DNA of 64,000 bases, from the IMG/VR virus record IMGVR_UViG_3300027734_000044, positions 1 to 64,000 of that record; one strand, given 5' to 3'. This stretch comes from a virus. Position 1 is the first letter of the stretch; each line of letters opens with the position of its first letter. The position numbers and the translations under genes were made by a program. Under the pieces are notes generated by a model that was not told where the DNA came from, made no database searches, and saw nothing but the letters and a program-made list of their open reading frames with translations. Positions 1-64,000 of the stretch are shown here, one piece after another.

Positions 1-167
1 TTCTCTCTTTGATAATCTCCGTGGTCTGTACAACCACAAGATAATCTTTGGGATTCACATTCTGTACATCTTTCAATGTCACATCCTTTCATGTGATATC
101 TTCCTGGAGCTGCACTGCAATCAGGACAGCTTGTTCTTTCCGTATCTTTAACTAGTGTAGCTCCCAT
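1..167 (-). CDS. Small cysteine-rich zinc protein (3' end outside window)
   Basis: The reading frame opens with ATG at 167-165 and runs off the left edge. It starts MGATLVKDTERTSCPDC and continues with CDIERCTEC and SCGCTDH. Closely spaced CxxC and CxC pairs indicate a zinc ribbon. The 'CD(I/V)ERC..C' arrangement is typical of a widespread family of small zinc-binding proteins of unknown function. It has its own promoter at 186-222. Its full length cannot be judged. Confidence 0.7.
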   Translation of the reverse strand, partial: MGATLVKDTERTSCPDCSAAPGRYHMKGCDIERCTECESQRLSCGCTDHGDYQRE

Positions 168-185
168 ATCTTTTATTTTATCAAG

Positions 186-222
186 CTAATGTATAGAAAA
201 TTCTATTAAGTAAAAAATGATT
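186..222 (-). promoter_or_regulatory. Class A promoter
   Basis: On the minus strand, AATCAT, 23 bases, then TACATTAG; it serves the partial zinc-protein gene. Confidence 0.6.
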
Positions 223-224
223 CC

Positions 225-770
225 TTAGAGTTTACACATACAAACCTTACTCATTACATTTCCGCAATCAGGACAATATTTAAAACCATCCTCTGCTAAC
301 TTCTTATCCTTTTCCTCCTTCTTCTTCTTCCTCTTCTCCTTTACCTCATCTCCCTCGTTTATTTCAGCTAGCTTAATTAAAATGGTAAGATCAGAAACAC
401 CTGTGACTTTTAATTCCTCGGGTAAGCTAGTTGATACTATATCATCTTGCTTTATTTCGGATAATTTTATCCAGGTAGCATTTGCAGTTATTCTACAATG
501 TAAAGTGTGTACATCATCGCTATAAATCTCACTTAAAAGCTCTTCCACTTCATCGCTTACAAGATCTGATATATCATAAGGTCCAGGACCTAACAATTTA
601 ATCATCGCAGTGATATAGTAATCCTCGATATTGTTATATTCCCATCCTTTTACAATAGCCCAAGTTGAAGGATTATCTGGATCTATAACTATACTTCCAT
701 ATCCTCCCTCGTTGCAATCTTCTGGATAGTAATAATTATAATCAATTTTAACTAATTCTTTTTCTTTCAT
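225..770 (-). CDS. Unknown protein with C-terminal zinc ribbon
   Basis: 181 residues. The middle (about 50-95) contains GPGPYDISDLVSDEVEELL and is clearly paralogous to the gene just upstream (GEGPYTREDLEDDRIQQYL), so the pair arose by duplication. Residues 140-160 are a very lysine/glutamate-rich linker. The C-terminus (YCPDCG, then CMC) is a short zinc ribbon that the paralogue lacks. The gene lies 8 bases behind 779-1051 and probably shares its transcript. The function is unknown; the ribbon suggests nucleic-acid or protein binding. Confidence 0.7.
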   Translation of the reverse strand: MKEKELVKIDYNYYYPEDCNEGGYGSIVIDPDNPSTWAIVKGWEYNNIEDYYITAMIKLLGPGPYDISDLVSDEVEELLSEIYSDDVHTLHCRITANATWIKLSEIKQDDIVSTSLPEELKVTGVSDLTILIKLAEINEGDEVKEKRKKKKEEKDKKLAEDGFKYCPDCGNVMSKVCMCKL

Positions 771-778
771 ATGTTTAT

Positions 779-1051
779 TTAATTGGTTACTGTTATTGTC
801 ACTCCACCTTCAGTTCTAGCATCCTCTTCATACCACATAGACAAATATTGCTGTATCCTATCATCCTCTAAATCCTCTCTCGTGTATGGACCTTCACCAA
901 ATAAACTTTTAAGCTTCTGTAAGTATTCAGAAGTATAATCGCCTTCACCAGAGGAAGTAGTTATTACTCCTTCATTGATTTTAATTGTTCCTTGAGACCA
1001 TGTTCCATATTCTCCAGAGAATGATTCTAATTCAATTTTAAAATTTTCCAT
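779..1051 (-). CDS. Unknown protein, paralogue of the adjacent gene
   Basis: 90 residues, acidic. Its C-terminal half aligns with the middle of the 225-770 product, but it has no lysine-rich linker or zinc ribbon. It is first in a two-gene unit with promoter 1072-1108. I do not recognise the family. Confidence 0.7.
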   Translation of the reverse strand: MENFKIELESFSGEYGTWSQGTIKINEGVITTSSGEGDYTSEYLQKLKSLFGEGPYTREDLEDDRIQQYLSMWYEEDARTEGGVTITVTN

Positions 1052-1071
1052 AATTGTATTTGGTTATAATG

Positions 1072-1108
1072 CTAATATAAAACAGGACCTTTCCAGAAAA
1101 AAATGATT
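1072..1108 (-). promoter_or_regulatory. Class A promoter
   Basis: AATCAT, N23, TATATTAG, about 20 bases upstream of the ATG at 1051. Confidence 0.7.
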
Positions 1109-1151
1109 CTGTAGATTTTTCCAAATAATTTTTTATGCTGTATGATATGCT

Positions 1152-1232
1152 GCGGGGGTTCCTCCAGAATTTTACCTGTCTGTGCAAAACATTAGCACAC
1201 AAAAAACCCTAAGATTTCTCTTAGGGTTTTTA
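1152..1232 (-). terminator. Terminator plus GGGGTTCCTC element
   Basis: The hairpin CCCTAAGA/TCTTAGGG (1207-1226) has A/T tracts on both sides and so can end transcription in both directions. It is followed in the minus direction by GTGTGC and a GCGGGGGTTCCTCC core at 1152-1165. Confidence 0.75.
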
Positions 1233-1248
1233 AAAAGTTTGTAGCAGT

Positions 1249-1377
1249 TTATAGTATTTCTTTGTATCCTATTGCTATACCAAAGCTAAGAATTCCTACA
1301 ACTACTGAATAGTCTGAAAGAAGTAGTGAAACACCTACAACTGCTAATAGGCTAAGAACTAAATTGTATCTTTTCAT
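1249..1377 (-). CDS. Small membrane protein
   Basis: 42 residues, MKRYNLVLSLL to GYKEIL. Almost the whole length is hydrophobic, with two short membrane-spanning stretches broken by SDYS. It ends just before the terminator hairpin and has a TATATTTA box at about 1400-1408. Candidate roles are holin-like or superinfection-exclusion, but nothing in the sequence decides this. Confidence 0.6.
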   Translation of the reverse strand: MKRYNLVLSLLAVVGVSLLLSDYSVVVGILSFGIAIGYKEIL

Positions 1378-1433
1378 AATGTCTTTTTTGTCTAGCCATA
1401 AATATAGAAATTTCTTTTCAATTAAATATCAAT

Positions 1434-2183
1434 TTAATCATCAGATCGATATAATAACCTAGAGCCTTTACCCAATTCTTGATTGAGGTCTTCTTTGTTT
1501 AGATTGTACCAATCATCTTCCTTCCATTTATCTCTACAGTAATTTGTGTATGATTTAAGTATATTTTTCCAAACCTTATCATCTATACCTTTTTTGATAT
1601 AAGGTTCTAGACAAGAGATAGCTTCAGAATAACTAATCTTCTTCTCTATCATAAATCCGTAGATGAATGATAATGTTAATTCAGATACAACCGAACAATA
1701 ATCAAAGGATCGATGATCAGTAGAAACAACAATATCTACATCTCTTAAAGGATTCTTACCAAATTTTCCGTATCCACATTCAGGGCATCCTTTTAAAGAT
1801 TGAAATTTATTTCCTCTTAAATCTAGATTCGCTCCAATCTTTGTAGGAAATCCTTCGAAAGAGGAAAAGTTATTTGAACTAACATCAAAGCTCCCTTTAA
1901 CAATGCCAAATTTAATTCCCTTAAAATCAGAGAGTCCCATCCCACGACAAGAAAAATTACCATTAACATTAACAAGTCCTTTTTTGTTCAAACTGAACGA
2001 AGCATTAGTACAAGAAGACATAAACTTGTTTTGCTCAGGAGTTAATCCACTGTCATTATCTGCTACCTCCATTTCTCTACATTTGTCTATCGCTTCGAAT
2101 AGGATCTTTTCATACTGGATGCTCAAAGACCATCTTCCTCTAATGTTATCTTTGATTTGATCGAGTGCTCTTAATTGCGACAT
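1434..2183 (-). CDS. Leucine-rich-repeat protein with C-terminal G..LL.R motif
   Basis: 249 residues. A helical N-terminus (1-70) is followed by three or four 21-residue leucine-rich repeats with the signature 'F..SSNNFSSFEGFP', then a helical C-terminal domain. The last residues, GKGSRLLYRSDD, match a short motif found at the ends of about a dozen proteins here. Paralogues are at 2708-3289 and 14639-15430. LRR solenoids usually bind proteins; the partner is unknown. Confidence 0.75.
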   Translation of the reverse strand: MSQLRALDQIKDNIRGRWSLSIQYEKILFEAIDKCREMEVADNDSGLTPEQNKFMSSCTNASFSLNKKGLVNVNGNFSCRGMGLSDFKGIKFGIVKGSFDVSSNNFSSFEGFPTKIGANLDLRGNKFQSLKGCPECGYGKFGKNPLRDVDIVVSTDHRSFDYCSVVSELTLSFIYGFMIEKKISYSEAISCLEPYIKKGIDDKVWKNILKSYTNYCRDKWKEDDWYNLNKEDLNQELGKGSRLLYRSDD

Positions 2184-2220
2184 AGTTGTTTGGTTTAGTT
2201 ATTAAAAGTTGATTGTTCAG

Positions 2221-2257
2221 CTAATATAGAAAAGTCTACATCCAATAAAAAAAGATT
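2221..2257 (-). promoter_or_regulatory. Class A promoter
   Basis: AATCTT (variant of AATCAT), N23, TATATTAG; serves the LRR gene ending at 1434. Confidence 0.65.
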
Positions 2258-2280
2258 TCTGAAAAAATAATAACTTCTCT

Positions 2281-2362
2281 GATCCTGGGGAACCCCAGCT
2301 ATTTTACCAGCTGCTGCAAAAAAACTTTAACCCACAAAAAAAGACCCCTAAGAGTCTTTTTC
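2281..2362 (-). terminator. Terminator plus variant GGGGAACCCC element
   Basis: The hairpin AAAGAC/GTCTTT is followed by a T tract. The element core here is CTGGGGAACCCCAG, a near-perfect hairpin, instead of GGGGGTTCCTC. Confidence 0.65.
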
Positions 2363-2380
2363 AATTTAGCAGTAAACCAT

Positions 2381-2665
2381 TTATTTGAAATCTTTCATAT
2401 CTAAAAGAAGAGCATCACCAACAATGACATCATTAAAGTAATCCATTGAAGATTTAAGATAAGCAGTTGCATTCAAGTTTGGTTCTTGTCCTTGCCATTT
2501 ACCATCCTCATTAACTAGCATTACCTTTCCTTCTGGAAGATAAATTGGTTCAATGTATCCTCCTACTGCTTGTTGCATTTCTTCTAGCTTGATAGGATCG
2601 TTATACTCTACATCAACCATTTCTCCGTTGGTCTTGAATATGAGTGCTGCTACTTTTTTTTCCAT
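2381..2665 (-). CDS. DUF3846-type protein
   Basis: 94 residues. It starts MEKKVAALIFKTNGEM, has GGYIEPIYLPEGKVMLVNEDG in the middle and NLNATAYL after it. This matches the small DUF3846 family common in phages and mobile elements ('GGYIE.V......MIVNEEG'). The length is normal for the family. The function is unknown. It is a single-gene cassette between its own promoter and terminator. Confidence 0.75.
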   Translation of the reverse strand: MEKKVAALIFKTNGEMVDVEYNDPIKLEEMQQAVGGYIEPIYLPEGKVMLVNEDGKWQGQEPNLNATAYLKSSMDYFNDVIVGDALLLDMKDFK

Positions 2666-2669
2666 AGAA

Positions 2670-2706
2670 CAAATATAGAAAATTCCAATTGAATAAAAAA
2701 ATGAAT
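2670..2706 (-). promoter_or_regulatory. Class A promoter
   Basis: The -7 box is TATATTTG, exactly the Bacteroidota host form. The upstream hexamer is ATTCAT at N23. Confidence 0.65.
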
Positions 2707-2707
2707 T

Positions 2708-3289
2708 CTAAATATCCATAGATCTTCCTAACAAGGAAGATCCCTTAAGAGTCTTATTAATGAGTCCTTTAGAAAGTTTAATGTATTCATCTTCTTCGAT
2801 ATTATTCTTAACCATGCCTAAAGCAATTACATAAGGAACGTTATGTTCAACCATAGTGTAATGAATGAGGCCTAGTGTATCTTCTGATATCGGATTACCA
2901 CCACACATTAAATGCTTAACCCCTTGTGGTATTCCTTCAAGACTTGTGAGCTTGTTATCCTGACAATAAATCCAACAGTCATCACCAACCTCCCTCGGTG
3001 CTCCTTTAAGACTTGTAAGCTTGTTACTGCTACAATCGAAATGATTCCCAACCAAGCTTGGTGCTCCTTCAAGACTTGTGAGATTGTTATCGTCACAATC
3101 GAAATTTTGAGTTACTATACCAAACTTAACTCCTTTAAAGTCCTTAAGATTTTGTCCGCTACAATTGAAACTGCCAGATACATTAACTAATCCATCCTTG
3201 CCAATTTCCCACTTACCGAGGGTACATTGTCCTAACCAATGCACTAATTCTATCTCTTCTCTCGTTAATGATCTTAAAAAATCCATCAT
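2708..3289 (-). CDS. Leucine-rich-repeat protein with C-terminal G..LL.R motif
   Basis: I chose the ATG at 3289 (MMDFLRSLTREE) because the promoter at 3310-3346 would lie inside any longer reading; this gives 193 residues. LRR units 'FDCDDNNLTSLEGAP' and 'FDCSSNKLTSLKGAP' recur every 21 residues between about 60 and 130. The C-terminal helical domain ends LKGSSLLGRSMDI. It is a close paralogue of 14639-15430 in both the repeats and the C-terminal domain. Confidence 0.78.
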   Translation of the reverse strand: MMDFLRSLTREEIELVHWLGQCTLGKWEIGKDGLVNVSGSFNCSGQNLKDFKGVKFGIVTQNFDCDDNNLTSLEGAPSLVGNHFDCSSNKLTSLKGAPREVGDDCWIYCQDNKLTSLEGIPQGVKHLMCGGNPISEDTLGLIHYTMVEHNVPYVIALGMVKNNIEEDEYIKLSKGLINKTLKGSSLLGRSMDI

Positions 3290-3309
3290 ATGTTTAATTG
3301 TTTGGATTG

Positions 3310-3346
3310 CTAATATAGAATAGGTCCTTTCTAGAAAAAAAGGATT
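3310..3346 (-). promoter_or_regulatory. Class A promoter
   Basis: AATCCT, N23, TATATTAG; fixes the start of the LRR gene at 3289. Confidence 0.65.
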
Positions 3347-3388
3347 CTGTAGATTTTTCCAAATATTTTTGGGCCGTCCTAATATCAT

Positions 3389-3468
3389 GAGGGGGTTCCT
3401 CAGTTTGGTCTAGCATCTGCTAACCGGAAGCTAAGCACACAAAAAAAGGTCTCGAAAGACCTTTTTTG
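3389..3468 (-). terminator. Terminator plus GGGGTTCCTC element
   Basis: Hairpin AAGGTCT/AGACCTT with a long T tract, then GTGTGC, and a GAGGGGGTTCCTCAG core at 3389-3403. Confidence 0.75.
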
Positions 3469-3483
3469 TTTTTGTATTACTTT

Positions 3484-3825
3484 TTACAAGCAACTGTGCC
3501 ACACTCTGTTCACTTCTTGTTCTCCATTAGGGAAGATACAATTGTGAGAGTGTCGATAAGGAAGTTGATGATAGTCTACACCTTTATTTAACTCTCTTTC
3601 TAAAGATTGCAAAGCAGTTGCAATACCAGAAGGGTTAATAGTGATAGATGAAGGTTGAGGATCCTTTGAAGCCTTGTACTTTTCGATGTCTTTGTTGACA
3701 GATCTAAGTTGCTTTTCAAAGGCTTCATTGATAGCCATAAGTTCGTCAAGAGCTCTTTCCTTCATAACTAAATCTGGGCTCTTAGTAAGTTGCTCTTGAG
3801 ATGTTGTTGTTTTTGTCTGATTCAT
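3484..3825 (-). CDS. Unknown protein with coiled-coil segment
   Basis: 113 residues. Residues 20-50 (KERALDELMAINEAFEKQL) are predicted coiled coil. A proline/serine stretch and a histidine-containing C-terminus (YRHSHNC) follow. The N-terminal 'helix plus AINEAF' organisation resembles the product of 4511-4738, so the two may be distant relatives. I do not recognise a family. Confidence 0.65.
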   Translation of the reverse strand: MNQTKTTTSQEQLTKSPDLVMKERALDELMAINEAFEKQLRSVNKDIEKYKASKDPQPSSITINPSGIATALQSLERELNKGVDYHQLPYRHSHNCIFPNGEQEVNRVWHSCL

Positions 3826-3853
3826 GATATTAGGGTTTTAATTGGTTATAATG

Positions 3854-3890
3854 CTAATATATGTTAGGATGTCTGAAATAAAAAATGATT
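3854..3890 (-). promoter_or_regulatory. Class A promoter
   Basis: AATCAT, N23, TATATTAG upstream of the coiled-coil gene at 3825. Confidence 0.65.
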
Positions 3891-3946
3891 ATGTAGATTT
3901 TTCTAAAAAAGTTCATTCGAGGTTAACACCAGAAAACACATATTCT

Positions 3947-4026
3947 CGCGGGGGTTCCTCAGCTGCACTTCCCACTCATACGCTGAAAACCTTAGCCCAC
4001 AAAAAAAGGAGCCGAAGCTCCTTTCC
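3947..4026 (-). terminator. Terminator plus GGGGTTCCTC element
   Basis: Hairpin AAAGGAGC-CGAA-GCTCCTTT, then GTGGGC, and core GCGGGGGTTCCTCAG. Confidence 0.75.
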
Positions 4027-4042
4027 TTTGTTTGAGTTTTTG

Positions 4043-4291
4043 TTAATCAATCCAAACCTCTTGGGTTTTAGAAACCGACCTCCATGACCCTTTTTCTAAA
4101 TCGTAATAAGCAACCTGTGCTTCCGATATTTTTCCACCCTTTGGATGGTTGGCATTTGGGATACGGTCTAGGTCTAATGTTCCTAAAGCGATTCTTAAAT
4201 CACCTCCAGTTTTGCGGAAGTAAAATTTAACTGATCCTGAACGGAGTTTGTTCTTAAGATCGTCATGTGTAATTGGTTTTAAAGCTGACAT
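4043..4291 (-). CDS. DUF2693-type protein
   Basis: 82 residues. 'VKFYFRKTGGDLRIALGTL', 'HPKGG' and 'YYDLEKGSWRSV' match the small DUF2693 family found mainly in Bacteroidota and their phages. In related proteins these motifs mark a compact beta-rich domain in which the ExG-type core is followed by 'VxYYDxxxxxWRS'. It is a single-gene cassette. The biochemical role is unknown. Confidence 0.75.
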   Translation of the reverse strand: MSALKPITHDDLKNKLRSGSVKFYFRKTGGDLRIALGTLDLDRIPNANHPKGGKISEAQVAYYDLEKGSWRSVSKTQEVWID

Positions 4292-4320
4292 AGTTTTATT
4301 TGTTTAATTGATTAACATAG

Positions 4321-4357
4321 CTAATATAAGAAATCTTCTACAAAAATAAAAATGATT
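4321..4357 (-). promoter_or_regulatory. Class A promoter
   Basis: AATCAT, N23, TATATTAG; serves the DUF2693 gene. Confidence 0.65.
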
Positions 4358-4399
4358 TCTTGGAATTTTCTAAAAAAGATTCTGCAACATTTCCAGACT

Positions 4400-4492
4400 G
4401 CGGGGGTTCCTCAGGTCGGACATGTCCGCAGTCCGTAGTGCGATCGGATAGGGTGTAAACAAAAAAAGCCTGGAGCAAGTCCAAGCTTTTTT
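4400..4492 (-). terminator. Terminator plus GGGGTTCCTC element
   Basis: Stem AAAAAAAGC/GCTTTTTT with inner TGGA/TCCA. The core GCGGGGGTTCCTCAG is followed by a palindromic GGACATGTCC. The spacer between core and hairpin is longer than in the other copies. Confidence 0.65.
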
Positions 4493-4510
4493 AAATATAA
4501 TCGTGAGTAA

Positions 4511-4738
4511 CTAACCTCTTTGTTCTGCCCAGGATTGATTATCCCACGGCTGGCTCATAGCTTGTGCTATAAGCCTTGTTTCTGTGTCAATCCTATCAAT
4601 CTCTGCATTGATTGATTTAAGCTCTTCTACAGCCTTGTATTTAGCCAATAGCAATGTATCAAATACTTGTTGTTCTGCTAGTTGTTCTGCTGTTGCGTTG
4701 TGTGGGTTTACCCATGATTTTGCTGTTGTCTCTGACAT
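4511..4738 (-). CDS. Unknown small helical protein
   Basis: 75 residues from the ATG at 4738 (MSETTAKSWVNPHNATAEQ). A longer in-frame reading would run through the promoter at 4767-4803 and is rejected. The sequence is mostly one long amphipathic helix (EQLAEQQVFDTLLLAKYKAV), then a short glutamine/tryptophan tail. No family recognised. Confidence 0.65.
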   Translation of the reverse strand: MSETTAKSWVNPHNATAEQLAEQQVFDTLLLAKYKAVEELKSINAEIDRIDTETRLIAQAMSQPWDNQSWAEQRG

Positions 4739-4766
4739 AGTTGTAAGTGTTAATTGGTTGATAGAG

Positions 4767-4803
4767 CTAATATAGAATAAACTATCTAAAGAAAAAAAGG
4801 ATT
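4767..4803 (-). promoter_or_regulatory. Class A promoter
   Basis: AATCCT, N23, TATATTAG; fixes the start at 4738. Confidence 0.65.
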
Positions 4804-4831
4804 CTTGTAGATTTTTATGGAAAAAAACCCT

Positions 4832-4880
4832 TCGCACGCACGTATACGCAAGCCCCCTCCTGGAGGGCCTCACCCCAATA
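4832..4880. repeat. CGC-rich intergenic repeat, copy 1
   Basis: CGCACGCACGTATACGCAAG is followed by a GGAGGGCC block. Related copies are at 18746-18789 and 20266-20310. It is strikingly GC-rich against the AT-rich background and can fold. Confidence 0.5.
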
Positions 4881-4892
4881 TACGGATATCAT

Positions 4893-4972
4893 GAGGGGGT
4901 TCCTCAGCAAAATATCCGCGGCTGCAAGAAAAACCTCCGCGCACAAAAAAAGGAGACAGAAGTCTCCTTTCT
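4893..4972 (-). terminator. Terminator plus GGGGTTCCTC element
   Basis: Hairpin AAAGGAGAC/GTCTCCTTT. The core GAGGGGGTTCCTCAG is followed by CCGCGGCTGC. Confidence 0.75.
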
Positions 4973-4995
4973 CTTAAACATGTAAACCAACCAAC

Positions 4996-6504
4996 CTACT
5001 TAAATTCTGCTCGAACGACTTTGTTTATTATGTTAGATACGTCCTTTGACATTTCAGCTAGATCGTAAACGACCTGACTGTAAGTGTAAAGGTTCTTAAC
5101 GTGTGATGTTTGAATACCGATACCTAAAGTTACAAAGCTATCTCGGCGACATTTCTCTAATACCTTTTTCAAGTCCTCGACATCTTCATAACTACCATAT
5201 CCGTTACCACAAGGTTCGCCGTCGGATAAAGTGATAAAGATAACTCTATCTTCATTTGTCGATCTAATCTTTCTGTGTACCTCCTCGATCACTGGTCCGT
5301 CGTAATTCTGGCAAAGATCGATACGATCATAAGACTGAATATTAGTTTCATAGTCTGTATCATACGGACTATAGAAGGTGTAGATATTAGGCTCGTATTC
5401 TCCAGAGTGTCCGTAGATATAAAGCTTGTCAGCAGGCAAGATCTGAGACATCGACAAGTACAGAGAATTTAGAACTTTTTTCTGAATCTGAATTCGATCG
5501 CCATTCATACTACCAGACATATCGGCTAAGATGCAAACGGAGAATGGCTGAGTGTCTTGGTCTTCTAGGACTTGTTGATACACGGATAAATTTCCTGCAG
5601 GTACCTCGGCAATCTTAGAGGTGTCAAGACGACCCAATCTTAAGCTCTTAACTATATCGTCCTTAGGCTCGAAGTCGATATCCAACATCTTGATAAGCAA
5701 TTCACCGTTCTTGATTTCCTCGCTAGTGAATTTGTACTTAGACTTCTTTCCAGCATCGGGCAAAGGAGTAAACTTAGCTTTCTTTTCGAACTTACTTAGG
5801 TTACCCCCTTTGTAAGGTTCGTACTTACTCATTTTGTTGACCGCGTCCTTAAGGGCTGAACTTCCTGAGGTTTCTCCTGGAGAGTTTCCTGACGATGAAC
5901 TATCGCCTTCACCATCTCCGTCGCCTTCACCATCTCCGTCGCCTTCACCCTCTCCTTTACCTTTACCCTTTCCTTTACCTTCTCCTTCACCCTCTCCGTC
6001 GCCTTCACCCTTTCCTTTACCTTCGCCTTCTTCGCCTTTCTCTCCTTTGCCTCCACCACCTTCTTCTTCGTCTTCAGGAACTTCCATCTTGATATAGCTA
6101 GCTAAGATATCCTCTCTGTAGTTTTCGAAGAGAGGCGCAAGCTCTTTATCGTGTGATAGAATTGCATCGAAGACTCCCACGTGATCTAATCGAAGTACGT
6201 CATACTTCTTAGTCTTACCAATACCGTAGAAAGATTTTTCTTCGATCTGTTCCTGACGAAGAAGATCAACATAATTGAACTCCTGAACCTTCAATAGGTA
6301 CATCTTGATAAGCTTCTCCGCGTTGTAGACTCCATGCGAAGATCTAATACCTTCTCCAGCCTCGATCTTAACATCGTAGTCCATCTTGATATATGGGTAG
6401 TCCCATATTAGTCGAGAAAATCCTCCGAAGTGTGAGCGCTCCCATCCAGATTCCGAGCTCCATACGTGACCTGGACTCCAAGATTTGCCGAAATTCTTTT
6501 TCAT
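4996..6504 (-). CDS. VWA-domain protein (CobT-like partner of the MoxR ATPase)
   Basis: 502 residues. Residues 1-145 form an N-terminal domain. Residues 150-205 are a low-complexity Gly/Glu/Lys/Asp stretch. A von Willebrand A domain begins near residue 320 with the metal-binding signature DMSGSM, followed by a conserved aspartate region (LSDGEP) near 430. This order, with an acidic linker before the VWA domain, is that of CobT-like proteins. The AAA+ partner is the next gene upstream (6631-7602). In known families the ATPase loads or remodels a target that the VWA protein recruits; the target here is unknown. The gene has its own promoter. Confidence 0.85.
   Translation of the reverse strand: MKKNFGKSWSPGHVWSSESGWERSHFGGFSRLIWDYPYIKMDYDVKIEAGEGIRSSHGVYNAEKLIKMYLLKVQEFNYVDLLRQEQIEEKSFYGIGKTKKYDVLRLDHVGVFDAILSHDKELAPLFENYREDILASYIKMEVPEDEEEGGGGKGEKGEEGEGKGKGEGDGEGEGEGKGKGKGKGEGEGDGDGEGDGDGEGDSSSSGNSPGETSGSSALKDAVNKMSKYEPYKGGNLSKFEKKAKFTPLPDAGKKSKYKFTSEEIKNGELLIKMLDIDFEPKDDIVKSLRLGRLDTSKIAEVPAGNLSVYQQVLEDQDTQPFSVCILADMSGSMNGDRIQIQKKVLNSLYLSMSQILPADKLYIYGHSGEYEPNIYTFYSPYDTDYETNIQSYDRIDLCQNYDGPVIEEVHRKIRSTNEDRVIFITLSDGEPCGNGYGSYEDVEDLKKVLEKCRRDSFVTLGIGIQTSHVKNLYTYSQVVYDLAEMSKDVSNIINKVVRAEFK
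5893..6063. repeat. Short tandem repeats coding a Gly/Glu/Asp/Lys linker
   Basis: Degenerate 6- and 12-base units (GGCGAAGGTGAc-like on the minus strand) encode GEG, GDG and GKG triplets between the N-terminal and VWA domains. Slippage could change linker length without breaking the frame. Confidence 0.8.
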
Positions 6505-6530
6505 GTTGTTTGTTTAATTGGTTTACTTAG

Positions 6531-6567
6531 CTAATATAGAAAATTCTATTTAATAAAAAAAATGATT
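6531..6567 (-). promoter_or_regulatory. Class A promoter
   Basis: Consensus copy: AATCAT, N23, TATATTAG, with the palindromic TAGAA-TTTTCTA ahead of the -7 box; serves the VWA gene. Confidence 0.75.
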
Positions 6568-6577
6568 CTTGAAAAAA

Positions 6578-6612
6578 ATCAAAAACCCCTGGACTAATTT
6601 CCAGGGGTTCGG
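6578..6612 (-). terminator. Terminator without GGGGTTCCTC element
   Basis: Strong hairpin ACCCCTGG/CCAGGGGT followed by T-rich sequence. It separates the MoxR gene from the VWA promoter. Confidence 0.8.
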
Positions 6613-6630
6613 TGAACGGTGAGCGGAGAA

Positions 6631-7602
6631 TTACTTGGCTGAGTCCAAGATCGATTTGATTCCTTGTAGACCTTCCTTGCCTCCAAGTCCTTTGCAGAGT
6701 ACGAAGTAACCATCGTAGATTTCAAAACCGTTTGAGACAAGCTTCGTGATCGTCTTAAGGTGACGAAGCGAAAGGTTGAAGGTGATTTTGAACTCGTCAT
6801 GTTCCTGGTTGATCTTCATGAACGTTGAGACAAGTTTCTCGATTTTCGTTTTCGGCAATTTAGGGAACTCGGAAGAAAGAGTGTCCATAATATCTTGCTT
6901 CTTGATCGGATCCATTTCGATAAGCATGAATCGGTCAAGCAATGCTCGGTCAAGCTTGTGAGTTCCTGTGTACTGACTTCCCATGTTAGCCGTAGAGAAG
7001 AATACACATTGCTCGTGAATTTTGACAGGAGCGGGATCGTGGAATGAATATTCCATAGGCAACTCACGTCGGAAGTCTAAACAAGGGAAGAGCAAGTTGT
7101 TGGCCATCGCTCCAGCTCGGGAGATTTCGTCCAACAGGATGATCCCTGGTTGTTGAATGACTTCAGAGAAGCGAGAGCGTTTGAACTCCGATTTTGTTAC
7201 CCCATTCTCGACTGTGATAACGTGGGTTCCGACAAGACCCATAACCGGATCGGTCATTGTACCCATATCGAAGATCACAAGGGGTAAGTTGAAGGCCTGA
7301 GCGACATTCGAGATAACCTCGGTCTTACCAGTTCCTGTTGCCCCGATCAACATTGTGTTGACCCCATACTCGATGTTATGCTTGATAACTTCGAATGCGC
7401 CCTTTTCGAGTTTGAAATACCCGTTGAGAGTAACTATTCCATCTCGCTCAGAGATTTTTGTGGGATCAACTTGAAGACGGGATTCAATCGATGCAGCAGC
7501 TGCTGAGATTATTCCCTTCTTTGCGAGAGCTGCACGGCGAACTCCTTCTGCAATTTTAGCTTTCGCTTCTTCAGACATAGGCTTTTTTACTGTTTCTGAC
7601 AT
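6631..7602 (-). CDS. MoxR/CobS-type AAA+ ATPase
   Basis: 323 residues. Walker A is GATGTGKTE (about residue 88) and Walker B is IILLDEISRAGA (about 155). 'VMGLVGTHV' follows the nucleotide fold, as in MoxR/CobS/NorQ proteins, and an arginine-rich sensor region (LDRALLDRF) comes later. Residues 1-45 are a lysine/alanine-rich extension. CobS-like ATPases are common in large T4-like phages; with the VWA gene downstream this is a chaperone-like ATPase/VWA pair. Two promoters lie upstream (7632-7668, 7724-7760), suggesting strong or two-stage expression. Confidence 0.88.
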   Translation of the reverse strand: MSETVKKPMSEEAKAKIAEGVRRAALAKKGIISAAAASIESRLQVDPTKISERDGIVTLNGYFKLEKGAFEVIKHNIEYGVNTMLIGATGTGKTEVISNVAQAFNLPLVIFDMGTMTDPVMGLVGTHVITVENGVTKSEFKRSRFSEVIQQPGIILLDEISRAGAMANNLLFPCLDFRRELPMEYSFHDPAPVKIHEQCVFFSTANMGSQYTGTHKLDRALLDRFMLIEMDPIKKQDIMDTLSSEFPKLPKTKIEKLVSTFMKINQEHDEFKITFNLSLRHLKTITKLVSNGFEIYDGYFVLCKGLGGKEGLQGIKSILDSAK

Positions 7603-7631
7603 AATTATAGATATTTAATTGGTTTACTTAG

Positions 7632-7668
7632 CTAATATAGAAAATTCTCTTTGATAAAAAAAATGATT
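7632..7668 (-). promoter_or_regulatory. Class A promoter, proximal
   Basis: AATCAT, N23, TATATTAG immediately before the MoxR leader. Confidence 0.7.
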
Positions 7669-7723
7669 TGTGGAATTTTCTAGATATTTTTTGTTTGGTT
7701 GTTGTCCCTCTTTTGGTACTCTA

Positions 7724-7760
7724 CAAATATAGAAACTTCTACTTAATAAAAAAAATGATT
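7724..7760 (-). promoter_or_regulatory. Class A promoter, distal
   Basis: AATCAT, N23, TATATTTG, 92 bases upstream of the proximal copy. No reading frame separates the two, so both appear to drive the MoxR gene. Confidence 0.65.
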
Positions 7761-7803
7761 TCTTGGAAATTTCTAAAAAGTGGGTATGCTCATACCTGTC
7801 CGC

Positions 7804-7881
7804 GCTGAGGAACCCCCGCAAGTTTGGATGGGCCGCCAGAAAAACCTTAGCCCACAAAAAAAGAGACCGAAGTCTCTTTTT
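7804..7881 (-). terminator. Terminator plus GGGGTTCCTC element in inverted orientation
   Basis: Hairpin AAGAGAC-CGAA-GTCTCTT, then GTGGGC. The core reads GCTGAGGAACCCCCGC on the plus strand, the reverse complement of all the other copies. Confidence 0.7.
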
Positions 7882-7899
7882 GTTGATGAGGTCTTGTAT

Positions 7900-8220
7900 C
7901 TATATGAACCAACCTCTCTCTGATCTATTAGGTATTGTCTCTCTAATCTCAACAGAACTGTCGATTCCTATAAATTTACTCACTCTTTGAAGCTTCTTAA
8001 GCTCATTCACTTTACGAAGTAATCCTGGACTAGCATCTCGAGGGTCAACAGTGATTGTTGGTCTTTCACCTCTGTCGATCATTCTTCCAGATAGATCGTC
8101 ATCATCCTTATCTTTACATGGACAGTATCCCATGTTGACTGTGATTAATGCTCCAGTCATTTCACATGAGGTTAAAACAGTCTTAGTTTGTCTTGGTGTT
8201 CCGCAGTTAGTGCAATTCAT
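7900..8220 (-). CDS. Unknown protein with N-terminal zinc ribbon
   Basis: 106 residues from the ATG at 8220 (MNCTNCGTPRQTKT). Cysteine pairs CxxC and CPC (residues 3-6 and about 33-35) form a probable zinc ribbon. An acidic DDDDL stretch and a basic C-terminal half follow. The start is preferred over an upstream one because the leader motif CCAATTAAA lies just before it. Function unknown. Confidence 0.65.
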   Translation of the reverse strand: MNCTNCGTPRQTKTVLTSCEMTGALITVNMGYCPCKDKDDDDLSGRMIDRGERPTITVDPRDASPGLLRKVNELKKLQRVSKFIGIDSSVEIRETIPNRSERGWFI

Positions 8221-8251
8221 GGTTTCTAGTTTTAATTGGTTGATGATTAAA

Positions 8252-8518
8252 TTAGTTACAAAATCTTTCTTTCTCAAGTAAGAATTCTTTTACGTTCTTT
8301 TTACCCATTAAGACTTGAACCTCATCTAAGAAGTTGCTCATGTGTTGGTGTAATAACTCTAGGTGTTTGTCATCTTGAGCAGCGGTCAAAATAACTTTGA
8401 TTGACTCAGCAACTAAGATAGATTCCATATCCTCAGTTACGAATCCTTGAATACTTGCCATGTTAGCTAGTTGTGCTATCTTATTGTAGATCTCTTCTTT
8501 TTTTTCTTTTTCTGACAT
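8252..8518 (-). CDS. Unknown helical protein
   Basis: 88 residues, predicted all-helical, with a charged N-terminus (MSEKEKKEE) and a C-terminal KEFLLEKERFCN. It is first in a two-gene unit with the zinc-ribbon gene 31 bases downstream. No recognised domain. Confidence 0.65.
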   Translation of the reverse strand: MSEKEKKEEIYNKIAQLANMASIQGFVTEDMESILVAESIKVILTAAQDDKHLELLHQHMSNFLDEVQVLMGKKNVKEFLLEKERFCN

Positions 8519-8543
8519 TTTGCTTTGTTTTAATTGGTTAGAG

Positions 8544-8580
8544 CTAATGTAGAAAATTCTATTTAAAAGAAAAAATGATT
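8544..8580 (-). promoter_or_regulatory. Class A promoter
   Basis: AATCAT, N23, TACATTAG; serves the unit 8518-7900. Confidence 0.65.
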
Positions 8581-8605
8581 CTTAGAAAAAAAATGGAATT
8601 ATTTT

Positions 8606-8731
8606 TTAGACTCTGGATGTCTTCTGGGGAACCTCACTATAAGCATCACAGTTAGTCTTTGATGTTTTACAGCTTAGTAGAATTGATACTGCACATAGTA
8701 TAGCTAGGATCCAGATAAATTTATTCTTCAT
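8606..8731 (-). CDS. Small lipoprotein
   Basis: 41 residues. MKNKFIWILAILCAVS leads to the lipobox ILLSC, so the mature peptide would be a lipid-anchored 21-residue chain starting CKTSKTNCD. The DNA for its C-terminus (SEVPQK) contains GAGGTTCCCCAG, a trace of the intergenic GGGGTTCCTC element, so the reading frame appears to have extended into a former cassette boundary. Possible roles are exclusion of other phages or envelope binding; unproven. Confidence 0.6.
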   Translation of the reverse strand: MKNKFIWILAILCAVSILLSCKTSKTNCDAYSEVPQKTSRV

Positions 8732-8770
8732 GATTTGGTTTTTTATTATAGAAAACTCTAAGTAAAGGTT

Positions 8771-9124
8771 TCAAAAGTATGTTACTCCGTACTTACCTCT
8801 ATTAACCATAGCTTCTACAATTTCTTGAACTCTGTAATACTTCCTAGTCTGTATCTCTGTTCTTGAATCGACTCTAATCTTGAGAGTTCCCCCGTCTCTG
8901 ATAGTTCTCCAGTAATCCTTCTCGTGTTCGTCGTTACAAAATGCTAGCTTTGGCGAGTGTTCTATAGATTTACCACAGAAGTTACACCATTTAAGCTTCT
9001 CTCCTTTTTCTTCTGGAACTGCTATTGCGTTTTTCTTTCTTTCTCTATATGCTTTATCAGTACAATTCTTTGAACAATACATACCTTTTCTCTCATGCTC
9101 AGCTCCACATTGTATACATTTCAT
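8771..9124 (-). CDS. Double zinc-finger protein
   Basis: 117 residues. The first finger is CIQCGAEHERKGMYCSKNC (residues 3-21). A second cluster, CNFCGKSIEH...FCNDEHE, covers 47-70. The C-terminus is probably a beta-rich domain. The first finger plus the basic 'AYRERKK' helix is shared with the product of 11604-11954, which has a different C-terminal half. The finger is a mobile module, probably for nucleic-acid binding. Confidence 0.7.
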   Translation of the reverse strand: MKCIQCGAEHERKGMYCSKNCTDKAYRERKKNAIAVPEEKGEKLKWCNFCGKSIEHSPKLAFCNDEHEKDYWRTIRDGGTLKIRVDSRTEIQTRKYYRVQEIVEAMVNRGKYGVTYF

Positions 9125-9148
9125 AAATTCCGTTTATTTTTTATAGTG

Positions 9149-9156
9149 CAAATATA
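9149..9156 (-). promoter_or_regulatory. Isolated -7 box
   Basis: TATATTTG lies about 25 bases before the zinc-finger gene but has no AATCAT hexamer at the usual distance; it may be read by the host sigma factor. Confidence 0.35.
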
Positions 9157-9165
9157 CGGTAAAAT

Positions 9166-9246
9166 TACAGGGGGTACCCCAGAAAATATCTACGACAGTC
9201 AGATTTAAATCCCACAAAAAAACCCGAGAGGTTAATCCCGGGTTTT
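9166..9246 (-). terminator. Terminator plus degenerate GGGG element
   Basis: Hairpin AACCCG/CGGGTT with T tract. The core has become GGGGGTACCCC, a self-complementary variant. Confidence 0.65.
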
Positions 9247-9290
9247 GGCAGTAAAAAATTCAGGAAAAGGCAGTCTCCTGATTATAAAAA

Positions 9291-9506
9291 TTAGATCTCG
9301 TCTATTACATAGTAGTTACGAGTGTTTTTGCGAAGCCTCATGACTTTACAATCTTTACCTTCAGAGTTCGTATGAATCTTTCCGGTTTCTTCAAGTGTAA
9401 CTGTTGCACCTGGTTTTAAACTTGTAATCCCCTTATCGTCAAATTTCAAACTTGAATATAATTTGATAGGTTGTTCCAGTGTGACTGTGATCTTTCGATT
9501 CATCAT
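9291..9506 (-). CDS. Unknown beta-rich protein
   Basis: 71 residues from MMNRKITVTLEQP (ATG at 9506). A start at 9542 is also open but would overlap the upstream gene. The alternating hydrophobic pattern suggests a small beta barrel. 'VTLEETGKIHTNSEGKDCK' may be an SH3-like hairpin. Function unknown. Confidence 0.55.
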   Translation of the reverse strand: MMNRKITVTLEQPIKLYSSLKFDDKGITSLKPGATVTLEETGKIHTNSEGKDCKVMRLRKNTRNYYVIDEI

Positions 9507-9523
9507 TTTTTGATAATTTAAAT

Positions 9524-9757
9524 TTATACTATTCTTTGGCAACTATTGAAATCTGTCATCACATAAACCATAGGTTCATTATATTGATTCCTTCCTCTTA
9601 GTACGAGATTGTTCCCTTGCCAAGAAGCAGATTCAACATGAAGGAAAGCCGGCTTCTGAGCAATCATTGTGCTCCATTGACTATAATGCAAACGAACGGT
9701 ATTGTTACCAGGTTCGATTTGTATTAATCCGTAATCCCTACACTGTTCCCAAGTCAT
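9524..9757 (-). CDS. Unknown small protein
   Basis: 77 residues, MTWEQCRDYGLIQIEPG to FNSCQRIV, predicted beta-rich with a tryptophan- and tyrosine-rich middle. It precedes 9291-9506 by 17 bases and shares its promoter. No family recognised. Confidence 0.6.
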   Translation of the reverse strand: MTWEQCRDYGLIQIEPGNNTVRLHYSQWSTMIAQKPAFLHVESASWQGNNLVLRGRNQYNEPMVYVMTDFNSCQRIV

Positions 9758-9783
9758 TTATCTAATGTGTTTAATAGTTAATG

Positions 9784-9820
9784 CAAATGTATGCGCTTTT
9801 TCTATATTAAAAAAATTATT
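9784..9820 (-). promoter_or_regulatory. Class A promoter, diverged
   Basis: AATAAT, N23, TACATTTG; serves the pair 9757-9291. Confidence 0.5.
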
Positions 9821-9844
9821 TCTAACTTTTTTAACATCCCGATG

Positions 9845-10390
9845 TTAACAAGGTATATCAAGAGTTAATACTCTTATTGATTCAGGTGAATCTCCCACAC
9901 TTCCGTATATAGTGAGAAAAGCTTTTCCGTTATAGGAATCTGCTGCCTCTACACAAACACGATCTATAGTAGCCACGTCGTCTATCATTTTTAAAATGCT
10001 TTCGAAATTTCTTTTCTCTGTGTCATTTTCAAATAGGACGTTCTCTAAAAATCTTTGTCTAAATCCTGATGTGAATTGATCACTGATTGAAAAATCGATA
10101 TCTCCAGGAGGCATCATTATATTTCCAACAGTCATGATCTTAATATTCCTTTCCCTGAAATGTACAATTAAATCACCCATCTTATACGGGTGGTATCTCT
10201 TGATCCCAAGTAATCCGAAGATTACATCGTAAACCTCTTTTGCTGATACTCCTGAACTAATCATAATATTACTAGATCCGATCGGAGCAAAAGTTACAGG
10301 ATTACTTAGGGCGATTAATTGGTCGGGTTGTTCCTGCGACTCCATAGTAGTAAGGTTTCCCTTTTGGTGCTCCACCTTTTTCTTTTCCAT
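9845..10390 (-). CDS. Unknown protein
   Basis: 181 residues. Residues 1-35 are charged and probably disordered. A mixed alpha/beta domain follows (GVSAKEVYDVIFGLLGI, then MPPGDIDFSISDQF). It ends LTLDIPC. It stands alone in a cassette with promoter 10423-10459 and no strong terminator. I do not recognise it. Confidence 0.6.
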   Translation of the reverse strand: MEKKKVEHQKGNLTTMESQEQPDQLIALSNPVTFAPIGSSNIMISSGVSAKEVYDVIFGLLGIKRYHPYKMGDLIVHFRERNIKIMTVGNIMMPPGDIDFSISDQFTSGFRQRFLENVLFENDTEKRNFESILKMIDDVATIDRVCVEAADSYNGKAFLTIYGSVGDSPESIRVLTLDIPC

Positions 10391-10422
10391 TTGTCATATT
10401 ATTATTGTTTTTTGTTATCGGA

Positions 10423-10459
10423 CAAATATAGGATGATCTGTACGATATAAAAAACGATT
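10423..10459 (-). promoter_or_regulatory. Class A promoter
   Basis: AATCGT, N23, TATATTTG before the gene starting at 10390. Confidence 0.6.
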
Positions 10460-10511
10460 TCGCATCCCCGACCATTAGAATAATCTATAAATGTCGGTAA
10501 ATGCTTTGTTT

Positions 10512-10835
10512 TTACGAATGGAAAGGGTCTAAATCAGGGTTTGGAATCATTCTCCAACTCTTTTCCGCTCCAGGAAGGTTGGTTAATTGTAAATCCAATA
10601 CCGACAATTTTAATCTTACTAAAGCTCCAATGTAATCTCCTTCTTCTAACAAATCCTCAACATCCTGAGCTGTGCTTTCAGAGATATCAACGATATAGAC
10701 AATTGCATGTCTTTGTCTGTTGGCTCCGGCTCTCATATGAAGGATCATAGTTTTTGAAGAATTTTCAGGAGAATCTGGCTCACCTTTAAAGAAGCTTTCG
10801 ATTCCATGTGCATCTGCTATTCCAAAACATTTCAT
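10512..10835 (-). CDS. Unknown protein
   Basis: 107 residues starting MKCFGIADAHGIESFF. The opening GIADAHG resembles the first strand of hydrolase folds, but no further catalytic motif is present. An acidic helix (DVEDLLEEGDYIGALVRL) occupies residues 68-85. It is a single gene behind promoter 10861-10897. Confidence 0.6.
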   Translation of the reverse strand: MKCFGIADAHGIESFFKGEPDSPENSSKTMILHMRAGANRQRHAIVYIVDISESTAQDVEDLLEEGDYIGALVRLKLSVLDLQLTNLPGAEKSWRMIPNPDLDPFHS

Positions 10836-10860
10836 ATCTTTTTATTTTTATTGGTTAATA

Positions 10861-10897
10861 CAAATATAGAAACTTCTACTTAATATAAAAAATGATT
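10861..10897 (-). promoter_or_regulatory. Class A promoter
   Basis: AATCAT, N23, TATATTTG; 25 bases upstream of the ATG at 10835. Confidence 0.7.
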
Positions 10898-10937
10898 TCT
10901 AAGAAAATCTAGATATAAAAAATCCGGATACCATCAT

Positions 10938-11016
10938 GCGGGGGTTCCTCAGGAGATAATCCGCGGCTGCTGAAAAAATCTCCGCACACAAAAAAAGCCA
11001 GATTTCTCTGGCTTTT
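10938..11016 (-). terminator. Terminator plus GGGGTTCCTC element
   Basis: Hairpin AAAGCCAGA/TCTGGCTTT. The core GCGGGGGTTCCTCAG is followed by GGAGAT...ATCTCC, which can pair around CCGCGGCTGC. Confidence 0.75.
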
Positions 11017-11034
11017 CTTTTTAAATTTAAGGTT

Positions 11035-11484
11035 TTAAATTATACCTACTCGGAAAAAGAAAGGATCTTTTGTTTGAAGTGGAGCAGTAAAAGCAAGATT
11101 TTTAAGAATTTCAGATCTTCCTTCCTTTAATGAGCTAACTTCTGTTGGAGGATTTTCAGCTTGTTCAACCATTTCATAAGGAAGTATCATAAGTTGAACC
11201 GCCATTCCTGTTTTTGTCCAAACCTTAATTCCTGTTTCAATAACATTTTTAGGTTCTTCCTTTTCAACCTTCTTGATTAACTTCATCTGGTCATCTAGTT
11301 CTACTCCTGCTGCTTGTTCATCAAGACAATCTAATATCTCTTCGACATTAGGGTTGGTCAAAATATAATTAAGACCTCTCAAAGGACCATATACCTGATG
11401 TATCATTCCCATGAAGATCTTATTTCCCGATTCAGCTATCATTTTGTTGATTGCTACAGCTGCTAATTTTCTTTGTTCCGACAT
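11035..11484 (-). CDS. Unknown protein
   Basis: 149 residues, mainly helical in the first half (MIAESGNKIFMGMIHQVYG) and beta-rich in the second (IKVWTKTGMAVQLMILPYE). It ends FFFRVGII. No recognised motif. Complete cassette with promoter 11512-11549. Confidence 0.6.
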   Translation of the reverse strand: MSEQRKLAAVAINKMIAESGNKIFMGMIHQVYGPLRGLNYILTNPNVEEILDCLDEQAAGVELDDQMKLIKKVEKEEPKNVIETGIKVWTKTGMAVQLMILPYEMVEQAENPPTEVSSLKEGRSEILKNLAFTAPLQTKDPFFFRVGII

Positions 11485-11511
11485 ATCTTTTTGTTTTAAT
11501 TGGTTAACATA

Positions 11512-11549
11512 GCTAATATAAGAATTTTCTAAGAATATAAAAAATGATT
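11512..11549 (-). promoter_or_regulatory. Class A promoter with 24-base spacer
   Basis: AATCAT, N24, TATATTAG: the clearest copy with one extra base between boxes. Confidence 0.6.
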
Positions 11550-11554
11550 ACACA

Positions 11555-11585
11555 AAAAAACCCAGAGTTATCTCTGGGCTTTTTA
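11555..11585 (-). terminator. Terminator
   Basis: Hairpin CCCAGAG-TTAT-CTCTGGG with T tract and GTG afterwards. It abuts the promoter directly, with no room for a GGGGTTCCTC element. Confidence 0.75.
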
Positions 11586-11603
11586 TCATTTTCACATACT
11601 CTC

Positions 11604-11954
11604 TTAAGAATCTGCTAGTTCTTTATCTGAGGTGAAGAAGTTTCGTTTACCTCTTCTAACTCGATAGATTACTTTACCGCCTTTCTTCGAAATTTGTTCG
11701 AACTCCAAGGTAGTTCCTGCTTTTGCACATGAAGAGTTTTCTCTTTCAAGTCTTTTGTTCCAGAACAACCTAACAGGAAACCCAAATCTTTTAGTGAACT
11801 TCTCGATCACTTCATCAGGGTCTGTTGTTGAAGACGTTACAGGAACGACAGCTGCTGCTTTCTTTCTTGCTCGATAAGCTGCGTCCGTGCACTTCTTAGA
11901 GCAATACATACCTTTTTTATCGTGCAAGGTATCACAGTGATTGCATTTGTTCAT
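11604..11954 (-). CDS. Zinc-finger protein
   Basis: 116 residues from MNKCNHCDTLHDKKG (ATG at 11954). The finger CNHC...MYCSKKC plus 'AYRARKK' matches the first finger of 8771-9124. The rest (VRLFWNKRLERENS, YRVRRGKRNFF) is basic. The gene overlaps no neighbour and follows 12014-12397 by 59 bases. Confidence 0.7.
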   Translation of the reverse strand: MNKCNHCDTLHDKKGMYCSKKCTDAAYRARKKAAAVVPVTSSTTDPDEVIEKFTKRFGFPVRLFWNKRLERENSSCAKAGTTLEFEQISKKGGKVIYRVRRGKRNFFTSDKELADS

Positions 11955-12013
11955 TTTATATAGATTAATTGATTGATACAAAGTTAAGGAAGGGAGCAGT
12001 TGCTCCCTTCTGG

Positions 12014-12397
12014 TTATTCGTCGTCTGATTCATCTTTTCCTCTTTCTCCGATTCCGAAGTCGCTCAGCATCTTACTGAATAAAGCCGACTTGAGTTCTTC
12101 CGGAGCTCCGTCCAAAGCCATCATAAGCTTCATAGCGTTTAAGACTCCTGAAAGCTTGGCTTCTGTTCCTTTAGCACCTCCTAAGAAGCCAGCTAATAAT
12201 AGCTTACGCTCGTAATCGGATAATGCTTCGTTACATTCACCCAAAGCCTCAATGCGAACTTCTTCTCCGATAGCTTGTAAAGCATCTGAGATTGTGTCGT
12301 ACTTCTCGTAATTATCAGTTACGATTTTTTGAGCTTCTATGAAAAACTCTTCAGAGATTCCTAATCCTCCTGAAATTGTGCTTTTGTCTCTTGCCAT
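12014..12397 (-). CDS. Unknown acidic helical protein
   Basis: 127 residues, predicted all alpha, ending in the acidic GKDESDDE. 'KLLLAGFLGGAKGTEAKLSG' is a glycine-containing helix pair. It shares promoter 12427-12463 with the zinc-finger gene downstream. Function unknown. Confidence 0.6.
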   Translation of the reverse strand: MARDKSTISGGLGISEEFFIEAQKIVTDNYEKYDTISDALQAIGEEVRIEALGECNEALSDYERKLLLAGFLGGAKGTEAKLSGVLNAMKLMMALDGAPEELKSALFSKMLSDFGIGERGKDESDDE

Positions 12398-12426
12398 TTT
12401 TTTAAATATTTAATTGGTTTACTTAG

Positions 12427-12463
12427 CTAATATAGAAACTTCTATTTGATATAAAAAATGATT
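12427..12463 (-). promoter_or_regulatory. Class A promoter
   Basis: AATCAT, N23, TATATTAG before 12397. Confidence 0.7.
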
Positions 12464-12500
12464 CTGAGATTTTATTAGTTTTTTTTTAATTTTTTTTCTA

Positions 12501-12592
12501 GGTGTTCCTGAGGTTCCTCAGACAGTATCCGACGGTGGTCTTGAAAAACCTTAGCACACAAAAAAGGGCCGAATCCTAAGACTCGAACCCCT
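12501..12592 (-). terminator. Terminator plus GGTTCCTC element
   Basis: Hairpin GGGTTCGAGTC-TTAG-GATTCGGCCC then T6 GTGTGC. The core is AGGTTCCTCAG. The hairpin contains a sequence like a tRNA T-arm, but no tRNA surrounds it. Confidence 0.65.
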
Positions 12593-12619
12593 CTTCTTCG
12601 TGTTTCAACCAATTAAACA

Positions 12620-13048
12620 CTAAGCCAATTCACTCAGGACTTGCTCAAGTTTCTCCACTCCTTCACGGTCCTCATCAGCGTAGGCATTTTTGACTTCCCA
12701 GTCACCCTCTTTGGTTAAAATATATCCCCATTCTTCAATGTCAGAATTAAAAAAATCTTCCTTCGAATTATGGTAACTTTTTGCGACATCTTTTTCACCT
12801 CTGTCTCTTCCGTAAGCTACCACCACATCCTTGACCCGGTTTTCGAATGAGTGTCCTTCCGGTGCATCAACTATAGGAGCTAATACACTAATGCTTCCTA
12901 AGTCAATTAATTTTTGGGTCTTGTCCCGGTCTTTATAATGAGTGTTGAGTATCACTCCATTGTATGAAGGATATCCGTCGAAGTGACAATAGATTGATTC
13001 TACTTTGCCGTTTTCTTTTTCAATTGCGATTCTAGATCTTGTTGACAT
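12620..13048 (-). CDS. Conserved phage protein of the 'MSTRSRIAIE' family
   Basis: 142 residues. The opening MSTRSRIAIEKENGKVESIYCHFDGYP is very typical of a widespread phage protein family of unknown function ('SIYCHWDGYP..VG..L..HY'). Length and motif order agree. The acidic C-terminus ends LEQVLSELA. Complete cassette with promoter 13075-13111. Confidence 0.75.
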   Translation of the reverse strand: MSTRSRIAIEKENGKVESIYCHFDGYPSYNGVILNTHYKDRDKTQKLIDLGSISVLAPIVDAPEGHSFENRVKDVVVAYGRDRGEKDVAKSYHNSKEDFFNSDIEEWGYILTKEGDWEVKNAYADEDREGVEKLEQVLSELA

Positions 13049-13074
13049 ATTATTTGTTTAATTGGTTTACTTAG

Positions 13075-13111
13075 CTAATATAGAAAATTCTTCTCAATTA
13101 AAAAAATGATT
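13075..13111 (-). promoter_or_regulatory. Class A promoter
   Basis: AATCAT, N23, TATATTAG before 13048. Confidence 0.7.
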
Positions 13112-13113
13112 TC

Positions 13114-13317
13114 TTAAGAGTTCTTTGCTTGTCCAGTGAATTCAAATAATGAATCGTCAACCTCTTCAAATGTGGCTACATATCCACTATCCAATTCAAC
13201 CCAATAACATCCGTACTCTTCCTCAGCATTAGATAAATCTTCAAGTACTCTTTTTAATTCTTCCTTCGATACTATTTTTTCAAGAGCCTCTTGGTTTGTT
13301 AATTTAATTTTTGACAT
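13114..13317 (-). CDS. Unknown small acidic protein
   Basis: 67 residues, MSKIKLTNQEALEKI then YWVELDSGYVATFEEVD. A helix is followed by a beta hairpin. It lies 3 bases behind 13321-13590 and is co-transcribed with it. No family recognised. Confidence 0.6.
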   Translation of the reverse strand: MSKIKLTNQEALEKIVSKEELKRVLEDLSNAEEEYGCYWVELDSGYVATFEEVDDSLFEFTGQAKNS

Positions 13318-13320
13318 ATT

Positions 13321-13590
13321 TTATTTTTTTTGGTTTTTAACAAGTTCGAACTGTTCGTTAGTGAGCAGTGATACACTACACCATCTCTGTCCCCACTCAG
13401 CAGCATACTCCTCCTTGAGATATCCGATAGCTTCGACTACTGATTCCTCTGGGGGTGTTCCTTCATCGTCAAAATCCTCACAAGCATCTACTATATCATC
13501 CCATGTGATAGTGAAGTCTTCAACCTTTACACCTCCATCGAGATATTCTTCAGGTCCTGTAATTATAGCTACAAATTTTAAGTCTGCCAT
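13321..13590 (-). CDS. Unknown acidic protein
   Basis: 89 residues, strongly acidic in the middle (DACEDFDDEGTPPEES). It ends FELVKNQKK. First gene of a pair driven from 13609-13645. Acidic small phage proteins can mimic DNA, but nothing here proves that. Confidence 0.6.
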   Translation of the reverse strand: MADLKFVAIITGPEEYLDGGVKVEDFTITWDDIVDACEDFDDEGTPPEESVVEAIGYLKEEYAAEWGQRWCSVSLLTNEQFELVKNQKK

Positions 13591-13608
13591 ATTGTTTGAT
13601 TTACTTAG

Positions 13609-13645
13609 CTAATATATGGAATTTTCTACAAAGAAAAAAATGATT
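13609..13645 (-). promoter_or_regulatory. Class A promoter
   Basis: AATCAT, N23, TATATTAG before 13590. Confidence 0.7.
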
Positions 13646-13646
13646 T

Positions 13647-13880
13647 CTAAAACTCACTATTTTCCCATTCTCTAATTGGTTCACCATAGAATCCGTAATC
13701 ACCTCTTCCAAATTCGGTTGATTCTTCCAAATCGTAAATAGCCGCTCCAATATTATATGAAGCGTTTTTTAATTTCTCATCGAATGATTCATTCGCATCT
13801 TTCAAACTTGTGTGTACCGCGCATGTCATCCCACCTTCTATTTGAACGACGATAAGTAAATACTTATTTGCTTTTTCCAT
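13647..13880 (-). CDS. Unknown small protein, paralogue of 17740-18006
   Basis: 77 residues. 'YLLIVVQIEGG', 'SLKDANESFDEKL' and 'FGRGDYGFYGE' correspond in order to 'MYIVIRSNPDG', 'SLDNARIAFAREC' and 'FGSGVWGDWYG' in the 17740-18006 product, so the two are distant paralogues. The C-terminus is acidic. Function unknown. Confidence 0.6.
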   Translation of the reverse strand: MEKANKYLLIVVQIEGGMTCAVHTSLKDANESFDEKLKNASYNIGAAIYDLEESTEFGRGDYGFYGEPIREWENSEF

Positions 13881-13906
13881 GATGATAAAGTTATTTGGTT
13901 ACTTAG

Positions 13907-13943
13907 CTAATATAGAAAATTCCTCATCTACTAAAAAATGATT
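13907..13943 (-). promoter_or_regulatory. Class A promoter
   Basis: AATCAT, N23, TATATTAG before 13880. Confidence 0.7.
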
Positions 13944-13945
13944 TA

Positions 13946-14152
13946 CTACAATTTACTCAATTTCTTTTTTAGAGTATTCAACTTAGCCTTTAACTTTTTA
14001 GTCTCGGCTTTACGAAAGTAAGGACCATGATCGTATGGAGTATAACCCTTTGGACCAGCCCACACACTATGCCACTTGGTCTTGTCAGTTTTAAGAAACT
14101 CTATACGTTCCTCAATCTTTTTGATAAGCTCTCCGATTTCGTCTTTAGTCAT
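13946..14152 (-). CDS. Unknown small basic protein
   Basis: 68 residues. A helix at each end (ELIKKIEERIEFLK and KKLKAKLNTLKKKLSKL) flanks a glycine/tyrosine loop (AGPKGYTPYDHGPYF). The start overlaps the stop of 14145-14582 by 8 bases, indicating translational coupling. Possibly a helical hairpin that binds nucleic acid. Confidence 0.6.
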   Translation of the reverse strand: MTKDEIGELIKKIEERIEFLKTDKTKWHSVWAGPKGYTPYDHGPYFRKAETKKLKAKLNTLKKKLSKL

Positions 14153-14582
14153 AAATTCCTACTCTAGTTAATAAAGAACCTCCTTTCAATAACTTCTCAT
14201 CAATACCTTCCTTATTCAATAGTTCCCAATCCCACTTAGTGATCTTTCCTTTCAAAGTAGCAAGTGTGACATCATAAGGAATACCTTTTCCGATCGATTC
14301 CAAAATCAAGTTTGAAGCTTTCAAGCCAATACAATTATGATGAGAAGTCTTAACACCCATCTGGAACTTATAAAAATCCTCCTTTCTCTTTTCTGTAGTA
14401 GGAACTACTTTCTTGTTCATTAACAAAGCAACCTTAGAGATATGCTTAGTCGTGGTCCTTGAAAATTTACCAAGCTCTATTATACTATCTCCCTCTATAA
14501 TAGCAACAACAGTTACATAGCTAATAACCTTGTTACCCTGAACATAGAGATTGTCCTTTACTTTGAAAATATTCTTATCCAT
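14145..14582 (-). CDS. Unknown protein with C-terminal G..LL.R motif
   Basis: 145 residues. The N-terminal half is beta-rich (NLYVQGNKVISYVTVVA). The C-terminal half is helical and ends LLKGGSLLTRVGIYD, the shared terminal motif. 'KWDWELLNKEGIDEKLLKG' resembles the C-terminal helix of the nearby LRR proteins, so this looks like an LRR-family C-terminal domain on a different front part. Confidence 0.65.
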   Translation of the reverse strand: MDKNIFKVKDNLYVQGNKVISYVTVVAIIEGDSIIELGKFSRTTTKHISKVALLMNKKVVPTTEKRKEDFYKFQMGVKTSHHNCIGLKASNLILESIGKGIPYDVTLATLKGKITKWDWELLNKEGIDEKLLKGGSLLTRVGIYD

Positions 14583-14601
14583 GTCTAATTGGTTTACTTA
14601 G

Positions 14602-14638
14602 CTAATATATAGAATTTTCTACAAAGTAAAAAATGATT
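14602..14638 (-). promoter_or_regulatory. Class A promoter
   Basis: AATCAT, N23, TATATTAG; serves 14582 and the overlapped 13946 gene. Confidence 0.7.
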
Positions 14639-15430
14639 CTAAGAAAATCTTCCTAGAAGAGAAGCTCCTTTTAATACAGAATCACCATTCTCGTATCCCG
14701 ACATTAGCTTTTTTAAATCCCCCGCTTTTATCTGGGTTTTGAGCATTCCTAAAGCTTCAAGATAAGAAACATTATTACTTGACATGGTAAAGTGAATTAA
14801 CTCTAGAGTCTTACCGGATATACCCTTATTCCCTTGGTAAGAAAAATCTTCAACGCCATGATAAGCTTTTATTAAAGGAGCTCCATCCAAGCTTATTATT
14901 TCATTTTTACGACAAATAAATTCCGAAATCCTTTCTGTATCACCCACAGTTTCAAGGCTTCTTAACTTGTTACTTGAGCAATCTATTTTAAGACCGTAGT
15001 TCGTTTCCCCTGTAGGTAATCCTTTTAGACTTGTAAGATTATTTTTAGAACATTTATATTTTCCTATGGAAACCCTATCTGGTCCTCCCTCCAAACTAGT
15101 TAACAAATTACCAGAGCAATTGAAATTATCTACCTTCCTTGGAGATCCTTCAAGACTTGTGAGCTTGTTATTCGCACAATTGAAAAGCCCTTCAACGCTT
15201 CTTGGAGCTCCTTCAAGACTTGTGAGCTCGTTATTTGAACAATCGAAATCTCCGTTTACGTATCCAAATTTAACACCCTTAAAATCTTTGAGACCCTCTC
15301 CTGTATAACTGAAATTACCCCACACATTTACGAGGTCTGTTTCTTCGTCGTATTCCCAACCACCTTGTTGAGAAATACCATCCATAAGAAATTCGATAGC
15401 TTCGTTCTGTTCTTTACTAAATAGTGCCAT
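14639..15430 (-). CDS. Leucine-rich-repeat protein with C-terminal G..LL.R motif
   Basis: 263 residues and the largest of the LRR group. About seven 20-22-residue repeats of the type 'FNCANNKLTSLEGSP' cover residues 45-190. The helical C-terminal domain is 'LELIHFTMSSNNVSYLEALGML', closely matching 2708-3289. It ends VLKGASLLGRFS. The repeat DNA is also similar between copies, so unequal crossing-over is likely. Possible role: protein-binding decoy or inhibitor. Confidence 0.78.
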   Translation of the reverse strand: MALFSKEQNEAIEFLMDGISQQGGWEYDEETDLVNVWGNFSYTGEGLKDFKGVKFGYVNGDFDCSNNELTSLEGAPRSVEGLFNCANNKLTSLEGSPRKVDNFNCSGNLLTSLEGGPDRVSIGKYKCSKNNLTSLKGLPTGETNYGLKIDCSSNKLRSLETVGDTERISEFICRKNEIISLDGAPLIKAYHGVEDFSYQGNKGISGKTLELIHFTMSSNNVSYLEALGMLKTQIKAGDLKKLMSGYENGDSVLKGASLLGRFS

Positions 15431-15452
15431 AATTCTTTTTTTTGTTACATAG

Positions 15453-15489
15453 CTAATATAGAGTAGGATCTTTCTAGAAAAAAAGGATT
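15453..15489 (-). promoter_or_regulatory. Class A promoter
   Basis: AATCCT, N23, TATATTAG before 15430. Confidence 0.65.
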
Positions 15490-15528
15490 CCTTAGAATTT
15501 TCTAAACATTTCTGGATTTTCCAGTATC

Positions 15529-15608
15529 CGGGGGTTCCTCAGCAGATAATCCGCGGCTGCTATAAAAATCTCCGCACACAAAAAAGCCTAAGATTTCTCT
15601 TAGGCTCC
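15529..15608 (-). terminator. Terminator plus GGGGTTCCTC element
   Basis: Hairpin AGCCTAAGA/TCTTAGGCT. Core CCGGGGGTTCCTCAG, then CCGCGGCTGC. The hairpin arms resemble those at 1207-1226. Confidence 0.75.
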
Positions 15609-15625
15609 TTTGGGTTTTTGGCTTC

Positions 15626-16084
15626 TTACTCCTCTTTCTTACGATCTCTAATCTCTGCTATGTCTTCAAGGATGTTGTTAAGACTTCTGTTTGTTTTTGC
15701 GATAATCTTAAACTCCATTTGTTTTCTTCTTTTCTCTAAAGTCTTCTTAAAAGAACTATAGAGTTTTACTGTATCCCTTTCTGGCAAGTTAATATCATAT
15801 TGGTACTTACCATTGATAATCTTTAATTGTCTTCCGTCCAAAATAATAAAGATGTCATCGACCTCTATATAGATGGTGTCACTCAAAGGAGCTAAAAGTA
15901 ATTCAGCGTCCTTAACAGTTAATGTCCTTTCAAATATTTTAATTCCAGCTCTTTGTGAATCAGTTAAATCTTCCTGTTGGTAAAATTTTTTCTCTAATCC
16001 TGAATGTAACCATGAAATAAATCTTCTCCAGCGAATAATCATTCTTCTTCTTGATACGCTAGCTTTCGGTTCATTGTTATACAT
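15626..16084 (-). CDS. Unknown basic protein
   Basis: 152 residues. The N-terminus is rich in arginine and tryptophan (RRRMIIRWRRFISWLH). A beta-rich middle follows (TIYIEVDDIFIILDGRQLK), then a charged helical C-terminus (ILEDIAEIRDRKKEE). It could bind membrane or nucleic acid through its N-terminus. No family recognised. Confidence 0.6.
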   Translation of the reverse strand: MYNNEPKASVSRRRMIIRWRRFISWLHSGLEKKFYQQEDLTDSQRAGIKIFERTLTVKDAELLLAPLSDTIYIEVDDIFIILDGRQLKIINGKYQYDINLPERDTVKLYSSFKKTLEKRRKQMEFKIIAKTNRSLNNILEDIAEIRDRKKEE

Positions 16085-16109
16085 ATATTTTAGTTTAATT
16101 GGTTACACA

Positions 16110-16268
16110 TTATTGTTCAAACAATTTATGCTTATGCTTCGGAGCCTTTTTAGTCTTAGGCGTAACAACCTTAGTCTTAAACCTTCCATCGAAAAACCCC
16201 GCTTCCTTAGCACGCTCCCTTTCTCGGGACTTGCTATAGTTAAACAGTATTTTCTTCAAAGATTTCAT
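16110..16268 (-). CDS. Small highly basic protein
   Basis: 52 residues, about a third lysine or arginine: MKSLKKILFNYSKSRERERA to KHKHKLFEQ. It is preceded by promoter 16273-16309 with a 4-base gap to the -7 box, giving a very short leader. It is upstream of 15626-16084 in the same transcript. Candidate nucleic-acid-binding peptide. Confidence 0.6.
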   Translation of the reverse strand: MKSLKKILFNYSKSRERERAKEAGFFDGRFKTKVVTPKTKKAPKHKHKLFEQ

Positions 16269-16272
16269 AAGT

Positions 16273-16309
16273 CAAATATAAATAGATTTTTCTATATATA
16301 AAAATGATT
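16273..16309 (-). promoter_or_regulatory. Class A promoter
   Basis: AATCAT, N23, TATATTTG, unusually close to the ATG at 16268. Confidence 0.65.
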
Positions 16310-16344
16310 TCTCAAAAAAGTTTTTAGGAGTTTTTAACCGGCTC

Positions 16345-16425
16345 GCGGGGGTTCCTCAGGCAACATCCGCGGCTGCAGCTGAAAACCCTTAGCACACAAA
16401 AAAGGTCTGGAAATAATCCAGACCC
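16345..16425 (-). terminator. Terminator plus GGGGTTCCTC element
   Basis: Hairpin GGTCTGGA/TCCAGACC. Core GCGGGGGTTCCTCAG, then CCGCGGCTGC. Confidence 0.75.
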
Positions 16426-16451
16426 TTCTCTATATATGGAGGTGATAATTT

Positions 16452-17327
16452 TTACTCCTGATTTACCGCTATGGTATTCTTAATTCTTTCAGCAAATTCA
16501 TAGTCTTCATCTCCGACTGCTAACTGCTCCATATAGTTTAAAGCAACCTTAGGGAAATCTTCAAGAACACCCTTTCTGTAAACATAGCTGATAGCATCCT
16601 TTTCGTAATCCTCAAGCTCTTCGATACTCTCAGCTTCAATCTCAAAAATACGATCTGTGAAATAACCTTCATATCCAGTAATTTCTGCGGCCATTTCATA
16701 AGCCTCATCAGAACCACCCTCTGGCTGATTGCCTTCTATCATCTCTCCATTTACATATGTGTACTCACCAACATTGTGACCAAAATCCTCATCTGCGTAT
16801 CTCACATTAAATTGAGCATCAGGAAACATTTGGCTGAGAGCAAAGATAACTGGTTCAGGAGTGCTCCAAGCAGTTTCAAATTTGATAACGCCTTCCTCAC
16901 TCAAATCCTGAGAATATGCGTTCCATTTTGTACCCCAGTTATCTCTCGTCCAGCCATACCAATCACGATGTCCGTAAACCTTCTCGTTATCTAAAGCTTT
17001 CTGAGCCTCTTCCAAATTAGCTAGCCCTTTCGCCAACAGATGATTGATTAAATCATCATAGTTAGAAAAACCCCTACTCCATTTGTATTGCATGATCTTA
17101 CTGATCTCAGTTTCGTCACCCTCACGATACTGCAAAATTGCAATACCATTACTTGTGGTACTTCCACTAGTGATATCCAATGCCTCCGGACGAGGGAGAA
17201 TCTTATTGAAATCGATGTGCATTATCTCATCGTCTCCAGATTTCCCGCTTATCAAAGATTTAATCTCATCTACTCTTCCTTCAGTAGCTGCGGTAATAGT
17301 CAATAAATTAGTTACGTGATTTGGCAT
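16452..17327 (-). CDS. YubB/Api92-type ferredoxin-like protein
   Basis: 291 residues. The start MPNHVTNLLTI and the segment DFNKILPRPEAL are the hallmarks of the YubB/DUF1281 family found on plasmids and phages. 'NWGTKWNAYSQDLS' and 'FETAWSTPEPV' follow in the family order, with the ferredoxin-like C-terminal region near 140-180. An additional acidic 90-residue C-terminal extension is present. Function unknown in the family. Confidence 0.8.
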   Translation of the reverse strand: MPNHVTNLLTITAATEGRVDEIKSLISGKSGDDEIMHIDFNKILPRPEALDITSGSTTSNGIAILQYREGDETEISKIMQYKWSRGFSNYDDLINHLLAKGLANLEEAQKALDNEKVYGHRDWYGWTRDNWGTKWNAYSQDLSEEGVIKFETAWSTPEPVIFALSQMFPDAQFNVRYADEDFGHNVGEYTYVNGEMIEGNQPEGGSDEAYEMAAEITGYEGYFTDRIFEIEAESIEELEDYEKDAISYVYRKGVLEDFPKVALNYMEQLAVGDEDYEFAERIKNTIAVNQE

Positions 17328-17351
17328 CTCCTTTTATTTAATTGGTTAAGA

Positions 17352-17388
17352 CAAATATATGGAATTTTCTACAAAGAAAAAAATGATT
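17352..17388 (-). promoter_or_regulatory. Class A promoter
   Basis: AATCAT, N23, TATATTTG before 17327. Confidence 0.7.
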
Positions 17389-17400
17389 CATTAAATAATT

Positions 17401-17670
17401 CTAATCCTCATCCCGTATCCAGGGTCTTAAGTGTTCCATCAAGTACTCAAGTAATTCTTCGTCACATTCTGCATCTTCTACCACAGCGGATCTGATATCA
17501 ACCTTATCGTTCCAATCTAATTTATCATAATCCTCTACCGTAATATCAGCAGCACTAAGATCTCCTTTGTCATAATAGAACTCGAAAATTGCCTCATTAG
17601 ATTCGTCATTAGATTTCCTCTCAGCGAAAAATTTTATGGCTGAGCTCATTAGTTTAGATTTATTTGTCAT
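17401..17670 (-). CDS. Unknown acidic protein
   Basis: 89 residues. The N-terminal helix is basic (MTNKSKLMSSAIKFFAERK); the rest is strongly acidic (DYDKLDWNDKVDIRSAVVED). It ends RPWIRDED. Single-gene cassette without a visible terminator. No family recognised. Confidence 0.6.
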   Translation of the reverse strand: MTNKSKLMSSAIKFFAERKSNDESNEAIFEFYYDKGDLSAADITVEDYDKLDWNDKVDIRSAVVEDAECDEELLEYLMEHLRPWIRDED

Positions 17671-17696
17671 TTTTATTAGATTTTAATTGGTTAAAG

Positions 17697-17733
17697 CTAA
17701 TATAGAAAAATCCACATAAACAAAAAAATGATT
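17697..17733 (-). promoter_or_regulatory. Class A promoter
   Basis: AATCAT, N23, TATATTAG before 17670. Confidence 0.7.
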
Positions 17734-17739
17734 TGGAAA

Positions 17740-18006
17740 TTATTCCTCATCTATTTCAGATTCCGCATAAAACTCATCTACAACTTCACACCCATACCAA
17801 TCACCCCAAACTCCACTTCCAAAATTCACATCCTCATCAACTCTTAATAAAGCAACCCTCTCCTCACTATCAATAATACTCTCATTGACAAACGTACACT
17901 CACGTGCAAAAGCAATGCGTGCATTATCTAATGAACTACTCATGTGATAGCTATCGCCATCTGGGTTTGATCTAATGACTATATACATAATTTCAGGTTT
18001 TTCCAA
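17740..18006 (-). CDS. Unknown acidic protein, paralogue of 13647-13880
   Basis: 88 residues beginning MEKPEIMYIVIRSNPDG and ending in an acidic tail (YAESEIDEE). Its motif order matches the 13647-13880 product. The start lies inside the -7 region of promoter 18004-18040, so transcription from there would give a leaderless message or would start at an internal methionine. Confidence 0.55.
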   Translation of the reverse strand: MEKPEIMYIVIRSNPDGDSYHMSSSLDNARIAFARECTFVNESIIDSEERVALLRVDEDVNFGSGVWGDWYGCEVVDEFYAESEIDEE

Positions 18007-18040
18007 ATCTAATAGATTTTTCTAAAACAAAAAAATGATT
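18004..18040 (-). promoter_or_regulatory. Class A promoter overlapping a start codon
   Basis: AATCAT, N23, TAGATTTG. The -7 box touches the ATG at 18006. Confidence 0.5.
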
Positions 18041-18054
18041 CCTGAAAAGATCTC

Positions 18055-18124
18055 TCGGGGTTCCACAAAAATCTCAGTTTCGCACAGCTTTCGGACAAGA
18101 GTCGGACACATGTCGGACAACATT
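18055..18124. repeat. GGGGTTCC element with tandem TCGGACA repeats
   Basis: CTCGGGGTTCC is followed by three TCGGACA units spaced 10-11 bases (TTTCGGACAAGAG, TCGGACACATG, TCGGACAACA). They could be a protein-binding array or a structured spacer. Confidence 0.45.
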
Positions 18125-18127
18125 CGC

Positions 18128-18213
18128 ACACAAAAAAACCAGGCTATAAAACCTGGTTTTCTTAACAATCAAAATCTAAATAAATAAACGTAAAATCCTG
18201 AGTGGTGAATTTA
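18128..18213 (-). ncRNA. Candidate short non-coding RNA
   Basis: A host-type -7 box TATATTTG at 18220-18227 points left, and a strong hairpin terminator (AACCAGG/CCTGGTT, then T tract) lies at 18138-18160. The predicted 85-base transcript has no reading frame and can form a CGTAAA/TTTACG stem near its 5' end. No AATCAT hexamer is present. Speculative. Confidence 0.3.
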
Positions 18214-18257
18214 CGTCCGCAAATATACACTAACTTAAAAGAATAAAAAAATTTAAG

Positions 18258-18267
18258 GATAAATAAG
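18258..18267 (+). promoter_or_regulatory. Class B (late-type) promoter
   Basis: GATAAATAAG upstream of the plus-strand gene at 18325; the same decamer precedes 20969. Confidence 0.45.
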
Positions 18268-18324
18268 AAGTAAATAAAACCCTAGGACCACCTAATCGGG
18301 GGTTCCTCCCAATAAAGAATCGCC

Positions 18325-18738
18325 ATGAAGCTAAGAATGTTCGAAAATTTCCAAGAAAATCCAAACGAATTCTCCGACAAAATCGGACGCACCAACGTGA
18401 ACATCGATCTATACGATGAACCCTCAGAGATAAAGTACGGAATGATACAGGAAGGAAGAGTAACCTGGACAATGGATCTCACATATAAATCGTGGGGAGT
18501 AGACTTCGACGGTGCAAGGATCAAAGAAATGTACTTCGATATAGAAGTAGAAGACGAAGAAACAGAAGACACTAAGACAGTCACAATAGAAGTACCAGCA
18601 AACTCAATCTCATCTGAGAAAACCAAATACGAACTAGGAGGATTTCCTCTAAGCCTAGAGTCAATCGAGATTCAAATGAACCACACAATGGATCCAGAAT
18701 TCTGGAAAGTAACCATGTACATCGGAAGTAACGAATAA
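18325..18738 (+). CDS. Unknown protein with leader-like N-terminus
   Basis: 137 residues, the only plus-strand gene in the left 20 kb. It starts MKLRMFENFQENPNEF, which resembles the capsid-targeting leaders found further right. The body is beta-rich with alternating charged strands (VTWTMDLTYKSWGVDFDG) and an acidic loop (EVEDEETEDTK). A C2- or jelly-roll-like fold is possible. A GGGGTTCCTCCC element lies directly before the start. Confidence 0.65.
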   Translation: MKLRMFENFQENPNEFSDKIGRTNVNIDLYDEPSEIKYGMIQEGRVTWTMDLTYKSWGVDFDGARIKEMYFDIEVEDEETEDTKTVTIEVPANSISSEKTKYELGGFPLSLESIEIQMNHTMDPEFWKVTMYIGSNE

Positions 18739-18745
18739 GATCCCT

Positions 18746-18789
18746 CACGCATACGCGCATTCGCAAGGGGTCCTGCCGGAGCCCCCTAC
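18746..18789. repeat. CGC-rich intergenic repeat, copy 2
   Basis: CTCACGCATACGCGCATTCG, then CAAGGGGTCC and GGAGCCCCC; related to 4832-4880 and 20266-20310. Confidence 0.5.
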
Positions 18790-18790
18790 A

Positions 18791-18824
18791 AAAAGAAAGG
18801 GCTAGCTCCTAAGAACTAACCCCC
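18791..18824. terminator. Bidirectional terminator between convergent genes
   Basis: Hairpin GGGCTAGCTC-CTAA-GAACTAACCC with an A-rich flank on the left, which gives a T tract for the minus-strand gene. Confidence 0.7.
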
Positions 18825-18846
18825 TCTCGTCTAACAGTATCTAATA

Positions 18847-19500
18847 TTAATTGTGCATCTTAACCTCTGTACCTGTGGAAGTAACAGAGACTGTGATGTT
18901 AACGCCATATGACTTAACTAACTTAGCCAAGTCCTCAAGCTCAATAGAGTTAATAGTAGAAGATTGAACAGGAGCGACTGATACTCTTTCCTCTTCATCC
19001 ACCGCTTTCTCGATCTCAATAACCTTCTCGATAGTAGAATTTTCTAAGATCGGCTTACGTGGTCTTTTGATTCCATCTGCTATAGTGAATCTTGTTTTGG
19101 GATCTCCGATGAATCCATTGTCTAAGAGATGGCACTTACGACAGTAGATGGATACTGCTGTGCGTCCAAGTAGATCTACAGTCTCATGTACAGTCATACC
19201 TGATAACACTGCGTCTCTTAGTAACTCGTCCTCTGTACTTGTCCAACGTTTGTTACTACGTGGAGTTAACTCAGATGCTTTGGATGTACGGATCTTACGA
19301 CCGTTTTTAATCCCTGGGGATTTAACAGATCCATCTGCGAGATAACGTGTACCTCTAGGACGTACTCGACTTCCTAAAGCTTTACGGAGTGTCTCCATGT
19401 TAATCCCGTGTGTATCAGCAACCTCTCTTAGAGTTTTGCTATTCTGAAGATAGTCTTTGATTGCGGCAGACTTAACCGACTTTCTAATTTGTACTGGCAT
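18847..19500 (-). CDS. DNA-binding protein with HTH and Myb/SANT-like domains
   Basis: 217 residues. Residues 8-45 (LREVADTHGINMETLRKAL) are a helix-turn-helix. Residues 85-120 (RWTSTEDELLRDAVLSGMT, then LLGRTAVSIYCRKCHL) are a Myb/SANT-like motif with a zinc-free C-terminal helix. The last 60 residues are a separate beta domain. The neighbour 19522-19863 carries the same SANT-like part. Location beside the strand switch suggests transcription control or origin binding. Confidence 0.75.
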   Translation of the reverse strand: MPVQIRKSVKSAAIKDYLQNSKTLREVADTHGINMETLRKALGSRVRPRGTRYLADGSVKSPGIKNGRKIRTSKASELTPRSNKRWTSTEDELLRDAVLSGMTVHETVDLLGRTAVSIYCRKCHLLDNGFIGDPKTRFTIADGIKRPRKPILENSTIEKVIEIEKAVDEEERVSVAPVQSSTINSIELEDLAKLVKSYGVNITVSVTSTGTEVKMHN

Positions 19501-19521
19501 TTTTATTTAGATATTAATTGT

Positions 19522-19863
19522 TTACAAATCCTCTACAAAGAACATAGCCATAGTGATACGCTTACCATTAGCTCTAGCGATCTGACGAGCAGCCCTAGCC
19601 ATTTCCTTTGCTCGATCTCTAGTTGATACAGATTCAATCTGTGGTGTCTCCACCTCAGCTATCACCTTACCCTCTTTGTTTCTAACCTTAGTTCCCTTAG
19701 TCACCTTAGTTAATCCCATTTGACTCTTCTGGTATATCACAGCAGCCGGTGTGCGTCCAAGCTCTTCTGCGATAGCCTTAATAGTCTTGCTCTCTTTAAC
19801 CATCGTCTTTAAAGTCTTGCGATCGGACTTAGTCCAAGCGGACCCGTTTTTAGATGTAATCAT
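19522..19863 (-). CDS. Myb/SANT-like DNA-binding protein
   Basis: 113 residues. 'SAWTKSDRKTLKTMVKES' and 'IAEELGRTPAAVIYQKSQ' match the SANT-like part of 18847-19500. The C-terminal third is basic and alanine-rich (RAKEMARAARQIARANGKR). It heads the two-gene unit and is closest to the gene-free switch region. Confidence 0.75.
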   Translation of the reverse strand: MITSKNGSAWTKSDRKTLKTMVKESKTIKAIAEELGRTPAAVIYQKSQMGLTKVTKGTKVRNKEGKVIAEVETPQIESVSTRDRAKEMARAARQIARANGKRITMAMFFVEDL

Positions 19864-19899
19864 ATTCTTCTTTGTAATTGTTTTTTTAAATTAACATTG

Positions 19900-19936
19900 C
19901 AAATGTAGAAACTCTATAGTGTAATAAAAAATGATT
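19900..19936 (-). promoter_or_regulatory. Class A promoter
   Basis: AATCAT, N23, TACATTTG; the rightmost copy of the accessory arm. Confidence 0.65.
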
Positions 19937-20947
19937 TCTGGAAATAACTATCAAACTTAAGAAATCTTTCATATCCGTTATATAAGGTTAATATAAGAAA
20001 TCTTTTCTGATTATAAAAATCTTTTCTTAACTTTTTATAATCTTTTCGGGGCTTCACAGAGAGTCTAAGACCATCCAAGAAAATCTATTCGGGAAGAATC
20101 CAAGATAATCCCAGCGGGGGCACCTCAGCCAACAGGTCCAAACCAAGAAATTCCAAGAAACTCCCAGATTAATCCCAGATATCCGGGGAATTCCCGAGAT
20201 ATCTCGGAGTTCCGTAAACTTCCTTCGGACATTCCCCAAAGATATCCTAGATAATCCCAGAAATCGCCCGCGTAAGCACGCAAGGGGTCCCAGGGAGGGC
20301 CCTTCGGGGATACACGTGGAAAGTGGGTTTGATCTTGTACACTTTGGTGGTATTTTCTACAGTTACCAGGGATCTCCACTAGGCTCCATAAATCTCCACT
20401 TTTTTCCACTATTTTCTGGGGATTATTTAGGATGGGTTAGGATGGGTTCAGGAGATGGTATAATAGCTTGTCCGTGTCTCTATAGTATAGTGTTCTTCTA
20501 TATAGTAGGGATGTGTGTTGTGTGGAGTATAGGGATGTGTATATGTGTGTGTATCTATATAGGGGTTTTATATGTGTTCCTTAGTTTTTTATATGTTTTG
20601 ATAAATTTTGGGGTATTGATAGGTATTACATGTGTGTTCTCTTATACTATAGTGATGTGTGTACTATGTATGTGTCTATACTATATGATGTCATGCTTTA
20701 CTATATAGTTAAGGTTATTAAAGAGCGAGGCCTTTCTTTGTGGTTTTTCCTGGTTTTGTCCCCCCAATTTTAGGGTAGATTTTTCGGGATTGATTAGTGG
20801 AAAAATCGGATGTTTTAGGTGGAGATTTCTATAACCGCGCTTAGTTGTTTGTTTGGTAAGGAATGCGGGGCGAATTGGGGTTTTGTGGTAAAATGAGGCG
20901 GGGTTTATTATAAAAATCGGGGATACCGGGGAAATCGTGGCCCGGCG
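19937..20947. other. Gene-free switch region, candidate replication origin
   Basis: About 1 kb without a convincing gene. The left part (20041-20310) is rich in repeats around AGATAATCCCAG and CCAAGAAA, contains a GGGGGCACCTCAG element (20114) and a CGC-rich repeat (20266-20310), and has more C than G on the plus strand. The right part (20440-20720) is G/T-rich with very little C and is full of TATAGTATAG and GTGTGTAT strings. Leftward genes lie on one side and rightward genes on the other. The skew switch and AT-rich strings suit an origin; this is inference. Confidence 0.45.
20266..20310. repeat. CGC-rich intergenic repeat, copy 3
   Basis: CGCCCGCGTAAGCACGCAAG, then GGGTCCC and GGAGGGCCC; the third member of the family. 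Confidence 0.5.
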
Positions 20948-20957
20948 GATAAATAAG
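20948..20957 (+). promoter_or_regulatory. Class B (late-type) promoter
   Basis: GATAAATAAG, 11 bases before the ATG at 20969. Confidence 0.5.
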
Positions 20958-20968
20958 ATAAAATAAAT

Positions 20969-21457
20969 ATGGATTTAGTAAAGGAATCGGTTAAGAAACT
21001 ATTAGAGAATTGCTCTGATTTGAATATTTCAGAGGGTGATAGGATTGTTATATTTGGAGGGGACTTATATAAGGGGATTTACAATTGTCCTGGATATTAC
21101 GTATCGGTCGAAGGAAAGGTTTTGGGCCCCAGGGGTAATCTCATAAAATTAGAGGAGCATTATACTGGATACTATAAAGTTCATCTTAGAGAAACTAAGA
21201 GTTTTGTACATAGATTGGTGATGCTTACTTTTAGATGGAAGGATGGATGTGAGGATCTTGTGGTTAATCATAAGGATCTAGATAAGAAGAATAATCATAT
21301 AGATAATCTTGAGTGGGCTTCGCATATGGAGAACAGTAGACATTATCAGGCTTTTAGTTTTAAGGAGAAGATTACAGAGGAGGTAAAGGATAAAATAATG
21401 GCACTTCCTTCTGGATTTACTAGGGAAGATTTGGATGCTATCTTTAGAGATATATAG
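20969..21457 (+). CDS. HNH homing endonuclease
   Basis: 162 residues. An NUMOD4-like front (YYVSVEGKVLGPRGNLIKL) is followed by the HNH core: HRLVMLTF, then VVNHKDLDKKNNHIDNLEW near residues 90-120. The family nicks or cuts DNA near its own gene and promotes its spread. It is free-standing next to the switch region. The last 35 residues form a small helical domain. No intron is visible around it. Confidence 0.88.
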   Translation: MDLVKESVKKLLENCSDLNISEGDRIVIFGGDLYKGIYNCPGYYVSVEGKVLGPRGNLIKLEEHYTGYYKVHLRETKSFVHRLVMLTFRWKDGCEDLVVNHKDLDKKNNHIDNLEWASHMENSRHYQAFSFKEKITEEVKDKIMALPSGFTREDLDAIFRDI

Positions 21458-21461
21458 ATGA

Positions 21462-21995
21462 ATGACTAGAGAAGCTTTTATAAAGGTATTAGAATACCGA
21501 AGTTACTCCTACGAAATGACAGGAAATTCAGTAGTGGTGACACACGGTGACACAACACATGGCGATGATGTCTTTTTGGGCTTAACGACACTCGAGACTC
21601 TTCCCCCTGATGTCCAATTCAGGAATAAGGGTAGTGTCAAGTTGAATTCCCTAAAGACACTTCCGACTGGTGTACAATTCAATAATGGAGGTAATGTCCA
21701 TTTGAACTCCCTTGAGACTCTTCACTCTGATGTCCAATTCAATAATGGTGGTGGTGTCGATTTGATATCCCTAAAGACTCTTCTCTTTGATGTCCAATTC
21801 ATGAATAAAGATTGGGTCATTTTGGAATCTCTAGAGAATATTCCTTCCGGGGTCAAATTCAATAATGAGGGGGATGTCGAGTTGAGATCCCTTATTGGAG
21901 AAAGGTTCTTCTCAAAGTGGAAAGGTAATATAGAAGGTATAGATAGTAAGAGATTATTGAACTCGATGATAAGTAAAGGAATATTTGAAAGATGA
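21462..21995 (+). CDS. 20-residue-repeat protein, copy 1
   Basis: 177 residues. The N-terminal cap is MTREAFIKVLEYRSYSYEM. About five LRR-like units of the form 'L.SLETLPSDVQFNNGG.V' follow. The C-terminal cap is WKGNIEGIDSKRLLNSMISK. The asparagine-leucine spacing suggests a beta solenoid. It starts 4 bases behind the endonuclease stop. Function unknown; a binding scaffold is most likely. Confidence 0.7.
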   Translation: MTREAFIKVLEYRSYSYEMTGNSVVVTHGDTTHGDDVFLGLTTLETLPPDVQFRNKGSVKLNSLKTLPTGVQFNNGGNVHLNSLETLHSDVQFNNGGGVDLISLKTLLFDVQFMNKDWVILESLENIPSGVKFNNEGDVELRSLIGERFFSKWKGNIEGIDSKRLLNSMISKGIFER

Positions 21996-22372
21996 CTAGA
22001 GAAGCTTTTATAGAGGTATTAGAAAAGAGGGCATGGGATCCATATAATAAAGATACATTGGATATCTACTGGAAGAAAAAAGATTACATCTATGAGATAG
22101 AGGGGAATAAGATAATAGTTACTTACAAAGGGGATGTCGGTTTGGGATCACTCACTTCTCTCCCTTCTGGTGTGGAGTTTAAAAATGACGGGGATATCAA
22201 TTTGAGGTCTCTCACTTCTCTTCCCCCTGGTGTGGAGTTTAGAAATGAAGGAGATGTCTTTTTGGGATATTTAATCGGGGGATCGTTTGGTGATTGGGAA
22301 GGCAATATAGAAGGTATAGATAGTAAGAGATTATTGAATGTGATGATAAGTAAAGGGGTATTTGAAAGATGA
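21992..22372 (+). CDS. 20-residue-repeat protein, copy 2 (short)
   Basis: 126 residues with only two full repeats (SLTSLPSGVEFKNDGDINLR). It has the same cap sequences as copy 1 but a 14-residue insertion after the first helix (WDPYNKDTLDIYWKKKDY). It starts within the stop of copy 1 (ATGA). Confidence 0.7.
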   Translation: MTREAFIEVLEKRAWDPYNKDTLDIYWKKKDYIYEIEGNKIIVTYKGDVGLGSLTSLPSGVEFKNDGDINLRSLTSLPPGVEFRNEGDVFLGYLIGGSFGDWEGNIEGIDSKRLLNVMISKGVFER

Positions 22373-22881
22373 CTAGAGAAGAATTTATCCAGATATTAGA
22401 TGAAAAAGGTTACTCTTACGAGATTGAAGGTGATAAGATAATTGTTACTCACGAAGGGCATGTCGATTTAGGATGGCTAACTTCTCTTCCTCCTGGTGTA
22501 GAGTTTAATAGTGGACGTGATGTCGATTTGAAAAAATTAGTAGACTTGCCCCCTGGTGTTGTGTTTAATAATGTCATGAATGTTACTATGCAATTCCTAA
22601 CTAGTCTTCCTCCTGATGTGGAGTTTAATAATGGTGGGAATGTCACTTTAAGTTCTCTCACTTCTCTTCATCCTAGCGTGAAGTTTAATAATCTGGGGAC
22701 TTCCTATTTTGGCTCACTAGTTAGTATTCCTCCTGGGGTGAAATTTAGAAATGGAACTGTCTATTTTAAGGGGAGATCAAAGTATAATACATCTTTTTCT
22801 AGATGGAAAGGTAATATAGAAGGCATAGCGCCAAATAGACTATTGAACTCGATGATAAATAAAGGAGTATTTGAAAGATGA
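22369..22881 (+). CDS. 20-residue-repeat protein, copy 3
   Basis: 170 residues, about five repeats with proline-rich turns (SLPPGVEFNSGRDVDL). The last repeat is followed by an inserted FKGRSKYNTSFSR before the C-terminal cap, which reads 'GIAPNRLL' instead of 'GIDSKRLL'. Confidence 0.7.
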   Translation: MTREEFIQILDEKGYSYEIEGDKIIVTHEGHVDLGWLTSLPPGVEFNSGRDVDLKKLVDLPPGVVFNNVMNVTMQFLTSLPPDVEFNNGGNVTLSSLTSLHPSVKFNNLGTSYFGSLVSIPPGVKFRNGTVYFKGRSKYNTSFSRWKGNIEGIAPNRLLNSMINKGVFER

Positions 22882-23636
22882 CTAGAGAAGAATTTATTAA
22901 GATATTAGAAAAAAAAGGTTACACCTATGAGATAGTAGGGAATAAGATTATAGTGATTCATGATGGTACCATCAATTTTGAATCACTTAAGAAGCTTCCT
23001 GCTGATGTGGAGTTCAATAATACAAATTATGTCAATTTGGAATCACTGGAGGTGCTTCCTGATGGGGTCCAGTTCAATAATAGTGGTAGTGTCAATTTGA
23101 ATTCACTTAAAGTGCTTCCTTCTGGTTTTGAGTTCAATAATGGAAGTGATGTCAGTTTGGATTCACTTAAAGTGATTCCTGACGGTGTCAAGTTCAATAA
23201 TAGTAGAGGAGATCTCAATTTGGGATCACTAGAGGTGCTTCCTGCAGGTTTCGAGTTCAATAATAGAGGTTACGTCTCTTTGAGATCACTTAAGGTGCTT
23301 CCTGACGGTGTCAAGTTCAATAATGGAGGTGAAGTCTTTTTGGACTCACTACAGATGCTTCCTGTTGATGTACAGCTCAATAATAGGGGGGAGGTCGATT
23401 TGAGATCTCTAGTGAAGCTTTCTGACAGGGTCTTCAATAATAGAGGTGAGGTCAATTTGTGGTCACTTAAAGTGATTTCTGCTAATGTTCGGTTCAATAA
23501 TAACTGGGATGTAAATTTGGGTTCACTAATAGGTGGTAGCTTTGGTAGGTTTGAGGATTGGAGTGGAAATATAGAAGGCATAAATAGTACTAAGCTATTG
23601 AACCTGATGATAAGTAAAGGAGTATTTGAAAGATGA
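22878..23636 (+). CDS. 20-residue-repeat protein, copy 4 (longest)
   Basis: 252 residues with about nine repeats; most are of the form 'SLKVLPDGVKFNNGGEVFLD'. Neighbouring repeats are nearly identical at DNA level, indicating recent expansion. Caps as in the other copies (WSGNIEGINSTKLLNLM). Confidence 0.75.
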   Translation: MTREEFIKILEKKGYTYEIVGNKIIVIHDGTINFESLKKLPADVEFNNTNYVNLESLEVLPDGVQFNNSGSVNLNSLKVLPSGFEFNNGSDVSLDSLKVIPDGVKFNNSRGDLNLGSLEVLPAGFEFNNRGYVSLRSLKVLPDGVKFNNGGEVFLDSLQMLPVDVQLNNRGEVDLRSLVKLSDRVFNNRGEVNLWSLKVISANVRFNNNWDVNLGSLIGGSFGRFEDWSGNIEGINSTKLLNLMISKGVFER

Positions 23637-24082
23637 CACAAGAAGAATTTACCAATGAATTAGATAGGAGAGGTTACACCTGTGAGATAGTAGATGATAA
23701 GGTAGTTGTTACAGATGGTGGAAATTTTTACGGGAATGTCAATTTACCAACACTAACAAGTCTTCCTCCTAATGTGGAGTTTAATAATAGGGGATCTGTT
23801 GGTTTGATATCTCTAATAAATCTTCCCCAGGGAACTAAGTTTAATAACGGGGGAAGTATCGATTTGACATCACTAAGAATTATTCCCAGTGGTGTGGTAT
23901 TTAATAATAAAGGTGAGGTTGATTTGAGATCATTAAAGAGTATTTCGCAAGACGTGATGTTTAATAATGAAAAGAATGTTATTTTGCCGTGGATGTGGCT
24001 TAATACCTGGAAAGGTAACATCAAAGGTATAGATAGTAAGAGACTATTGAATGCTATGGTTAATAAGGGGTTATTTATATGA
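23633..24082 (+). CDS. 20-residue-repeat protein, copy 5
   Basis: 149 residues, about four repeats and the most diverged caps (MTQEEFTNELDRRGYTCEI; WKGNIKGIDSKRLLNAMVNK). Its stop overlaps the start of the metallopeptidase gene by 4 bases, so the whole array is translationally chained to it. Confidence 0.7.
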   Translation: MTQEEFTNELDRRGYTCEIVDDKVVVTDGGNFYGNVNLPTLTSLPPNVEFNNRGSVGLISLINLPQGTKFNNGGSIDLTSLRIIPSGVVFNNKGEVDLRSLKSISQDVMFNNEKNVILPWMWLNTWKGNIKGIDSKRLLNAMVNKGLFI

Positions 24083-24798
24083 GAAGAATTAAAAATTTTA
24101 GATTATTTGAATCAACTAACTATAGCAATCTATACGATGCTTGTGAGAAGTATCTAGATGGAACTTCTATCTGGAATGAAATGAAGGATAGGGTTAGAAA
24201 AATGAATCCAGAATTATCTATTGTTGATGATCCAGATATGGATATAGACGCAGACGCTCAATTTGACTACGAGGGATCTTCTGAAAATAAATTAGTTGTT
24301 TTAGTAAATTCAGAGCATTCTTATAACAAGGATTACAAAAGAAACATGGCTCACGAGTTAACTCATGCTTTGCAGTTTGTCAGAGATGGTTATCTGGATT
24401 TATTTTGTACTGACGCTACTAGGGATTTTAAGGAGTTGTCTCCCGAAAACGAATGGGAGAAATTAATGATGTCCATCTATCTTTCAGATCCGATAGAGGT
24501 TGAAGCTACGAGATCTGAGGTTGAAAAATACGGCAAGACTAATTTCATCGAATATATGAGTCAATGGATGAAGGAGTTTGATCCAGTGGGATCTGCTAAT
24601 AGATTCAAAGTGTTTCCACCTGACTTGCACAACAAATTTGATCTCACCACCTTTGAAGAATTTCCTCAGCTATGGGCTGAAGTCTATGGTAATTATGAGG
24701 TGGATAGACCTGACCAAGAGGTACTTGATCTAGGGAATGAGTCTTTAGAGAATTTTCTAAAATATTATGACCGAAGATTTAAATCATATGATCTATAA
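24079..24798 (+). CDS. Zinc metallopeptidase with capsid-targeting-like leader
   Basis: 239 residues. The N-terminus MRRIKNFRLFE|S fits the leader pattern with a possible cleavage after LFE. The body has a gluzincin-type motif, AHELTHALQF (HExxH, near residue 95), and a downstream DPIEVEATRSE near 137 that may supply the third ligand. If packaged, the enzyme would enter the host with the DNA and cut a host protein early. The target is unknown. Translationally coupled to the repeat-protein array. Confidence 0.75.
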   Translation: MRRIKNFRLFESTNYSNLYDACEKYLDGTSIWNEMKDRVRKMNPELSIVDDPDMDIDADAQFDYEGSSENKLVVLVNSEHSYNKDYKRNMAHELTHALQFVRDGYLDLFCTDATRDFKELSPENEWEKLMMSIYLSDPIEVEATRSEVEKYGKTNFIEYMSQWMKEFDPVGSANRFKVFPPDLHNKFDLTTFEEFPQLWAEVYGNYEVDRPDQEVLDLGNESLENFLKYYDRRFKSYDL

Positions 24799-24801
24799 CA
24801 T

Positions 24802-24811
24802 GATATATAAA
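24802..24811 (+). promoter_or_regulatory. Class B (late-type) promoter
   Basis: GATATATAAA overlaps the intergenic gap just before the ATG at 24814. It is so close that translation of this transcript may start further inside. Confidence 0.45.
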
Positions 24812-24813
24812 GA

Positions 24814-25713
24814 ATGAAAAAACTAATAACATTTGGGGAATTCTCAAGAATTAATGAATCTAAATCATTGGACATGAATTCAAAGCTAATCAAGGATCTT
24901 AGCCAGCTCACAGTAAAAAGACTAGTAAATACTTTTGTTAGTATTCCTCTATTTGGAGGTTTATTCCTAAAGGAATTACCTGACGGAACTCAAGAGGTTT
25001 TCTATAAATGGAACGGAGTGGATAATTCAATGGGAATTATTTATAATCCAGAGGGAAAAGGAAATGCTAAAGAGTATGGTGTAAAGTTTACCTTTACTCC
25101 TGAGGGTATGCCTGAAGATCCCCATGGATATGGATCTCAATATCTACTACGTGACCATGTTTGGAATAAGATGGATTCATTAATAAAAGATACTAGAAAT
25201 AGCAATAAGGATTTTAACCCGTTTGATAGTGGATTAGAATCATTACCTATATTAAAGGATCTAGAAAAACGCGGACTTGAAATTGTTTCTACACCTATAG
25301 AAAAAAAGAATGGAACTGTAGCTCTTAAGTTTGGTAACTCAGAGGTTATCTATACCATACAAAAATCAGGGTATATTAGGAGGAAGGGTGTTCAAGGATA
25401 CCTAACAAGTAATCCAGATCTCATTTATCCGATCGAAAATGTAGAAGGGCTTATACCTAAGATTGTTTATGTTTTTAATACTCACCTTAAAGATATAGGA
25501 AGCATGAATGGAATTCCACAAAAAGAAATAAATGATATCATTACTGAATTAAATACTGATGGCGGATCTTCTTCCTCTTCTTATAAAGATAAGTTTGAAG
25601 CGATGATTTACAAGTACCCACAAATGTCTATCTATTTACCTAGTCCTGAAAATTGGGAGGATAACGGAATCAAGCAAGGTGCTAAAATTCTAGGCAGACT
25701 TGGAATTTTCTAA
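24814..25713 (+). CDS. Unknown leader-bearing protein with C-terminal motif
   Basis: 299 residues. Leader MKKLITFGEFSRINE|S with IxE cleavage motif. The body is mixed alpha/beta without recognised catalytic motifs and has a serine-rich loop (DGGSSSSSYKD). The C-terminus QGAKILGRLGIF is a clear copy of the shared motif. First of a run of such proteins. Confidence 0.7.
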   Translation: MKKLITFGEFSRINESKSLDMNSKLIKDLSQLTVKRLVNTFVSIPLFGGLFLKELPDGTQEVFYKWNGVDNSMGIIYNPEGKGNAKEYGVKFTFTPEGMPEDPHGYGSQYLLRDHVWNKMDSLIKDTRNSNKDFNPFDSGLESLPILKDLEKRGLEIVSTPIEKKNGTVALKFGNSEVIYTIQKSGYIRRKGVQGYLTSNPDLIYPIENVEGLIPKIVYVFNTHLKDIGSMNGIPQKEINDIITELNTDGGSSSSSYKDKFEAMIYKYPQMSIYLPSPENWEDNGIKQGAKILGRLGIF

Positions 25714-25724
25714 TTTGGCATTTT

Positions 25725-26792
25725 ATGAAGCATCTACTAGAATTTAAAAGCTATCTTAATGAATCTGAGGATCCTTCTGCAGGTCCTGTAATAATGGACT
25801 ACATTATGAATAGTGAGGATGGTAAATTCCTACAGACTTTAGTTGCTAACGGAAGATCTTTACCAATCGAAGATCTATTTAAACCTGTTAAAACAGGTAG
25901 GGTTTATATCAAAGGTGCTTATGCTGGTAGTACTAGACTATACAAATATAATAATCAATGGTGCCAGCTTAGTGAGTCTTCGGGAAACACCTATGGATAT
26001 GGAGCCTTCAATACATTGGAAGAGCTTATAAAATACTCGATTACTAGATTTATATTGCTAAGAAAGGAGAGGGGATTAAACGAGGGTGATTTAGAAAGAT
26101 GGATAAAATCTAATTGGGATAAAGTTATCAAAATGAATAACGCCAAGGAGATTATAAATGATTATAAGAACAACAGTGGATTATCTTCAATGATCACAGA
26201 TCATGATGTTTTAAATACACTTCCCACTTATAAAGAATTTGATGGTGTTTTTTTTAACGGGGGTAAAATATATGAATACTCCGATATTAGAATAAATGCC
26301 GATCCTTTTAATTTGTATGATCGAATAGATGGGATATCATTTGAAACAAATCTTAATGTAAGATTAACTAACAAGGAAGGGTATTCAGCTAAGGAAGAGA
26401 TGAACAGAAACAGAGTTCTAATTAGCATGGGTGCTTCGTCAATAGATAAGCTGGATGATTTTTTTAGAAAAGCACTAATTTATACAATAAATAAAAAATA
26501 CGATCATCTAATTAAAAGAGAATATTCTAATAATCCAACTATAGATCTTTTAGTTTCCGTTAGAGATGTGTATATTTCTATTTCGTCAAATGGAGTTATA
26601 GGAGATGTAGATAAATTATTGCTTGCTTTAAGAAAGATCAAAGATCAAAATCCTTTAGCTCTAGGAAAGCTCTTAAAATCTTTAAGGAAATCTAATCCTA
26701 AAACTGTAGCTAGGTTCGAGGAAGAATTTGGCAAGGAAGAAGCTGAAGCTATAACAAAGGGATCTAGTATACTAAATAGATTTGGTATTTGA
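25725..26792 (+). CDS. Unknown leader-bearing protein with C-terminal motif
   Basis: 355 residues. Leader MKHLLEFKSYLNE|S (LxE). The middle contains a beta hairpin region (KPVKTGRVYIKGAYAGSTRL). The last third is helical and ends ITKGSSILNRFGI. 'RKIKDQNPLALGKLLKSL' just before the end resembles the corresponding helix in 27915-28646. Confidence 0.7.
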   Translation: MKHLLEFKSYLNESEDPSAGPVIMDYIMNSEDGKFLQTLVANGRSLPIEDLFKPVKTGRVYIKGAYAGSTRLYKYNNQWCQLSESSGNTYGYGAFNTLEELIKYSITRFILLRKERGLNEGDLERWIKSNWDKVIKMNNAKEIINDYKNNSGLSSMITDHDVLNTLPTYKEFDGVFFNGGKIYEYSDIRINADPFNLYDRIDGISFETNLNVRLTNKEGYSAKEEMNRNRVLISMGASSIDKLDDFFRKALIYTINKKYDHLIKREYSNNPTIDLLVSVRDVYISISSNGVIGDVDKLLLALRKIKDQNPLALGKLLKSLRKSNPKTVARFEEEFGKEEAEAITKGSSILNRFGI

Positions 26793-26794
26793 TC

Positions 26795-26804
26795 GATATA
26801 TAGA
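26795..26804 (+). promoter_or_regulatory. Class B (late-type) promoter
   Basis: GATATATAGA next to the ATG at 26807. Confidence 0.4.
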
Positions 26805-26806
26805 TC

Positions 26807-27340
26807 ATGCTAAATCGGATCAAATCTTTCAATCAATTTAACAAGTTAAACGAAGCAGGGTGGGATTCGGTAGACGAGAATTATGGAGAGATAACTGTTA
26901 ACGGAGTTACATTATCAACTACATCAGTTTGCTATTATGATACACCTTCTGATATCTCATACGAGATTTATGTTAAACCCTCAGAGAAAGAGCTAATGAA
27001 GATTGGTATTTGGAGTAGTGGTTATCTAGAAGAAGACGAGGAAGACAGAATAATGTACATCTATGCAAATAGCAAGGAGCTTACTAAGAAAGAGCTTAAG
27101 GCTATGGGAGCAGAGACTGTTAGAGATATAGATGATCAGGATATATTTGATTATTTCAGAGCTGATTACGATAAGAAAATGACAATTGATGTCATGACTG
27201 CAGAACAATTTATAGAGCTAGTGAAGAGTGTTGATTACAACATCGAACAGCAGGGATTAGAAGATCTACATTTAATTGATGATACAGCAGCTCCTGGGTA
27301 TAGACTATTAGGAAGACTCGGAGCTTTCAAAAACAAATAA
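26807..27340 (+). CDS. Unknown leader-bearing protein with C-terminal motif
   Basis: 177 residues. Leader MLNRIKSFNQFNKLNE|A (LxE). The middle is strongly acidic (YLEEDEEDRIMYIYA; DIDDQDIFDYF). The C-terminus is GYRLLGRLGAFKNK. Acidic character would suit a DNA-free head-core component or a DNA mimic. Confidence 0.68.
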   Translation: MLNRIKSFNQFNKLNEAGWDSVDENYGEITVNGVTLSTTSVCYYDTPSDISYEIYVKPSEKELMKIGIWSSGYLEEDEEDRIMYIYANSKELTKKELKAMGAETVRDIDDQDIFDYFRADYDKKMTIDVMTAEQFIELVKSVDYNIEQQGLEDLHLIDDTAAPGYRLLGRLGAFKNK

Positions 27341-27355
27341 GAATAAACTACTTGT

Positions 27356-27907
27356 GTGACACAACACGATCAAATACTAGAACAAGCCTCTAAATGGAGA
27401 GAGATAGGAGTTTACACCTATGCTTGTAAAGTTGATCTAGAGTGGGGCATTAGAAAGCTACATAAAAATTCCATTAAGATTACTGATGCTGTATTTAGCA
27501 ACCCAGCACTTCTACCAGAAGATTATAATTTTTTAGCTCTAGATTTAGAAAATTCTGAGATAGTGTGTTTAGACATAGAGGGAAATCCTGGTTCGGTTGA
27601 AGATTTTATGGATTTTATCGAGGAAAAATCGATCAATCTTAGTGATTTTTTAGTTGAAAAAACACTTAATAATGGACTGCATATTTACTTCAGGTATAAT
27701 AAGGTCAGAAGAAGAGAAAATATCTTCGCTATGGAGCTAAAAAGGATCAGATTTGATGTTCTGTGCAGGGGTAAAGCATTTACTTTTCCGTCATACTTGG
27801 GTAAAAAAAGGTATATTCCTATGTTTAATATGGAAGGTAAATTTGATATTGATAAGATAGTAGATATCCCAGAAGCTATCTACAATGAATTTTTTAAAAA
27901 GAGATAG
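27356..27907 (+). CDS. Prim-Pol-like (primase/polymerase N-terminal) domain protein
   Basis: 183 residues from a GTG start. 'VYTYACK', then 'IVCLDIEGNPG' (acidic metal site, near residue 75), 'EKTLNNGLHIYFRY' (near 100) and 'FDVLCRGKAFTFPSY' (near 140) match the order of motifs in bifunctional primase-polymerase N-terminal domains. The second acidic metal ligand is not obvious and the helicase part is absent, so it may be a stand-alone domain or inactive. It has no leader. Confidence 0.65.
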   Translation: MTQHDQILEQASKWREIGVYTYACKVDLEWGIRKLHKNSIKITDAVFSNPALLPEDYNFLALDLENSEIVCLDIEGNPGSVEDFMDFIEEKSINLSDFLVEKTLNNGLHIYFRYNKVRRRENIFAMELKRIRFDVLCRGKAFTFPSYLGKKRYIPMFNMEGKFDIDKIVDIPEAIYNEFFKKR

Positions 27908-27914
27908 ATAACAC

Positions 27915-28646
27915 ATGGAAAAATATTTTACCCTTGAGCCAGACGGCCATTACGCATACCCAGAAGTCTCAACTATTAGTGATAATATGCTAGAGCCCTT
28001 AGATAGAGATGGACTATTGAATATGTACATGAATGCCGGATATTCCGGATATAATATGGCTGATGATATGCCAGAAGAACCTGAAAGAAACGATTTCGAA
28101 TCAGAAGAAGAATACGAAGCTGCGATGGAGGAATATAAGGATTCTACGAAATCAATTGCCTCCGATCTTTTTAATGATTACGGAGATTACGATGTTTTTC
28201 ATAGCACTTATTTTATTTCTTTATCTGTGGGTAATGAAAGTGATTTAAGGGATAAAATAAATGAGACTATCGGGTGGATTATTGATGGCGAGCTGTCAAT
28301 CGAAAACACATTTATGAAAAATGTATTACAGAAGGACGTAAATTTTATCATATCATTAGGTCAATCCAATACAAATAAATTAGCAATTAAAGGGGAGGAT
28401 CTGATTGATCTAGGGGATATTCAAAAGGAAGACATGGTCAAGGATATTATAATTAGTAAATATAGATCAGGTGAATCTTTGTTAGCTGTAAAGATTTTTA
28501 ATTCATTGAAAAAAATTAATCCATCAATAATCGACACAATAAAATCAGAATTAACCGAGGATGAATTTCAAGAACTAACCAAAACTGATAAAGGATATGG
28601 TCTATTAAGAAGATTGGGTGAGAAGAGGATCCCAATCCAAGAGTAA
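27915..28646 (+). CDS. Unknown protein with C-terminal motif
   Basis: 243 residues, acidic, without the usual leader (MEKYFTLEPDGHYAYPE). The end DKGYGLLRRLGEKRIPIQE carries the shared motif followed by nine more residues, so the motif need not be strictly terminal. Its last 42 bases overlap the opposite-strand oxygenase gene. Confidence 0.65.
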   Translation: MEKYFTLEPDGHYAYPEVSTISDNMLEPLDRDGLLNMYMNAGYSGYNMADDMPEEPERNDFESEEEYEAAMEEYKDSTKSIASDLFNDYGDYDVFHSTYFISLSVGNESDLRDKINETIGWIIDGELSIENTFMKNVLQKDVNFIISLGQSNTNKLAIKGEDLIDLGDIQKEDMVKDIIISKYRSGESLLAVKIFNSLKKINPSIIDTIKSELTEDEFQELTKTDKGYGLLRRLGEKRIPIQE

Positions 28647-29165
28647 GTGGATACGGTCAGTACTTCCATTATTGGTTACATTGTGGAATTTATTCACGTT
28701 ACTTATTTCCCACACTTCACCTCTTTTTAAGTTTTTAATTTCCCCATCTATATCAAATAGACAATAATCATTTGTTATTATAGGTATATGGATCCTGTGG
28801 CATCTGTTAAATCTATCACCTATCGGACTAGCGTCTTTATGTCTTCCTATTGATTTACCTGCAGGGAGATTTATAAGAACTGCACTCATCAATCCACCAG
28901 AACTACACAGTCTTTTCCTTACTATTAGTTCTATTTCTTTTATCTCGTCCTCGAACATTTGATAATTTTCGTGGGTATTAACTTCGGAGAATTTCTCAGA
29001 CCATATTAGGGGGATTGAAAAAGTTTCATTATGATCTTTATATCTTTCCTGTCTGTACTTATATTTGTACCACTCATCGGATTTTATACTTGATATCTTG
29101 GATTCAATGTAATCTACATTAAATCTATCTATCAATCTATAATTAATCCCTCCATCTATTATCAT
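28605..29165 (-). CDS. 2-oxoglutarate/Fe(II) oxygenase, aspartyl/asparaginyl hydroxylase type
   Basis: 186 residues. 'GKSIGRHKDAS' supplies the HxD metal pair (near residue 110), 'RIHIPIITND' follows, and 'KFHNVTNNGSTDRIHLL' near 160 supplies the distal histidine and an arginine for 2-oxoglutarate. This is the cupin fold of AspH-like enzymes, which hydroxylate Asp/Asn/Pro side chains. It lies antisense within a run of plus-strand genes, with its stop inside its neighbour. No obvious promoter of either class was seen. Confidence 0.8.
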   Translation of the reverse strand: MIIDGGINYRLIDRFNVDYIESKISSIKSDEWYKYKYRQERYKDHNETFSIPLIWSEKFSEVNTHENYQMFEDEIKEIELIVRKRLCSSGGLMSAVLINLPAGKSIGRHKDASPIGDRFNRCHRIHIPIITNDYCLFDIDGEIKNLKRGEVWEISNVNKFHNVTNNGSTDRIHLLLDWDPLLTQSS

Positions 29166-29169
29166 ATAG

Positions 29170-29181
29170 GATATATATAAG
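29170..29181 (+). promoter_or_regulatory. Class B (late-type) promoter
   Basis: GATATATATAAG, 16 bases before the ATG at 29198. Confidence 0.55.
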
Positions 29182-29197
29182 ATACGAAATAATTAAA

Positions 29198-29596
29198 ATG
29201 CAGCACATTAAACTATTCGAGCAATTTGTATCATCTTATTATAGTAAGAAAAAAGACAATAAAGTTTCAGCTTCAGAAAGGAGATCTCAAGGATCCGTTA
29301 ATTGGTTTACTGGAGATGAGATTAGAGAAATTAGGGAGGAAGCTAAAAAAGCTGGAATTCCCTACATATTTAATTCTAGTAAGAAAGGATTTTCTAATTT
29401 CTTCGGTAACGAGAAAGGTATCGGTTTAAAAGAATCTATAGCTAACTTCTTTAGAGGAGGTAACTTATGCTCAGAAGTACATTTATCAAATAAATCAGGG
29501 GAATACAAGATTAATAAAAGAGCGGGTGAATTCTCTGTTAATGGAAATACAGGAATAAAATCAGTTAATGATGCAATGAACCTTATAATAAAATAA
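29198..29596 (+). CDS. Unknown leader-bearing protein
   Basis: 132 residues. Leader MQHIKLFE|QF (LFE). The rest is basic and glycine/serine-rich (SKKGFSNFFGNEKGIGLKES), with several asparagine turns. It has no C-terminal motif. The net positive charge is compatible with DNA association inside the head, like T4 internal proteins. Confidence 0.65.
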   Translation: MQHIKLFEQFVSSYYSKKKDNKVSASERRSQGSVNWFTGDEIREIREEAKKAGIPYIFNSSKKGFSNFFGNEKGIGLKESIANFFRGGNLCSEVHLSNKSGEYKINKRAGEFSVNGNTGIKSVNDAMNLIIK

Positions 29597-29597
29597 A

Positions 29598-30101
29598 ATG
29601 ATACAAAAATTAGAAAAATTCAACGAGGCATCAGGTTTCAATCCGTATGTTGATCAAATTAATAAGATCACTTCGGAGATTAGTATGCTTAAAAAAGAAA
29701 TAGAGAAAAAAGAGGAGGAGATTAAAAAATTAGAGTCATCTTATGGTGACGAAGAATTCTCCACTGCAAGTACTCTTATAGATGAACTAAAGAGAAATGG
29801 GGTTAATCAGATATACAAATTCGGTGAAAACGATAATGATCTAGTAGGATCTCCTTTTAACAGAACTAATCTAGCTGATGTTTCTTACTTTGAATTTATC
29901 AATCCCGATGGAATTAGAATAGGTGTAACAATTGAATTCCATATGTATGGATGGACTATTTTTGCGGATGTTATTGTTGATGAGAAAACTACTATACCAA
30001 TAGTATCTATGGAATTGGCTAAAGCAAGAACAAAAAGCTTTGTCAATGACATTCTTTCCGTTACAAAGGCTTGGGTTAGATCTAGGAAAAGAAAAATGTG
30101 A
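29598..30101 (+). CDS. Unknown leader-bearing protein with coiled coil
   Basis: 167 residues. Leader MIQKLEKFNE|AS (FxE). A coiled coil spans residues 20-50 (ITSEISMLKKEIEKKEEEIK). A beta-rich domain follows. It ends in a basic tail (RSRKRKM). It starts one base after its upstream neighbour's stop. Confidence 0.68.
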   Translation: MIQKLEKFNEASGFNPYVDQINKITSEISMLKKEIEKKEEEIKKLESSYGDEEFSTASTLIDELKRNGVNQIYKFGENDNDLVGSPFNRTNLADVSYFEFINPDGIRIGVTIEFHMYGWTIFADVIVDEKTTIPIVSMELAKARTKSFVNDILSVTKAWVRSRKRKM

Positions 30102-30463
30102 GTATAATGAAGAATTATAATCTTGGTAATATAGAAATAATGGGTAACGATTTATCTTACCGGGATAATAAGATTAACATGCATCCGACAATTAAAGGTA
30201 TTGAGATATTCAATTACGATACTGCTATAAATCTAGCAAAACAATATGGTGATGATTGGAGACTTCCTACAATTAATGAGTTTAAATTTTTACAAGAATA
30301 TTACAATATAAACATCCTCGGGTTTTCATCAGAAGCATATTGGGCTTTTGATAATATACCTGAAGGATTTTCTAATAATTATGCTTATTATTTGTCTACT
30401 AGAAGATATGGGGGCATCCCAAAAGACCAAAGACTTAAAGTTAGATTGGTTAGGAATATTTAA
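30098..30463 (+). CDS. DUF1566-like domain protein
   Basis: 121 residues from a GTG overlapping the previous stop; an ATG at 30107 is equally possible. 'DWRLPTINEFKFLQEY', 'AYWAFDNI' and 'KVRLVRNI' form the order (WRLPT, YW, V.L.R) seen in DUF1566/Lcl C-terminal domains, which share a C-type-lectin-like fold and often act as surface or adhesion modules. No leader. Confidence 0.65.
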   Translation: MSIMKNYNLGNIEIMGNDLSYRDNKINMHPTIKGIEIFNYDTAINLAKQYGDDWRLPTINEFKFLQEYYNINILGFSSEAYWAFDNIPEGFSNNYAYYLSTRRYGGIPKDQRLKVRLVRNI

Positions 30464-30492
30464 TATTTCTTATTACATTTTCATATAAAACT

Positions 30493-30518
30493 AAAAAAGG
30501 AGCATTAAGCTCCTTTTT
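30493..30518. terminator. Bidirectional terminator
   Basis: Hairpin AAAAAGGAGC/GCTCCTTTTT between convergent genes. Confidence 0.8.
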
Positions 30519-30534
30519 ATTGAATTAATATTTA

Positions 30535-31074
30535 TTAGTAACCACCTCCAAAGATGTGTGATTTATAAGTTGATCTGTCTCTTTTGATGTCTGGGTGTTG
30601 TGCTCCACCTTCCATTCTTTTGCTTTTAAGCATTTTTTGAATAGCTGGATCATTTTTAATTTCGTCAGTTACTTGATTTATCAAATCAGATTGACGATCG
30701 ATTAAGCTAGGATCTTTTTTGATCATCTCTCTAACTCTTTTATCAGCTTCAGCTTTAACCCATCTTTTATTCTGAGCATATCCTTCAAGGAAACTTCCAC
30801 CCATTGCCAATGAAACAAGTCCTGTGATTACGCTTGGTAATATAATAAAAAATTGTGATAAAGTGATAACAGAATCTGCTGATTCAGTTAATAATAATGA
30901 TTCACTCATTCCCGATTCAGCAAGATCATCTTCTACCATTCTTAAAAGCTCCATTGCATCTACACCATTTTCTGCTGCGATATCAAGGATAAAGTCTTTA
31001 GTTGTTGGTTGAACGCTTTGCTCATTAACTCTACCTGATTTTAGGTATGTTTCATATCCTGTAAGGTTTTTCAT
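30535..31074 (-). CDS. Leader-bearing membrane-segment protein
   Basis: 179 residues. Leader MKNLTGYETYLKSGRVNE|Q. A hydrophobic stretch of about 25 residues lies near 75-100 (FFIILPSVITGLVSLAMGG). The C-terminal half is charged and helical (MIKKDPSLIDRQSDLINQV) and ends HIFGGGY. A packaged protein with one membrane span could help DNA cross the inner membrane. Confidence 0.65.
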   Translation of the reverse strand: MKNLTGYETYLKSGRVNEQSVQPTTKDFILDIAAENGVDAMELLRMVEDDLAESGMSESLLLTESADSVITLSQFFIILPSVITGLVSLAMGGSFLEGYAQNKRWVKAEADKRVREMIKKDPSLIDRQSDLINQVTDEIKNDPAIQKMLKSKRMEGGAQHPDIKRDRSTYKSHIFGGGY

Positions 31075-31087
31075 TTTCTTTTTTTTA

Positions 31088-31097
31088 TTTATATATC
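31088..31097 (-). promoter_or_regulatory. Class B (late-type) promoter
   Basis: GATATATAAA on the minus strand before the ATG at 31074. Confidence 0.55.
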
Positions 31098-31126
31098 TCT
31101 GTATAGATTTAAGATCTATTACATAC

Positions 31127-31136
31127 GATATATATC
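31127..31136 (+). promoter_or_regulatory. Class B (late-type) promoter, divergent
   Basis: GATATATATC just before the ATG at 31139; forms a divergent pair with 31088-31097. Confidence 0.45.
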
Positions 31137-31138
31137 AC

Positions 31139-31687
31139 ATGAAGAACATAAAATCCTTCCATTTATTTGAAAATTCAGACTATCTAAAAGATCTAAACAA
31201 GGATAAAGATCTAGTTGATTGGCTAATGAATGCAAGATTTGATGGTGATGATGGTTTTTACGAAAATGAATCTTTAAATATAATTACACCGTACGGTGAA
31301 AAGATAAATGCTGATTTTGGTAGCGCAGAAGATGATTATACTGGAGATGGAGATTGGAGTTTCTCGAGTAGTTATGTTGATGATTATGGTATTTTGTATC
31401 AGGTTTTCGGATTTGGTAAAGGATACGATTATGACACAGCTTATGATAGATTAGAGTGGGATAACGAAATATCTAATGTTGAGTTTTCAGATGTTCTTAA
31501 TGCTCCCAAGTTAATAGTAAGGATTCATAAAGAATATCCGTTAATAGCAAATAAGATCTATCAATTGTGCGACGAACCAACAAAAGAGCTAATAAGAATT
31601 AAGTTGGAATTATCGGGAGTAGACCCTAAAGAAACTCTAGCACTATTTAAAGGCGGTAATCTATTAAATCGTTTAGGAGATATATAA
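31139..31687 (+). CDS. Unknown leader-bearing protein with C-terminal motif
   Basis: 182 residues. Leader MKNIKSFHLFE|N (LFE). The body is acidic with many tyrosines and aspartates (DDYTGDGDWSFSSSYVDDYG). The C-terminus is FKGGNLLNRLGDI. It carries both tags and is compact enough to be a good test case. Confidence 0.7.
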   Translation: MKNIKSFHLFENSDYLKDLNKDKDLVDWLMNARFDGDDGFYENESLNIITPYGEKINADFGSAEDDYTGDGDWSFSSSYVDDYGILYQVFGFGKGYDYDTAYDRLEWDNEISNVEFSDVLNAPKLIVRIHKEYPLIANKIYQLCDEPTKELIRIKLELSGVDPKETLALFKGGNLLNRLGDI

Positions 31688-31707
31688 GAGATTAAATAAT
31701 TAACTAT

Positions 31708-32037
31708 ATGAAAAATCTTAAATCTTTTGATGAGATACAAGAAACAAAAAAAGTAGCATCAACAGTAAACGAGGATCATAACGAGATGGAGAACTATATG
31801 TTCTTTGCTAATATTACGAATATGCACCGTATGTGTCAAGCAATATTGGAAATGGATCCAATGCAAGTTGATGCTGTTCTTCAGAATGGTCACGGATGGG
31901 CAACGGATCACATAGCAACATCTAAAGATGATGTTGAGGAAGTTTATAATTTTCTTTATGCTGAATCACAAAGTAACCACGATCACGAAGAAGAGGGAGA
32001 TGAAGAGGGGATGATATCAGACAGTGGAAATTGCTAA
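31708..32037 (+). CDS. Unknown leader-bearing protein with histidine/acid-rich tail
   Basis: 109 residues. Leader MKNLKSFDEIQE|T (IQE). The central helix is rich in methionine and histidine (NITNMHRMCQAILEMDP). The tail is NHDHEEEGDEEG, likely metal-binding or disordered. No C-terminal motif. Confidence 0.65.
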   Translation: MKNLKSFDEIQETKKVASTVNEDHNEMENYMFFANITNMHRMCQAILEMDPMQVDAVLQNGHGWATDHIATSKDDVEEVYNFLYAESQSNHDHEEEGDEEGMISDSGNC

Positions 32038-32050
32038 AAAAAAATAAAAA

Positions 32051-34138
32051 ATGAGATATCTATCGCTATTTAATGACTTCGATAAAGTAGAAGAATCCTT
32101 TAATTTTGATTCTGATAATGTTTTAGAGGCTAAATTAAATCAAATGTCCATGCTAAGAGAAAACTGCATGGCTTCTTGGGACTTTTCCTTATTTAAAGAT
32201 TTCTTCGGAGGCTCTTTAAATGAGAATAATTCAGAAGAAGAAAATCAATACCTTTTAGAGAAAGGCTATTACACTTACGAGTTAGGTGTTTTATACGAAA
32301 ACAAGAAAGATTGGTTTGAGTCTAAAGGAAACGTATTATACTTAAAGGACAATTCAATTGCAGAGGGACACGTTGTTCTTTTCAAAAATGACAAACTACA
32401 TATAATTACTGAGGGTACATTCGATAAATTACAGGATAAAGCTGATCTTCTTTTAGAAGGATTTTGGTCTGATACATGGAACGCCACAACAAAATTTGTA
32501 TCAGGTGTAGCAGATGATATTAAAAAGGTAGTTAATACATACGTAGTAGAGCCTGTTAAGAAAGCAGCAGAATATGTTAGTGATAAGGTAGGTAAAGCTT
32601 GGGACGCTCTATCAAGTGGTGCTAAAGCAGTTTGGGACTTTTCAAAACAGATTATATCTGCAATAGGAACATTCATAAAAGAAAATCCTCTCACCGCTTT
32701 AGGAATTTTAATACAGATTATAGGTACTATCCTATCATTTATACCTATTGCACAGTTTCTAGCCCCTGTGTGTGCAATGATTGCAGGAGGTATTACAGTT
32801 GTTGAGGGGGTAATGAACTTAATAACTGCTAGTAAAGATGCAGCAGGTGCTAAAACAGTTGGTGGTATAGTAAAAGGAGGTGGTAAAATCATATTTGGAT
32901 CTGCAAGTTTACTACTCGGGATTAAAGATTTAGTTTCTGCAGCAGCTGAAGCACTTCCTGGAATGGGAGCAGTAGGTATTGCAATTAAAACTAGTGTTGT
33001 TTCATGGTCAACTAAATTTAGTGCAACTGCATTCGGTAGTGTGGCTTCAGTAGGAATAGGTAAATCATTAGGATGCTCTAAATGGCTAGGAGAATTTTTT
33101 GCTACCCTTTGTGAAAAAGCTCCTTTTATGAGTAAGCTCAAAGATCTTGGTGCTGATGCTACAAAAGTACAAAAAGCAGTACAAACAGGAACAAAGATAA
33201 CAGCCAAAGGTGCAGATGCAGCACTGGATAAAGGAAAAGAATACGTACTAGATCACGAAGAATATAACGAAGAATGGGACGAGACTATTAATGAAGATGA
33301 TAACGGAGGATGGGGATTCGGAGAATTAGTAGTAAACTTTCTGGCTTATGTTGGTAAATCTTGCTTCGGATGGCTTTACGACGTAGTAATAGGGGCTATA
33401 TCAGGAATAGGCAAAGTGATTAACGGTCTTTTAGATCTCCCTGGTAAGATCACAAGAGGAATCGATAAATTTAAAAAAGAGCAAGGAGGTTCTTTCGTAG
33501 GTGGTATAATATCTGGAGCATTATCTTCAGCAGTTAGACCGATGTCATCGTGCGCTCAAAGATTCATTGATGAATACGTTAAACCTAAAGTTACACCTAC
33601 TACTAATTGGATGTCTGCATTAGGTAAAAGAAATGCTACTATCACAAAAAAAATAGCGGAAAATGCAAATTTAAAATCTCCAGTGGATGGGGTTAAACAG
33701 CAAGGACCTCAGAAAGTTGAGGTTAAAAAAGTTGAACTATCATCATCAGATAAGGCAGGTATTAAAAAGATCGGTACTACTGGTATTGCAACAATAGTTA
33801 AAGCTGGAGGTGCAAGTCAAAAGATCCTTGACAAAATGAAGAATAACCAAGGTGAATTCAAAAAAGAATTCCCTGGAGTTTCTAAACTGAATGGAACTTG
33901 GGGTCAAAGTAAATCTGGTGAGGCTACATTCACTTATAAGTCAAAGACTGCAGGTGGTAATATCACACTATTTAAGAATGCAAGATATTATGTTTTAGAT
34001 GGACCTAATAAAACACTAAAAGGGGACTTCAAAAGCACAGATAATGGTATAACAGTTAAAAAGCCAAAGGAAGGTTGGAAAAAAGAGATTAAGGAGTCAT
34101 TAGTATATCTGAAATCACAAAAAAGATTTTTCATATAA
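32051..34138 (+). CDS. Large leader-bearing protein with membrane segments (candidate ejection/pore protein)
   Basis: 695 residues, the largest gene of the run. Leader MRYLSLFNDFDKVEE|S. Amphipathic helices cover residues 140-215. Strongly hydrophobic blocks follow at about 215-255 (ALGILIQIIGTILSFIPIAQ), 275-320 and 420-465. The C-terminal 90 residues are a small beta domain (NGTWGQSKSGEATFTYKSK). Hydrophobic hairpins embedded in helical regions are what is expected of an ejected channel protein. No homology to a named family was recognised. Confidence 0.7.
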   Translation: MRYLSLFNDFDKVEESFNFDSDNVLEAKLNQMSMLRENCMASWDFSLFKDFFGGSLNENNSEEENQYLLEKGYYTYELGVLYENKKDWFESKGNVLYLKDNSIAEGHVVLFKNDKLHIITEGTFDKLQDKADLLLEGFWSDTWNATTKFVSGVADDIKKVVNTYVVEPVKKAAEYVSDKVGKAWDALSSGAKAVWDFSKQIISAIGTFIKENPLTALGILIQIIGTILSFIPIAQFLAPVCAMIAGGITVVEGVMNLITASKDAAGAKTVGGIVKGGGKIIFGSASLLLGIKDLVSAAAEALPGMGAVGIAIKTSVVSWSTKFSATAFGSVASVGIGKSLGCSKWLGEFFATLCEKAPFMSKLKDLGADATKVQKAVQTGTKITAKGADAALDKGKEYVLDHEEYNEEWDETINEDDNGGWGFGELVVNFLAYVGKSCFGWLYDVVIGAISGIGKVINGLLDLPGKITRGIDKFKKEQGGSFVGGIISGALSSAVRPMSSCAQRFIDEYVKPKVTPTTNWMSALGKRNATITKKIAENANLKSPVDGVKQQGPQKVEVKKVELSSSDKAGIKKIGTTGIATIVKAGGASQKILDKMKNNQGEFKKEFPGVSKLNGTWGQSKSGEATFTYKSKTAGGNITLFKNARYYVLDGPNKTLKGDFKSTDNGITVKKPKEGWKKEIKESLVYLKSQKRFFI

Positions 34139-34142
34139 AAAA

Positions 34143-34152
34143 GATATATACA
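34143..34152 (+). promoter_or_regulatory. Class B (late-type) promoter
   Basis: GATATATACA about 25 bases before the ATG at 34177. Confidence 0.5.
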
Positions 34153-34176
34153 ATATAAAATAAAAAATTAGATAAG

Positions 34177-35601
34177 ATGGAAATGAAAAAACAAGTGCTA
34201 TCATTTACGGAGTTTATAAACGAAGCGTATTCTATGATGGTTAACGAAGATAGAACATGGGATGATGTTAAGACTTTATTAAGCGGAAAGTTAGATGATT
34301 CTCCAGAGGTTAAGCTAAATTTAGCATATATAGAGGATTTAATGAAATCTGATGCTAGACCATCGTTTAAAGAAGACATTTTAGCATCAGCAGGAGCATC
34401 TTTTTCAAAAGCTATTGCAGAAATACTTGACGGAAAGTACACTAATATCACATCAATTGATACAAATGTTAACCAGATAGAATACAACGAGGTTATTCAA
34501 GGAAGTGTTTTTGTAGTAAAGTCTTCCCCGATGAATGCTAATTATAGTCTTTACGGGAGTTTTAATGAGGAAGACGGAAAAATGAAAATAGTGGATTTAT
34601 TAAATCTTCTTAATACTAGAAATATCAGTAAGCTTAGTTCAGTTATAACTAAAGCAAACAAAAAAGGAAAAGCAAAATTTGATAATATTGGTAAATACGA
34701 CAGACAACAAGGACTTTGGGACGTTTTACATCTTTCAGGGGAAGGTAGAAAAATTGAAGGATCAGGATCGCAGGATCTATATTACATAACAAAAGCAGAA
34801 TCACAAATAGAAATAGGAAAATGGGAAAATGACAAAAAAGTTACACCTATTTCTGGAGTGGTACCAACGAATATGTCAATGAATGTTGGAAGAAAAATTG
34901 TAGACAGAGATAATGATGGATTAACAAGAGGTAAGGATAAAAAATTACAAAAAGCGGGAACTGCAGTTTTCACTTATGTTTTCTATACTTTAGATCCTAA
35001 ACTTACAAAAGCTGGTAAAAATCAAGGGGTTGATAAAAAAATTACTGAAATTAAAGAAGTAAAAATCCCATTAAAAACCCCAGACACAACTGACACATTA
35101 ACAATTGAAGATAACGGAATACTTTTCTCTTCCGGTACTGCAACATTAACAGAAAACGGTAAGAAGAATATCTATAATGCAATAACTCAGGACTTTAATT
35201 CAGTCTCTGAAATAGAGATACAAGGATCAGCTTCACAAGAAGGCGATATAAAAGTAAACACCAAACTATGTATAGATAGAGCAGCATCAGTAGAGACTTA
35301 TTTAAAAACTGTTACATCCGCTATAATTACAGCATCAAAAACAGCTAAAATTCAGCCAGCATCTCCTGATACTACTGAAGCAGTAAGAAAAACATTTAGA
35401 AATGTTATTTTAACTATAAAAGGAACTAAGATTATTCCAGGAGAAAACAAAATTGTAAAGGCGTACATTCCTAAAACTGCTGGAATTAAATGCGATAAGA
35501 TTACAATAAATGAAATAACTATGAATTTTAACGTTGAAATAGATCCAGACAAAACTAAAGGATCAGTAAGGACTGGTACTGGTAGAGGATCTAGAAAATA
35601 A
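34177..35601 (+). CDS. Leader-bearing protein with OmpA-like peptidoglycan-binding domain
   Basis: 474 residues. Leader MEMKKQVLSFTEFINE|A (IxE). Residues about 310-390 form an OmpA-like domain: 'ILFSSGTATLTENGKKNI', 'IEIQGSASQEGD', then the loop 'NTKLCIDRAASVETYL' with the conserved Asn/Arg pattern that contacts diaminopimelate. A short C-terminal beta region and a Gly/Arg tail (TGRGSRK) follow. Binding cell wall while internal to the head suggests a role when the DNA is delivered. Confidence 0.78.
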   Translation: MEMKKQVLSFTEFINEAYSMMVNEDRTWDDVKTLLSGKLDDSPEVKLNLAYIEDLMKSDARPSFKEDILASAGASFSKAIAEILDGKYTNITSIDTNVNQIEYNEVIQGSVFVVKSSPMNANYSLYGSFNEEDGKMKIVDLLNLLNTRNISKLSSVITKANKKGKAKFDNIGKYDRQQGLWDVLHLSGEGRKIEGSGSQDLYYITKAESQIEIGKWENDKKVTPISGVVPTNMSMNVGRKIVDRDNDGLTRGKDKKLQKAGTAVFTYVFYTLDPKLTKAGKNQGVDKKITEIKEVKIPLKTPDTTDTLTIEDNGILFSSGTATLTENGKKNIYNAITQDFNSVSEIEIQGSASQEGDIKVNTKLCIDRAASVETYLKTVTSAIITASKTAKIQPASPDTTEAVRKTFRNVILTIKGTKIIPGENKIVKAYIPKTAGIKCDKITINEITMNFNVEIDPDKTKGSVRTGTGRGSRK

Positions 35602-35615
35602 TTATTAATACACAC

Positions 35616-35645
35616 AAAAAAATCCGCCTAAAGCGGATTTTTTTG
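35616..35645. terminator. Bidirectional terminator
   Basis: Hairpin AAATCCGC/GCGGATTT with T tracts; CACACAAAAAAA on the left is like the accessory-arm terminators. Confidence 0.8.
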
Positions 35646-35659
35646 TGGGCTATATTTTT

Positions 35660-36106
35660 TTAGTCAATTGCTACGATGAAGTAGCATTGATCTCCTACTA
35701 CAACTTCTTCTACCCAAAATTTTGTTGGTACATAAGATTTAAAGTAACTAGCAAATTCCGGTGCTTCGATAGTTTCGTAAGCTAACTCATAGAAGAATGA
35801 ATAAGGAATTAAATTGTAATATTCCATTGGGATCATAGCAGAAGTATGGATATGTCCTTGGTCTTCTACTGGATCTAAAGATCGACCGCTCTTTACTTCT
35901 TTTAAATAATTAATACTCCCGTTCTTAAGAGATGGATCTAATTTAAGATCGTATCCGTATCGTTGATTTAATACGATTGCGATAGAATCCGTGATCTTAT
36001 CTAGATTTTTGTTTATCGGGGTATTCGTTTGTGAACTGCCGATAGATGAAAAAGACGTTAAAGCTAATCCTAAAGCGATAACTAAAGCTGAAAAAGTTGT
36101 TTTCAT
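35660..36106 (-). CDS. Exported protein of unknown function
   Basis: 148 residues. A signal peptide, MKTTFSALVIALGLALTSFS, is cut probably after SIGSS. The mature part has no recognised domain (NQRYGYDLKLDPSLKNGSIN). Two class A promoters lie upstream, unlike its plus-strand neighbours, so it behaves as an early gene placed among late ones. Confidence 0.7.
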   Translation of the reverse strand: MKTTFSALVIALGLALTSFSSIGSSQTNTPINKNLDKITDSIAIVLNQRYGYDLKLDPSLKNGSINYLKEVKSGRSLDPVEDQGHIHTSAMIPMEYYNLIPYSFFYELAYETIEAPEFASYFKSYVPTKFWVEEVVVGDQCYFIVAID

Positions 36107-36134
36107 AATTTTAATTTTTAATTGTTAGACAAGA

Positions 36135-36171
36135 CAAATGTAGATTAACCCTTTTGATAAAAAAAATGATT
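36135..36171 (-). promoter_or_regulatory. Class A promoter, proximal
   Basis: AATCAT, N23, TACATTTG for the exported-protein gene. Confidence 0.65.
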
Positions 36172-36237
36172 TTTGGTTTTTTCTAATTTTTTTTATTTTT
36201 ACCGTTGATCATCTTTTTGTTTATTAGATTAACAAGA

Positions 36238-36274
36238 CAAATATAGAATGTTCTATTTAATAAAAAAAATGATT
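36238..36274 (-). promoter_or_regulatory. Class A promoter, distal
   Basis: AATCAT, N23, TATATTTG, about 100 bases upstream of the proximal copy. Confidence 0.65.
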
Positions 36275-36313
36275 TCTAAAACTTTCTAAAAAAAAAATAA
36301 TAGGACAAACTTG

Positions 36314-36323
36314 GATATATAAG
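36314..36323 (+). promoter_or_regulatory. Class B (late-type) promoter
   Basis: GATATATAAG, 20 bases before the ATG at 36344. Confidence 0.6.
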
Positions 36324-36343
36324 AAAAAGAAAATAGCATCTAC

Positions 36344-37147
36344 ATGAAAAATAAACACATCAAAATGTTCGAAAGCTTTTCTTCAGAAAACTACGAACAA
36401 GAAATAGCAAATTCGATTTTTGAAAATTGGAAAGAAAATAACTTAGTAATGTTATCTTTCCTATTCGAACAAGATTACTGGGACGAAGAAGAAACTCTAA
36501 GTGCTGGAGAAAAAAGAGCTTTAGATAGAGACTTCCAAATTTTAAGTAAAGAACAAATGGCTGTACTTTACTTAAGAGCCTTAGGAGCTGAGGAAGGAGA
36601 TCCTGGTAAATATCTAATGTCAATTAGAGGATTAAGGGATTTCGGATATATTGATGATCAATCGGGAGCTTTTAAGGTAACCATTCCTGCTTTAGCTGAT
36701 GCTATCGGATTAGAATCTGCAAGAACAGTAGCTAGAACAACAAATAAATTTAAAAACTTAATAAGTGGTGTTGGGGAAACGACAAGTGAAACCATCTATC
36801 CTAAAGTTCTTAAAGCTTTTGAATTCTTTAAAAACGAAACACCTAGTAATTTAGCTGTAGTAGCTTCGTCTATTATTCAAGATGCTACAATTTCTACAAA
36901 AAATAGAGATGAGGCTGAGGCTGGGAAAGATATAGCATCAGTAAGAAGAGCAGAAAAATCTAAAAGTACTCTCAGAATAGGAGAAATGGTTTATATGCTA
37001 GTTAGAGATCTTAAAAGAAACCCAGTATTCAGTGATATCAGAAAAGCTGAAAGAATAGCAATTAGCAAAATCGCAGGACAACTTGCAATGGATACAATGA
37101 AAGTTCAAATGGCTTACGATAAGTTCAAAACTAGTAGAGGACTTTAA
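36344..37147 (+). CDS. Leader-bearing helical protein, possible winged-helix domains
   Basis: 267 residues, almost all helical. Leader MKNKHIKMFE|S (FE). 'GLRDFGYIDDQSGAFKVTI' followed by 'LADAIGLESARTVARTTNKF' looks like a winged helix-turn-helix, and 'AISKIAGQLAMDTMKVQMAYDKF' near the end like another helix-turn-helix. A packaged DNA-binding protein is possible. Its stop overlaps the opposite-strand gene by 17 bases. Confidence 0.62.
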   Translation: MKNKHIKMFESFSSENYEQEIANSIFENWKENNLVMLSFLFEQDYWDEEETLSAGEKRALDRDFQILSKEQMAVLYLRALGAEEGDPGKYLMSIRGLRDFGYIDDQSGAFKVTIPALADAIGLESARTVARTTNKFKNLISGVGETTSETIYPKVLKAFEFFKNETPSNLAVVASSIIQDATISTKNRDEAEAGKDIASVRRAEKSKSTLRIGEMVYMLVRDLKRNPVFSDIRKAERIAISKIAGQLAMDTMKVQMAYDKFKTSRGL

Positions 37148-37604
37148 TCAAAAGATAAATACCAATAAACATAGCCACTACTGAGATTAAAAATCGGTAG
37201 TGGTTTTTTATTTTACTAAGGAATTTTTCTTCTGAATTAATATACAAGCACTCCTCGAATATAGATGCTCGATCTTCTTCAGTTACGTATAATGGATCGT
37301 CTGGGAAGTTAGGATCTGCTCCATTTCTTATTAGATCATTCTTAAACATTATCTCCTCAACAATACATTCTTCAAATACAAAGCTACGGAAGTGTACTCT
37401 AGTGTAATGTTCCCAACAAACAACAATTGCTATTATAGGAATGATAAAGAGTGTGGGAAACACAACTTCTATTAGTGCAGACACGATAATAGTAGATGCA
37501 GTGAATATAAAAGGAATACCGGAAGGTATTGGGAATCTTCCAAATAAATAACCAGTTCTAGCATTGTTTTCCAATCTCTTTAGGTAATAAGCATTTCCTT
37601 CCAT
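37131..37604 (-). CDS. Membrane protein of unknown function
   Basis: 157 residues. Two spans sit near 27-70 (IPFIFTASTIIVSALIEVVF; IIPIIAIVVCWEHY), and a third is at the C-terminus (FLISVVAMFIGIYLLIKVLY). The soluble middle is acidic. The plus-strand hairpin CACTAC/GTAGTG at 37173-37209 lies inside its 3' coding part and may end the convergent transcript. Confidence 0.65.
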   Translation of the reverse strand: MEGNAYYLKRLENNARTGYLFGRFPIPSGIPFIFTASTIIVSALIEVVFPTLFIIPIIAIVVCWEHYTRVHFRSFVFEECIVEEIMFKNDLIRNGADPNFPDDPLYVTEEDRASIFEECLYINSEEKFLSKIKNHYRFLISVVAMFIGIYLLIKVLY

Positions 37605-37622
37605 AGTTTTTTATTTATTTTC

Positions 37623-37659
37623 CAAAAGTAGAACAATCCATTTGATTAAAAAAATGATT
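37623..37659 (-). promoter_or_regulatory. Class A promoter
   Basis: AATCAT, N23, TACTTTTG before 37604. Confidence 0.6.
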
Positions 37660-37670
37660 TCGCAAAAAAA

Positions 37671-37692
37671 GCCCCGAAGGGCCCTTTAGGAT
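37671..37692 (-). terminator. Terminator
   Basis: GGGCCC-TTCG-GGGC hairpin then T7, with a UUCG tetraloop; ends the 37709-37951 transcript. Confidence 0.75.
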
Positions 37693-37708
37693 TTTTGTGA
37701 GTTTCTAA

Positions 37709-37951
37709 TTAAGCGTTAGCCCAACGGAAACCTCCAGCTGTTTGACAGATACCTCTAACTACTTTAGAGATAGATCCAGTGTTAACACCAGTAGCTCTCA
37801 TAGCATCAGACATAGAATTATACTTGCGGATTCTACGACCACGTGGTGTAAATTGAATCACTGCTACTGTGTTTCTCGTAGAAACACTTGCTTTTTTAAC
37901 AGCCTTAGCTTTCATCGTAGCTTTAGGTGTTGATTTTGTTTTTGTACTCAT
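37709..37951 (-). CDS. Stand-alone NUMOD1-type DNA-binding protein
   Basis: 80 residues. A basic tail (residues 1-27, repeated Lys-Ala-Lys) precedes 'VIQFTPRGRRIRKYNSMSDA', then 'TGVNTGSISKVVRGICQTAGG'. This is the NUMOD1 helix-turn-helix module usually attached to homing endonucleases, here without a nuclease. It could be a remnant or a domesticated regulator. Confidence 0.78.
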   Translation of the reverse strand: MSTKTKSTPKATMKAKAVKKASVSTRNTVAVIQFTPRGRRIRKYNSMSDAMRATGVNTGSISKVVRGICQTAGGFRWANA

Positions 37952-38027
37952 AATTTATTAGTTTTAATTATACTAATTATACTCAAAACCGCCTTAAAAG
38001 TTTCGTTTTAAACGGTTTTTGAATTGG

Positions 38028-38037
38028 GATATATAGG
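38028..38037 (+). promoter_or_regulatory. Class B (late-type) promoter
   Basis: GATATATAGG just before the ATG at 38043. Confidence 0.45.
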
Positions 38038-38042
38038 TTAGG

Positions 38043-38882
38043 ATGAAAAAGAATAAAAGGCGTATAAAAACTTTTAAAAACTGGTTACTCGCAAGAGATT
38101 CTGCGTCAAGGATATCCACAAAACCAACATATCTTGGATTCTTTTCAGAAAGCTTAGAGGATCATCCAGTGGACAAGTACCAAATAATGGAACTGTTTGA
38201 TGCGATATCGGATTCTACACCTTTTAAAAGACTAGAAAAATTTAGTGGATCTAATATTGGTTCTAATAAGATGGCTAAAGGTATTGATGATAGCATATTT
38301 TGGGTGGATTTTTATCTTACACTTTCATATCCTAACATAGTTAGATTTTTGATATTTCTAGATACAAACTCATCTAAAGATTTTTACACGGGGAAGAAAA
38401 GGGTTCTTATAAGACCAACGCAAGGGGATTACTCTATAGAAAACAATATCTCATCAGGACAGATAAATGTTAATATACCACTATCATATAAAAACGACAA
38501 AAAGAAAATAGCTGAAATAATAAAAGATTTCATAAGATTATCATTTGAAGGATTAGCAGAAGAAGGAACATATCAATCTAGATTTTTAAATTGGTGGATA
38601 GAGAATTTAATTTTTAAAGGTGACGAGTGGGAATCAACAAGTTTACTTTTTGAAAATGCTTTAGTAGAATGGATGAAGAATGCTGATCCTGAAGACGTCA
38701 AACAAGCATATGTTGATTTCTTCCACGATCCAAAAGGTAAGAGAGATAAAATAGAAAAATCTAGATATTACTTAGATTATGATACTATAACAAAAGGAGT
38801 AAAGGAAGCTATAAAACAAGCGGGGATTAAACTAGACGGTACTGACCGGGGGTCTTCACTTCTTTCTAGGTTTGATTCCTAA
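38043..38882 (+). CDS. Unknown protein with C-terminal motif
   Basis: 279 residues. The basic N-terminus MKKNKRRIKTFKNWLLARDS is an atypical leader with no clear xxE site. The body is mixed, with 'KGIDDSIFWVDFYLTLSYP' in the first half. It ends TDRGSSLLSRFDS, the shared motif. Its last 27 bases overlap the minus-strand nuclease gene. Confidence 0.65.
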   Translation: MKKNKRRIKTFKNWLLARDSASRISTKPTYLGFFSESLEDHPVDKYQIMELFDAISDSTPFKRLEKFSGSNIGSNKMAKGIDDSIFWVDFYLTLSYPNIVRFLIFLDTNSSKDFYTGKKRVLIRPTQGDYSIENNISSGQINVNIPLSYKNDKKKIAEIIKDFIRLSFEGLAEEGTYQSRFLNWWIENLIFKGDEWESTSLLFENALVEWMKNADPEDVKQAYVDFFHDPKGKRDKIEKSRYYLDYDTITKGVKEAIKQAGIKLDGTDRGSSLLSRFDS

Positions 38883-39884
38883 GTTCCTCTTATAAGAAAC
38901 TTTCCCCTGCCCTATCCTATCCAACGTGAATTGATTTAATTCGTTAAACTTGACTATCTGAAATGGATGGATTTTATTCTTTCTTTCATATATTAAAATA
39001 GATTCCAACCCGCAAAGAATAAAGTATTGCTCTAAAGGTATAGGTGGAAGATCCCCTGCTCCCATAATATGACTCACATAATCGTAAACTTCCCCCTTTT
39101 GTATCCTTGAGGTTCTTGTTGGATCGATGATCTCTGCAAGTTTAAGACTTAACATACCTCTACCTAACCAGTTCCTTAGAGAATTTCTGACTATCGAATA
39201 ATTAACGACCTCCTGAGGTGTATCTGGACTGGCCTTGAATACTATCATTTCGTCGTCTTTTGATTCAAGCTTCCATATCTTACCATTCAATTCTATAAAA
39301 CCACGGGGGCAAAGAAAAGACTCGCAAAAATGTCTTAGTCCTTTTCTTAGATCATTGTTATTGGAATCAGTTAAGCTACCTAAAAATCCTCCTTGTACAA
39401 GAGCTTGTATGATAGTACCTAGATCAGTAAAGAAAGACGTTGCTTCAGTTAATCTAAAATTATCTGCGTATGATTTAACCTCTATTTTTCTATCTGATCC
39501 TTTAAAAAGTATATCAGGTTTTCTTTTACCACCGGAGAATGAAGACTCAGATATAAGCAAGCACATAATTTCACCAGCCCCTAGATAGGAATGAGCCCAC
39601 TCAGAAACAAAGATCATGGTCTTATTATACTTTTTATTGGAAAGTATTTCCTTGTTTAGATTTGATATGGAATCTTCTATAGGAAGTGTTCGATTGATCT
39701 TTATAAATTCCCAGAATTTTTTAAAAGATGCTTCGTTATCCTTTATGTGAGATTGTAAAGATGAGATAAATTTCTTGGTTATAGCGGGGCTAACAGATTT
39801 ACTTCTGAAATATGATTCGAATTCTTCCCAGTAGATGTCTATAATCTTTCTTCTCATTCGTATATTATAGACATTGAATTCCAA
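38856..39884 (-). CDS. PD-(D/E)XK nuclease-like protein
   Basis: 342 residues. 'GAGEIMCLLISES', then 'KPDILFKGSDRKIEVKSY' near 120-138 give the catalytic triad E...PD...ExK of restriction-type nucleases. The N-terminal 80 residues are helical and the C-terminal half carries no known domain. It lies directly upstream of nothing typical for restriction-modification (no methylase). Possible roles: host DNA degradation, recombination or replication-fork repair. Confidence 0.7.
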   Translation of the reverse strand: MEFNVYNIRMRRKIIDIYWEEFESYFRSKSVSPAITKKFISSLQSHIKDNEASFKKFWEFIKINRTLPIEDSISNLNKEILSNKKYNKTMIFVSEWAHSYLGAGEIMCLLISESSFSGGKRKPDILFKGSDRKIEVKSYADNFRLTEATSFFTDLGTIIQALVQGGFLGSLTDSNNNDLRKGLRHFCESFLCPRGFIELNGKIWKLESKDDEMIVFKASPDTPQEVVNYSIVRNSLRNWLGRGMLSLKLAEIIDPTRTSRIQKGEVYDYVSHIMGAGDLPPIPLEQYFILCGLESILIYERKNKIHPFQIVKFNELNQFTLDRIGQGKVSYKRNLGIKPRKK

Positions 39885-39897
39885 GAAGTTACAAATA

Positions 39898-41016
39898 CTA
39901 CTCCTCTCTATTCCAGAATGGCTTTTGATATTTAGGCCGGATCATCTTCCAAACTATATCATCATAGTTCTTACCGTCCCATATAGAAAAACAGATAGCC
40001 TTTATAGAAGGTTCAGTTTTGCAGAATTCTAAGTGCTGTGCAAATTCTTTCTTAGTAGGCTCGATCTCACGATCACTGTATTTTCCGTATCTGAAATAGT
40101 AGTGAATCTTTCCAGCTCTTTCCTCTATAGCATATTTGTGATATCTAAGATCTGTTATTGTTTTTCTAACCCAAGCATCGAATTCGTCAGGTACTCTTTC
40201 AAGAAGAACATTTATATCTCTTCCATCCTTTAATGCTTCCCATATATCAACATTAGAAAAATTAGTAAGAAGCCTATGCAATCTAACATATTCTTCGAAT
40301 TTTATTTTCATTCTAAAATTACCAGGTTGAAATCTAAGAATAAATCCCTCCTCGTTTTTTGTGTTTTTATCCTTTAAAGATTTATAAAGATCTTCACCGA
40401 AAGAGAAGTGCTGCTCACATTTAACTATATCGGATTTTTTTATACCGCTGCCTTTAAATAATGATAAAGATGTTGTCCAGTGTTGTTCTTCCCCATTAAC
40501 AGAAGTGCTTAGGAAAACTATTTTCTCTTCATTTTTGTAGTCAACTACAATTCTGTTATCCGGATAAATTATTTCAACTATATAGGTTACCTCCTTGAAG
40601 AAGACCTGATCAAAAACAGAATAGTTTTTTCTTAGTATTTCCATTCCTCTCTTCGCCTGATCTGAAGTAAAAGATCCTTTAGTTGCAAGATGCCATTCAT
40701 CCTGGTAATAAAAGAGTATACCTAGGGATCCGTCCATCTTTTCTTGCACATAAACATAATCTCCTTTAGTCGGAGCCTGATCAGCAACTTCCTCGTAATT
40801 AAAAAACTTACTGAAAGCAGAGGCAACAACATATCCTTTATCGTCTATTATTGTTCCTCTCATAGACAATGTTACTTCGTCCCAATCATTCTTAAATTGA
40901 GTTTCCCTTGAATAATTATAGATGGATATAGGAAGAGTCGGGTGAGGATTTCTTTCTATCCTTCCCTCGTTAACATATTTGTTAAGTGTCCTTATAGCGT
41001 ATTTCTTTCTTTCCAT
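39898..41016 (-). CDS. rnlA: RNA ligase, T4 Rnl1 family
   Basis: 372 residues, close to the 374 of T4 Rnl1. The nucleotidyl-transfer lysine is in QEKMDGSLG near residue 93. Motif IIIa/IV 'EGFILRFQPG' and motif V 'MKIKFEEY' follow near 225-240. The C-terminal domain is helical. Rnl1 seals broken RNAs, typically tRNAs cut by host anticodon nucleases. The HD-domain gene overlaps its start. The P-loop kinase at 46742-47158 could supply 5' phosphates. Confidence 0.85.
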   Translation of the reverse strand: MERKKYAIRTLNKYVNEGRIERNPHPTLPISIYNYSRETQFKNDWDEVTLSMRGTIIDDKGYVVASAFSKFFNYEEVADQAPTKGDYVYVQEKMDGSLGILFYYQDEWHLATKGSFTSDQAKRGMEILRKNYSVFDQVFFKEVTYIVEIIYPDNRIVVDYKNEEKIVFLSTSVNGEEQHWTTSLSLFKGSGIKKSDIVKCEQHFSFGEDLYKSLKDKNTKNEEGFILRFQPGNFRMKIKFEEYVRLHRLLTNFSNVDIWEALKDGRDINVLLERVPDEFDAWVRKTITDLRYHKYAIEERAGKIHYYFRYGKYSDREIEPTKKEFAQHLEFCKTEPSIKAICFSIWDGKNYDDIVWKMIRPKYQKPFWNREE

Positions 41017-41543
41017 TTCCAGCTTTTTTCTAAATTATCTATATCGAATTCAACCAGCATATTATCTGCAGCACCTAGGTATATTAATTTACCCCAATGT
41101 GGTCTTGATTTGAATTCTTCCTGCTTGGATACTTTCATTCTATCAAATTGATGAAATCTCATATGATCCTTACAAAGATCTGCAACTGTTTCAATATCAG
41201 CTTCGTATCTGTTCATCCAGTCCTGTACCTCTTTATTACTTCGTATAAAGCTCGCTACTTGCGTATCGTGTCCAGGGCAAGTAGGAAATCCGGTTTTAGG
41301 ATTTATTGCTAATGTATCTAGCTTAAATAGATCGTGCATACATCCTGCGAATATAAGATCTATGTCATTAGTTAGCATCAATCTCTCAGTCACTATACGT
41401 ATGTGCTCAAAAGTATTGGGCTCAGGATGATAGTCAGGTCTTTCTCTAAGAGTCTTAAGCTTCTCTAGACGATCAGTTACACTACTGGGTGGATTTGTTA
41501 TCTCCAAGAAGTGATTAAAATTTTCAAAGTGTACTTTTAACAT
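40992..41543 (-). CDS. HD-domain phosphohydrolase
   Basis: 183 residues. The motif pattern is H (FEHIRIV), HD (CMHDLFK), H (PGHD) and a late D (VADLCKDH), as in metal-dependent HD hydrolases. The 3' end overlaps the RNA ligase start by 25 bases, so the two are co-translated and probably act in one pathway (nucleotide or 2',3'-phosphate end processing is the likely guess). Confidence 0.78.
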   Translation of the reverse strand: MLKVHFENFNHFLEITNPPSSVTDRLEKLKTLRERPDYHPEPNTFEHIRIVTERLMLTNDIDLIFAGCMHDLFKLDTLAINPKTGFPTCPGHDTQVASFIRSNKEVQDWMNRYEADIETVADLCKDHMRFHQFDRMKVSKQEEFKSRPHWGKLIYLGAADNMLVEFDIDNLEKSWKWKERNTL

Positions 41544-41547
41544 ATCG

Positions 41548-41584
41548 CAATATTATAGAAAAAACTTGAATAAAAAAACCGATT
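41548..41584 (-). promoter_or_regulatory. Class A promoter, weak
   Basis: AATCGG, N23, TAATATTG; precedes the HD gene and overlaps a terminator. Confidence 0.45.
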
Positions 41585-41602
41585 CCTAGGAACCGGTTTT
41601 TT
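41572..41602. terminator. Terminator
   Basis: Hairpin AAAACCG-ATTCCTAGGAA-CGGTTTT between divergent genes. Confidence 0.6.
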
Positions 41603-41618
41603 CTATATATAGGAAAGC

Positions 41619-41645
41619 AGAAAAACAGTTTATAAGCTGTTTTTC
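41619..41645. terminator. Second hairpin, possible attenuator
   Basis: AGAAAAACAG-TTTATAA-CTGTTTTTCT; nearly perfect 10-base stem, ends in T5. Confidence 0.55.
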
Positions 41646-41727
41646 TACAGAGGACATTAAATATACTGTTAATAAGTGAAAAAATTTCACCATTATTGAA
41701 AAATTCTCGGAGTCCTCGAATAAAAAG

Positions 41728-41740
41728 AATATATATAAGA
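41728..41740 (+). promoter_or_regulatory. Class B (late-type) promoter
   Basis: AATATATATAAG, 15 bases before the ATG at 41755. Confidence 0.5.
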
Positions 41741-41754
41741 AAAACAAAGGAAAA

Positions 41755-42357
41755 ATGAGTATTAAAAACTATCCAGAGTTCAAAAAAATACAAGAGGTTA
41801 GAAGAACTAAAAAATGTCCAGTTCTTAGTTTTAAACCAATTAGAGAATCAGAAGCTTATAAAGATATGACTGCAATGGGTTGGACAGAAATGATCGCAGA
41901 AAACCCAATTGGTATCGAAACACAAGGTACTGAAGAGCAAAGATATTTTAAAGATCGTTTAGGTAACATAGCATTTAAACATGATTCTATGAAATCACCT
42001 AAACCGGGATATCCTCAATATAACATTATGCACAACGGAAGTATTAGAGTGGTTGTAGGACCTTCTAAATCTTCAGAATTTCCTAGATTAAATACTGATC
42101 TTAGAAGAGCTTGTATGACTCCGGAAGATTATCTTTTCAAAATGGGATTCTTGATTAAGTATATCTTAAGAGAGCAAGGAGTTCCTATGTCAGAGGAAGA
42201 ACTTTTAGGAAACGAAAATTACAAAGACGTTGTCAGAAGAAAAATGGAAGAGAATCCAGAGATAGTTAAAAACTTTGAAATACCGCCTAGCTTAAAGGGT
42301 GAGGATCTAGGTAAAGGTGCTAACATATTAAAAAGATTCGGCGGATTCGACGATTAA
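41755..42357 (+). CDS. Unknown leader-bearing protein with C-terminal motif
   Basis: 200 residues. Leader MSIKNYPEFKKIQE|V (IQE). The middle contains a proline/tyrosine-rich stretch (SPKPGYPQYNIMHNGSIR). The C-terminus is GKGANILKRFGGFDD. Both tags are clear. Codons and spacing resemble the 24-36 kb group, although it is separated from it. Confidence 0.7.
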   Translation: MSIKNYPEFKKIQEVRRTKKCPVLSFKPIRESEAYKDMTAMGWTEMIAENPIGIETQGTEEQRYFKDRLGNIAFKHDSMKSPKPGYPQYNIMHNGSIRVVVGPSKSSEFPRLNTDLRRACMTPEDYLFKMGFLIKYILREQGVPMSEEELLGNENYKDVVRRKMEENPEIVKNFEIPPSLKGEDLGKGANILKRFGGFDD

Positions 42358-42374
42358 TAACATAAAAAAGAAAA

Positions 42375-42980
42375 TTGGAAGTTGTACAGATTTTAATAAC
42401 GGGCATTTTTTCGGTAGTTGTTGCACTCGGATCTATTTGGTTAAAGCATTATCTTGATTCTAAAAAGAAAGATAGCGACGAGGAAAATCACGATAGAATA
42501 TCACAACAGGATGTTGATTCGATGCTAGAGGTTCAGGAATTTCTAGATCAATTTAGAAAAAAGTGGGGATTAGATAGAGTTGGAATATTCCAATTTCATA
42601 ATGGAGGTAAATTCTTTCACGGTGTTCCAATGAAGAAATATTCACAAACATTTGAATCTGTTTCTGATGGAATTTCTAAGGCTAAAGAACATAACCAAAG
42701 TGTTTTTGTTACTGAGCATCCATCTTTGATGAAAAACCTAAGTGAACAAGAATTCTTCTTTGTTAATGCTGACGATCCAGTATTAGACTACATCAGAGGT
42801 AAAGTAAGAGAAGAAGGAATATTACAAATAATATCTGCTCCTGTTAGAACATTATCAGGTCAACTGATAGGATTCGTTCAGCTTCATACAGTTAAGCATA
42901 AAATAGAAATAACTGAAGATCTTAAAGATGATGTTTTCGAATTAGTTTCTGTCCTTTCTGGTTATCTCCTAAGAAAATAA
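42375..42980 (+). CDS. Membrane-anchored GAF-like protein
   Basis: 201 residues from a TTG start. One N-terminal membrane span (residues 5-23, QILITGIFSVVVALGSIW) and a charged linker precede a GAF-like domain, including 'VGIFQFHNGGKFFHGVPMKK', whose 'FHNGG..FHG.P..K' motif is common in phage membrane proteins of unknown role. Its last codon lies 6 bases from the opposite-strand gene. Confidence 0.65.
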   Translation: MEVVQILITGIFSVVVALGSIWLKHYLDSKKKDSDEENHDRISQQDVDSMLEVQEFLDQFRKKWGLDRVGIFQFHNGGKFFHGVPMKKYSQTFESVSDGISKAKEHNQSVFVTEHPSLMKNLSEQEFFFVNADDPVLDYIRGKVREEGILQIISAPVRTLSGQLIGFVQLHTVKHKIEITEDLKDDVFELVSVLSGYLLRK

Positions 42981-42985
42981 CAGCA

Positions 42986-43228
42986 TTAAAAAGGCGTATC
43001 AAGAACCATCTTCATAATATGAAATTCGTCGGCCTTATACTTTGACATAGCTTCTATCATATCCTCTCTACTTAGTTTACTAAGAAAGTAAGATTTATCC
43101 TCCACTATTTTTTCATAATCTTCTTCGCCAAGTGAGTTGTCCCACAATTCATAGAAGTAACCAAGTGCATGGTCCCATCCATAAACGAATTCTTTATTTT
43201 CTCCTAGGTCTACTACGTATCTACTCAT
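42986..43228 (-). CDS. Unknown small protein
   Basis: 80 residues, acidic, rich in tyrosine (YFYELWDNSLGEEDYEKIV). It ends FHIMKMVLDTPF. It lies 2 bases behind 43231-43437 in a minus-strand unit. No family recognised. Confidence 0.6.
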   Translation of the reverse strand: MSRYVVDLGENKEFVYGWDHALGYFYELWDNSLGEEDYEKIVEDKSYFLSKLSREDMIEAMSKYKADEFHIMKMVLDTPF

Positions 43229-43230
43229 AA

Positions 43231-43437
43231 TTAATAAGGGTCAGTTGTTGTACTTACGGTTGTTGAATCTACATACACGGTATCTTCCGGTATCTTAACA
43301 GCTTTAAACATTTGGTAGTCTTCTCTCTCGAGGTGCTTATCCTTTACAGATATGTATAAACATATAGTAGCAGCACAATCTAATAATAAAACAAATGCTA
43401 ATGCCCATATTAAATACTTAGTCATCTTAGTCTCCAT
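43231..43437 (-). CDS. Small single-span membrane protein
   Basis: 68 residues. One membrane span near 6-30 (YLIWALAFVLLLDCAATICL), followed by a soluble acidic C-terminus ending in a threonine-rich tail (VDSTTVSTTTDPY). The start could be Met1 or Met5. A spanin- or holin-accessory role is conceivable given the distant transglycosylase, but unproven. Confidence 0.6.
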   Translation of the reverse strand: METKMTKYLIWALAFVLLLDCAATICLYISVKDKHLEREDYQMFKAVKIPEDTVYVDSTTVSTTTDPY

Positions 43438-43455
43438 AAGTTTCGTTGTAGTAGT

Positions 43456-43806
43456 TTATATTAATTTATTCTGAGGTGGTGTGTTAAGAATTTTAGCTAT
43501 AACTTGCCCGTGACATACTAATTTTTTTTCTGATCCATCAGAAGGTGATTTACAACACCAGCATCCTAAAACTTTACCTCTTAATTCTTCGAGATCTTTT
43601 ATTAACCCGCTTTCGTTAAGATAATGCACATATCCATTTATAGCTTCTTGTCTCGTGGCTACTTGATACTTAGCTTGGGTCTTATCTAGATCCTTATGTG
43701 TATATGGATTAGCCCACTTACTGGGTCTACCTATATAGACATCGTGAGCGTGCGTTTTAAAGTGTACAGCGTACGTTTTACCTTCTTCCTTATCAAAGTC
43801 CTGCAT
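43456..43806 (-). CDS. DUF4326 protein
   Basis: 116 residues from MQDFDKEEGKTY (ATG at 43806). 'DVYIGRPSKWANPYTH', 'TRQEAINGYVHYL', 'LRGKVLGCWCC' and 'CHGQVIAKIL' are the ordered motifs of DUF4326, a small phage/bacterial family of unknown function. The GCWC...CHG cysteines and histidine suggest metal binding. Its start overlaps the previous stop by 14 bases. Confidence 0.8.
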   Translation of the reverse strand: MQDFDKEEGKTYAVHFKTHAHDVYIGRPSKWANPYTHKDLDKTQAKYQVATRQEAINGYVHYLNESGLIKDLEELRGKVLGCWCCKSPSDGSEKKLVCHGQVIAKILNTPPQNKLI

Positions 43807-44074
43807 GTCCAGAAATATCTGATTTAAACTCAAAAAAACCATCTCTAGCTAATGCTTGACAATACTTACGTATCATCACTATAGACGTAAACACTTCAGT
43901 ATCGTTCATAGCATTAGATTCATTTACACCTCTAACAAAAAGATCATAAGCTAAATACTTACAGATCTCAGGAAGGCTTTTCATTTTCATCAATTCCTCG
44001 TAGGATCTGTCTTCTCTAATATAGACAGCAACTTTAATAATTGATTCCTTTAATTGATTTTGTGTGATATCCAT
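43793..44074 (-). CDS. Unknown helical protein
   Basis: 93 residues, predicted helical (MDITQNQLKESIIKVAVYI; LPEICKYLAYDLFVRG). It heads the unit 44074-42986, with promoter 44079-44115. No family recognised. Confidence 0.6.
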   Translation of the reverse strand: MDITQNQLKESIIKVAVYIREDRSYEELMKMKSLPEICKYLAYDLFVRGVNESNAMNDTEVFTSIVMIRKYCQALARDGFFEFKSDISGHAGL

Positions 44075-44078
44075 GCTG

Positions 44079-44115
44079 TAAAAATAAAAAAAATCTCAGA
44101 ATTAAAAAAATGATT
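44079..44115 (-). promoter_or_regulatory. Class A promoter, weak -7 box
   Basis: AATCAT, N23, TATTTTTA, directly against the ATG at 44074. Confidence 0.5.
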
Positions 44116-44125
44116 CCTAGATTTT

Positions 44126-44800
44126 TTATATGTTGTTTTTGTATATCTCTACCAATTCTGGTGTAAGTTTTACATAGTCCATATCAAATAGTTCCGACAT
44201 TGCTGCTAAGATAACTGGATTGTTATATGGTGGATTCTTAGGGCTAGACCATTTTCTACTCTCTTTCATCCAGTTGTAAAAGAGGACATATGCGTTAGAT
44301 TTCTTCGTGTACAAATCAGTGTCAATAGGTAGTTCCCACTTTTTCATCATTGCTACACTTCTCTTTTCGTTGTCCAACTCCAGATCACGAGACACGTTGA
44401 TTGAGTTTTCCACAATATCATCTGGATAGTCCACACCGGAAAGCCATTCATCAACTACAGTCAATCCGTCGATTGCAGCAGTCCATAGAGGTATCTGCTC
44501 CTCCCATTGGGTCATGTGACAATATTCATGTACAAGAAGTTCAAGATAATCTGGTCTACCCTGTGCAAATGCCAAAGTGGCTTTTTTAATCTTGGGATCA
44601 CTACCGTCATCAAAGAAGCCTGCACATTTAATATTATCGGTGAGCTTAATATAACTTCTCTTATATGGCTTAAAAAGCACACCGGATCTACGGCATTCTG
44701 ATTTCACGTGGTGAATAAAACTCTCTACCTCGTTCATATTTTTAGTTTTAATAAAAACACCCTTCTTTATCCAACTTACAGGTGTTATGGCTGTCCTCAT
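44126..44800 (-). CDS. Zincin-like metallopeptidase homologue
   Basis: 224 residues from MRTAITPVSWIKKG; an internal ATG at 44738 (MNEVESFIHH) is a possible alternative. 'ELLVHEYCHMTQW' near residue 92 is an HExxH motif. 'WTAAIDGLTVVDEWLSG' lies 15-30 residues further on, where a third ligand would be expected. Unlike 24079-24798 it lacks a packaging leader. The substrate is unknown. Confidence 0.65.
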   Translation of the reverse strand: MRTAITPVSWIKKGVFIKTKNMNEVESFIHHVKSECRRSGVLFKPYKRSYIKLTDNIKCAGFFDDGSDPKIKKATLAFAQGRPDYLELLVHEYCHMTQWEEQIPLWTAAIDGLTVVDEWLSGVDYPDDIVENSINVSRDLELDNEKRSVAMMKKWELPIDTDLYTKKSNAYVLFYNWMKESRKWSSPKNPPYNNPVILAAMSELFDMDYVKLTPELVEIYKNNI

Positions 44801-44964
44801 TGCTGAGTTAGGAATAGACTGTCTTGCTCCCCTCCTGAAGGGTTTTACCGACGTCAGTAGTCAACTGGAAGGTTTTACATATACGAACCTTCAACTCTTC
44901 CCTATGGCTATCACACCATTTCTCATCGTATGGGACGTACTATCCGATGATTAGTCGGAACGTG
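44801..44964 (-). other. Structured leader between tRNA-like element and metallopeptidase gene
   Basis: 164 bases with no gene. Several hairpins are visible on the minus strand, notably GAAGGTT...AACCTTC near 44865-44900 and CTTCAGGAGGGGAG near 44835. The GC content is higher than in other gaps. It may be part of a longer structured RNA with the tRNA-like element. Confidence 0.4.
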
Positions 44965-45114
44965 TAGTCAGGACAGGATTCGAACCTGCATTGTCACCCC
45001 TTTATAGTGTACACCGCGAGCTGCGTCTACCAAGTTAACATTGACCCCGGAGTGGATTCTAACCACATTGTTTTTACCTCTAGAACGGGGTTGTTAACAT
45101 TCCGCCACCTGACT
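44965..45114 (-). tRNA. tRNA-like element (Leu-type D arm) with 66-base insertion
   Basis: A 7-base acceptor stem, AGTCAGG/CCTGACT, closes the element, with discriminator A and no encoded CCA. A T arm, GCAGG-TTCGAAT-CCTGT, is present. The D arm GCG-GAA...TTGGTAGA-CGC matches class II leucine tRNAs but is split by 66 bases flanked by TGTTAAC direct repeats. The insertion folds into a long hairpin (GTTAACA, ACCCCG) and contains its own T-arm-like GTGG-TTAGAAT-CCAC. Without it the element is 84 bases. No convincing anticodon stem is seen, so it may be a pseudogene or an unusual RNA. Confidence 0.4.
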
Positions 45115-45268
45115 ATATTTTAACACAGCATTTACATTTTCTACCAGCATGTCCTTTACCACGCTCTTTAGGATACCATGCTGCTAGATATACTAGGATT
45201 GCTATCATTAGTCCTTGAAAAGTGAAAAGCACTGCATAACCTATTTGTTCCAGCATATAGCTTACCAT
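45113..45268 (-). CDS. Small membrane protein with cysteine-rich tail
   Basis: 51 residues. A membrane span (YAVLFTFQGLMIAILVYLAA, residues 11-30) is followed by a basic tail with CKCC (GRKCKCCVKI). The ATG overlaps the stop of the upstream lipoprotein gene (ATGGTAA), and its stop coincides with the first base of the tRNA-like element. The arrangement suggests one transcript: lipoprotein, membrane protein, tRNA-like RNA. Confidence 0.65.
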   Translation of the reverse strand: MVSYMLEQIGYAVLFTFQGLMIAILVYLAAWYPKERGKGHAGRKCKCCVKI

Positions 45269-45504
45269 TGTCCTTGGTTAGTTACACAGAAGTTACTGCC
45301 TACATAAGCATCCATCCATACACTTTGATCAAAGCAAAATGATTTTCTATTACCAGTACAGTCATTCTCAATCTCTAACCAATAGCATGAGCCATTGATA
45401 CCATCATTGAGAATTGTACCACAGTTGCATGGTTTATTCTCTTCCTTATTACAGCTAACTAGTCCAATGGACAGAAGCATTAAAAGCATGATTAATTTTT
45501 TCAT
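45262..45504 (-). CDS. Lipoprotein
   Basis: 80 residues. Signal MKKLIMLLMLLSIG with lipobox GLVSC. The mature part has six more cysteines (CNCG, GSCYW, NDCTG, SFCF, NFCV), probably disulphide-bonded. It ends TNQGQW. Surface-anchored phage lipoproteins commonly block superinfection; that role is a guess. Confidence 0.72.
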   Translation of the reverse strand: MKKLIMLLMLLSIGLVSCNKEENKPCNCGTILNDGINGSCYWLEIENDCTGNRKSFCFDQSVWMDAYVGSNFCVTNQGQW

Positions 45505-45524
45505 GTGTTTTTTATTATAGATTG

Positions 45525-45561
45525 CTAATATAGATCATAATCATTATTAATAAAAATGATT
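45525..45561 (-). promoter_or_regulatory. Class A promoter
   Basis: AATCAT, N23, TATATTAG for the lipoprotein unit; the rightmost strong class A copy. Confidence 0.7.
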
Positions 45562-45597
45562 CTGTGGATTTTTCGAAAAATATTTATGATTAATAAA

Positions 45598-45628
45598 ATC
45601 CCAGGATCAAGGAATGATCCTGGGATTA
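45598..45628 (-). terminator. tmRNA terminator
   Basis: Hairpin AATCCCAGGATCA/TGATCCTGGGATT starts 3 bases after the CCA end of the tmRNA and is followed by TTTTATT. Confidence 0.85.
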
Positions 45629-45631
45629 TTT

Positions 45632-46125
45632 TGGTGGACCTGCCGGGATTCGAACCCGGGTCCAGATCGAATGCTCAAGAAACTCATTCACAGGCTTATT
45701 CCGTTATTCGACACGGACAAACTTTGGTGCATTTCTTTTTTCTTTCAGACTTAATGCTCAGTCTGGGTTACTCCCTGGTATTAGCCAAGTTTCCCTAACA
45801 TTGATAGTGACGATCTAAATGGGTATTGGACGAATCCTCAAGGCTCCACTCAATGTTAAATTGGCAATACTACGAACCTTTTTTCTTGCCGGTTTTGGAT
45901 CTTTCTGTTCCTAGGCCGATCCGGCCCGACGGTTAAGCTGCTAATAGCATCTCAGCCTCTTCTGCTACCGCTACGCGAGTAAGAGAAGTTGGGATACTCA
46001 TGATATCCTCTGGGTTGTAAACGTTTGCGTTTATTGTTTTGATAGGTAATTAAGGATTTCCAATCTAACCCTGCCTGCATCATTTCAAAGAACTAACTTC
46101 GCCTGTCAAATCCAAGAACAGGCCC
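45632..46125 (-). ncRNA. ssrA: Transfer-messenger RNA (tmRNA)
   Basis: 494 bases. The acceptor stem GGGCCTG/CAGGTCC includes the G3-U70 wobble needed by alanyl-tRNA synthetase, discriminator A and an encoded CCA. The 5' side contains the conserved TTGGATTTGACAGG, and the T arm is CCGGG-TTCGAAT-CCCGG. The tag frame uses resume codon GCA (46028-46026) and stops at TAA (45935-45933). It encodes 31 residues beginning ANVYNPEDIMS and ending EEAEMLLAA, much longer than usual tags of roughly 10-20. tmRNA frees stalled ribosomes and marks their products for proteolysis. It follows clpP by 12 bases. Confidence 0.93.
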
Positions 46126-46130
46126 TTTTT

Positions 46131-46139
46131 TTATATATC
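46131..46139 (-). promoter_or_regulatory. Class B (late-type) promoter for tmRNA
   Basis: GATATATAA sits 6-14 bases upstream of the mature tmRNA 5' end, overlapping the clpP stop. The spacing fits initiation at or next to the mature end. Confidence 0.55.
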
Positions 46140-46704
46140 AAATAATCTCGTCGATTATTTTGTACCTTAAAGCCACATTTGCATCAAAGTAGAAATCCTT
46201 AGATCTCTCTACGACCTCTTCTATTTTAGCCTGTGGGAATTTACTTTTAGAAGTTAAGATACCTTCTAATGTTTTTTGTAATCGCTCACACTCTTTAACG
46301 TCGTTCTTAATCCAAGTTAAAGATGAATAAGGATGGCTAGCTATGATCTCATGGAACATAAAAGAAGAATATTTGTGGGCTTTTCTTATATGCCCTGAAG
46401 CCATTACGTATAAAGCTCCTGACATTACCATACCTAAAGCATGAGTAATAACTGGAGTCTTAGAATATTCTATAGCATTAATCAAAGCTAAAGCGCTGTA
46501 TACACATCCCCCTGGACTATTGATGTAAAGATTTATAGGTCTACGTTCAAAGTCTTTAAGCTCTTCATCGTCTTCCTCATCCATAGAATTGATTTCTATG
46601 ATATCCTCTATAACATCATTAGCAGAATCCGGATCTATTTCATCAACCAAATAGAGATTTCGATTTTTCAGGCGATCGTATTTCTTTTTTGAATCCTTGT
46701 TCAT
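46138..46704 (-). CDS. clpP: ClpP-type serine protease
   Basis: 188 residues, close to mature bacterial ClpP. 'INLYINSPGGCVYSALALI' is the ClpP signature. The catalytic serine is in GMVMSGALY (near 95), the histidine in FMFHEI (near 118) and the aspartate in ERSKDF (near 167), so the triad is intact. The first 45 residues differ from host ClpP and contain an acidic EEDDEELKD segment that could change docking to ClpX. No Clp ATPase is visible here, so host ClpX is the likely partner. Lies directly upstream of the tmRNA. Confidence 0.9.
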   Translation of the reverse strand: MNKDSKKKYDRLKNRNLYLVDEIDPDSANDVIEDIIEINSMDEEDDEELKDFERRPINLYINSPGGCVYSALALINAIEYSKTPVITHALGMVMSGALYVMASGHIRKAHKYSSFMFHEIIASHPYSSLTWIKNDVKECERLQKTLEGILTSKSKFPQAKIEEVVERSKDFYFDANVALRYKIIDEII

Positions 46705-46741
46705 ATGCTATTTATACTTCTTTTCCGTATCTAAGTTTCTA

Positions 46742-47158
46742 CTATAAAGAGATCTCAAATCTGCCTTTCATTTTTTCTAAGGTGTCATCAGGAACTCCGT
46801 GAACGTTTTTACCTCCATGTCTATTCTCGACAATTATAGTAAATACCATGTACCCGTATTTTTTTGCAAGCTTAATATAATGCTCCATCTCCCATTCTTG
46901 TGTGAATGTATTAGAGACCGCAATCTCTCTGTAGAATTGGTCATTGACTAATGAGTCCTTCATGTATGTCTCAACTGTGTCTTGACAGAATTTGTGGGCT
47001 TCTTTGATCTTAGTAAAATCAAAGTTATATTCTCCAGTCTCCTTATCTATAAAGTATTTGTCTGCTTCGCAAACTAGGAAGTCTTCTCCTACTAATTTTT
47101 TTGCAAATGTTGATTTACCAGATCCTGGTATTCCTCTAACTATGTAAAGTGTCTTCAT
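46742..47158 (-). CDS. P-loop kinase, polynucleotide-kinase-like
   Basis: 138 residues. Walker A GIPGSGKSTF at residues 8-17. 'CEADKYFID' follows as the substrate-binding acidic motif, and 'VSNTFTQEWEME' corresponds to the lid/Walker B region of zeta-toxin/PNK-like kinases. Small stand-alone kinases of this type phosphorylate RNA or DNA 5' ends. With the RNA ligase at 39.9 kb it could form a repair pair. The substrate is not proven. Confidence 0.78.
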   Translation of the reverse strand: MKTLYIVRGIPGSGKSTFAKKLVGEDFLVCEADKYFIDKETGEYNFDFTKIKEAHKFCQDTVETYMKDSLVNDQFYREIAVSNTFTQEWEMEHYIKLAKKYGYMVFTIIVENRHGGKNVHGVPDDTLEKMKGRFEISL

Positions 47159-47159
47159 C

Positions 47160-47657
47160 TTATTCTGATTTAAGTTCTATAATTTCAATTAACTTGGAAA
47201 GACAAGCAAGTTCTGTTTCTTCATAGGTATCGTATGTGTCAGAAAGAATTGATTTATTCTCTGACCATTTAAAATAAAAATCATGTGCATCCTTGTTATG
47301 ACTTGAAAAATCAATTAGGAATCCCTTCTCTCTAAACCATCTAAATGCTTGTGAAAAAGTTGGTGATGAAACTTGACCTTCTTGATTATAATTTCTAACA
47401 CCATTAATTGTAGATAAACAAGTGCTTTTAGTTATTTTTACTCCGATTCCTCCTTTGTAATCTTTAAGTTCAAGTTCTGTGTAGTTTCCAAAACATTTTT
47501 CATCAAATCCAAGTTGTTTGAGTTTAACCGCCAACTCATAAGGTACAAATTCATTTTCCATATTATCCTGATTTAAAATTAAAACCCCATTTGGTATAAT
47601 ACTAAATTTGGCATCCGGATTATTATACTCATAAATTTTTTCTCTTTGGTCGTCCAT
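47160..47657 (-). CDS. Conserved protein of Bacteroidota phages
   Basis: 165 residues. 'FVPYELAVKLKQLGFDEKCFG', 'SSPTFSQAFRWFREK' and 'YEETELACLSKLIEI' form a recognisable but unnamed family common in Bacteroidota genomes and prophages. The gene starts one base after its neighbour's stop. Function unknown. Confidence 0.72.
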   Translation of the reverse strand: MDDQREKIYEYNNPDAKFSIIPNGVLILNQDNMENEFVPYELAVKLKQLGFDEKCFGNYTELELKDYKGGIGVKITKSTCLSTINGVRNYNQEGQVSSPTFSQAFRWFREKGFLIDFSSHNKDAHDFYFKWSENKSILSDTYDTYEETELACLSKLIEIIELKSE

Positions 47658-47658
47658 C

Positions 47659-47898
47659 TTATTCTATATTATTTTTATCTAATTTCGTTTCAAACATTTT
47701 CATAACCTCTTCTTGAGTATAATACCATTTCATATCCATATGAGCAGTTCCAATTAGAATTTGCCAATATCCTCCGCTAGTAAATCCTTTGTTTGATGTT
47801 ATCTTCCACCGGATCCACTTGAAAGGTATTTTAAGGTAATGTCTTTTCCGCCAATTCTTTTCTAGTATATTGCATTCTTGATATCTTCTATTCTTCAT
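47659..47898 (-). CDS. Unknown small basic protein
   Basis: 79 residues, rich in Arg, Lys and Trp at the start (NWRKRHYLKIPFKWIRWKI). It ends VMKMFETKLDKNNIE. It overlaps the previous gene by 11 bases. No family recognised. Confidence 0.55.
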   Translation of the reverse strand: MKNRRYQECNILEKNWRKRHYLKIPFKWIRWKITSNKGFTSGGYWQILIGTAHMDMKWYYTQEEVMKMFETKLDKNNIE

Positions 47899-48136
47899 CG
47901 GTTATTTTTAATATAGATGATTCAGACATTACTATCCTTTCACCTTCGCAAGTATGTATATCATAAAATCCCGAATTATATAAATTTATTCCTTTAGCCT
48001 TGATGACACTACCACTTTTAAGGGATATAGAATAACTACACCTACTTTCGTTCTCACATCCACCCATCATAAAAATAAATGATAGTAGTAGTGTTACTAA
48101 AATTAATACACCTGTGAAAAGTCTTTTACTAGGCAT
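47888..48136 (-). CDS. Lipoprotein-like protein
   Basis: 82 residues. The hydrophobic signal LFTGVLILVTLLLSFIFMM ends at a possible lipobox, MMGGC. The mature part is short and beta-rich, with two further cysteines. Overlaps its neighbours on both sides by 8-11 bases, in a tight operon. Confidence 0.62.
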   Translation of the reverse strand: MPSKRLFTGVLILVTLLLSFIFMMGGCENESRCSYSISLKSGSVIKAKGINLYNSGFYDIHTCEGERIVMSESSILKITDEE

Positions 48137-48323
48137 CTTTTTTAAGCTCCTTTAGTATGTCTTCCATTACGCATTGTAATGATGCAATTTTATGTAGTAT
48201 AAAAACTACTGATACGTCTTGGTAGTCTATTTTAATGCTACCACTTTGTTTAAGAAGCTCCTCCATAGTCTCGTGTAATTCTTCCTGAAGCTCTTCCGCT
48301 CTTTTTGTGAATCTATCTTCCAT
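48129..48323 (-). CDS. Unknown small helical protein
   Basis: 64 residues, charged helical start (RFTKRAEELQEELHETMEEL) then a hydrophobic helix (VVFILHKIASLQCVMEDIL). It could be a coiled-coil adapter. It lies 2 bases from the exonuclease gene. Confidence 0.58.
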   Translation of the reverse strand: MEDRFTKRAEELQEELHETMEELLKQSGSIKIDYQDVSVVFILHKIASLQCVMEDILKELKKDA

Positions 48324-48325
48324 AA

Positions 48326-49000
48326 TTAATAATTTTTTCTAAGTAATTCAACTACGTCCCATGCATCTTCTAAAGCATCATGAGAAACTATTCCAGTAAC
48401 GCCTGCTCTCTTTTTACACTCAAATAAACCTGGTAGAGATTCGTCATTTTTCCAGTCAATAAATAATAAAGATGGATCAATGATTCTTTGTCGTATTCTA
48501 AAAACCTGTTTCCATCTTGGTAGCTTTTCTAAAAATAGCTTATCAAACGTAGCGAAGTTTTTTCCAGCACAAGTGATATGAACTTTAGGCATGCTTGAAG
48601 TTAGCATGGGATATCTAACTCCGTTAACTACCTTAGATGTTTTTGTGAGATAATCAGGATCCAGTTCAACAAGTCCATTTATATAACAGAATTGATAAAG
48701 AGCTTCCACTACTTCTGACTCATCTAAGAATATCATTCCTGTCATTTGAACCATATCGTTCTTCTCGTCTTGGTCCTTTGCAGTTTGGTAATGAACTATC
48801 TTTTTAATAAGCTCCCTGTTCATGTTGATAGCAAACATGCTTCCAGATATACTTTCTCTCTTGATTGCAATATGAATTTTTGGGATATCTTCAAAAGGCA
48901 ATGGATTATTACTGTCTTCTATAATAGCAGCTATTGATAGCACCTGATCATTCTCAGTATCAAGCCCGGTTGTTTCTACATCTATTGAAATGTATTTCAT
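48326..49000 (-). CDS. DEDDh 3'-5' exonuclease (DnaQ-like)
   Basis: 224 residues. ExoI 'ISIDVETTGLD' (residues 4-14) gives the D and E. ExoII is at 'GKNFATFDKLFLEKL' (D near 157). ExoIII is 'VSHDALEDAWDVVELL' (H and D near 207-211). The order and spacing fit a DnaQ/RNase T type exonuclease. It could edit DNA ends or supply proofreading, interesting because the polymerase gene in this window lacks an exonuclease part. It overlaps the transglycosylase start by 4 bases. Confidence 0.82.
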   Translation of the reverse strand: MKYISIDVETTGLDTENDQVLSIAAIIEDSNNPLPFEDIPKIHIAIKRESISGSMFAINMNRELIKKIVHYQTAKDQDEKNDMVQMTGMIFLDESEVVEALYQFCYINGLVELDPDYLTKTSKVVNGVRYPMLTSSMPKVHITCAGKNFATFDKLFLEKLPRWKQVFRIRQRIIDPSLLFIDWKNDESLPGLFECKKRAGVTGIVSHDALEDAWDVVELLRKNY

Positions 49001-49569
49001 TTATTTTTTGGGTTAAAATTAAAAACTTTTTCAGCATATCCATTGACACATGGAGTTCCTGTGTTGTAGCATCCAAATACTATTTTCCAGTTTCCGTATT
49101 TGTCATGAAGCTTCCTAAGTAACTTCATAGATGTTTCCACGTTAAGATCTATATTAGATATAAGATCTTCCGTTGGTACAGATCTACCCCATATCATATT
49201 AGCAGTGCTAGGCATAATTTGCATAGGACCTAAAGCACCAACATAAGATTTTTGTTCGGGATTATAATTCCAATGGAAAGGTCCTTCGTATCTAGTCTCT
49301 GCGTAAGCTATTCCTAAAGCATACCTAAGGGGTATATTATACTTTTCCGCATATTTTTCTATAGTAGAAAACATCCTAATTGCAATAGGCTGTCTCTCGT
49401 ACATAGATCCCTCAGAATAAGTCAAATCCTCTCCCCGTTCTATTTTACCAACAGATAAAAAATGTCTAAGAGGAATAGTAAGCAGCCCTATAAAAACAAG
49501 GGCTGCAAAAAAAGAAACCCTAATCTTTAGATTAAGGGTTCTGGTATTCTGATTGAATTCTGGTTGCAT
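48997..49569 (-). CDS. Lytic transglycosylase (SLT type) with N-terminal anchor
   Basis: 190 residues from the ATG at 49569 (a start at 49614 is also open). One membrane span near 18-35 (VSFFAALVFIGLLTIPL). The SLT domain includes the catalytic glutamate in IAYAETRYEG, the signature GALGPMQIMPSTA and YGNWKIVFGCYNTG. It cuts the glycan strands of peptidoglycan. With an anchor it may act in host lysis rather than in the virion. The start overlaps the previous gene and a terminator-like hairpin. Confidence 0.85.
   Translation of the reverse strand: MQPEFNQNTRTLNLKIRVSFFAALVFIGLLTIPLRHFLSVGKIERGEDLTYSEGSMYERQPIAIRMFSTIEKYAEKYNIPLRYALGIAYAETRYEGPFHWNYNPEQKSYVGALGPMQIMPSTANMIWGRSVPTEDLISNIDLNVETSMKLLRKLHDKYGNWKIVFGCYNTGTPCVNGYAEKVFNFNPKNK
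49508..49541 (-). terminator. Terminator-like hairpin inside the transglycosylase start region
   Basis: AACCCTTAATCT/AGATTAGGGTT followed by TTTTTTT on the minus strand, at the 3' end of 49532-49855 and inside the next coding region. A second stem, GCAGCCC/GGGCTGC, follows at 49482-49506. Confidence 0.6.
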
Positions 49570-49855
49570 ACAAGTTAAATATTGATTGTCCAATTGAATC
49601 CTGATAAATTTCATATTCCCCAGTGGTACGATCTATAATCATAAGCTCGTTACGCTCGTTTATAGCTACTGAGGTTTCTTTTATTGTTTTAGTCACTTTA
49701 GGTGACGAACAATCAGCTTTATCCCTTTCCCTTGTACTGTAGTGATACAATTCAGACAAAATGTAGCCCAGTGCTACTAAACATACAAATCCGAGGATCC
49801 TTGCTGTTTCTTTTAAGACCTTAGAAGCCTTTCCTAACAATTCTTGCTTTTCCAT
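49532..49855 (-). CDS. Unknown single-span membrane protein
   Basis: 107 residues. Basic N-terminus, a membrane span at 22-40 (LGFVCLVALGYILSELY), then a soluble domain (MIIDRTTGEYEIYQDSIGQ). It overlaps the transglycosylase gene and may be its lysis partner (spanin- or holin-like), as inferred only from position. Confidence 0.6.
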   Translation of the reverse strand: MEKQELLGKASKVLKETARILGFVCLVALGYILSELYHYSTRERDKADCSSPKVTKTIKETSVAINERNELMIIDRTTGEYEIYQDSIGQSIFNLYATRIQSEYQNP

Positions 49856-49878
49856 AATCTCATTTTTTTAAGTTTAAA

Positions 49879-49915
49879 CAAAGATAATAGAAAAATCTAG
49901 AATAAAAAAATGATT
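49879..49915 (-). promoter_or_regulatory. Class A promoter, weak
   Basis: AATCAT, N23, TATCTTTG; serves 49855 and probably the operon down to clpP. Confidence 0.5.
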
Positions 49916-49923
49916 TTAGAAAT

Positions 49924-50196
49924 TTACAGTTCTAAATTAATTTTAGTTTTATGACAATCTGATTTAAGATCCTCAGGAATTCCCTTAGCCATATCAAAAA
50001 AGAACTTAGGAACTTTTCCACATTGTTTACAAGTGACAATTTCAGCAGGCAATAATTCCTCCTTTCCCGAAGGGCTCATTAACGGGGAAAGTCTTTTGAA
50101 TAACATAGATGATTCCCATAACATGTTACCACCTTCACATTTGATCCAAGGTGTATCTGACATATCCACCTTTACTTGTTGTTGATTTTCTTGCAT
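49924..50196 (-). CDS. Unknown protein with zinc-ribbon motif
   Basis: 90 residues. CKQCGKVPK (residues 59-67) with a later DCH (near 83) could bind zinc. It lies 2 bases behind 50199-50555. No family recognised. Confidence 0.6.
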   Translation of the reverse strand: MQENQQQVKVDMSDTPWIKCEGGNMLWESSMLFKRLSPLMSPSGKEELLPAEIVTCKQCGKVPKFFFDMAKGIPEDLKSDCHKTKINLEL

Positions 50197-50198
50197 TT

Positions 50199-50555
50199 TT
50201 ATTGAATTAAATTTTTGTATTGCTCATACTTGATTCCCCATTTCTCAGAGAAAAGCAATTTATACTTCTCGACAGGTTCAATATGATTTTCCTCGTTGTT
50301 TTTATTATTAGTAACTCTTAGAAGCTTAACAAGATCGAATATAAAATCATCTCCCTCTTTAAAAGCTTCAAAGAATAGAGATCTAAGGTCTTCTTTTAAT
50401 GGAGAGTATGATTTTAAAAAATCAGAAGATTCAGTATCATTTAGAAAATAAGCATCCGGACCAAGCATCCAATTATCAAAACTACGAAAATCCCGTGTAC
50501 CCCCAGCGTAATCTTTAATTTTTTCCCAGTTGAAAAACCTTTTGTTAAATGACAT
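50199..50555 (-). CDS. Unknown acidic helical protein
   Basis: 118 residues, MSFNKRFFNWEKIKDYAGG then acidic helices (FFEAFKEGDDFIFDLVKLL). It is preceded by a class B promoter, so it is expected late. The basic first 20 residues have no xxE site and are not a packaging leader. Confidence 0.6.
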   Translation of the reverse strand: MSFNKRFFNWEKIKDYAGGTRDFRSFDNWMLGPDAYFLNDTESSDFLKSYSPLKEDLRSLFFEAFKEGDDFIFDLVKLLRVTNNKNNEENHIEPVEKYKLLFSEKWGIKYEQYKNLIQ

Positions 50556-50575
50556 TTTTGAGTGTTTTACCTTTA

Positions 50576-50585
50576 CTTTTATATC
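50576..50585 (-). promoter_or_regulatory. Class B (late-type) promoter
   Basis: GATATAAAAG about 20 bases before the ATG at 50555. Confidence 0.45.
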
Positions 50586-50615
50586 TCTATGAGAAAGGTA
50601 AGTTTCGCAATGTAT

Positions 50616-51053
50616 TTATTTAAGAGAAAGAAGATACATTAATTTAGAAACAGAAGCGATAAGCTCATCAGTTAAATTCTGAAGATCAGACTTATCAAAC
50701 ATTTCTCTCATTGCATTTAAACAATCAAGAATAGATTTTAGCCATTGCATAGGATCAACAGATCCAAAACTTCCAAATTCAAAAGTACCGCCAAAGTTTA
50801 TTCTTGAGTTGTAACCTTGATATGATTCAACTAAAGCATCTAATCCTTCAGATATAGATTCATAAGTCATACCATAAGCATTGTGCTGCGCATAGGATTC
50901 CGTTCCCCAGTGCATAATTTTAAGCTGTGCTTGGAAAACCAATAAATTTATAAAGTGATCGTTTATATCGTTAGAAGATCCTAGTGTTTTAACGTTAATC
51001 TCTAAATCGCTAGGTACAAATGCGCCAGTTTCTTTATATTCGTCGAAAGTCAT
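50616..51053 (-). CDS. DUF5856-type, Dps/ferritin-like helical protein
   Basis: 145 residues. 'LLVFQAQLKIMHWGTESYAQHNAYGM' followed by 'SEGLDALVESYQGY' resembles the first half of Dps-like four-helix bundles (H..W....G...H). A phage family of this type (DUF5856) is known, with unknown function. The helices would pack as a bundle, but the metal ligands of true Dps are incomplete. Confidence 0.65.
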   Translation of the reverse strand: MTFDEYKETGAFVPSDLEINVKTLGSSNDINDHFINLLVFQAQLKIMHWGTESYAQHNAYGMTYESISEGLDALVESYQGYNSRINFGGTFEFGSFGSVDPMQWLKSILDCLNAMREMFDKSDLQNLTDELIASVSKLMYLLSLK

Positions 51054-51066
51054 TTTAATGTTTTCT

Positions 51067-51076
51067 TCTATATATC
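51067..51076 (-). promoter_or_regulatory. Class B (late-type) promoter
   Basis: GATATATAGA about 14 bases before the ATG at 51053. Confidence 0.5.
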
Positions 51077-51083
51077 CCTATTA

Positions 51084-52253
51084 TTAAAATAAGGCTCTTA
51101 CTAGAAGAAGGTTCGGAGAAAGAGGAGTATATCCCATCGCTTCAATGAATCTATTGATAGGATCTAGAATAACTCTGTTAAATTGCTCGTCAAAATCTAC
51201 GGGAGGAGCTAATTCGTATGGGTATGATCCATTAAGATATCCAAATACATTATTTTCTCTTTCGTTGTTAACCTTAACATAATAGAACTTAATCTTTTCT
51301 GATGATCTGATTAAGCTGTACTTGGCTTTATGCTTGGAGTTATTAAGAATATAATTGTGATATCCTGCAGCTCTAACGTGCATTGGACATCCTTTTGCTA
51401 CCTCGAAATTAGTAGTATCATTAACAATGAACTTTTCTATGTTGTTAACTGAAGTACCGATAGAGATTTGATCAGGCTTCTGTATCTTAAACTCATTTTT
51501 AATGTCCTTTAAGATCTTAACGAACTCCCGTATATCAAAATCCTTACCTTTCTCGAAAATGTGTCTTAAAAGGAACGTAAGCTTCTCTCTAGCAAAAGGA
51601 GCAGTACCTCCCTGAGCTAATTCAATACCGGTAGATTTAATTTTAGAAAGTCTAGGAAATAGATCCTTATTCGGATCTTGCCATGCGATGTGAAGTACGT
51701 ATTTCTTTTTACCTAAGAAAATACCTGCATATGATAAGCTCTCAAGCTCAAAATCCTGATAGTTATCAGTATTCCATTTAGTAGCATAGATATCATAGCA
51801 TTTCTTAATATATTCCTTTAATCTGAACTCATTAAGTCTTTTGACAAATTCATAAGCTTCGTAATTAAACTCGCAAGAGTCCATTACTGCACCAAGGTTG
51901 ATATAATTGGAATCGGTATCTCCGTAGATGATAAAATCTAGATTAAGCTTCCTTACATTCTTAACTTCCATTTTTTCATGTAGCTCAGTATCTAGATGCC
52001 ACATGTCATTAAAATATCTGTTAACTATCTTCTCAGCAAATTTCCAAATATCCTGTCCCTGTAATGTTACGCTTTCTGCAACATCGGTGTTGAACATAGC
52101 AAAATACTGATTTCCTGTCGCTCCGTATATACTGTTAAGAGTTAATTTAATTCCCTGTTCAGTATTATAGAAATCAGAAGATTGTTGCTTTAAAATTGCG
52201 AGTCTTTCTTTTAACTCATCAAGACCCATTGATGAATAATCTAGTTCTTCCAT
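51084..52253 (-). CDS. Family B DNA polymerase, C-terminal (palm/thumb) fragment
   Basis: 389 residues. Motif B 'KLTLNSIYGATGNQYFAMFN' lies at residues 35-54 and motif C 'YGDTDSNYINLG' near 110. The thumb region with KxKxTG-like 'KSTGIELAQGGTAPF' follows. Motif A (DxxSLYPS) and the exonuclease domain are missing. The first 30 residues (MEELDYSSMGLDELKERL) look like a proper start. This is one half of a split T4-type polymerase; the other half is not in the window. It lies directly downstream of the clamp. Confidence 0.85.
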   Translation of the reverse strand: MEELDYSSMGLDELKERLAILKQQSSDFYNTEQGIKLTLNSIYGATGNQYFAMFNTDVAESVTLQGQDIWKFAEKIVNRYFNDMWHLDTELHEKMEVKNVRKLNLDFIIYGDTDSNYINLGAVMDSCEFNYEAYEFVKRLNEFRLKEYIKKCYDIYATKWNTDNYQDFELESLSYAGIFLGKKKYVLHIAWQDPNKDLFPRLSKIKSTGIELAQGGTAPFAREKLTFLLRHIFEKGKDFDIREFVKILKDIKNEFKIQKPDQISIGTSVNNIEKFIVNDTTNFEVAKGCPMHVRAAGYHNYILNNSKHKAKYSLIRSSEKIKFYYVKVNNERENNVFGYLNGSYPYELAPPVDFDEQFNRVILDPINRFIEAMGYTPLSPNLLLVRALF

Positions 52254-52254
52254 A

Positions 52255-53022
52255 TTATATTTCCACTAACCCTATTGCAATCATTGAATCAGACTCAGTT
52301 GATTTAACAAGAATTCTATTCTCGTGAAAATGAATTTCAGAGCTTTCTTGATCTATGTAAGAGAATTGATTTTTATAGATTGTGTATACGCTAGGTGAAG
52401 TAAATCCATTAGGGGTTTTTCCCTTAATGATTTGATACTGGAATGAGTTACCTCTAATGGTTACTCCATTTTCCTCAATGTCGAAGTTAAGTAATTCCTC
52501 ATTGTTCGTTTCGATACCTGTTAATGAAGATATCTTCTGAAAGCTCTCTTTTGATATTTCAAAATTAACTTCAGATCCTTCTGTGGAGTGTATTGATTTT
52601 TGAATGTTATCATCAATATATGCTAATAGACTAATATCAGCACATTTAACAAAAATGTTTAAAGACGATGACGAAAACTTAAGACTTGTAGCAATTAAAT
52701 ATCCCTCATAAGGCTGTGATTCCACGATAAGATTAAGTTCTTCCTCTGGTCCAAAGTATTTAAACACATCAATTAATTTACTAATCTCAAGAACTCCTAT
52801 CTTTAATCGATTGGACGGAAATTCGCCTTCTAGTATATCATTGGTGTCTACGTTAACATATTTGATTACAGATTTATCTGGCGTTCTAACTTTAGCAAAT
52901 AAATTGCTTCCTTCAATCTCCAGGGGAACACTCTTGTCAACAAGTTTTAGCTTTTTAAGAAATGCTATAAAATTGTTTGAGTTAGTAATTTTAAAATTTA
53001 AAGTTGGTGTTTTCTTACTCAT
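52255..53022 (-). CDS. Probable DNA polymerase sliding clamp (gp45-like)
   Basis: 255 residues, close to T4 gp45 (228). The sequence is diverged. Two similar beta-rich halves are visible, starting TLNFKITNSNNFIAFLKKL and SEVNFEISKESFQKISSL, as expected of a two-domain clamp protein that forms a trimer. It ends IAIGLVEI. It lies between the polymerase fragment and topoisomerase genes, which supports the call. It could be another beta-clamp relative. Confidence 0.6.
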   Translation of the reverse strand: MSKKTPTLNFKITNSNNFIAFLKKLKLVDKSVPLEIEGSNLFAKVRTPDKSVIKYVNVDTNDILEGEFPSNRLKIGVLEISKLIDVFKYFGPEEELNLIVESQPYEGYLIATSLKFSSSSLNIFVKCADISLLAYIDDNIQKSIHSTEGSEVNFEISKESFQKISSLTGIETNNEELLNFDIEENGVTIRGNSFQYQIIKGKTPNGFTSPSVYTIYKNQFSYIDQESSEIHFHENRILVKSTESDSMIAIGLVEI

Positions 53023-54424
53023 TTTCTATATTTAATTCAGTTGTTTCTTCTGTTTCTTCTTCTATTTCTTCCAAGTCAAAAATTCTAATTCCGTTGTGAA
53101 ATTCCTCCTTAACGTCTCCTAATAAAGAAGTTGTTTTTGAATTTTTCCTTCCTAAAGAAGCATGGTATTTCTCCGCTCCTTTAGATTTAGTCTTTTGAAC
53201 TTTTATCTCCTGGATCTTATTCTTTATAGCCTCTTTTATTGATTTAATTTCTTCAGAAGTCTTAATTATTTCCTCTTTTGTCAATTTAGTTAGTGGTATC
53301 GATTCAAGCCTTCTTGATATCTCCCTCTTATAACTAGAAAGAAATTTGTCAACTTCCTCTGACGATCTTTTCTTATCCGACATGAATGTTAGGAATTTTA
53401 GCTTAGCTTCTAAAAATTCTAGATCATTCTGTAAATATAATAGATCCCTTTCAAATCTTTTTAATATTGTTAGCTCTCTGTGAACAATAAAATCTTCTAA
53501 ATAGTCTTCTATACATTCATACTCTAAAACACTTCCATCTCTAACAAATACAATATTTTCTGTGACAATCTGTTTAGTTTCCTTTGCTACAAGAAAACAT
53601 ATGTCTTTAAATTCTTGATCTGTACATCTAAATTTTATTGATATTTTAACATCCTCCGTAGAGAAATTATCCATCTTGTAATTAATGCCACTTCTTTCTA
53701 ATAAGCTATTTAACCTAATAAAGAAAGACTCATATCTTTGTAAAGGAGAAATAGAATTAATCTTAAATGTTCTAGTTGCTAAGTCCATTTCGACATCACC
53801 CTCTATTAACCAAGCGGATCTTAAAGAATCCATCTTTGATATCTTTCCTTTAAACCCCCTGAAATATGGTTTTAGCTTTTTAGTTTTATTCCCTTCTAGA
53901 TATGTAACGATCTCCTCAGGCTTTCTTGGTAGGATATTAGATTTATATCCAACAGCAATACCAACTATATGTGTTGATATACCAACTGGATAATCAACAT
54001 GGATCCAATCAAATCCCCCTTCCTCGTTAGGAATATTAAGATCCTTGTATTTTTCTATAATGTCCTTATACTTCGGAGATATTTTTACTTGAGTATATCT
54101 GGGAGCAGAAGGTACCGGATTTACTGGAGTACCAAAAAATCCATCTCCTAATAATATCTGATCTGAACACGAGAAAGGTCTAGCTAATTTAGATATTGCC
54201 TGAGCCATAGAAGAATCCCCGTGGTGATAGAGTCCTGTACTAAATACTTCACCAATTACACCAACAGTCTTTTTAAAAATGCTTGGTGAATTTTGAAGTA
54301 TTAATCTTTGAACAGGAGTTAAAGCATCGTAGAAATTAGGAATACCTCTGCTTTGTATTACATACAGAGCATATTTCCTATAATCAGTATTGATCTGATC
54401 TGATATTGTTATTGTATTACTCAC
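53015..54424 (-). CDS. Type II DNA topoisomerase, medium subunit (gp52-like)
   Basis: 469 residues. 'YALYVIQSRGIPNFYDALTPVQ' corresponds to the winged-helix entry of GyrA/ParC. The catalytic tyrosine is in SAPRYTQVKI (near 112). 'GVIGEVFSTGLYHHGDSSMAQA' also matches. T4 gp52 (442 residues) has the same size and lacks the GyrA beta-pinwheel, as here. It works with the ATPase subunit at 59197-60984 to relax and decatenate DNA. It ends in a glutamate-rich tail that overlaps the clamp start by 8 bases. Confidence 0.88.
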   Translation of the reverse strand: MSNTITISDQINTDYRKYALYVIQSRGIPNFYDALTPVQRLILQNSPSIFKKTVGVIGEVFSTGLYHHGDSSMAQAISKLARPFSCSDQILLGDGFFGTPVNPVPSAPRYTQVKISPKYKDIIEKYKDLNIPNEEGGFDWIHVDYPVGISTHIVGIAVGYKSNILPRKPEEIVTYLEGNKTKKLKPYFRGFKGKISKMDSLRSAWLIEGDVEMDLATRTFKINSISPLQRYESFFIRLNSLLERSGINYKMDNFSTEDVKISIKFRCTDQEFKDICFLVAKETKQIVTENIVFVRDGSVLEYECIEDYLEDFIVHRELTILKRFERDLLYLQNDLEFLEAKLKFLTFMSDKKRSSEEVDKFLSSYKREISRRLESIPLTKLTKEEIIKTSEEIKSIKEAIKNKIQEIKVQKTKSKGAEKYHASLGRKNSKTTSLLGDVKEEFHNGIRIFDLEEIEEETEETTELNIENE

Positions 54425-54478
54425 TAAAATTACCTTTACTTTTTGTACGGTAATTAATGAATAAAGTTTCTATTATAG

Positions 54479-54533
54479 GATTCTTCCTAGATTTTTTAAT
54501 CCTCGGTGATTCTTCCTAGATTTTTTAATCCTC
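54479..54533 (-). repeat. 26-base direct repeat at the end of the transpeptidase-like gene
   Basis: Two copies of GATTCTTCCTAGATTTTTTA(ATCCTC), at 54479-54504 and 54508-54533. In the minus direction the upstream copy codes the end of the protein (LKNLGRI) and the second lies at or after the stop in another frame. Confidence 0.85.
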
Positions 54534-55896
54534 CAGCTTTTGCTGTCCCTGTAGATCCTGTTGCTGAACCAGTAGATCCTGTTGCTGGTTCAGTAGAAGC
54601 TGTAACCTGACTTGGGGAATATACCATACCTATCATTGCAGACTTCATTACTTCATCGGGAATATCGTCCAATTGTATAAGGGCATAAATGAATTTAGTA
54701 GCATTCATCGTTTCTTTTTCAGCCTTAGATATAAAATCTTTAAATTCATCGTAATTACTAAATACTTGACATCCTCCAGACCAAGGTCCTACACAAACAC
54801 CCTCTCCTTTAGTTGAAGATCTGTGTATTTGCATACCGCAATTTTCTGTGTAAATCTCTGCAGGTTTATAACTCTCGTATTTAGTAACTCCTATTGGGTA
54901 TCTACCTACTTTGATTTTCTCACCCTCCACCATCATTTTATATTTTCCGTGACCTAAAGTTGATTCCTGTAGGATATAAAGAGTATCTCCTGGCATTTTA
55001 ATACCTACACCTTTAGGATTAAGTGGTTTTTTACCATAAAAAGCTAAGCTAGGTACAGTTGTAATTTGATATGGAATAAAGGTGTCTCCTAAACTTACAG
55101 GAAGAACTGGTCCTGTAGCTGCAGAAGGGGCCGGTCCTGTAGCTGCTCCAGTAGCTGCTCCAGTAGCTGCTGCATTAGATTTTGGATCAGTTATCTTTTT
55201 GATCTTATCGAAAACAGATTCCTCTTCGTTTAAAGAATAAAAATTCTCAAAAGAAAGAACTTTAGAATTAGTATTAATCTCGATCTGCTCAATTATACTA
55301 GACCAATCTAAACTTTCTTTTGCTCCTGTAGATCCTGTAGCTCCTGTAGCTCCGGTAGATCCGGTAGATCCTGTTGTACCAGCTGATGATTCTGTTCCAT
55401 CATTAGCATTTCCTGGTATAAAATATAAGGCATCACAGAATCTATCTTGGTTAGAAGATTCTTTTTTAACGTTTAGCTTATTTCTAATACCAAGTACTAT
55501 AGCTCTTTTTTCTTTAAGCTCATTTATAGCTCTTGTATAATCTCCCGCTTTTTTCTCTTGTAGATAATTTAATAAGATCTTAATAGTAGCAAGAGATATT
55601 GGTGTTTTTTCTAATTTATATGGATCACTTGCTCCACATCCTTTATAAGGAAGGGAATCTTTAACCTCCTTGGTCATCTCGATTTGATTATCGACACCAC
55701 CAGTTAAACCCTCTATATCACCGAAAAGACCTTTAATTATTGATGTTGCAATTCTCGATTTTGCCTCCCTTTCACTTTCGGGTCTTTGCGTTCCTGGAGT
55801 ATCAGATGCAGGATCCGGTGTAGGAGATCCAGTCGAACCGGCTAAAATGTCAACCTGTTCGTTAAATTTATTGAATGATAGAACTTTCTTATTCAT
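54496..55896 (-). CDS. Leader-bearing L,D-transpeptidase-like protein with collagen-like repeats
   Basis: 466 residues. Leader MNKKVLSFNKFNE|Q (FxE). Gly-x-Thr/Ala triplets occur in three blocks (GSTGSTGSTGATGATGSTGA near 185; AATGAATGAATG near 250; ATGSTGSATGSTG near 450). Between the second and third blocks, 'GMQIHRSSTKGEG' and 'GPWSGGCQVF' (near 355-380) give the H...SxGC catalytic pattern of YkuD-type L,D-transpeptidases. It ends with a diverged terminal motif (GGLKNLGRITED). Cross-linking or hydrolysis of peptidoglycan during entry is the suggested role. Confidence 0.7.
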   Translation of the reverse strand: MNKKVLSFNKFNEQVDILAGSTGSPTPDPASDTPGTQRPESEREAKSRIATSIIKGLFGDIEGLTGGVDNQIEMTKEVKDSLPYKGCGASDPYKLEKTPISLATIKILLNYLQEKKAGDYTRAINELKEKRAIVLGIRNKLNVKKESSNQDRFCDALYFIPGNANDGTESSAGTTGSTGSTGATGATGSTGAKESLDWSSIIEQIEINTNSKVLSFENFYSLNEEESVFDKIKKITDPKSNAAATGAATGAATGPAPSAATGPVLPVSLGDTFIPYQITTVPSLAFYGKKPLNPKGVGIKMPGDTLYILQESTLGHGKYKMMVEGEKIKVGRYPIGVTKYESYKPAEIYTENCGMQIHRSSTKGEGVCVGPWSGGCQVFSNYDEFKDFISKAEKETMNATKFIYALIQLDDIPDEVMKSAMIGMVYSPSQVTASTEPATGSTGSATGSTGTAKAGGLKNLGRITED

Positions 55897-55898
55897 GC

Positions 55899-55908
55899 TC
55901 TATATATC
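55899..55908 (-). promoter_or_regulatory. Class B (late-type) promoter
   Basis: GATATATAGA immediately before the ATG at 55896. Confidence 0.5.
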
Positions 55909-55909
55909 A

Positions 55910-56233
55910 TCATTTATTCCTTTTTATCAGAAGCGACATAATTACCGACATAAAGGATACCACACCCGATCCAATAAAACCCCACAAGAAACAATCAGCG
56001 CCTATTCTATATCCATTCATAACATGGAAAGACACAGCATCTATATGTAGATCGTTAAAAAAGAAATATAAAACAATAGAAGCCCAAAATGAAGTACACT
56101 GATAACAGTTAAGCATTTCACCAAAGAAAGGCAAAGATATCAAAAGCCAATTTCTAAATCCATCAAAAATCTTAGCGGATACTAGTATATGGGTTAGACC
56201 CCAAACTGCAAGGATATAAAATATAAATGTCAT
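55910..56233 (-). CDS. DUF1360-type membrane protein
   Basis: 107 residues. Three membrane spans: 1-18 (FIFYILAVWGLTHILVS), 28-58 and 80-105. 'LLISLPFFGEMLNCYQCTSFW' carries the C..C.SFW motif of the DUF1360 family. Function unknown; small phage membrane proteins of this type are often near lysis or head genes. Confidence 0.72.
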   Translation of the reverse strand: MTFIFYILAVWGLTHILVSAKIFDGFRNWLLISLPFFGEMLNCYQCTSFWASIVLYFFFNDLHIDAVSFHVMNGYRIGADCFLWGFIGSGVVSFMSVIMSLLIKRNK

Positions 56234-56235
56234 AG

Positions 56236-57288
56236 CTAGTTAAATATTTCGTTGTCTTTTAATTCAATAAGAAATTCCTTTTGCTCCTCTGTTAGATTAT
56301 CGGGTATTCTTACATTAAGTTCTATTAGAAAATCACCAACACCACCGTATCCTAAATTAGGTATACCCTTTTGACCAAATCTAAGTACTGTACCAGGAAT
56401 AGTTCCGGGATCTACTACTGCCTTAACATTTTCACCTGATGGCATTTCAACCTCTATATTAGTTCCAAGAACTGCATCAATAAATGTGATTTGTTTTGCT
56501 GCAATAATATCTATTCCTCTTCTGATAAAGTAAGGGTGAGGTACTTCTTTCACCTTAACATAAAGGTCTCCGGATTTTCCGTTTCCTTTTCCGTCATTAC
56601 CTTTTCCTTCAACTACAAAATTCATACTCTCTGCAGCTCCAGGAGGTATATTAATATCAACTACATCTTCTATCTGTACAAGTCCTTTTCCAAAACAGTT
56701 TAGACAATTTTCTAAAATTACTCTTCCTGATCCATGACACGAATGACAAGATTTAACAGAATTTAATTGAACGAATCCTGTAGTTCTATTTACTGTAACA
56801 TATCCAGATCCGTTACATGTCCCACAATTCTGGAACGAATTACCTCCTTCAGATCCACTACCTGAACACGGGGAACATTTTTTATCCCTCTTCATCTTAA
56901 TTTTCTTCTGTACCCCATTTATTACATCTTCAAGACTAAGATTGAGAGTTATATTTAGGGAAGAGCCTTTAGGATCTACTTTTTCAGTAAATCCTCCACC
57001 AGGAGAATAATGGTTTGCAAAAGGATCTGTATAATTCCAGCTGTTATCAAAACCTCCGAATCCTCCTTCAAACATAGACCCGAATTTTCTCTTTCTATCA
57101 TACTCAGCCTTCTTATTAGCATCGCTTAGTATTTTATAAGCTTCCGATATCTGTTTGAATTTTTCTTCCGCACCAGCATCACTATTTCTATCTGGATGAT
57201 ACTTTAAAGCAAGTTTACGATAAACTTTTTTTATTTCTTCTTGGTCAGCTTCTTCAGAAACCCCAAGAGTTTGGTAATGATTGCTCAA
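56236..57288 (-). CDS. dnaJ: Chaperone DnaJ (Hsp40)
   Basis: 350 residues, a complete type I DnaJ. J domain 1-65 with [10 protein letters not shown] (HPD motif near 32). A Gly/Phe-rich segment follows at 70-105 ([10 protein letters not shown]). Four zinc-binding CxxCxGxG repeats span 135-200 ([33 protein letters not shown]). Two C-terminal substrate-binding barrels complete it. It recruits DnaK, here probably the host's. Unusual in phages of this type; likely helps assemble or remodel large complexes. Confidence 0.93.
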
Positions 57289-57302
57289 ATCGATATTTTT
57301 AA

Positions 57303-57518
57303 TTAAACTCCAGAAGGATATTTTTGTTCAAGTCTTTCCATAAAATGAACTACCTTCTTATTATCTATTAAATCCTCTAGTGTGAAATTTATTTCACCTA
57401 GTTCCTCGATAATATTTATCTCTGGATAGTTTTCTTCAATAGATTCTTTTATTGCGGAGATGTAGATTTCATTCTCCTGTACCCAATTTGATTTTGTAAG
57501 ATCTAATTCCTCTTCCAT
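57303..57518 (-). CDS. Unknown small acidic protein
   Basis: 71 residues, acidic ([37 protein letters not shown]), ending QKYPSGV. It lies between DnaJ and the UV endonuclease, overlapping the latter's stop by 16 bases. No family recognised. Confidence 0.55.
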
Positions 57519-58423
57519 TTTTCGATATATTTTAGAAGCGCAAGATCTTTCATCTTCACCTCTAATTCTATATCAAAAATTCGGTCATAAGTTTCTATTT
57601 TACTCCAAATCCAATCTGAATGAGCAACCTCTTTAGCACCCTGATCCTCGAATATTTTTCTAGAATCTGAAAAGTGAGTTAGCGGAGTTATTCCTTCTGG
57701 CCACGTAGAAATACAAAGATCTAATGCTTCTAATTCTGTCAGATTATCTGGATTGCATTTATGATGTAAGTAATCGTATGTTACTGGAATTCCTATTTTT
57801 AAATGCAAAAGAGAATGCAGATCAGTAGGGGTAAACTGACTTTTTTTATCATCATTCTCTACTACCAATCTAGATTTAACTGAATCTGGTAATAAATTAT
57901 AAGAATAAATAAATCTGTTGGCAGATTCTTCTTTAGACGGCTTAGTAGTATTTATATGAATATTAATTGGATACTTGTGACTTCTATCTAATCCCATTAG
58001 ATCCATTATTTCTGAATGCTGTCTTAATTCTTTTATTGATTTTAAAACTACATTAGGATTTTCTGATGCTATAACACAATAAGGAGAAGGGTGAAAACTA
58101 AGTCTTTGATCAAAGCTCTTAGCAAGATCCCCTGCAGTTATAAGATTTTCTCTGATCTTTTCGAAATCTGGTAAATCACTTATCTCATATTCAGACATCC
58201 AAGGAAACATGTCGGAGCTCATACGATACATGTCTATCCCAGTTTCACCATTAAACCTAATAATACGTATTAGATCCTCTGTATTTTTAACTGCTAATTC
58301 AGAAACATAAGATATTCCCTTTTCAATAAAGGTTCTCTTAATCATTCCTCTGTTAGTTGTCACTCCTTCTTTTTCCAAAGAAAGACACAAACAACAATAC
58401 CCCATTCTATTTTTGTAGATCAT
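57503..58423 (-). CDS. uvsE: UV damage endonuclease (UvdE/UvsE type)
   Basis: 306 residues, a TIM-barrel metal enzyme. Motifs in order: 'GYCCLCLSLE', 'YRMSSDMFPWMSEYEI', 'RLSFHPSPYCVIASE', 'NIHINTTK', 'SRLVVENDDK' and 'VTYDYLHHKC'. These provide the His, Asp and Glu ligands of UvdE. It nicks DNA 5' to UV photoproducts. Length is typical. A -7 box TATATTTG lies just upstream (58429-58436), giving a separate start of transcription. Confidence 0.9.
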   Translation of the reverse strand: MIYKNRMGYCCLCLSLEKEGVTTNRGMIKRTFIEKGISYVSELAVKNTEDLIRIIRFNGETGIDMYRMSSDMFPWMSEYEISDLPDFEKIRENLITAGDLAKSFDQRLSFHPSPYCVIASENPNVVLKSIKELRQHSEIMDLMGLDRSHKYPINIHINTTKPSKEESANRFIYSYNLLPDSVKSRLVVENDDKKSQFTPTDLHSLLHLKIGIPVTYDYLHHKCNPDNLTELEALDLCISTWPEGITPLTHFSDSRKIFEDQGAKEVAHSDWIWSKIETYDRIFDIELEVKMKDLALLKYIEKWKRN

Positions 58424-58437
58424 TCTACAAATATAAA

Positions 58438-59184
58438 TTAAAAATTCTTAAGTGATTGGATGATTTTGAATCTTTCTCTAGCATTTAGATCATCTAGATT
58501 ATCTTTACCCGTTGCTCTTTTTAAGATTTTCTTAAATTTATCAGGATCAGTAGTGGCTCCAGACTTCTGAGCAAATTCTCTTACGTCTCTTCTAGAAGGT
58601 ACTAAATCAATAACCCATGCTTTAATTGGAATATTGTATTGAAGTGCTAAATTTATGATTCTGTTACCGGAAAAAAGATAGTAGCTATCTTCTGAAGATG
58701 TTCTAGTTTCTCCGAAGTTGATGAATTTAATAATTATAGGTAAAGGCAGATCTAAACTACCTTTCTTTTTAAGATCATCTGATATTTTGATTAATACATC
58801 TCCGTATGATCTACCGTATGCTCCTGTAACTATATTATCATATTCATAAACCATAAGGTTCTGAATGCTATTTACGTCTAACTTATTATCTGAAACTATA
58901 GGAAGATCTTCTATGTGGCCTTTTCTAAATGGCTCTATAATATATTTATAAAACTTAGTTGCTCTTGAACTAGTCTTTCCTATATCTTTATTACCAATAG
59001 TTATGTTGTGTTGATAAAATTCAAGTTTAGCTTTATCATCGTAATGATGAATCTCCTCAGCAAGATCAGGTTTTTCCCAATTAATCTTTAACTTACCTGA
59101 ATAATTTTTTACAGGAGTCTTAGCTTGGCTATCAGAATTATCCGAAGCTTGCTCGACTATAAAGTTATTTAATCGTAAAATCAT
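58438..59184 (-). CDS. Leader-bearing protein with ParB-like fold segment
   Basis: 248 residues. Leader MILRLNNFIVE|Q (IxE). Residues 165-195 (YYLFSGNRIINLALQYNIPI) match the 'GxRR...A' motif of ParB/Srx-like domains, often nuclease or CTP-binding domains. The C-terminus is helical. A packaged DNA-handling enzyme is plausible. It has a class B promoter, 4 bases after the topoisomerase gene's stop. Confidence 0.6.
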   Translation of the reverse strand: MILRLNNFIVEQASDNSDSQAKTPVKNYSGKLKINWEKPDLAEEIHHYDDKAKLEFYQHNITIGNKDIGKTSSRATKFYKYIIEPFRKGHIEDLPIVSDNKLDVNSIQNLMVYEYDNIVTGAYGRSYGDVLIKISDDLKKKGSLDLPLPIIIKFINFGETRTSSEDSYYLFSGNRIINLALQYNIPIKAWVIDLVPSRRDVREFAQKSGATTDPDKFKKILKRATGKDNLDDLNARERFKIIQSLKNF

Positions 59185-59187
59185 TAA

Positions 59188-59197
59188 AGTATATATC
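59188..59197 (-). promoter_or_regulatory. Class B (late-type) promoter
   Basis: GATATATACT at the junction between the topoisomerase stop and the ATG at 59184. Confidence 0.45.
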
Positions 59198-60984
59198 TAA
59201 TTACCATTTGATAACCATTTTTTTCTTGCGTCAGCAGAATCACCAAAAGCCATTTCTAATTTATCCTTGCTATCTAAACTTTCCTCTATGTTAGTTAGCT
59301 CCTTATCCCCCATTACCCATTCCCAATCTTCTAAAGATAATGAACCCAATCCTTTTAGGTATCTGATGTTTCCTGTAGGTCTTGCTGCTTTAAATTCATC
59401 CAAATCCCAGAAATACTTTCTTTTCTTTCCGTCACCTACAGATACTAGAGGAATTTTTAAAGAGCTTAATCTTTTATGCTTTACTATAGTTGGGAACCAT
59501 TTATAAAATAGATTGATAAGTAAAGAGGTAATGTGAGATCCATCCGGATCCGGATCTGTTGCAATTACTATTTTTTTATATCCAACTATATCTGTATTTC
59601 TAGATGTGGGATCTAAACCTAGTATGTGCATTAGCTCTAGAATTTCTTTATTCTCTGAAAGATCTCCTATGTTCTTACAATTTTTTATCTTTCCTTTTAA
59701 AGCGTAAACCCCGTCTTCTTTTGGATTCCTCTTTTGTAATATAGATCCCATTGCTGATAATCCTTCAACAATAAAAAGATTTTCTGCTACTGATTTTTGT
59801 GCGGGAAAATATTTATGTGAATGCTTTAGATTTACTTTCTTTTTTTCAGATCTAAGCTTTTTTACATATCCATCTGTTTTTCTTTCCTCTACCTTTTTAA
59901 GTACTCTTGAATAAAGGTCGGTCTTAAAAAATCCTTGTAATTTGGATCCAAACTTGCCCATTAAAAGACTTTCGATCTCTTCCCTGGTTGTTACGAATCT
60001 AGTTTTATTTTGATCCCCAAATTTGACATATTTAGGAGGTAGATTTAATACAATGAGGCAATCGTAAAAGTGATGTCCCAATGTGTCTTCAAGTTTAGTA
60101 TTAACAAAATCATTAAATATCTTCTGGTGTATACCGGAACAAAGAGCTGAGTTCACAAAGCTTAATGATCCTGATCCCTCGTATTTTTCCCAAATAGTTA
60201 TTTGTCCTATGTCTGTGTTTATCTTGAAACAATCTTCAGGTAAAAATTTAGGTTGAAGATCAACAATTTCTCCATCCCAACTAAATTTAATTTCTAGATT
60301 ACTCAGTATCGGATCTCTTTTAATTAGATCATACTTTAGAATAAGGATAGAAGAAAGAACCTCCTTATCCCATTTAGAATATCCGAAGACTTCGGACAAA
60401 GGAGCGAAAGTAACTTTAGTTCCTGTTTTATCTTCACCTTTTTTCTTGGATATCTTTGCTTCCTTACCCTCGTAATTCTTCCATTCCTGAAAATAGTAGA
60501 ATTTATCATTAATAGTTTCTATACTAAAATACTTGGAAAGAACGTTAACCAAACTTACACCCATTCCGTTGGTACCAACTAAAGATTCCTGGATGTCGTC
60601 ATTTTCAAAATTAGATCCAGCTCTCAATTGTGATACTGCTGTTTCTATGTTTGTCTTTCCACTAACTTTGTTGATATCAGTACCTTTATAGAATCCGTTA
60701 CCACTGTCGCTAATAGATACAGAATTACTTTTACTGTCAACATCAATAAGGATAGTTTTCATCTTTCCTTTCATGCGTTTAGCTTCGTCTAATGAGTTAG
60801 AAAAGACTTCATCGAATAGTTTATACATTCCCACTGAAATCGTCCTAGACTCAACGAAAATCTTGTTCTCGCGTATTATAGGAACCTTTTCATCAGTTGG
60901 TTTAACACTACCAACATAAACTGTTGGTCTTAAAAGTATATGCTCTCTTTCTGATAAAACCTTAATCTCCTTATTCGCCGTCAT
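59197..60984 (-). CDS. Type II DNA topoisomerase, large subunit (gp39-like ATPase)
   Basis: 595 residues. The GHKL ATPase has 'FSNSLDEAKR' (N box), 'DSGNGFYKG' (G1) and 'TNGMGVSLVNVLSK' (G2). The TOPRIM metal site is 'ENLFIVEGLSAMG' (E) and 'IATDPDPDGSHI' (DxDxD near 480). Length and content fit the T4 gp39 type. Together with 53015-54424 it forms the complete enzyme; the two genes are separated here by about 5 kb with the transpeptidase-like, dnaJ and uvsE genes in between. Confidence 0.9.
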   Translation of the reverse strand: MTANKEIKVLSEREHILLRPTVYVGSVKPTDEKVPIIRENKIFVESRTISVGMYKLFDEVFSNSLDEAKRMKGKMKTILIDVDSKSNSVSISDSGNGFYKGTDINKVSGKTNIETAVSQLRAGSNFENDDIQESLVGTNGMGVSLVNVLSKYFSIETINDKFYYFQEWKNYEGKEAKISKKKGEDKTGTKVTFAPLSEVFGYSKWDKEVLSSILILKYDLIKRDPILSNLEIKFSWDGEIVDLQPKFLPEDCFKINTDIGQITIWEKYEGSGSLSFVNSALCSGIHQKIFNDFVNTKLEDTLGHHFYDCLIVLNLPPKYVKFGDQNKTRFVTTREEIESLLMGKFGSKLQGFFKTDLYSRVLKKVEERKTDGYVKKLRSEKKKVNLKHSHKYFPAQKSVAENLFIVEGLSAMGSILQKRNPKEDGVYALKGKIKNCKNIGDLSENKEILELMHILGLDPTSRNTDIVGYKKIVIATDPDPDGSHITSLLINLFYKWFPTIVKHKRLSSLKIPLVSVGDGKKRKYFWDLDEFKAARPTGNIRYLKGLGSLSLEDWEWVMGDKELTNIEESLDSKDKLEMAFGDSADARKKWLSNGN

Positions 60985-61144
60985 TTTCCTCTAGTGATTT
61001 TTTTAAAATTGAAACGTACATTCCTTTATACCAGCCAAAAACTTCATATTCAAATTCTCTAGAAATTATGAAATCGTCCATATTTATAGCCAATTCATCC
61101 CAATAAGATTCATTAGGAAGTTTGATCTTTGCCTTTCTGGTCAT
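60971..61144 (-). CDS. Unknown small acidic protein
   Basis: 57 residues, MTRKAKIKLPNESYWDELA to KKSLEENDGE. Its last 14 bases overlap the topoisomerase start, which fits translational coupling. Not long enough to assign a domain. Confidence 0.62.
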   Translation of the reverse strand: MTRKAKIKLPNESYWDELAINMDDFIISREFEYEVFGWYKGMYVSILKKSLEENDGE

Positions 61145-61177
61145 AAAAATTTAAGATAGAAAACTGTGAAAAGTTTC

Positions 61178-61543
61178 TTAAAAGTGCCTGTATATTAGAC
61201 CTTCGCTAATATTATTCTTCTTGCAAGTACCCCCTAGTAGTTCAACTACTGAATCTGCCTCACCTATGTATTTGTCGCATTCGTTAATTTCGCAAGGCTG
61301 ACATTCGTGATATATTTTGTTTACTTTCCCGTCTTTTATAAAAAGTATATCTAGTGGTATTAAGCAATCCCTCATATGGAAAGTTCTGTCGCCGGGATCA
61401 TTAAAATTAAAAAGCATCCCCTCGTTTTCGTGGAGATGCTCTCTATGTGAAAGTCCTTTAGGAAAATCTTTGCATTCTTCTAAAACAAATGTGTGTTCAC
61501 CTATCTTAGCTAAATAAAAATCTTCCTCCTGGTTAAAATTCAT
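61178..61543 (-). CDS. DUF192-family protein
   Basis: 121 residues. 'SHREHLHENEGMLFNF' and 'TFHMRDCLIPLDILFI' are the signature of DUF192, a small beta-rich family of unknown function found in bacteria and phages. A cysteine cluster in the C-terminal part (ECQPCEINECDKY) is typical of a subset. Starts one base after the leader-bearing gene's stop. Confidence 0.78.
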   Translation of the reverse strand: MNFNQEEDFYLAKIGEHTFVLEECKDFPKGLSHREHLHENEGMLFNFNDPGDRTFHMRDCLIPLDILFIKDGKVNKIYHECQPCEINECDKYIGEADSVVELLGGTCKKNNISEGLIYRHF

Positions 61544-62025
61544 TACTTAATAAAAACTTCTTCTACCATTTCTGGTGCAATTTCTACTATAATTCCTTTT
61601 CTCTTCATTGAATACGGAATAGCTAGAATTACATTTCTTTCCATGTCCACATCCTTAACGATGAATTCAGAATCAACAAAGATATTTGTACTAGGATCAT
61701 CTGGCATTCTATCTCTGTTACCTAAAAAAGTATCTGTTTCGTCGTCATACATATCTTCTTCTTTAGAAGCATCGTATCCCATTTCAGAATAGATATCTTT
61801 AAGGTATTGAGGCGCATTTTTTCCTTGTGTAGGAATTTCAGCAACTAATGTAACCTCTGTAAGCTGTCCACTCATTAGCTGAGATAAGTAATCTTGTAAC
61901 TCAGGTAAAAGCTTATTTCTTTTTACGGTTTTTTCTGGGTTTATCGCTGTTCCTTTAAAAATAGGAACTCCAACGTTATAAACAGACTGTTCATTAATGA
62001 AGTCGGAAAATCTTAAAATCTGCAT
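61543..62025 (-). CDS. Unknown leader-bearing protein
   Basis: 160 residues. Leader MQILRFSDFINE|Q (IxE), the closest copy to the T4 leader. The body is beta-rich with an acidic loop (DASKEEDMYDDETDTFLG). No terminal G..LL.R motif; it ends VEEVFIK. Upstream class B promoter. Confidence 0.68.
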   Translation of the reverse strand: MQILRFSDFINEQSVYNVGVPIFKGTAINPEKTVKRNKLLPELQDYLSQLMSGQLTEVTLVAEIPTQGKNAPQYLKDIYSEMGYDASKEEDMYDDETDTFLGNRDRMPDDPSTNIFVDSEFIVKDVDMERNVILAIPYSMKRKGIIVEIAPEMVEEVFIK

Positions 62026-62039
62026 TGATATAATTTTTA

Positions 62040-62049
62040 TTTATATATC
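62040..62049 (-). promoter_or_regulatory. Class B (late-type) promoter
   Basis: GATATATAAA about 15 bases before the ATG at 62025. Confidence 0.6.
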
Positions 62050-63306
62050 TCAAGATTCTTTCAATTCCTCATTTTTAATAGATTCGTCAATAACTTCAGG
62101 AATAGATTCTTCTATAGCTTCAGGTTGTTCTTCCTCGTTAGGTTCTAAAGCTTTACTATAGAAATCCATATTTTTCATAATTCTTTCCTGATCTGACTTA
62201 TTAATGCCAGCAAACAAGCTAGAATTTATGATAATGTTGGTTGTTTTATAAGCTTCTTCTGCATTTCCATTGTAATATGCTAGTACAGAATACTCATCAG
62301 GCATTCTCCATTTCCAGATATCATCTTCTACAAAAAGAATATCTGAGCAAGGTCCAGTTTTCATTCCGATTGACGATAAAGCAAAACCTAAAGCATATCT
62401 TTTTCTTGTTCCTAAGAACTTAATAAGATGATAAAGGGATTCTAAACGATTAGGTCTGTATTCCCAAGCTTTTAAATAAGCATCAATGATATCTTCGTCA
62501 GGTCTTTCTAGAATTTGTTTTTGTCTAGCTATCCAATATCTAGAAATGTAAACCTCTTCCGCCCATCCTCCTAGATCTACTCTTCTTTGATAAGCTTCAA
62601 TAGATCTTTCATTCATTCCTGCATCTCTATAACTTTGAGCCATATAGAAAACATATCTTCTTTCCAGATCAATAGGAAGTTCTTCCTTAGGTGTTGTTAG
62701 AATAGCTTTTTCGAAAATTAAAGCATCATTATAATACTTATCCTTTCCTTTAATATCTCTATTGTGTCCAGAAACAGAAGCGTGCATTTCAACGCCTTCT
62801 AAGAATTCTTCAGATACTTTGATATCAGTTGGACCTGAAATATATTCATGTAAAACACCTACATATTTCCATTTCTGATCACCTCTAACCAATTGAGTTC
62901 TGTAATAAGCCAATGAATTAAGTCGAATCCTAATCTTATAAGCATCCTCTGTCAAATTTAGAAAAGGATTTTCTCCCTCCTGTACAGATAGAAAGTCGTC
63001 AGCATCTATAACTAATCTATAATCTGCCTTGCCCTCAGAATATTCTAAACTCTCAGTTCTGTTGTATCCAAAATCTACCCAAGGTCTTTCATGTAGTTCA
63101 CCTTGAATTTCATACTCATTCATTATCTCCTTAATAAGATCCTGAGTACCATCGGTAGATCCTGTATCAACAATAACCCAATAGTTAATGTAATCCTTAA
63201 CGGAATCAATACATCTTCTGATTACTTTAGATTCATTTTTAACAATCATAACTAAACATATAGAAGGCTGTTTAGCATCTGTTTTTTCAATTACTAATTT
63301 TGGCAT
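62050..63306 (-). CDS. Glycosyltransferase family 2 with TPR-like C-terminus
   Basis: 418 residues. 'ICLVMIVKNESKVIRRCIDS' begins the GT-A nucleotide-sugar fold. 'VIVDTGSTDGTQ' and the metal-binding 'LVIDADD' (near 100) follow. Residues 215-330 contain helical repeats (YVFYMAQSYRDAGMNERSIE) as in SunS/GT2-TPR enzymes, which bind the acceptor. An acidic tail (EEEQPEAIEESIPE) ends it. It could glycosylate DNA bases, phage proteins or host envelope; nothing here decides. Confidence 0.82.
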   Translation of the reverse strand: MPKLVIEKTDAKQPSICLVMIVKNESKVIRRCIDSVKDYINYWVIVDTGSTDGTQDLIKEIMNEYEIQGELHERPWVDFGYNRTESLEYSEGKADYRLVIDADDFLSVQEGENPFLNLTEDAYKIRIRLNSLAYYRTQLVRGDQKWKYVGVLHEYISGPTDIKVSEEFLEGVEMHASVSGHNRDIKGKDKYYNDALIFEKAILTTPKEELPIDLERRYVFYMAQSYRDAGMNERSIEAYQRRVDLGGWAEEVYISRYWIARQKQILERPDEDIIDAYLKAWEYRPNRLESLYHLIKFLGTRKRYALGFALSSIGMKTGPCSDILFVEDDIWKWRMPDEYSVLAYYNGNAEEAYKTTNIIINSSLFAGINKSDQERIMKNMDFYSKALEPNEEEQPEAIEESIPEVIDESIKNEELKES

Positions 63307-63343
63307 GTTATTTCAATTTAACATTTATAGATAAAAAATTGGA

Positions 63344-63937
63344 TTAAATTTCACCCAGATTATCAAATATAATCTCAGTAACCTCATCAAGGTCTTTCTC
63401 CCCGGATATTTCTAAAAAGTTTTTTAGCTTCTTCATAGATTTAATCAGAGGTAGTGTCTGATCTTTATATTCTCCCATTCTAACTTTAAAAACTTCGGGA
63501 TCATTATCATCGGCTCTTCCTGATGTTTTCCCTCGCTCTTTAATTCTTTCTTTTAAAGTCTCTTCTGGTACATCTAGAAAGAAAATGTTGATTGTCTCTA
63601 GGTTATTATTAGACATTATTTTGTCCAATAAAGTTTTTTGCTTAAGGTTTCTTGGATATCCATCAAAAACAAATCCTGCAGATTTTTTATTTTTTTGTAT
63701 GAATTTTTCAAGCTCCTTAGATACTAAATCATCAGGAAGAAGCTTACCAGTTTTCATTAATTCTTTAACCTCTTTATCATCAGATTTTCTAAGGATATCA
63801 CCAGTAGAAACATGTTTCAGATGTGTTTTCTTACAAAGTATTTCTGCTTGTGTTCCTTTACCACATCCAGGAGGTCCTACAAAAATTACACAGGGTGTGC
63901 TCAAGGAGTCAAACTCTTTAAAATTTTTGATTTTCAT
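63344..63937 (-). CDS. adk: Adenylate kinase with N-terminal leader-like extension
   Basis: 197 residues. The first 14 residues (MKIKNFKEFDSLST) resemble the capsid-targeting leaders but lack an xxE site. The kinase then starts: P-loop GPPGCGKGTQAE, 'HVSTGDILRK' (AMP site), 'FVFDGYPRNLKQ' and 'RADDNDPEVFKVRMGEY'. It has no lid zinc motif and belongs to the short type. It balances ATP, ADP and AMP; a bacterial-type copy in a phage supports nucleotide synthesis, or would travel in the head if the leader is functional. Confidence 0.88.
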   Translation of the reverse strand: MKIKNFKEFDSLSTPCVIFVGPPGCGKGTQAEILCKKTHLKHVSTGDILRKSDDKEVKELMKTGKLLPDDLVSKELEKFIQKNKKSAGFVFDGYPRNLKQKTLLDKIMSNNNLETINIFFLDVPEETLKERIKERGKTSGRADDNDPEVFKVRMGEYKDQTLPLIKSMKKLKNFLEISGEKDLDEVTEIIFDNLGEI

Positions 63938-63950
63938 TATTGGTTATTAT

Positions 63951-64000
63951 TTATGAACCGCAAGCTTCGCAATCTTCAGGATTGTCTATGCTACAAGTTA
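63951..64000 (-). CDS. C-terminal end of a probable ribonucleotide reductase large subunit
   Basis: Only the last 15 residues are in the window: ...TCSIDNPEDCEACGS. A terminal CxxC with acidic surroundings is typical of NrdA-type subunits, which pass electrons from thioredoxin or glutaredoxin through these cysteines. The stop (TAA) lies at 63953-63951. The identity rests on this tail alone. Confidence 0.45.
   Translation of the reverse strand, partial: TCSIDNPEDCEACGS

Follow-up and report, generated by a model that had tools for sequence, protein, structure and literature searches.

The ssrA system of Escherichia coli, which works with ClpXP and ClpAP, uses a tag of about 10 codons (ANDENYALAA), and the U(-5)/A(-4) signature ahead of the resume codon is a rule established in this organism (PMC2481249). 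According to the accessible portions of two reports, tmRNAs are also encoded by Bacillus phage G and the mycobacteriophages Bxz1 and Wildcat (PMC4131195), and by the OM43 phage Melnitz and 402 of 18,146 phages (PMC9004378). Huge phages with tmRNA and SmpB, and the Lak phages, have been described as well (PMC7162821). Phage tmRNA, phage SmpB and phage ClpP are thus already known one by one, and for years there have been only guesses at the purpose of phage tmRNAs. The tmRNA analysed in this work resembles the E. coli molecule in its G3-U70 tRNA-like domain, H2, PK1, U/A resume signature, hydrophobic ..AA end and terminator, but its tag has 31 codons. Unlike bacterial tmRNA, it also has a conserved EDxMSIPTS segment, a hairpin within the tag frame and linkage to clpP. 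With the known phage tmRNAs it shares a full tmRNA carried on the phage and the presumed use of host SmpB, whereas the accessible portions of PMC4131195 and PMC9004378 describe neither a clpP partner nor a conserved long tag, and the Melnitz tmRNA is given there as two-piece while the present one is one-piece. As in the huge phages, tmRNA, SmpB and, in our searches, ClpP can share one phage genome. However, tmRNA and ClpP are unlinked in LR756500, LR756504 and Lak-A1, and the tags of LR756500 and Lak-A1 have about 10 codons. In the literature searched, with thin coverage of subscription papers and preprints, no description was found of clpP-ssrA or clpP-smpB linkage in phages, or of long tags in which an internal motif and a hairpin are conserved. 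The long tags, their conserved motif and the in-frame RNA hairpin are new design features for tmRNA.

The window, meaning the whole stretch of DNA that was analysed, comprises 64 kb of a 129,821-base viral record. The record is that of a T4-like tailed phage with topoisomerase subunits, DNA polymerase, RNA ligase, ribonucleotide reductase, baseplate and tail fibre. No match to the region was obtained at the nucleotide level among 50,697 phage records, and relatives were gathered via a topoisomerase search and tmRNA motifs. The features considered are the following:

46742-47158, minus strand: AAA_33 P-loop kinase-like protein (phrog_2071; Pfam, PHROGs), first gene of the conserved cassette
46138-46704, minus strand: ClpP-family serine protease, 188 aa (PF00574, 90.5 bits; triad, AlphaFold, Foldseek)
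45632-46125, minus strand: one-piece tmRNA gene (ssrA), 494 nt (RF00023, ARAGORN, covariation in 8 relatives)
46054-46072, minus strand: first helix of PK1 (cmscan alignment; covarying columns 54-59/68-73)
45933-46028, minus strand: 31-codon tag frame from GCA to TAA, ANVYNPEDIMSIPTSLTRVAVAEEAEMLLAA (resume-codon rule, openness in 8/8 relatives, pS/pN test)
45992-46008, minus strand: tag-internal hairpin GGAUAU-CAUGA-GUAUCC over the EDIMSI codons (compensatory changes, synonymous recodings)
45597-45627, minus strand: intrinsic terminator with a 13-pair stem, directly after the encoded CCA (terminator scan)
39898-41016: T4-type RNA ligase

The tmRNA gene was aligned to the full RF00023 model (positions 1-374) with 85.6 bits and an E-value of 8.8e-32, against a gathering score of 47 bits. 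It was the single cmscan match to tmRNA across the whole 64 kb and was also detected by ARAGORN. The tRNA-like domain is complete in both sequence and alignment: the acceptor stem GGGCCTG/CAGGTCC is paired at 7 of 7 positions, including G3-U70, which is the alanine identity pair, the T arm is present, and the gene encodes the discriminator A and the CCA end. The terminator hairpin downstream of the CCA is followed by a T-rich tail. In the consensus folding of the tmRNAs of eight relatives, compensatory change was observed in 31 of 82 pairs, located in the long-range helix H2 (alignment columns 26-28/476-478), PK1, H5 and the tag hairpin, so covariance support extends beyond the acceptor stem and T arm. 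The middle of the molecule (where PK2-PK4 would be expected) matches the Rfam model poorly, and RNAalifold cannot display pseudoknots. The initial annotation had proposed a complete tmRNA, with G3-U70, CCA, T arm and terminator, 12 bases downstream of an intact clpP gene; the RF00023 score and the sequence confirm the former, and the coordinates and the PF00574 score the latter. The features required for charging with alanine and for resumption on the 31-codon tag are all present in the sequence. The kinase-like gene lies 37 nt before clpP, which in turn lies upstream of the tmRNA, and all three are on the same strand. Because 12 nt are too few to hold a separate promoter, the tmRNA is likely to be co-transcribed with clpP, and it would be cut out of the joint transcript by tRNA-processing enzymes.

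The order kinase, ClpP, tmRNA on one strand was found in G000, G001 and G004, with 12-15 nt between ClpP and tmRNA (13-15 nt in G001 and G004), and the order ClpP, kinase, tmRNA in G070. Kinase orthologues adjoin the tmRNA in L009, L010 and L131. In a maximum-likelihood tree, whose long branches leave exact placement unsure, the ClpPs of these four phages fall into three lineages: that of G001 and G004 has 243 aa, and that of G070 is a third, canonical type. The window ClpP finds no pairwise match to the 243-aa protein, which is detected by Pfam search, and G004 carries a second, window-type ClpP elsewhere. Since three ClpP lineages occupy the slot beside the tmRNA, it appears that the pairing arose, or its slot was refilled, on more than one occasion. 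By comparing all 19 phage records with both genes, clpP and tmRNA were found linked in 4 and apart in 15, in most cases by many kb; the unlinked set includes the huge phages LR756500 and LR756504, plus Lak-A1. Under a crude random-placement model, with shared ancestry uncorrected, 0.08 linked records would be expected (P about 1e-6; for at least three linked, P 6e-5). ClpP was undetected in many tmRNA phages, most of whose records are fragments. Adjacency of clpP and ssrA therefore holds for G000, G001, G004 and G070, but it is not general.

A second arrangement joins clpP to smpB. Among 80 phage smpB loci, 9 have clpP upstream on the same strand, at a spacing of 0-7 nt in eight and 869 nt in one; among 80 phage clpP loci, smpB is just downstream in 9 and the kinase is within 1.5 kb in 13. 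These pairs, usually 0-7 nt apart, are on the following contigs:

L446-L452, L460, L474, L528-L533, L560, L566 and L569: phage clpP-smpB pairs in IMG/VR contigs

The clpP gene immediately precedes smpB in G021 and G053, and one gene lies between them in G082. Many of the clpP/smpB contigs are closely related and their counts therefore not independent; that clpP-tmRNA and clpP-smpB are two different arrangements is a stronger point than the counts. SmpB is encoded by G004 and by 6 of 26 other tmRNA phages, and phage tmRNA adjoins phage smpB in L487, L508 and L513, as in many bacteria. In the window's own 129.8-kb record SmpB was looked for and not found, and the scanned proteins yielded neither ClpX nor ClpA, which presumably makes the phage dependent on SmpB and an unfoldase from the host. 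The "self-contained" character first given to the module is thus not supported, while the idea of rescue coupled to degradation gains comparative support from the linkage of clpP to tmRNA in four phages and to smpB at 9 of 80 loci.

That clpP is repeatedly linked to genes of trans-translation speaks for a functional module. On balance, we favour the view that the kinase-like, ClpP and tmRNA genes form a phage operon running trans-translation during infection. The tmRNA, with host SmpB and alanyl-tRNA synthetase, would release ribosomes that have stalled on broken mRNAs, expected to be abundant during a lytic infection, and would append the 31-residue tag to the stalled products. The hydrophobic ..LLAA end would then act as a ClpX/ClpA-type degron and deliver them to Clp protease. 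Whether by itself or in a mixture with host ClpP, the phage ClpP would raise or alter the capacity to destroy tagged products, which would thus be degraded by the phage enzyme. The linkage of differing ClpP lineages to tmRNA or smpB connects phage trans-translation with proteolysis and opens the question of its purpose to testing; it suggests that, during infection, some phages have a tag-and-degrade module of their own at work.

A less likely but possible explanation is that the tmRNA serves ribosome rescue only, via host SmpB and ClpXP, and that phage ClpP, though encoded in the same operon, acts generally in proteostasis or takeover and gives tags no special handling. Consistent with this, the tags end in ordinary ..AA degrons, clpP is distant or undetected in most tmRNA phages, and in many phages it adjoins the kinase in loci lacking tmRNA or SmpB. 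On the other hand, adjacency of clpP to tmRNA or smpB is repeated with different ClpP lineages, which argues against this explanation. A dedicated phage tag-and-destroy system, in which the internal EDxMS of the long tag is read by a phage-altered Clp so that proteolysis of stalled or host proteins is redirected, is a more doubtful extension of the favoured reading.

The tag frame starts with GCA at 46028, stops with the TAA ending at 45933, and encodes the C-terminus LLAA. Rewiring of host proteolysis, escape of the tag from host adapters and a signal in the tag other than degradation, as first proposed, are conceivable roles; the ..AA end still looks like an ordinary ClpX-type degron. The resume codon follows PK1 by 12 nt and is preceded by the U(-5)/A(-4) signature. 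The frame is open in 8 of 8 relatives, a set that includes the window's own phage (G000, G001, G002, G004, G007, G008, G059 and G071), whereas the other two frames contain stops in all 8; the tag has 31 codons in every member except G004, with 33. The pS/pN of the tag frame is 1.76 versus 1.11 in column permutations (P 0.0055). In the G000/G002 pair by itself no synonymous excess was seen in the tag frame, so the claim of coding constraint rests on the more distant pairs. The 31-codon frame ending in LLAA, as originally annotated, is preferred because of the position and signature of its resume codon, its openness in the relatives and the excess of synonymous change. Tags of the same type occur in five further phage tmRNAs (29-34 codons). 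The motif EDxMSIPTS[LI]T recurs among tags of 29-34 codons, with a nearly invariant core save in G001 and G004, which have a DVMNI version, and related segments such as FEDAMSF are present in other phage tag families of 23-25 codons.

The codons of this segment also form the tag hairpin, which in each of 16 tags equals or exceeds 92-99.8% of synonymous recodings in stability (97% for the window's tag), although the 16 tags are related and these results are not independent tests. The stem varies between GGAUA/UAUCC in the G000 type and UGAUGU/ACAUCA in the G001 type, it differs in the FEDAMSF type too, and compensatory changes between relatives are seen in the alignment. Taken together, the stability of the hairpin, the compensatory changes and the conservation of the tag indicate that the EDxMS region is constrained both as RNA and as protein. 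As protein, the EDxMSIPTS segment may be an adaptor or tether site, and as RNA, the hairpin may keep the 93-nt coding loop compact. It is improbable that the phage tmRNA acts mainly as a decoy or competitor that sequesters SmpB or swaps the tag, so that host tagging is switched off or diverted. A TLD-only tmRNA is reported for phage DS6A, and a molecule of this kind has an inhibitory effect on tmRNA in E. coli (PMC4131195; PMC11915505), and phage tags are far longer than the commonest tag length, 10. However, a decoy would not need the coding constraint found on the tag frame and resume site, and some relatives encode their own SmpB.

The window ClpP retains the triad Ser95/His118/Asp170 (alignment A7), as do all ClpPs aligned, and its AlphaFold model (pLDDT 87.4; Foldseek TM about 0.84 to solved ClpP) predicts the ClpP fold of peptidase family S14. 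It differs from the solved ClpPs in an identity of about 25-29%, an acidic insertion near residues 40-52 and a shortened N-terminal axial segment. In the sequence alignment most of this segment is absent: residue 10 aligns to residue 23 of Coxiella ClpP, and the start lies about 13 residues later than in 3q7h. The N-terminal axial loop, which the unfoldase uses, is dispensable for S14 membership but needed for canonical ClpXP function, so docking of phage ClpP on host ClpX is doubtful, and mixing with host ClpP would be an alternative. A viral scan with the window ClpP as single query gave no matches. Its best PHROG match is the head maturation protease family phrog_94 (4.1e-22), but a prohead protease placed beside the tmRNA by coincidence is very improbable. 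The gene lies outside any head module: its annotated neighbours are the kinase, the tmRNA and replication genes (DNA polymerase, topoisomerase), with no capsid, portal or scaffold gene among the neighbours scanned. Moreover, Pfam and fold agree with a true ClpP, and the pairing recurs elsewhere with other ClpP types.

The 9-codon tag given by ARAGORN for the window tmRNA (EEAEMLLAA), with the longer frame untranslated, is most likely wrong and hardly credible as the real tag, because, although its GAA at gene position 164 is likewise preceded by A at -4 and U at -5, its distance from PK1 is wrong, relatives keep the 22 codons upstream open and under coding constraint, and ARAGORN itself gives a 31-codon tag in the close relative L008. 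ARAGORN shortens long phage tags to 8-9 codons or takes another frame in the window, L214, L216, L218, L210, L212 and L222, and tag tables built with it may therefore be wrong for phages. Many other phage tags have an internal hydrophobic segment, e.g. GNVYNNMEVSGLLATSKVAA, GNTNFWSLVNESVNAPVTEELLAA and GKKSVWDAINSFGTPVTEVEYAYAA:

L208, L213, L314, L322, L329, L432, L441 and others: phage tag families of 20-25 codons

RNAalifold also places the resume-codon region in a helix with sequence immediately 5' of the H2 3' strand, with some compensatory change, which would be unusual if real:

about 46018-46028 and 45700-45712 of the window (alignment A4, columns 99-108 and 417-426): resume-codon pairing

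The kinase-like protein is remotely similar to T4 polynucleotide kinase (1ly1/1ltq matches). Together with the RNA ligase, this likeness makes repair of cleaved tRNA or tmRNA a possible, speculative companion function. The initiation regions of the phage genes show little Shine-Dalgarno signal and are A-rich, with A peaks at -11 and -3, which we take to be Bacteroidota-like; the host is therefore probably a Bacteroidota species. Cyanobacteria accounted for 67 of 68 matches to the H2/T-loop motif TAAGCCTGTGAATGA..GGGTTCGA of the phage tmRNAs among 84,980 prokaryote genomes (L356-L423). A cyanobacterial affinity was rejected, as this is a short-motif resemblance and the initiation regions are Bacteroidota-like. 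Downstream of the tmRNA there is a further element:

44965-45114, minus strand: tRNA-like element (RF00005, 27.9 bits, cut-off 29)

It resembles tRNA-Leu but carries some 71 additional nt in its D arm, and the extra piece has its own mini acceptor/T-arm-like fold and is flanked by the direct repeat AATGTTAAC. With introns allowed, ARAGORN reads the same element as a tRNA-Ser with a 58-nt intron.
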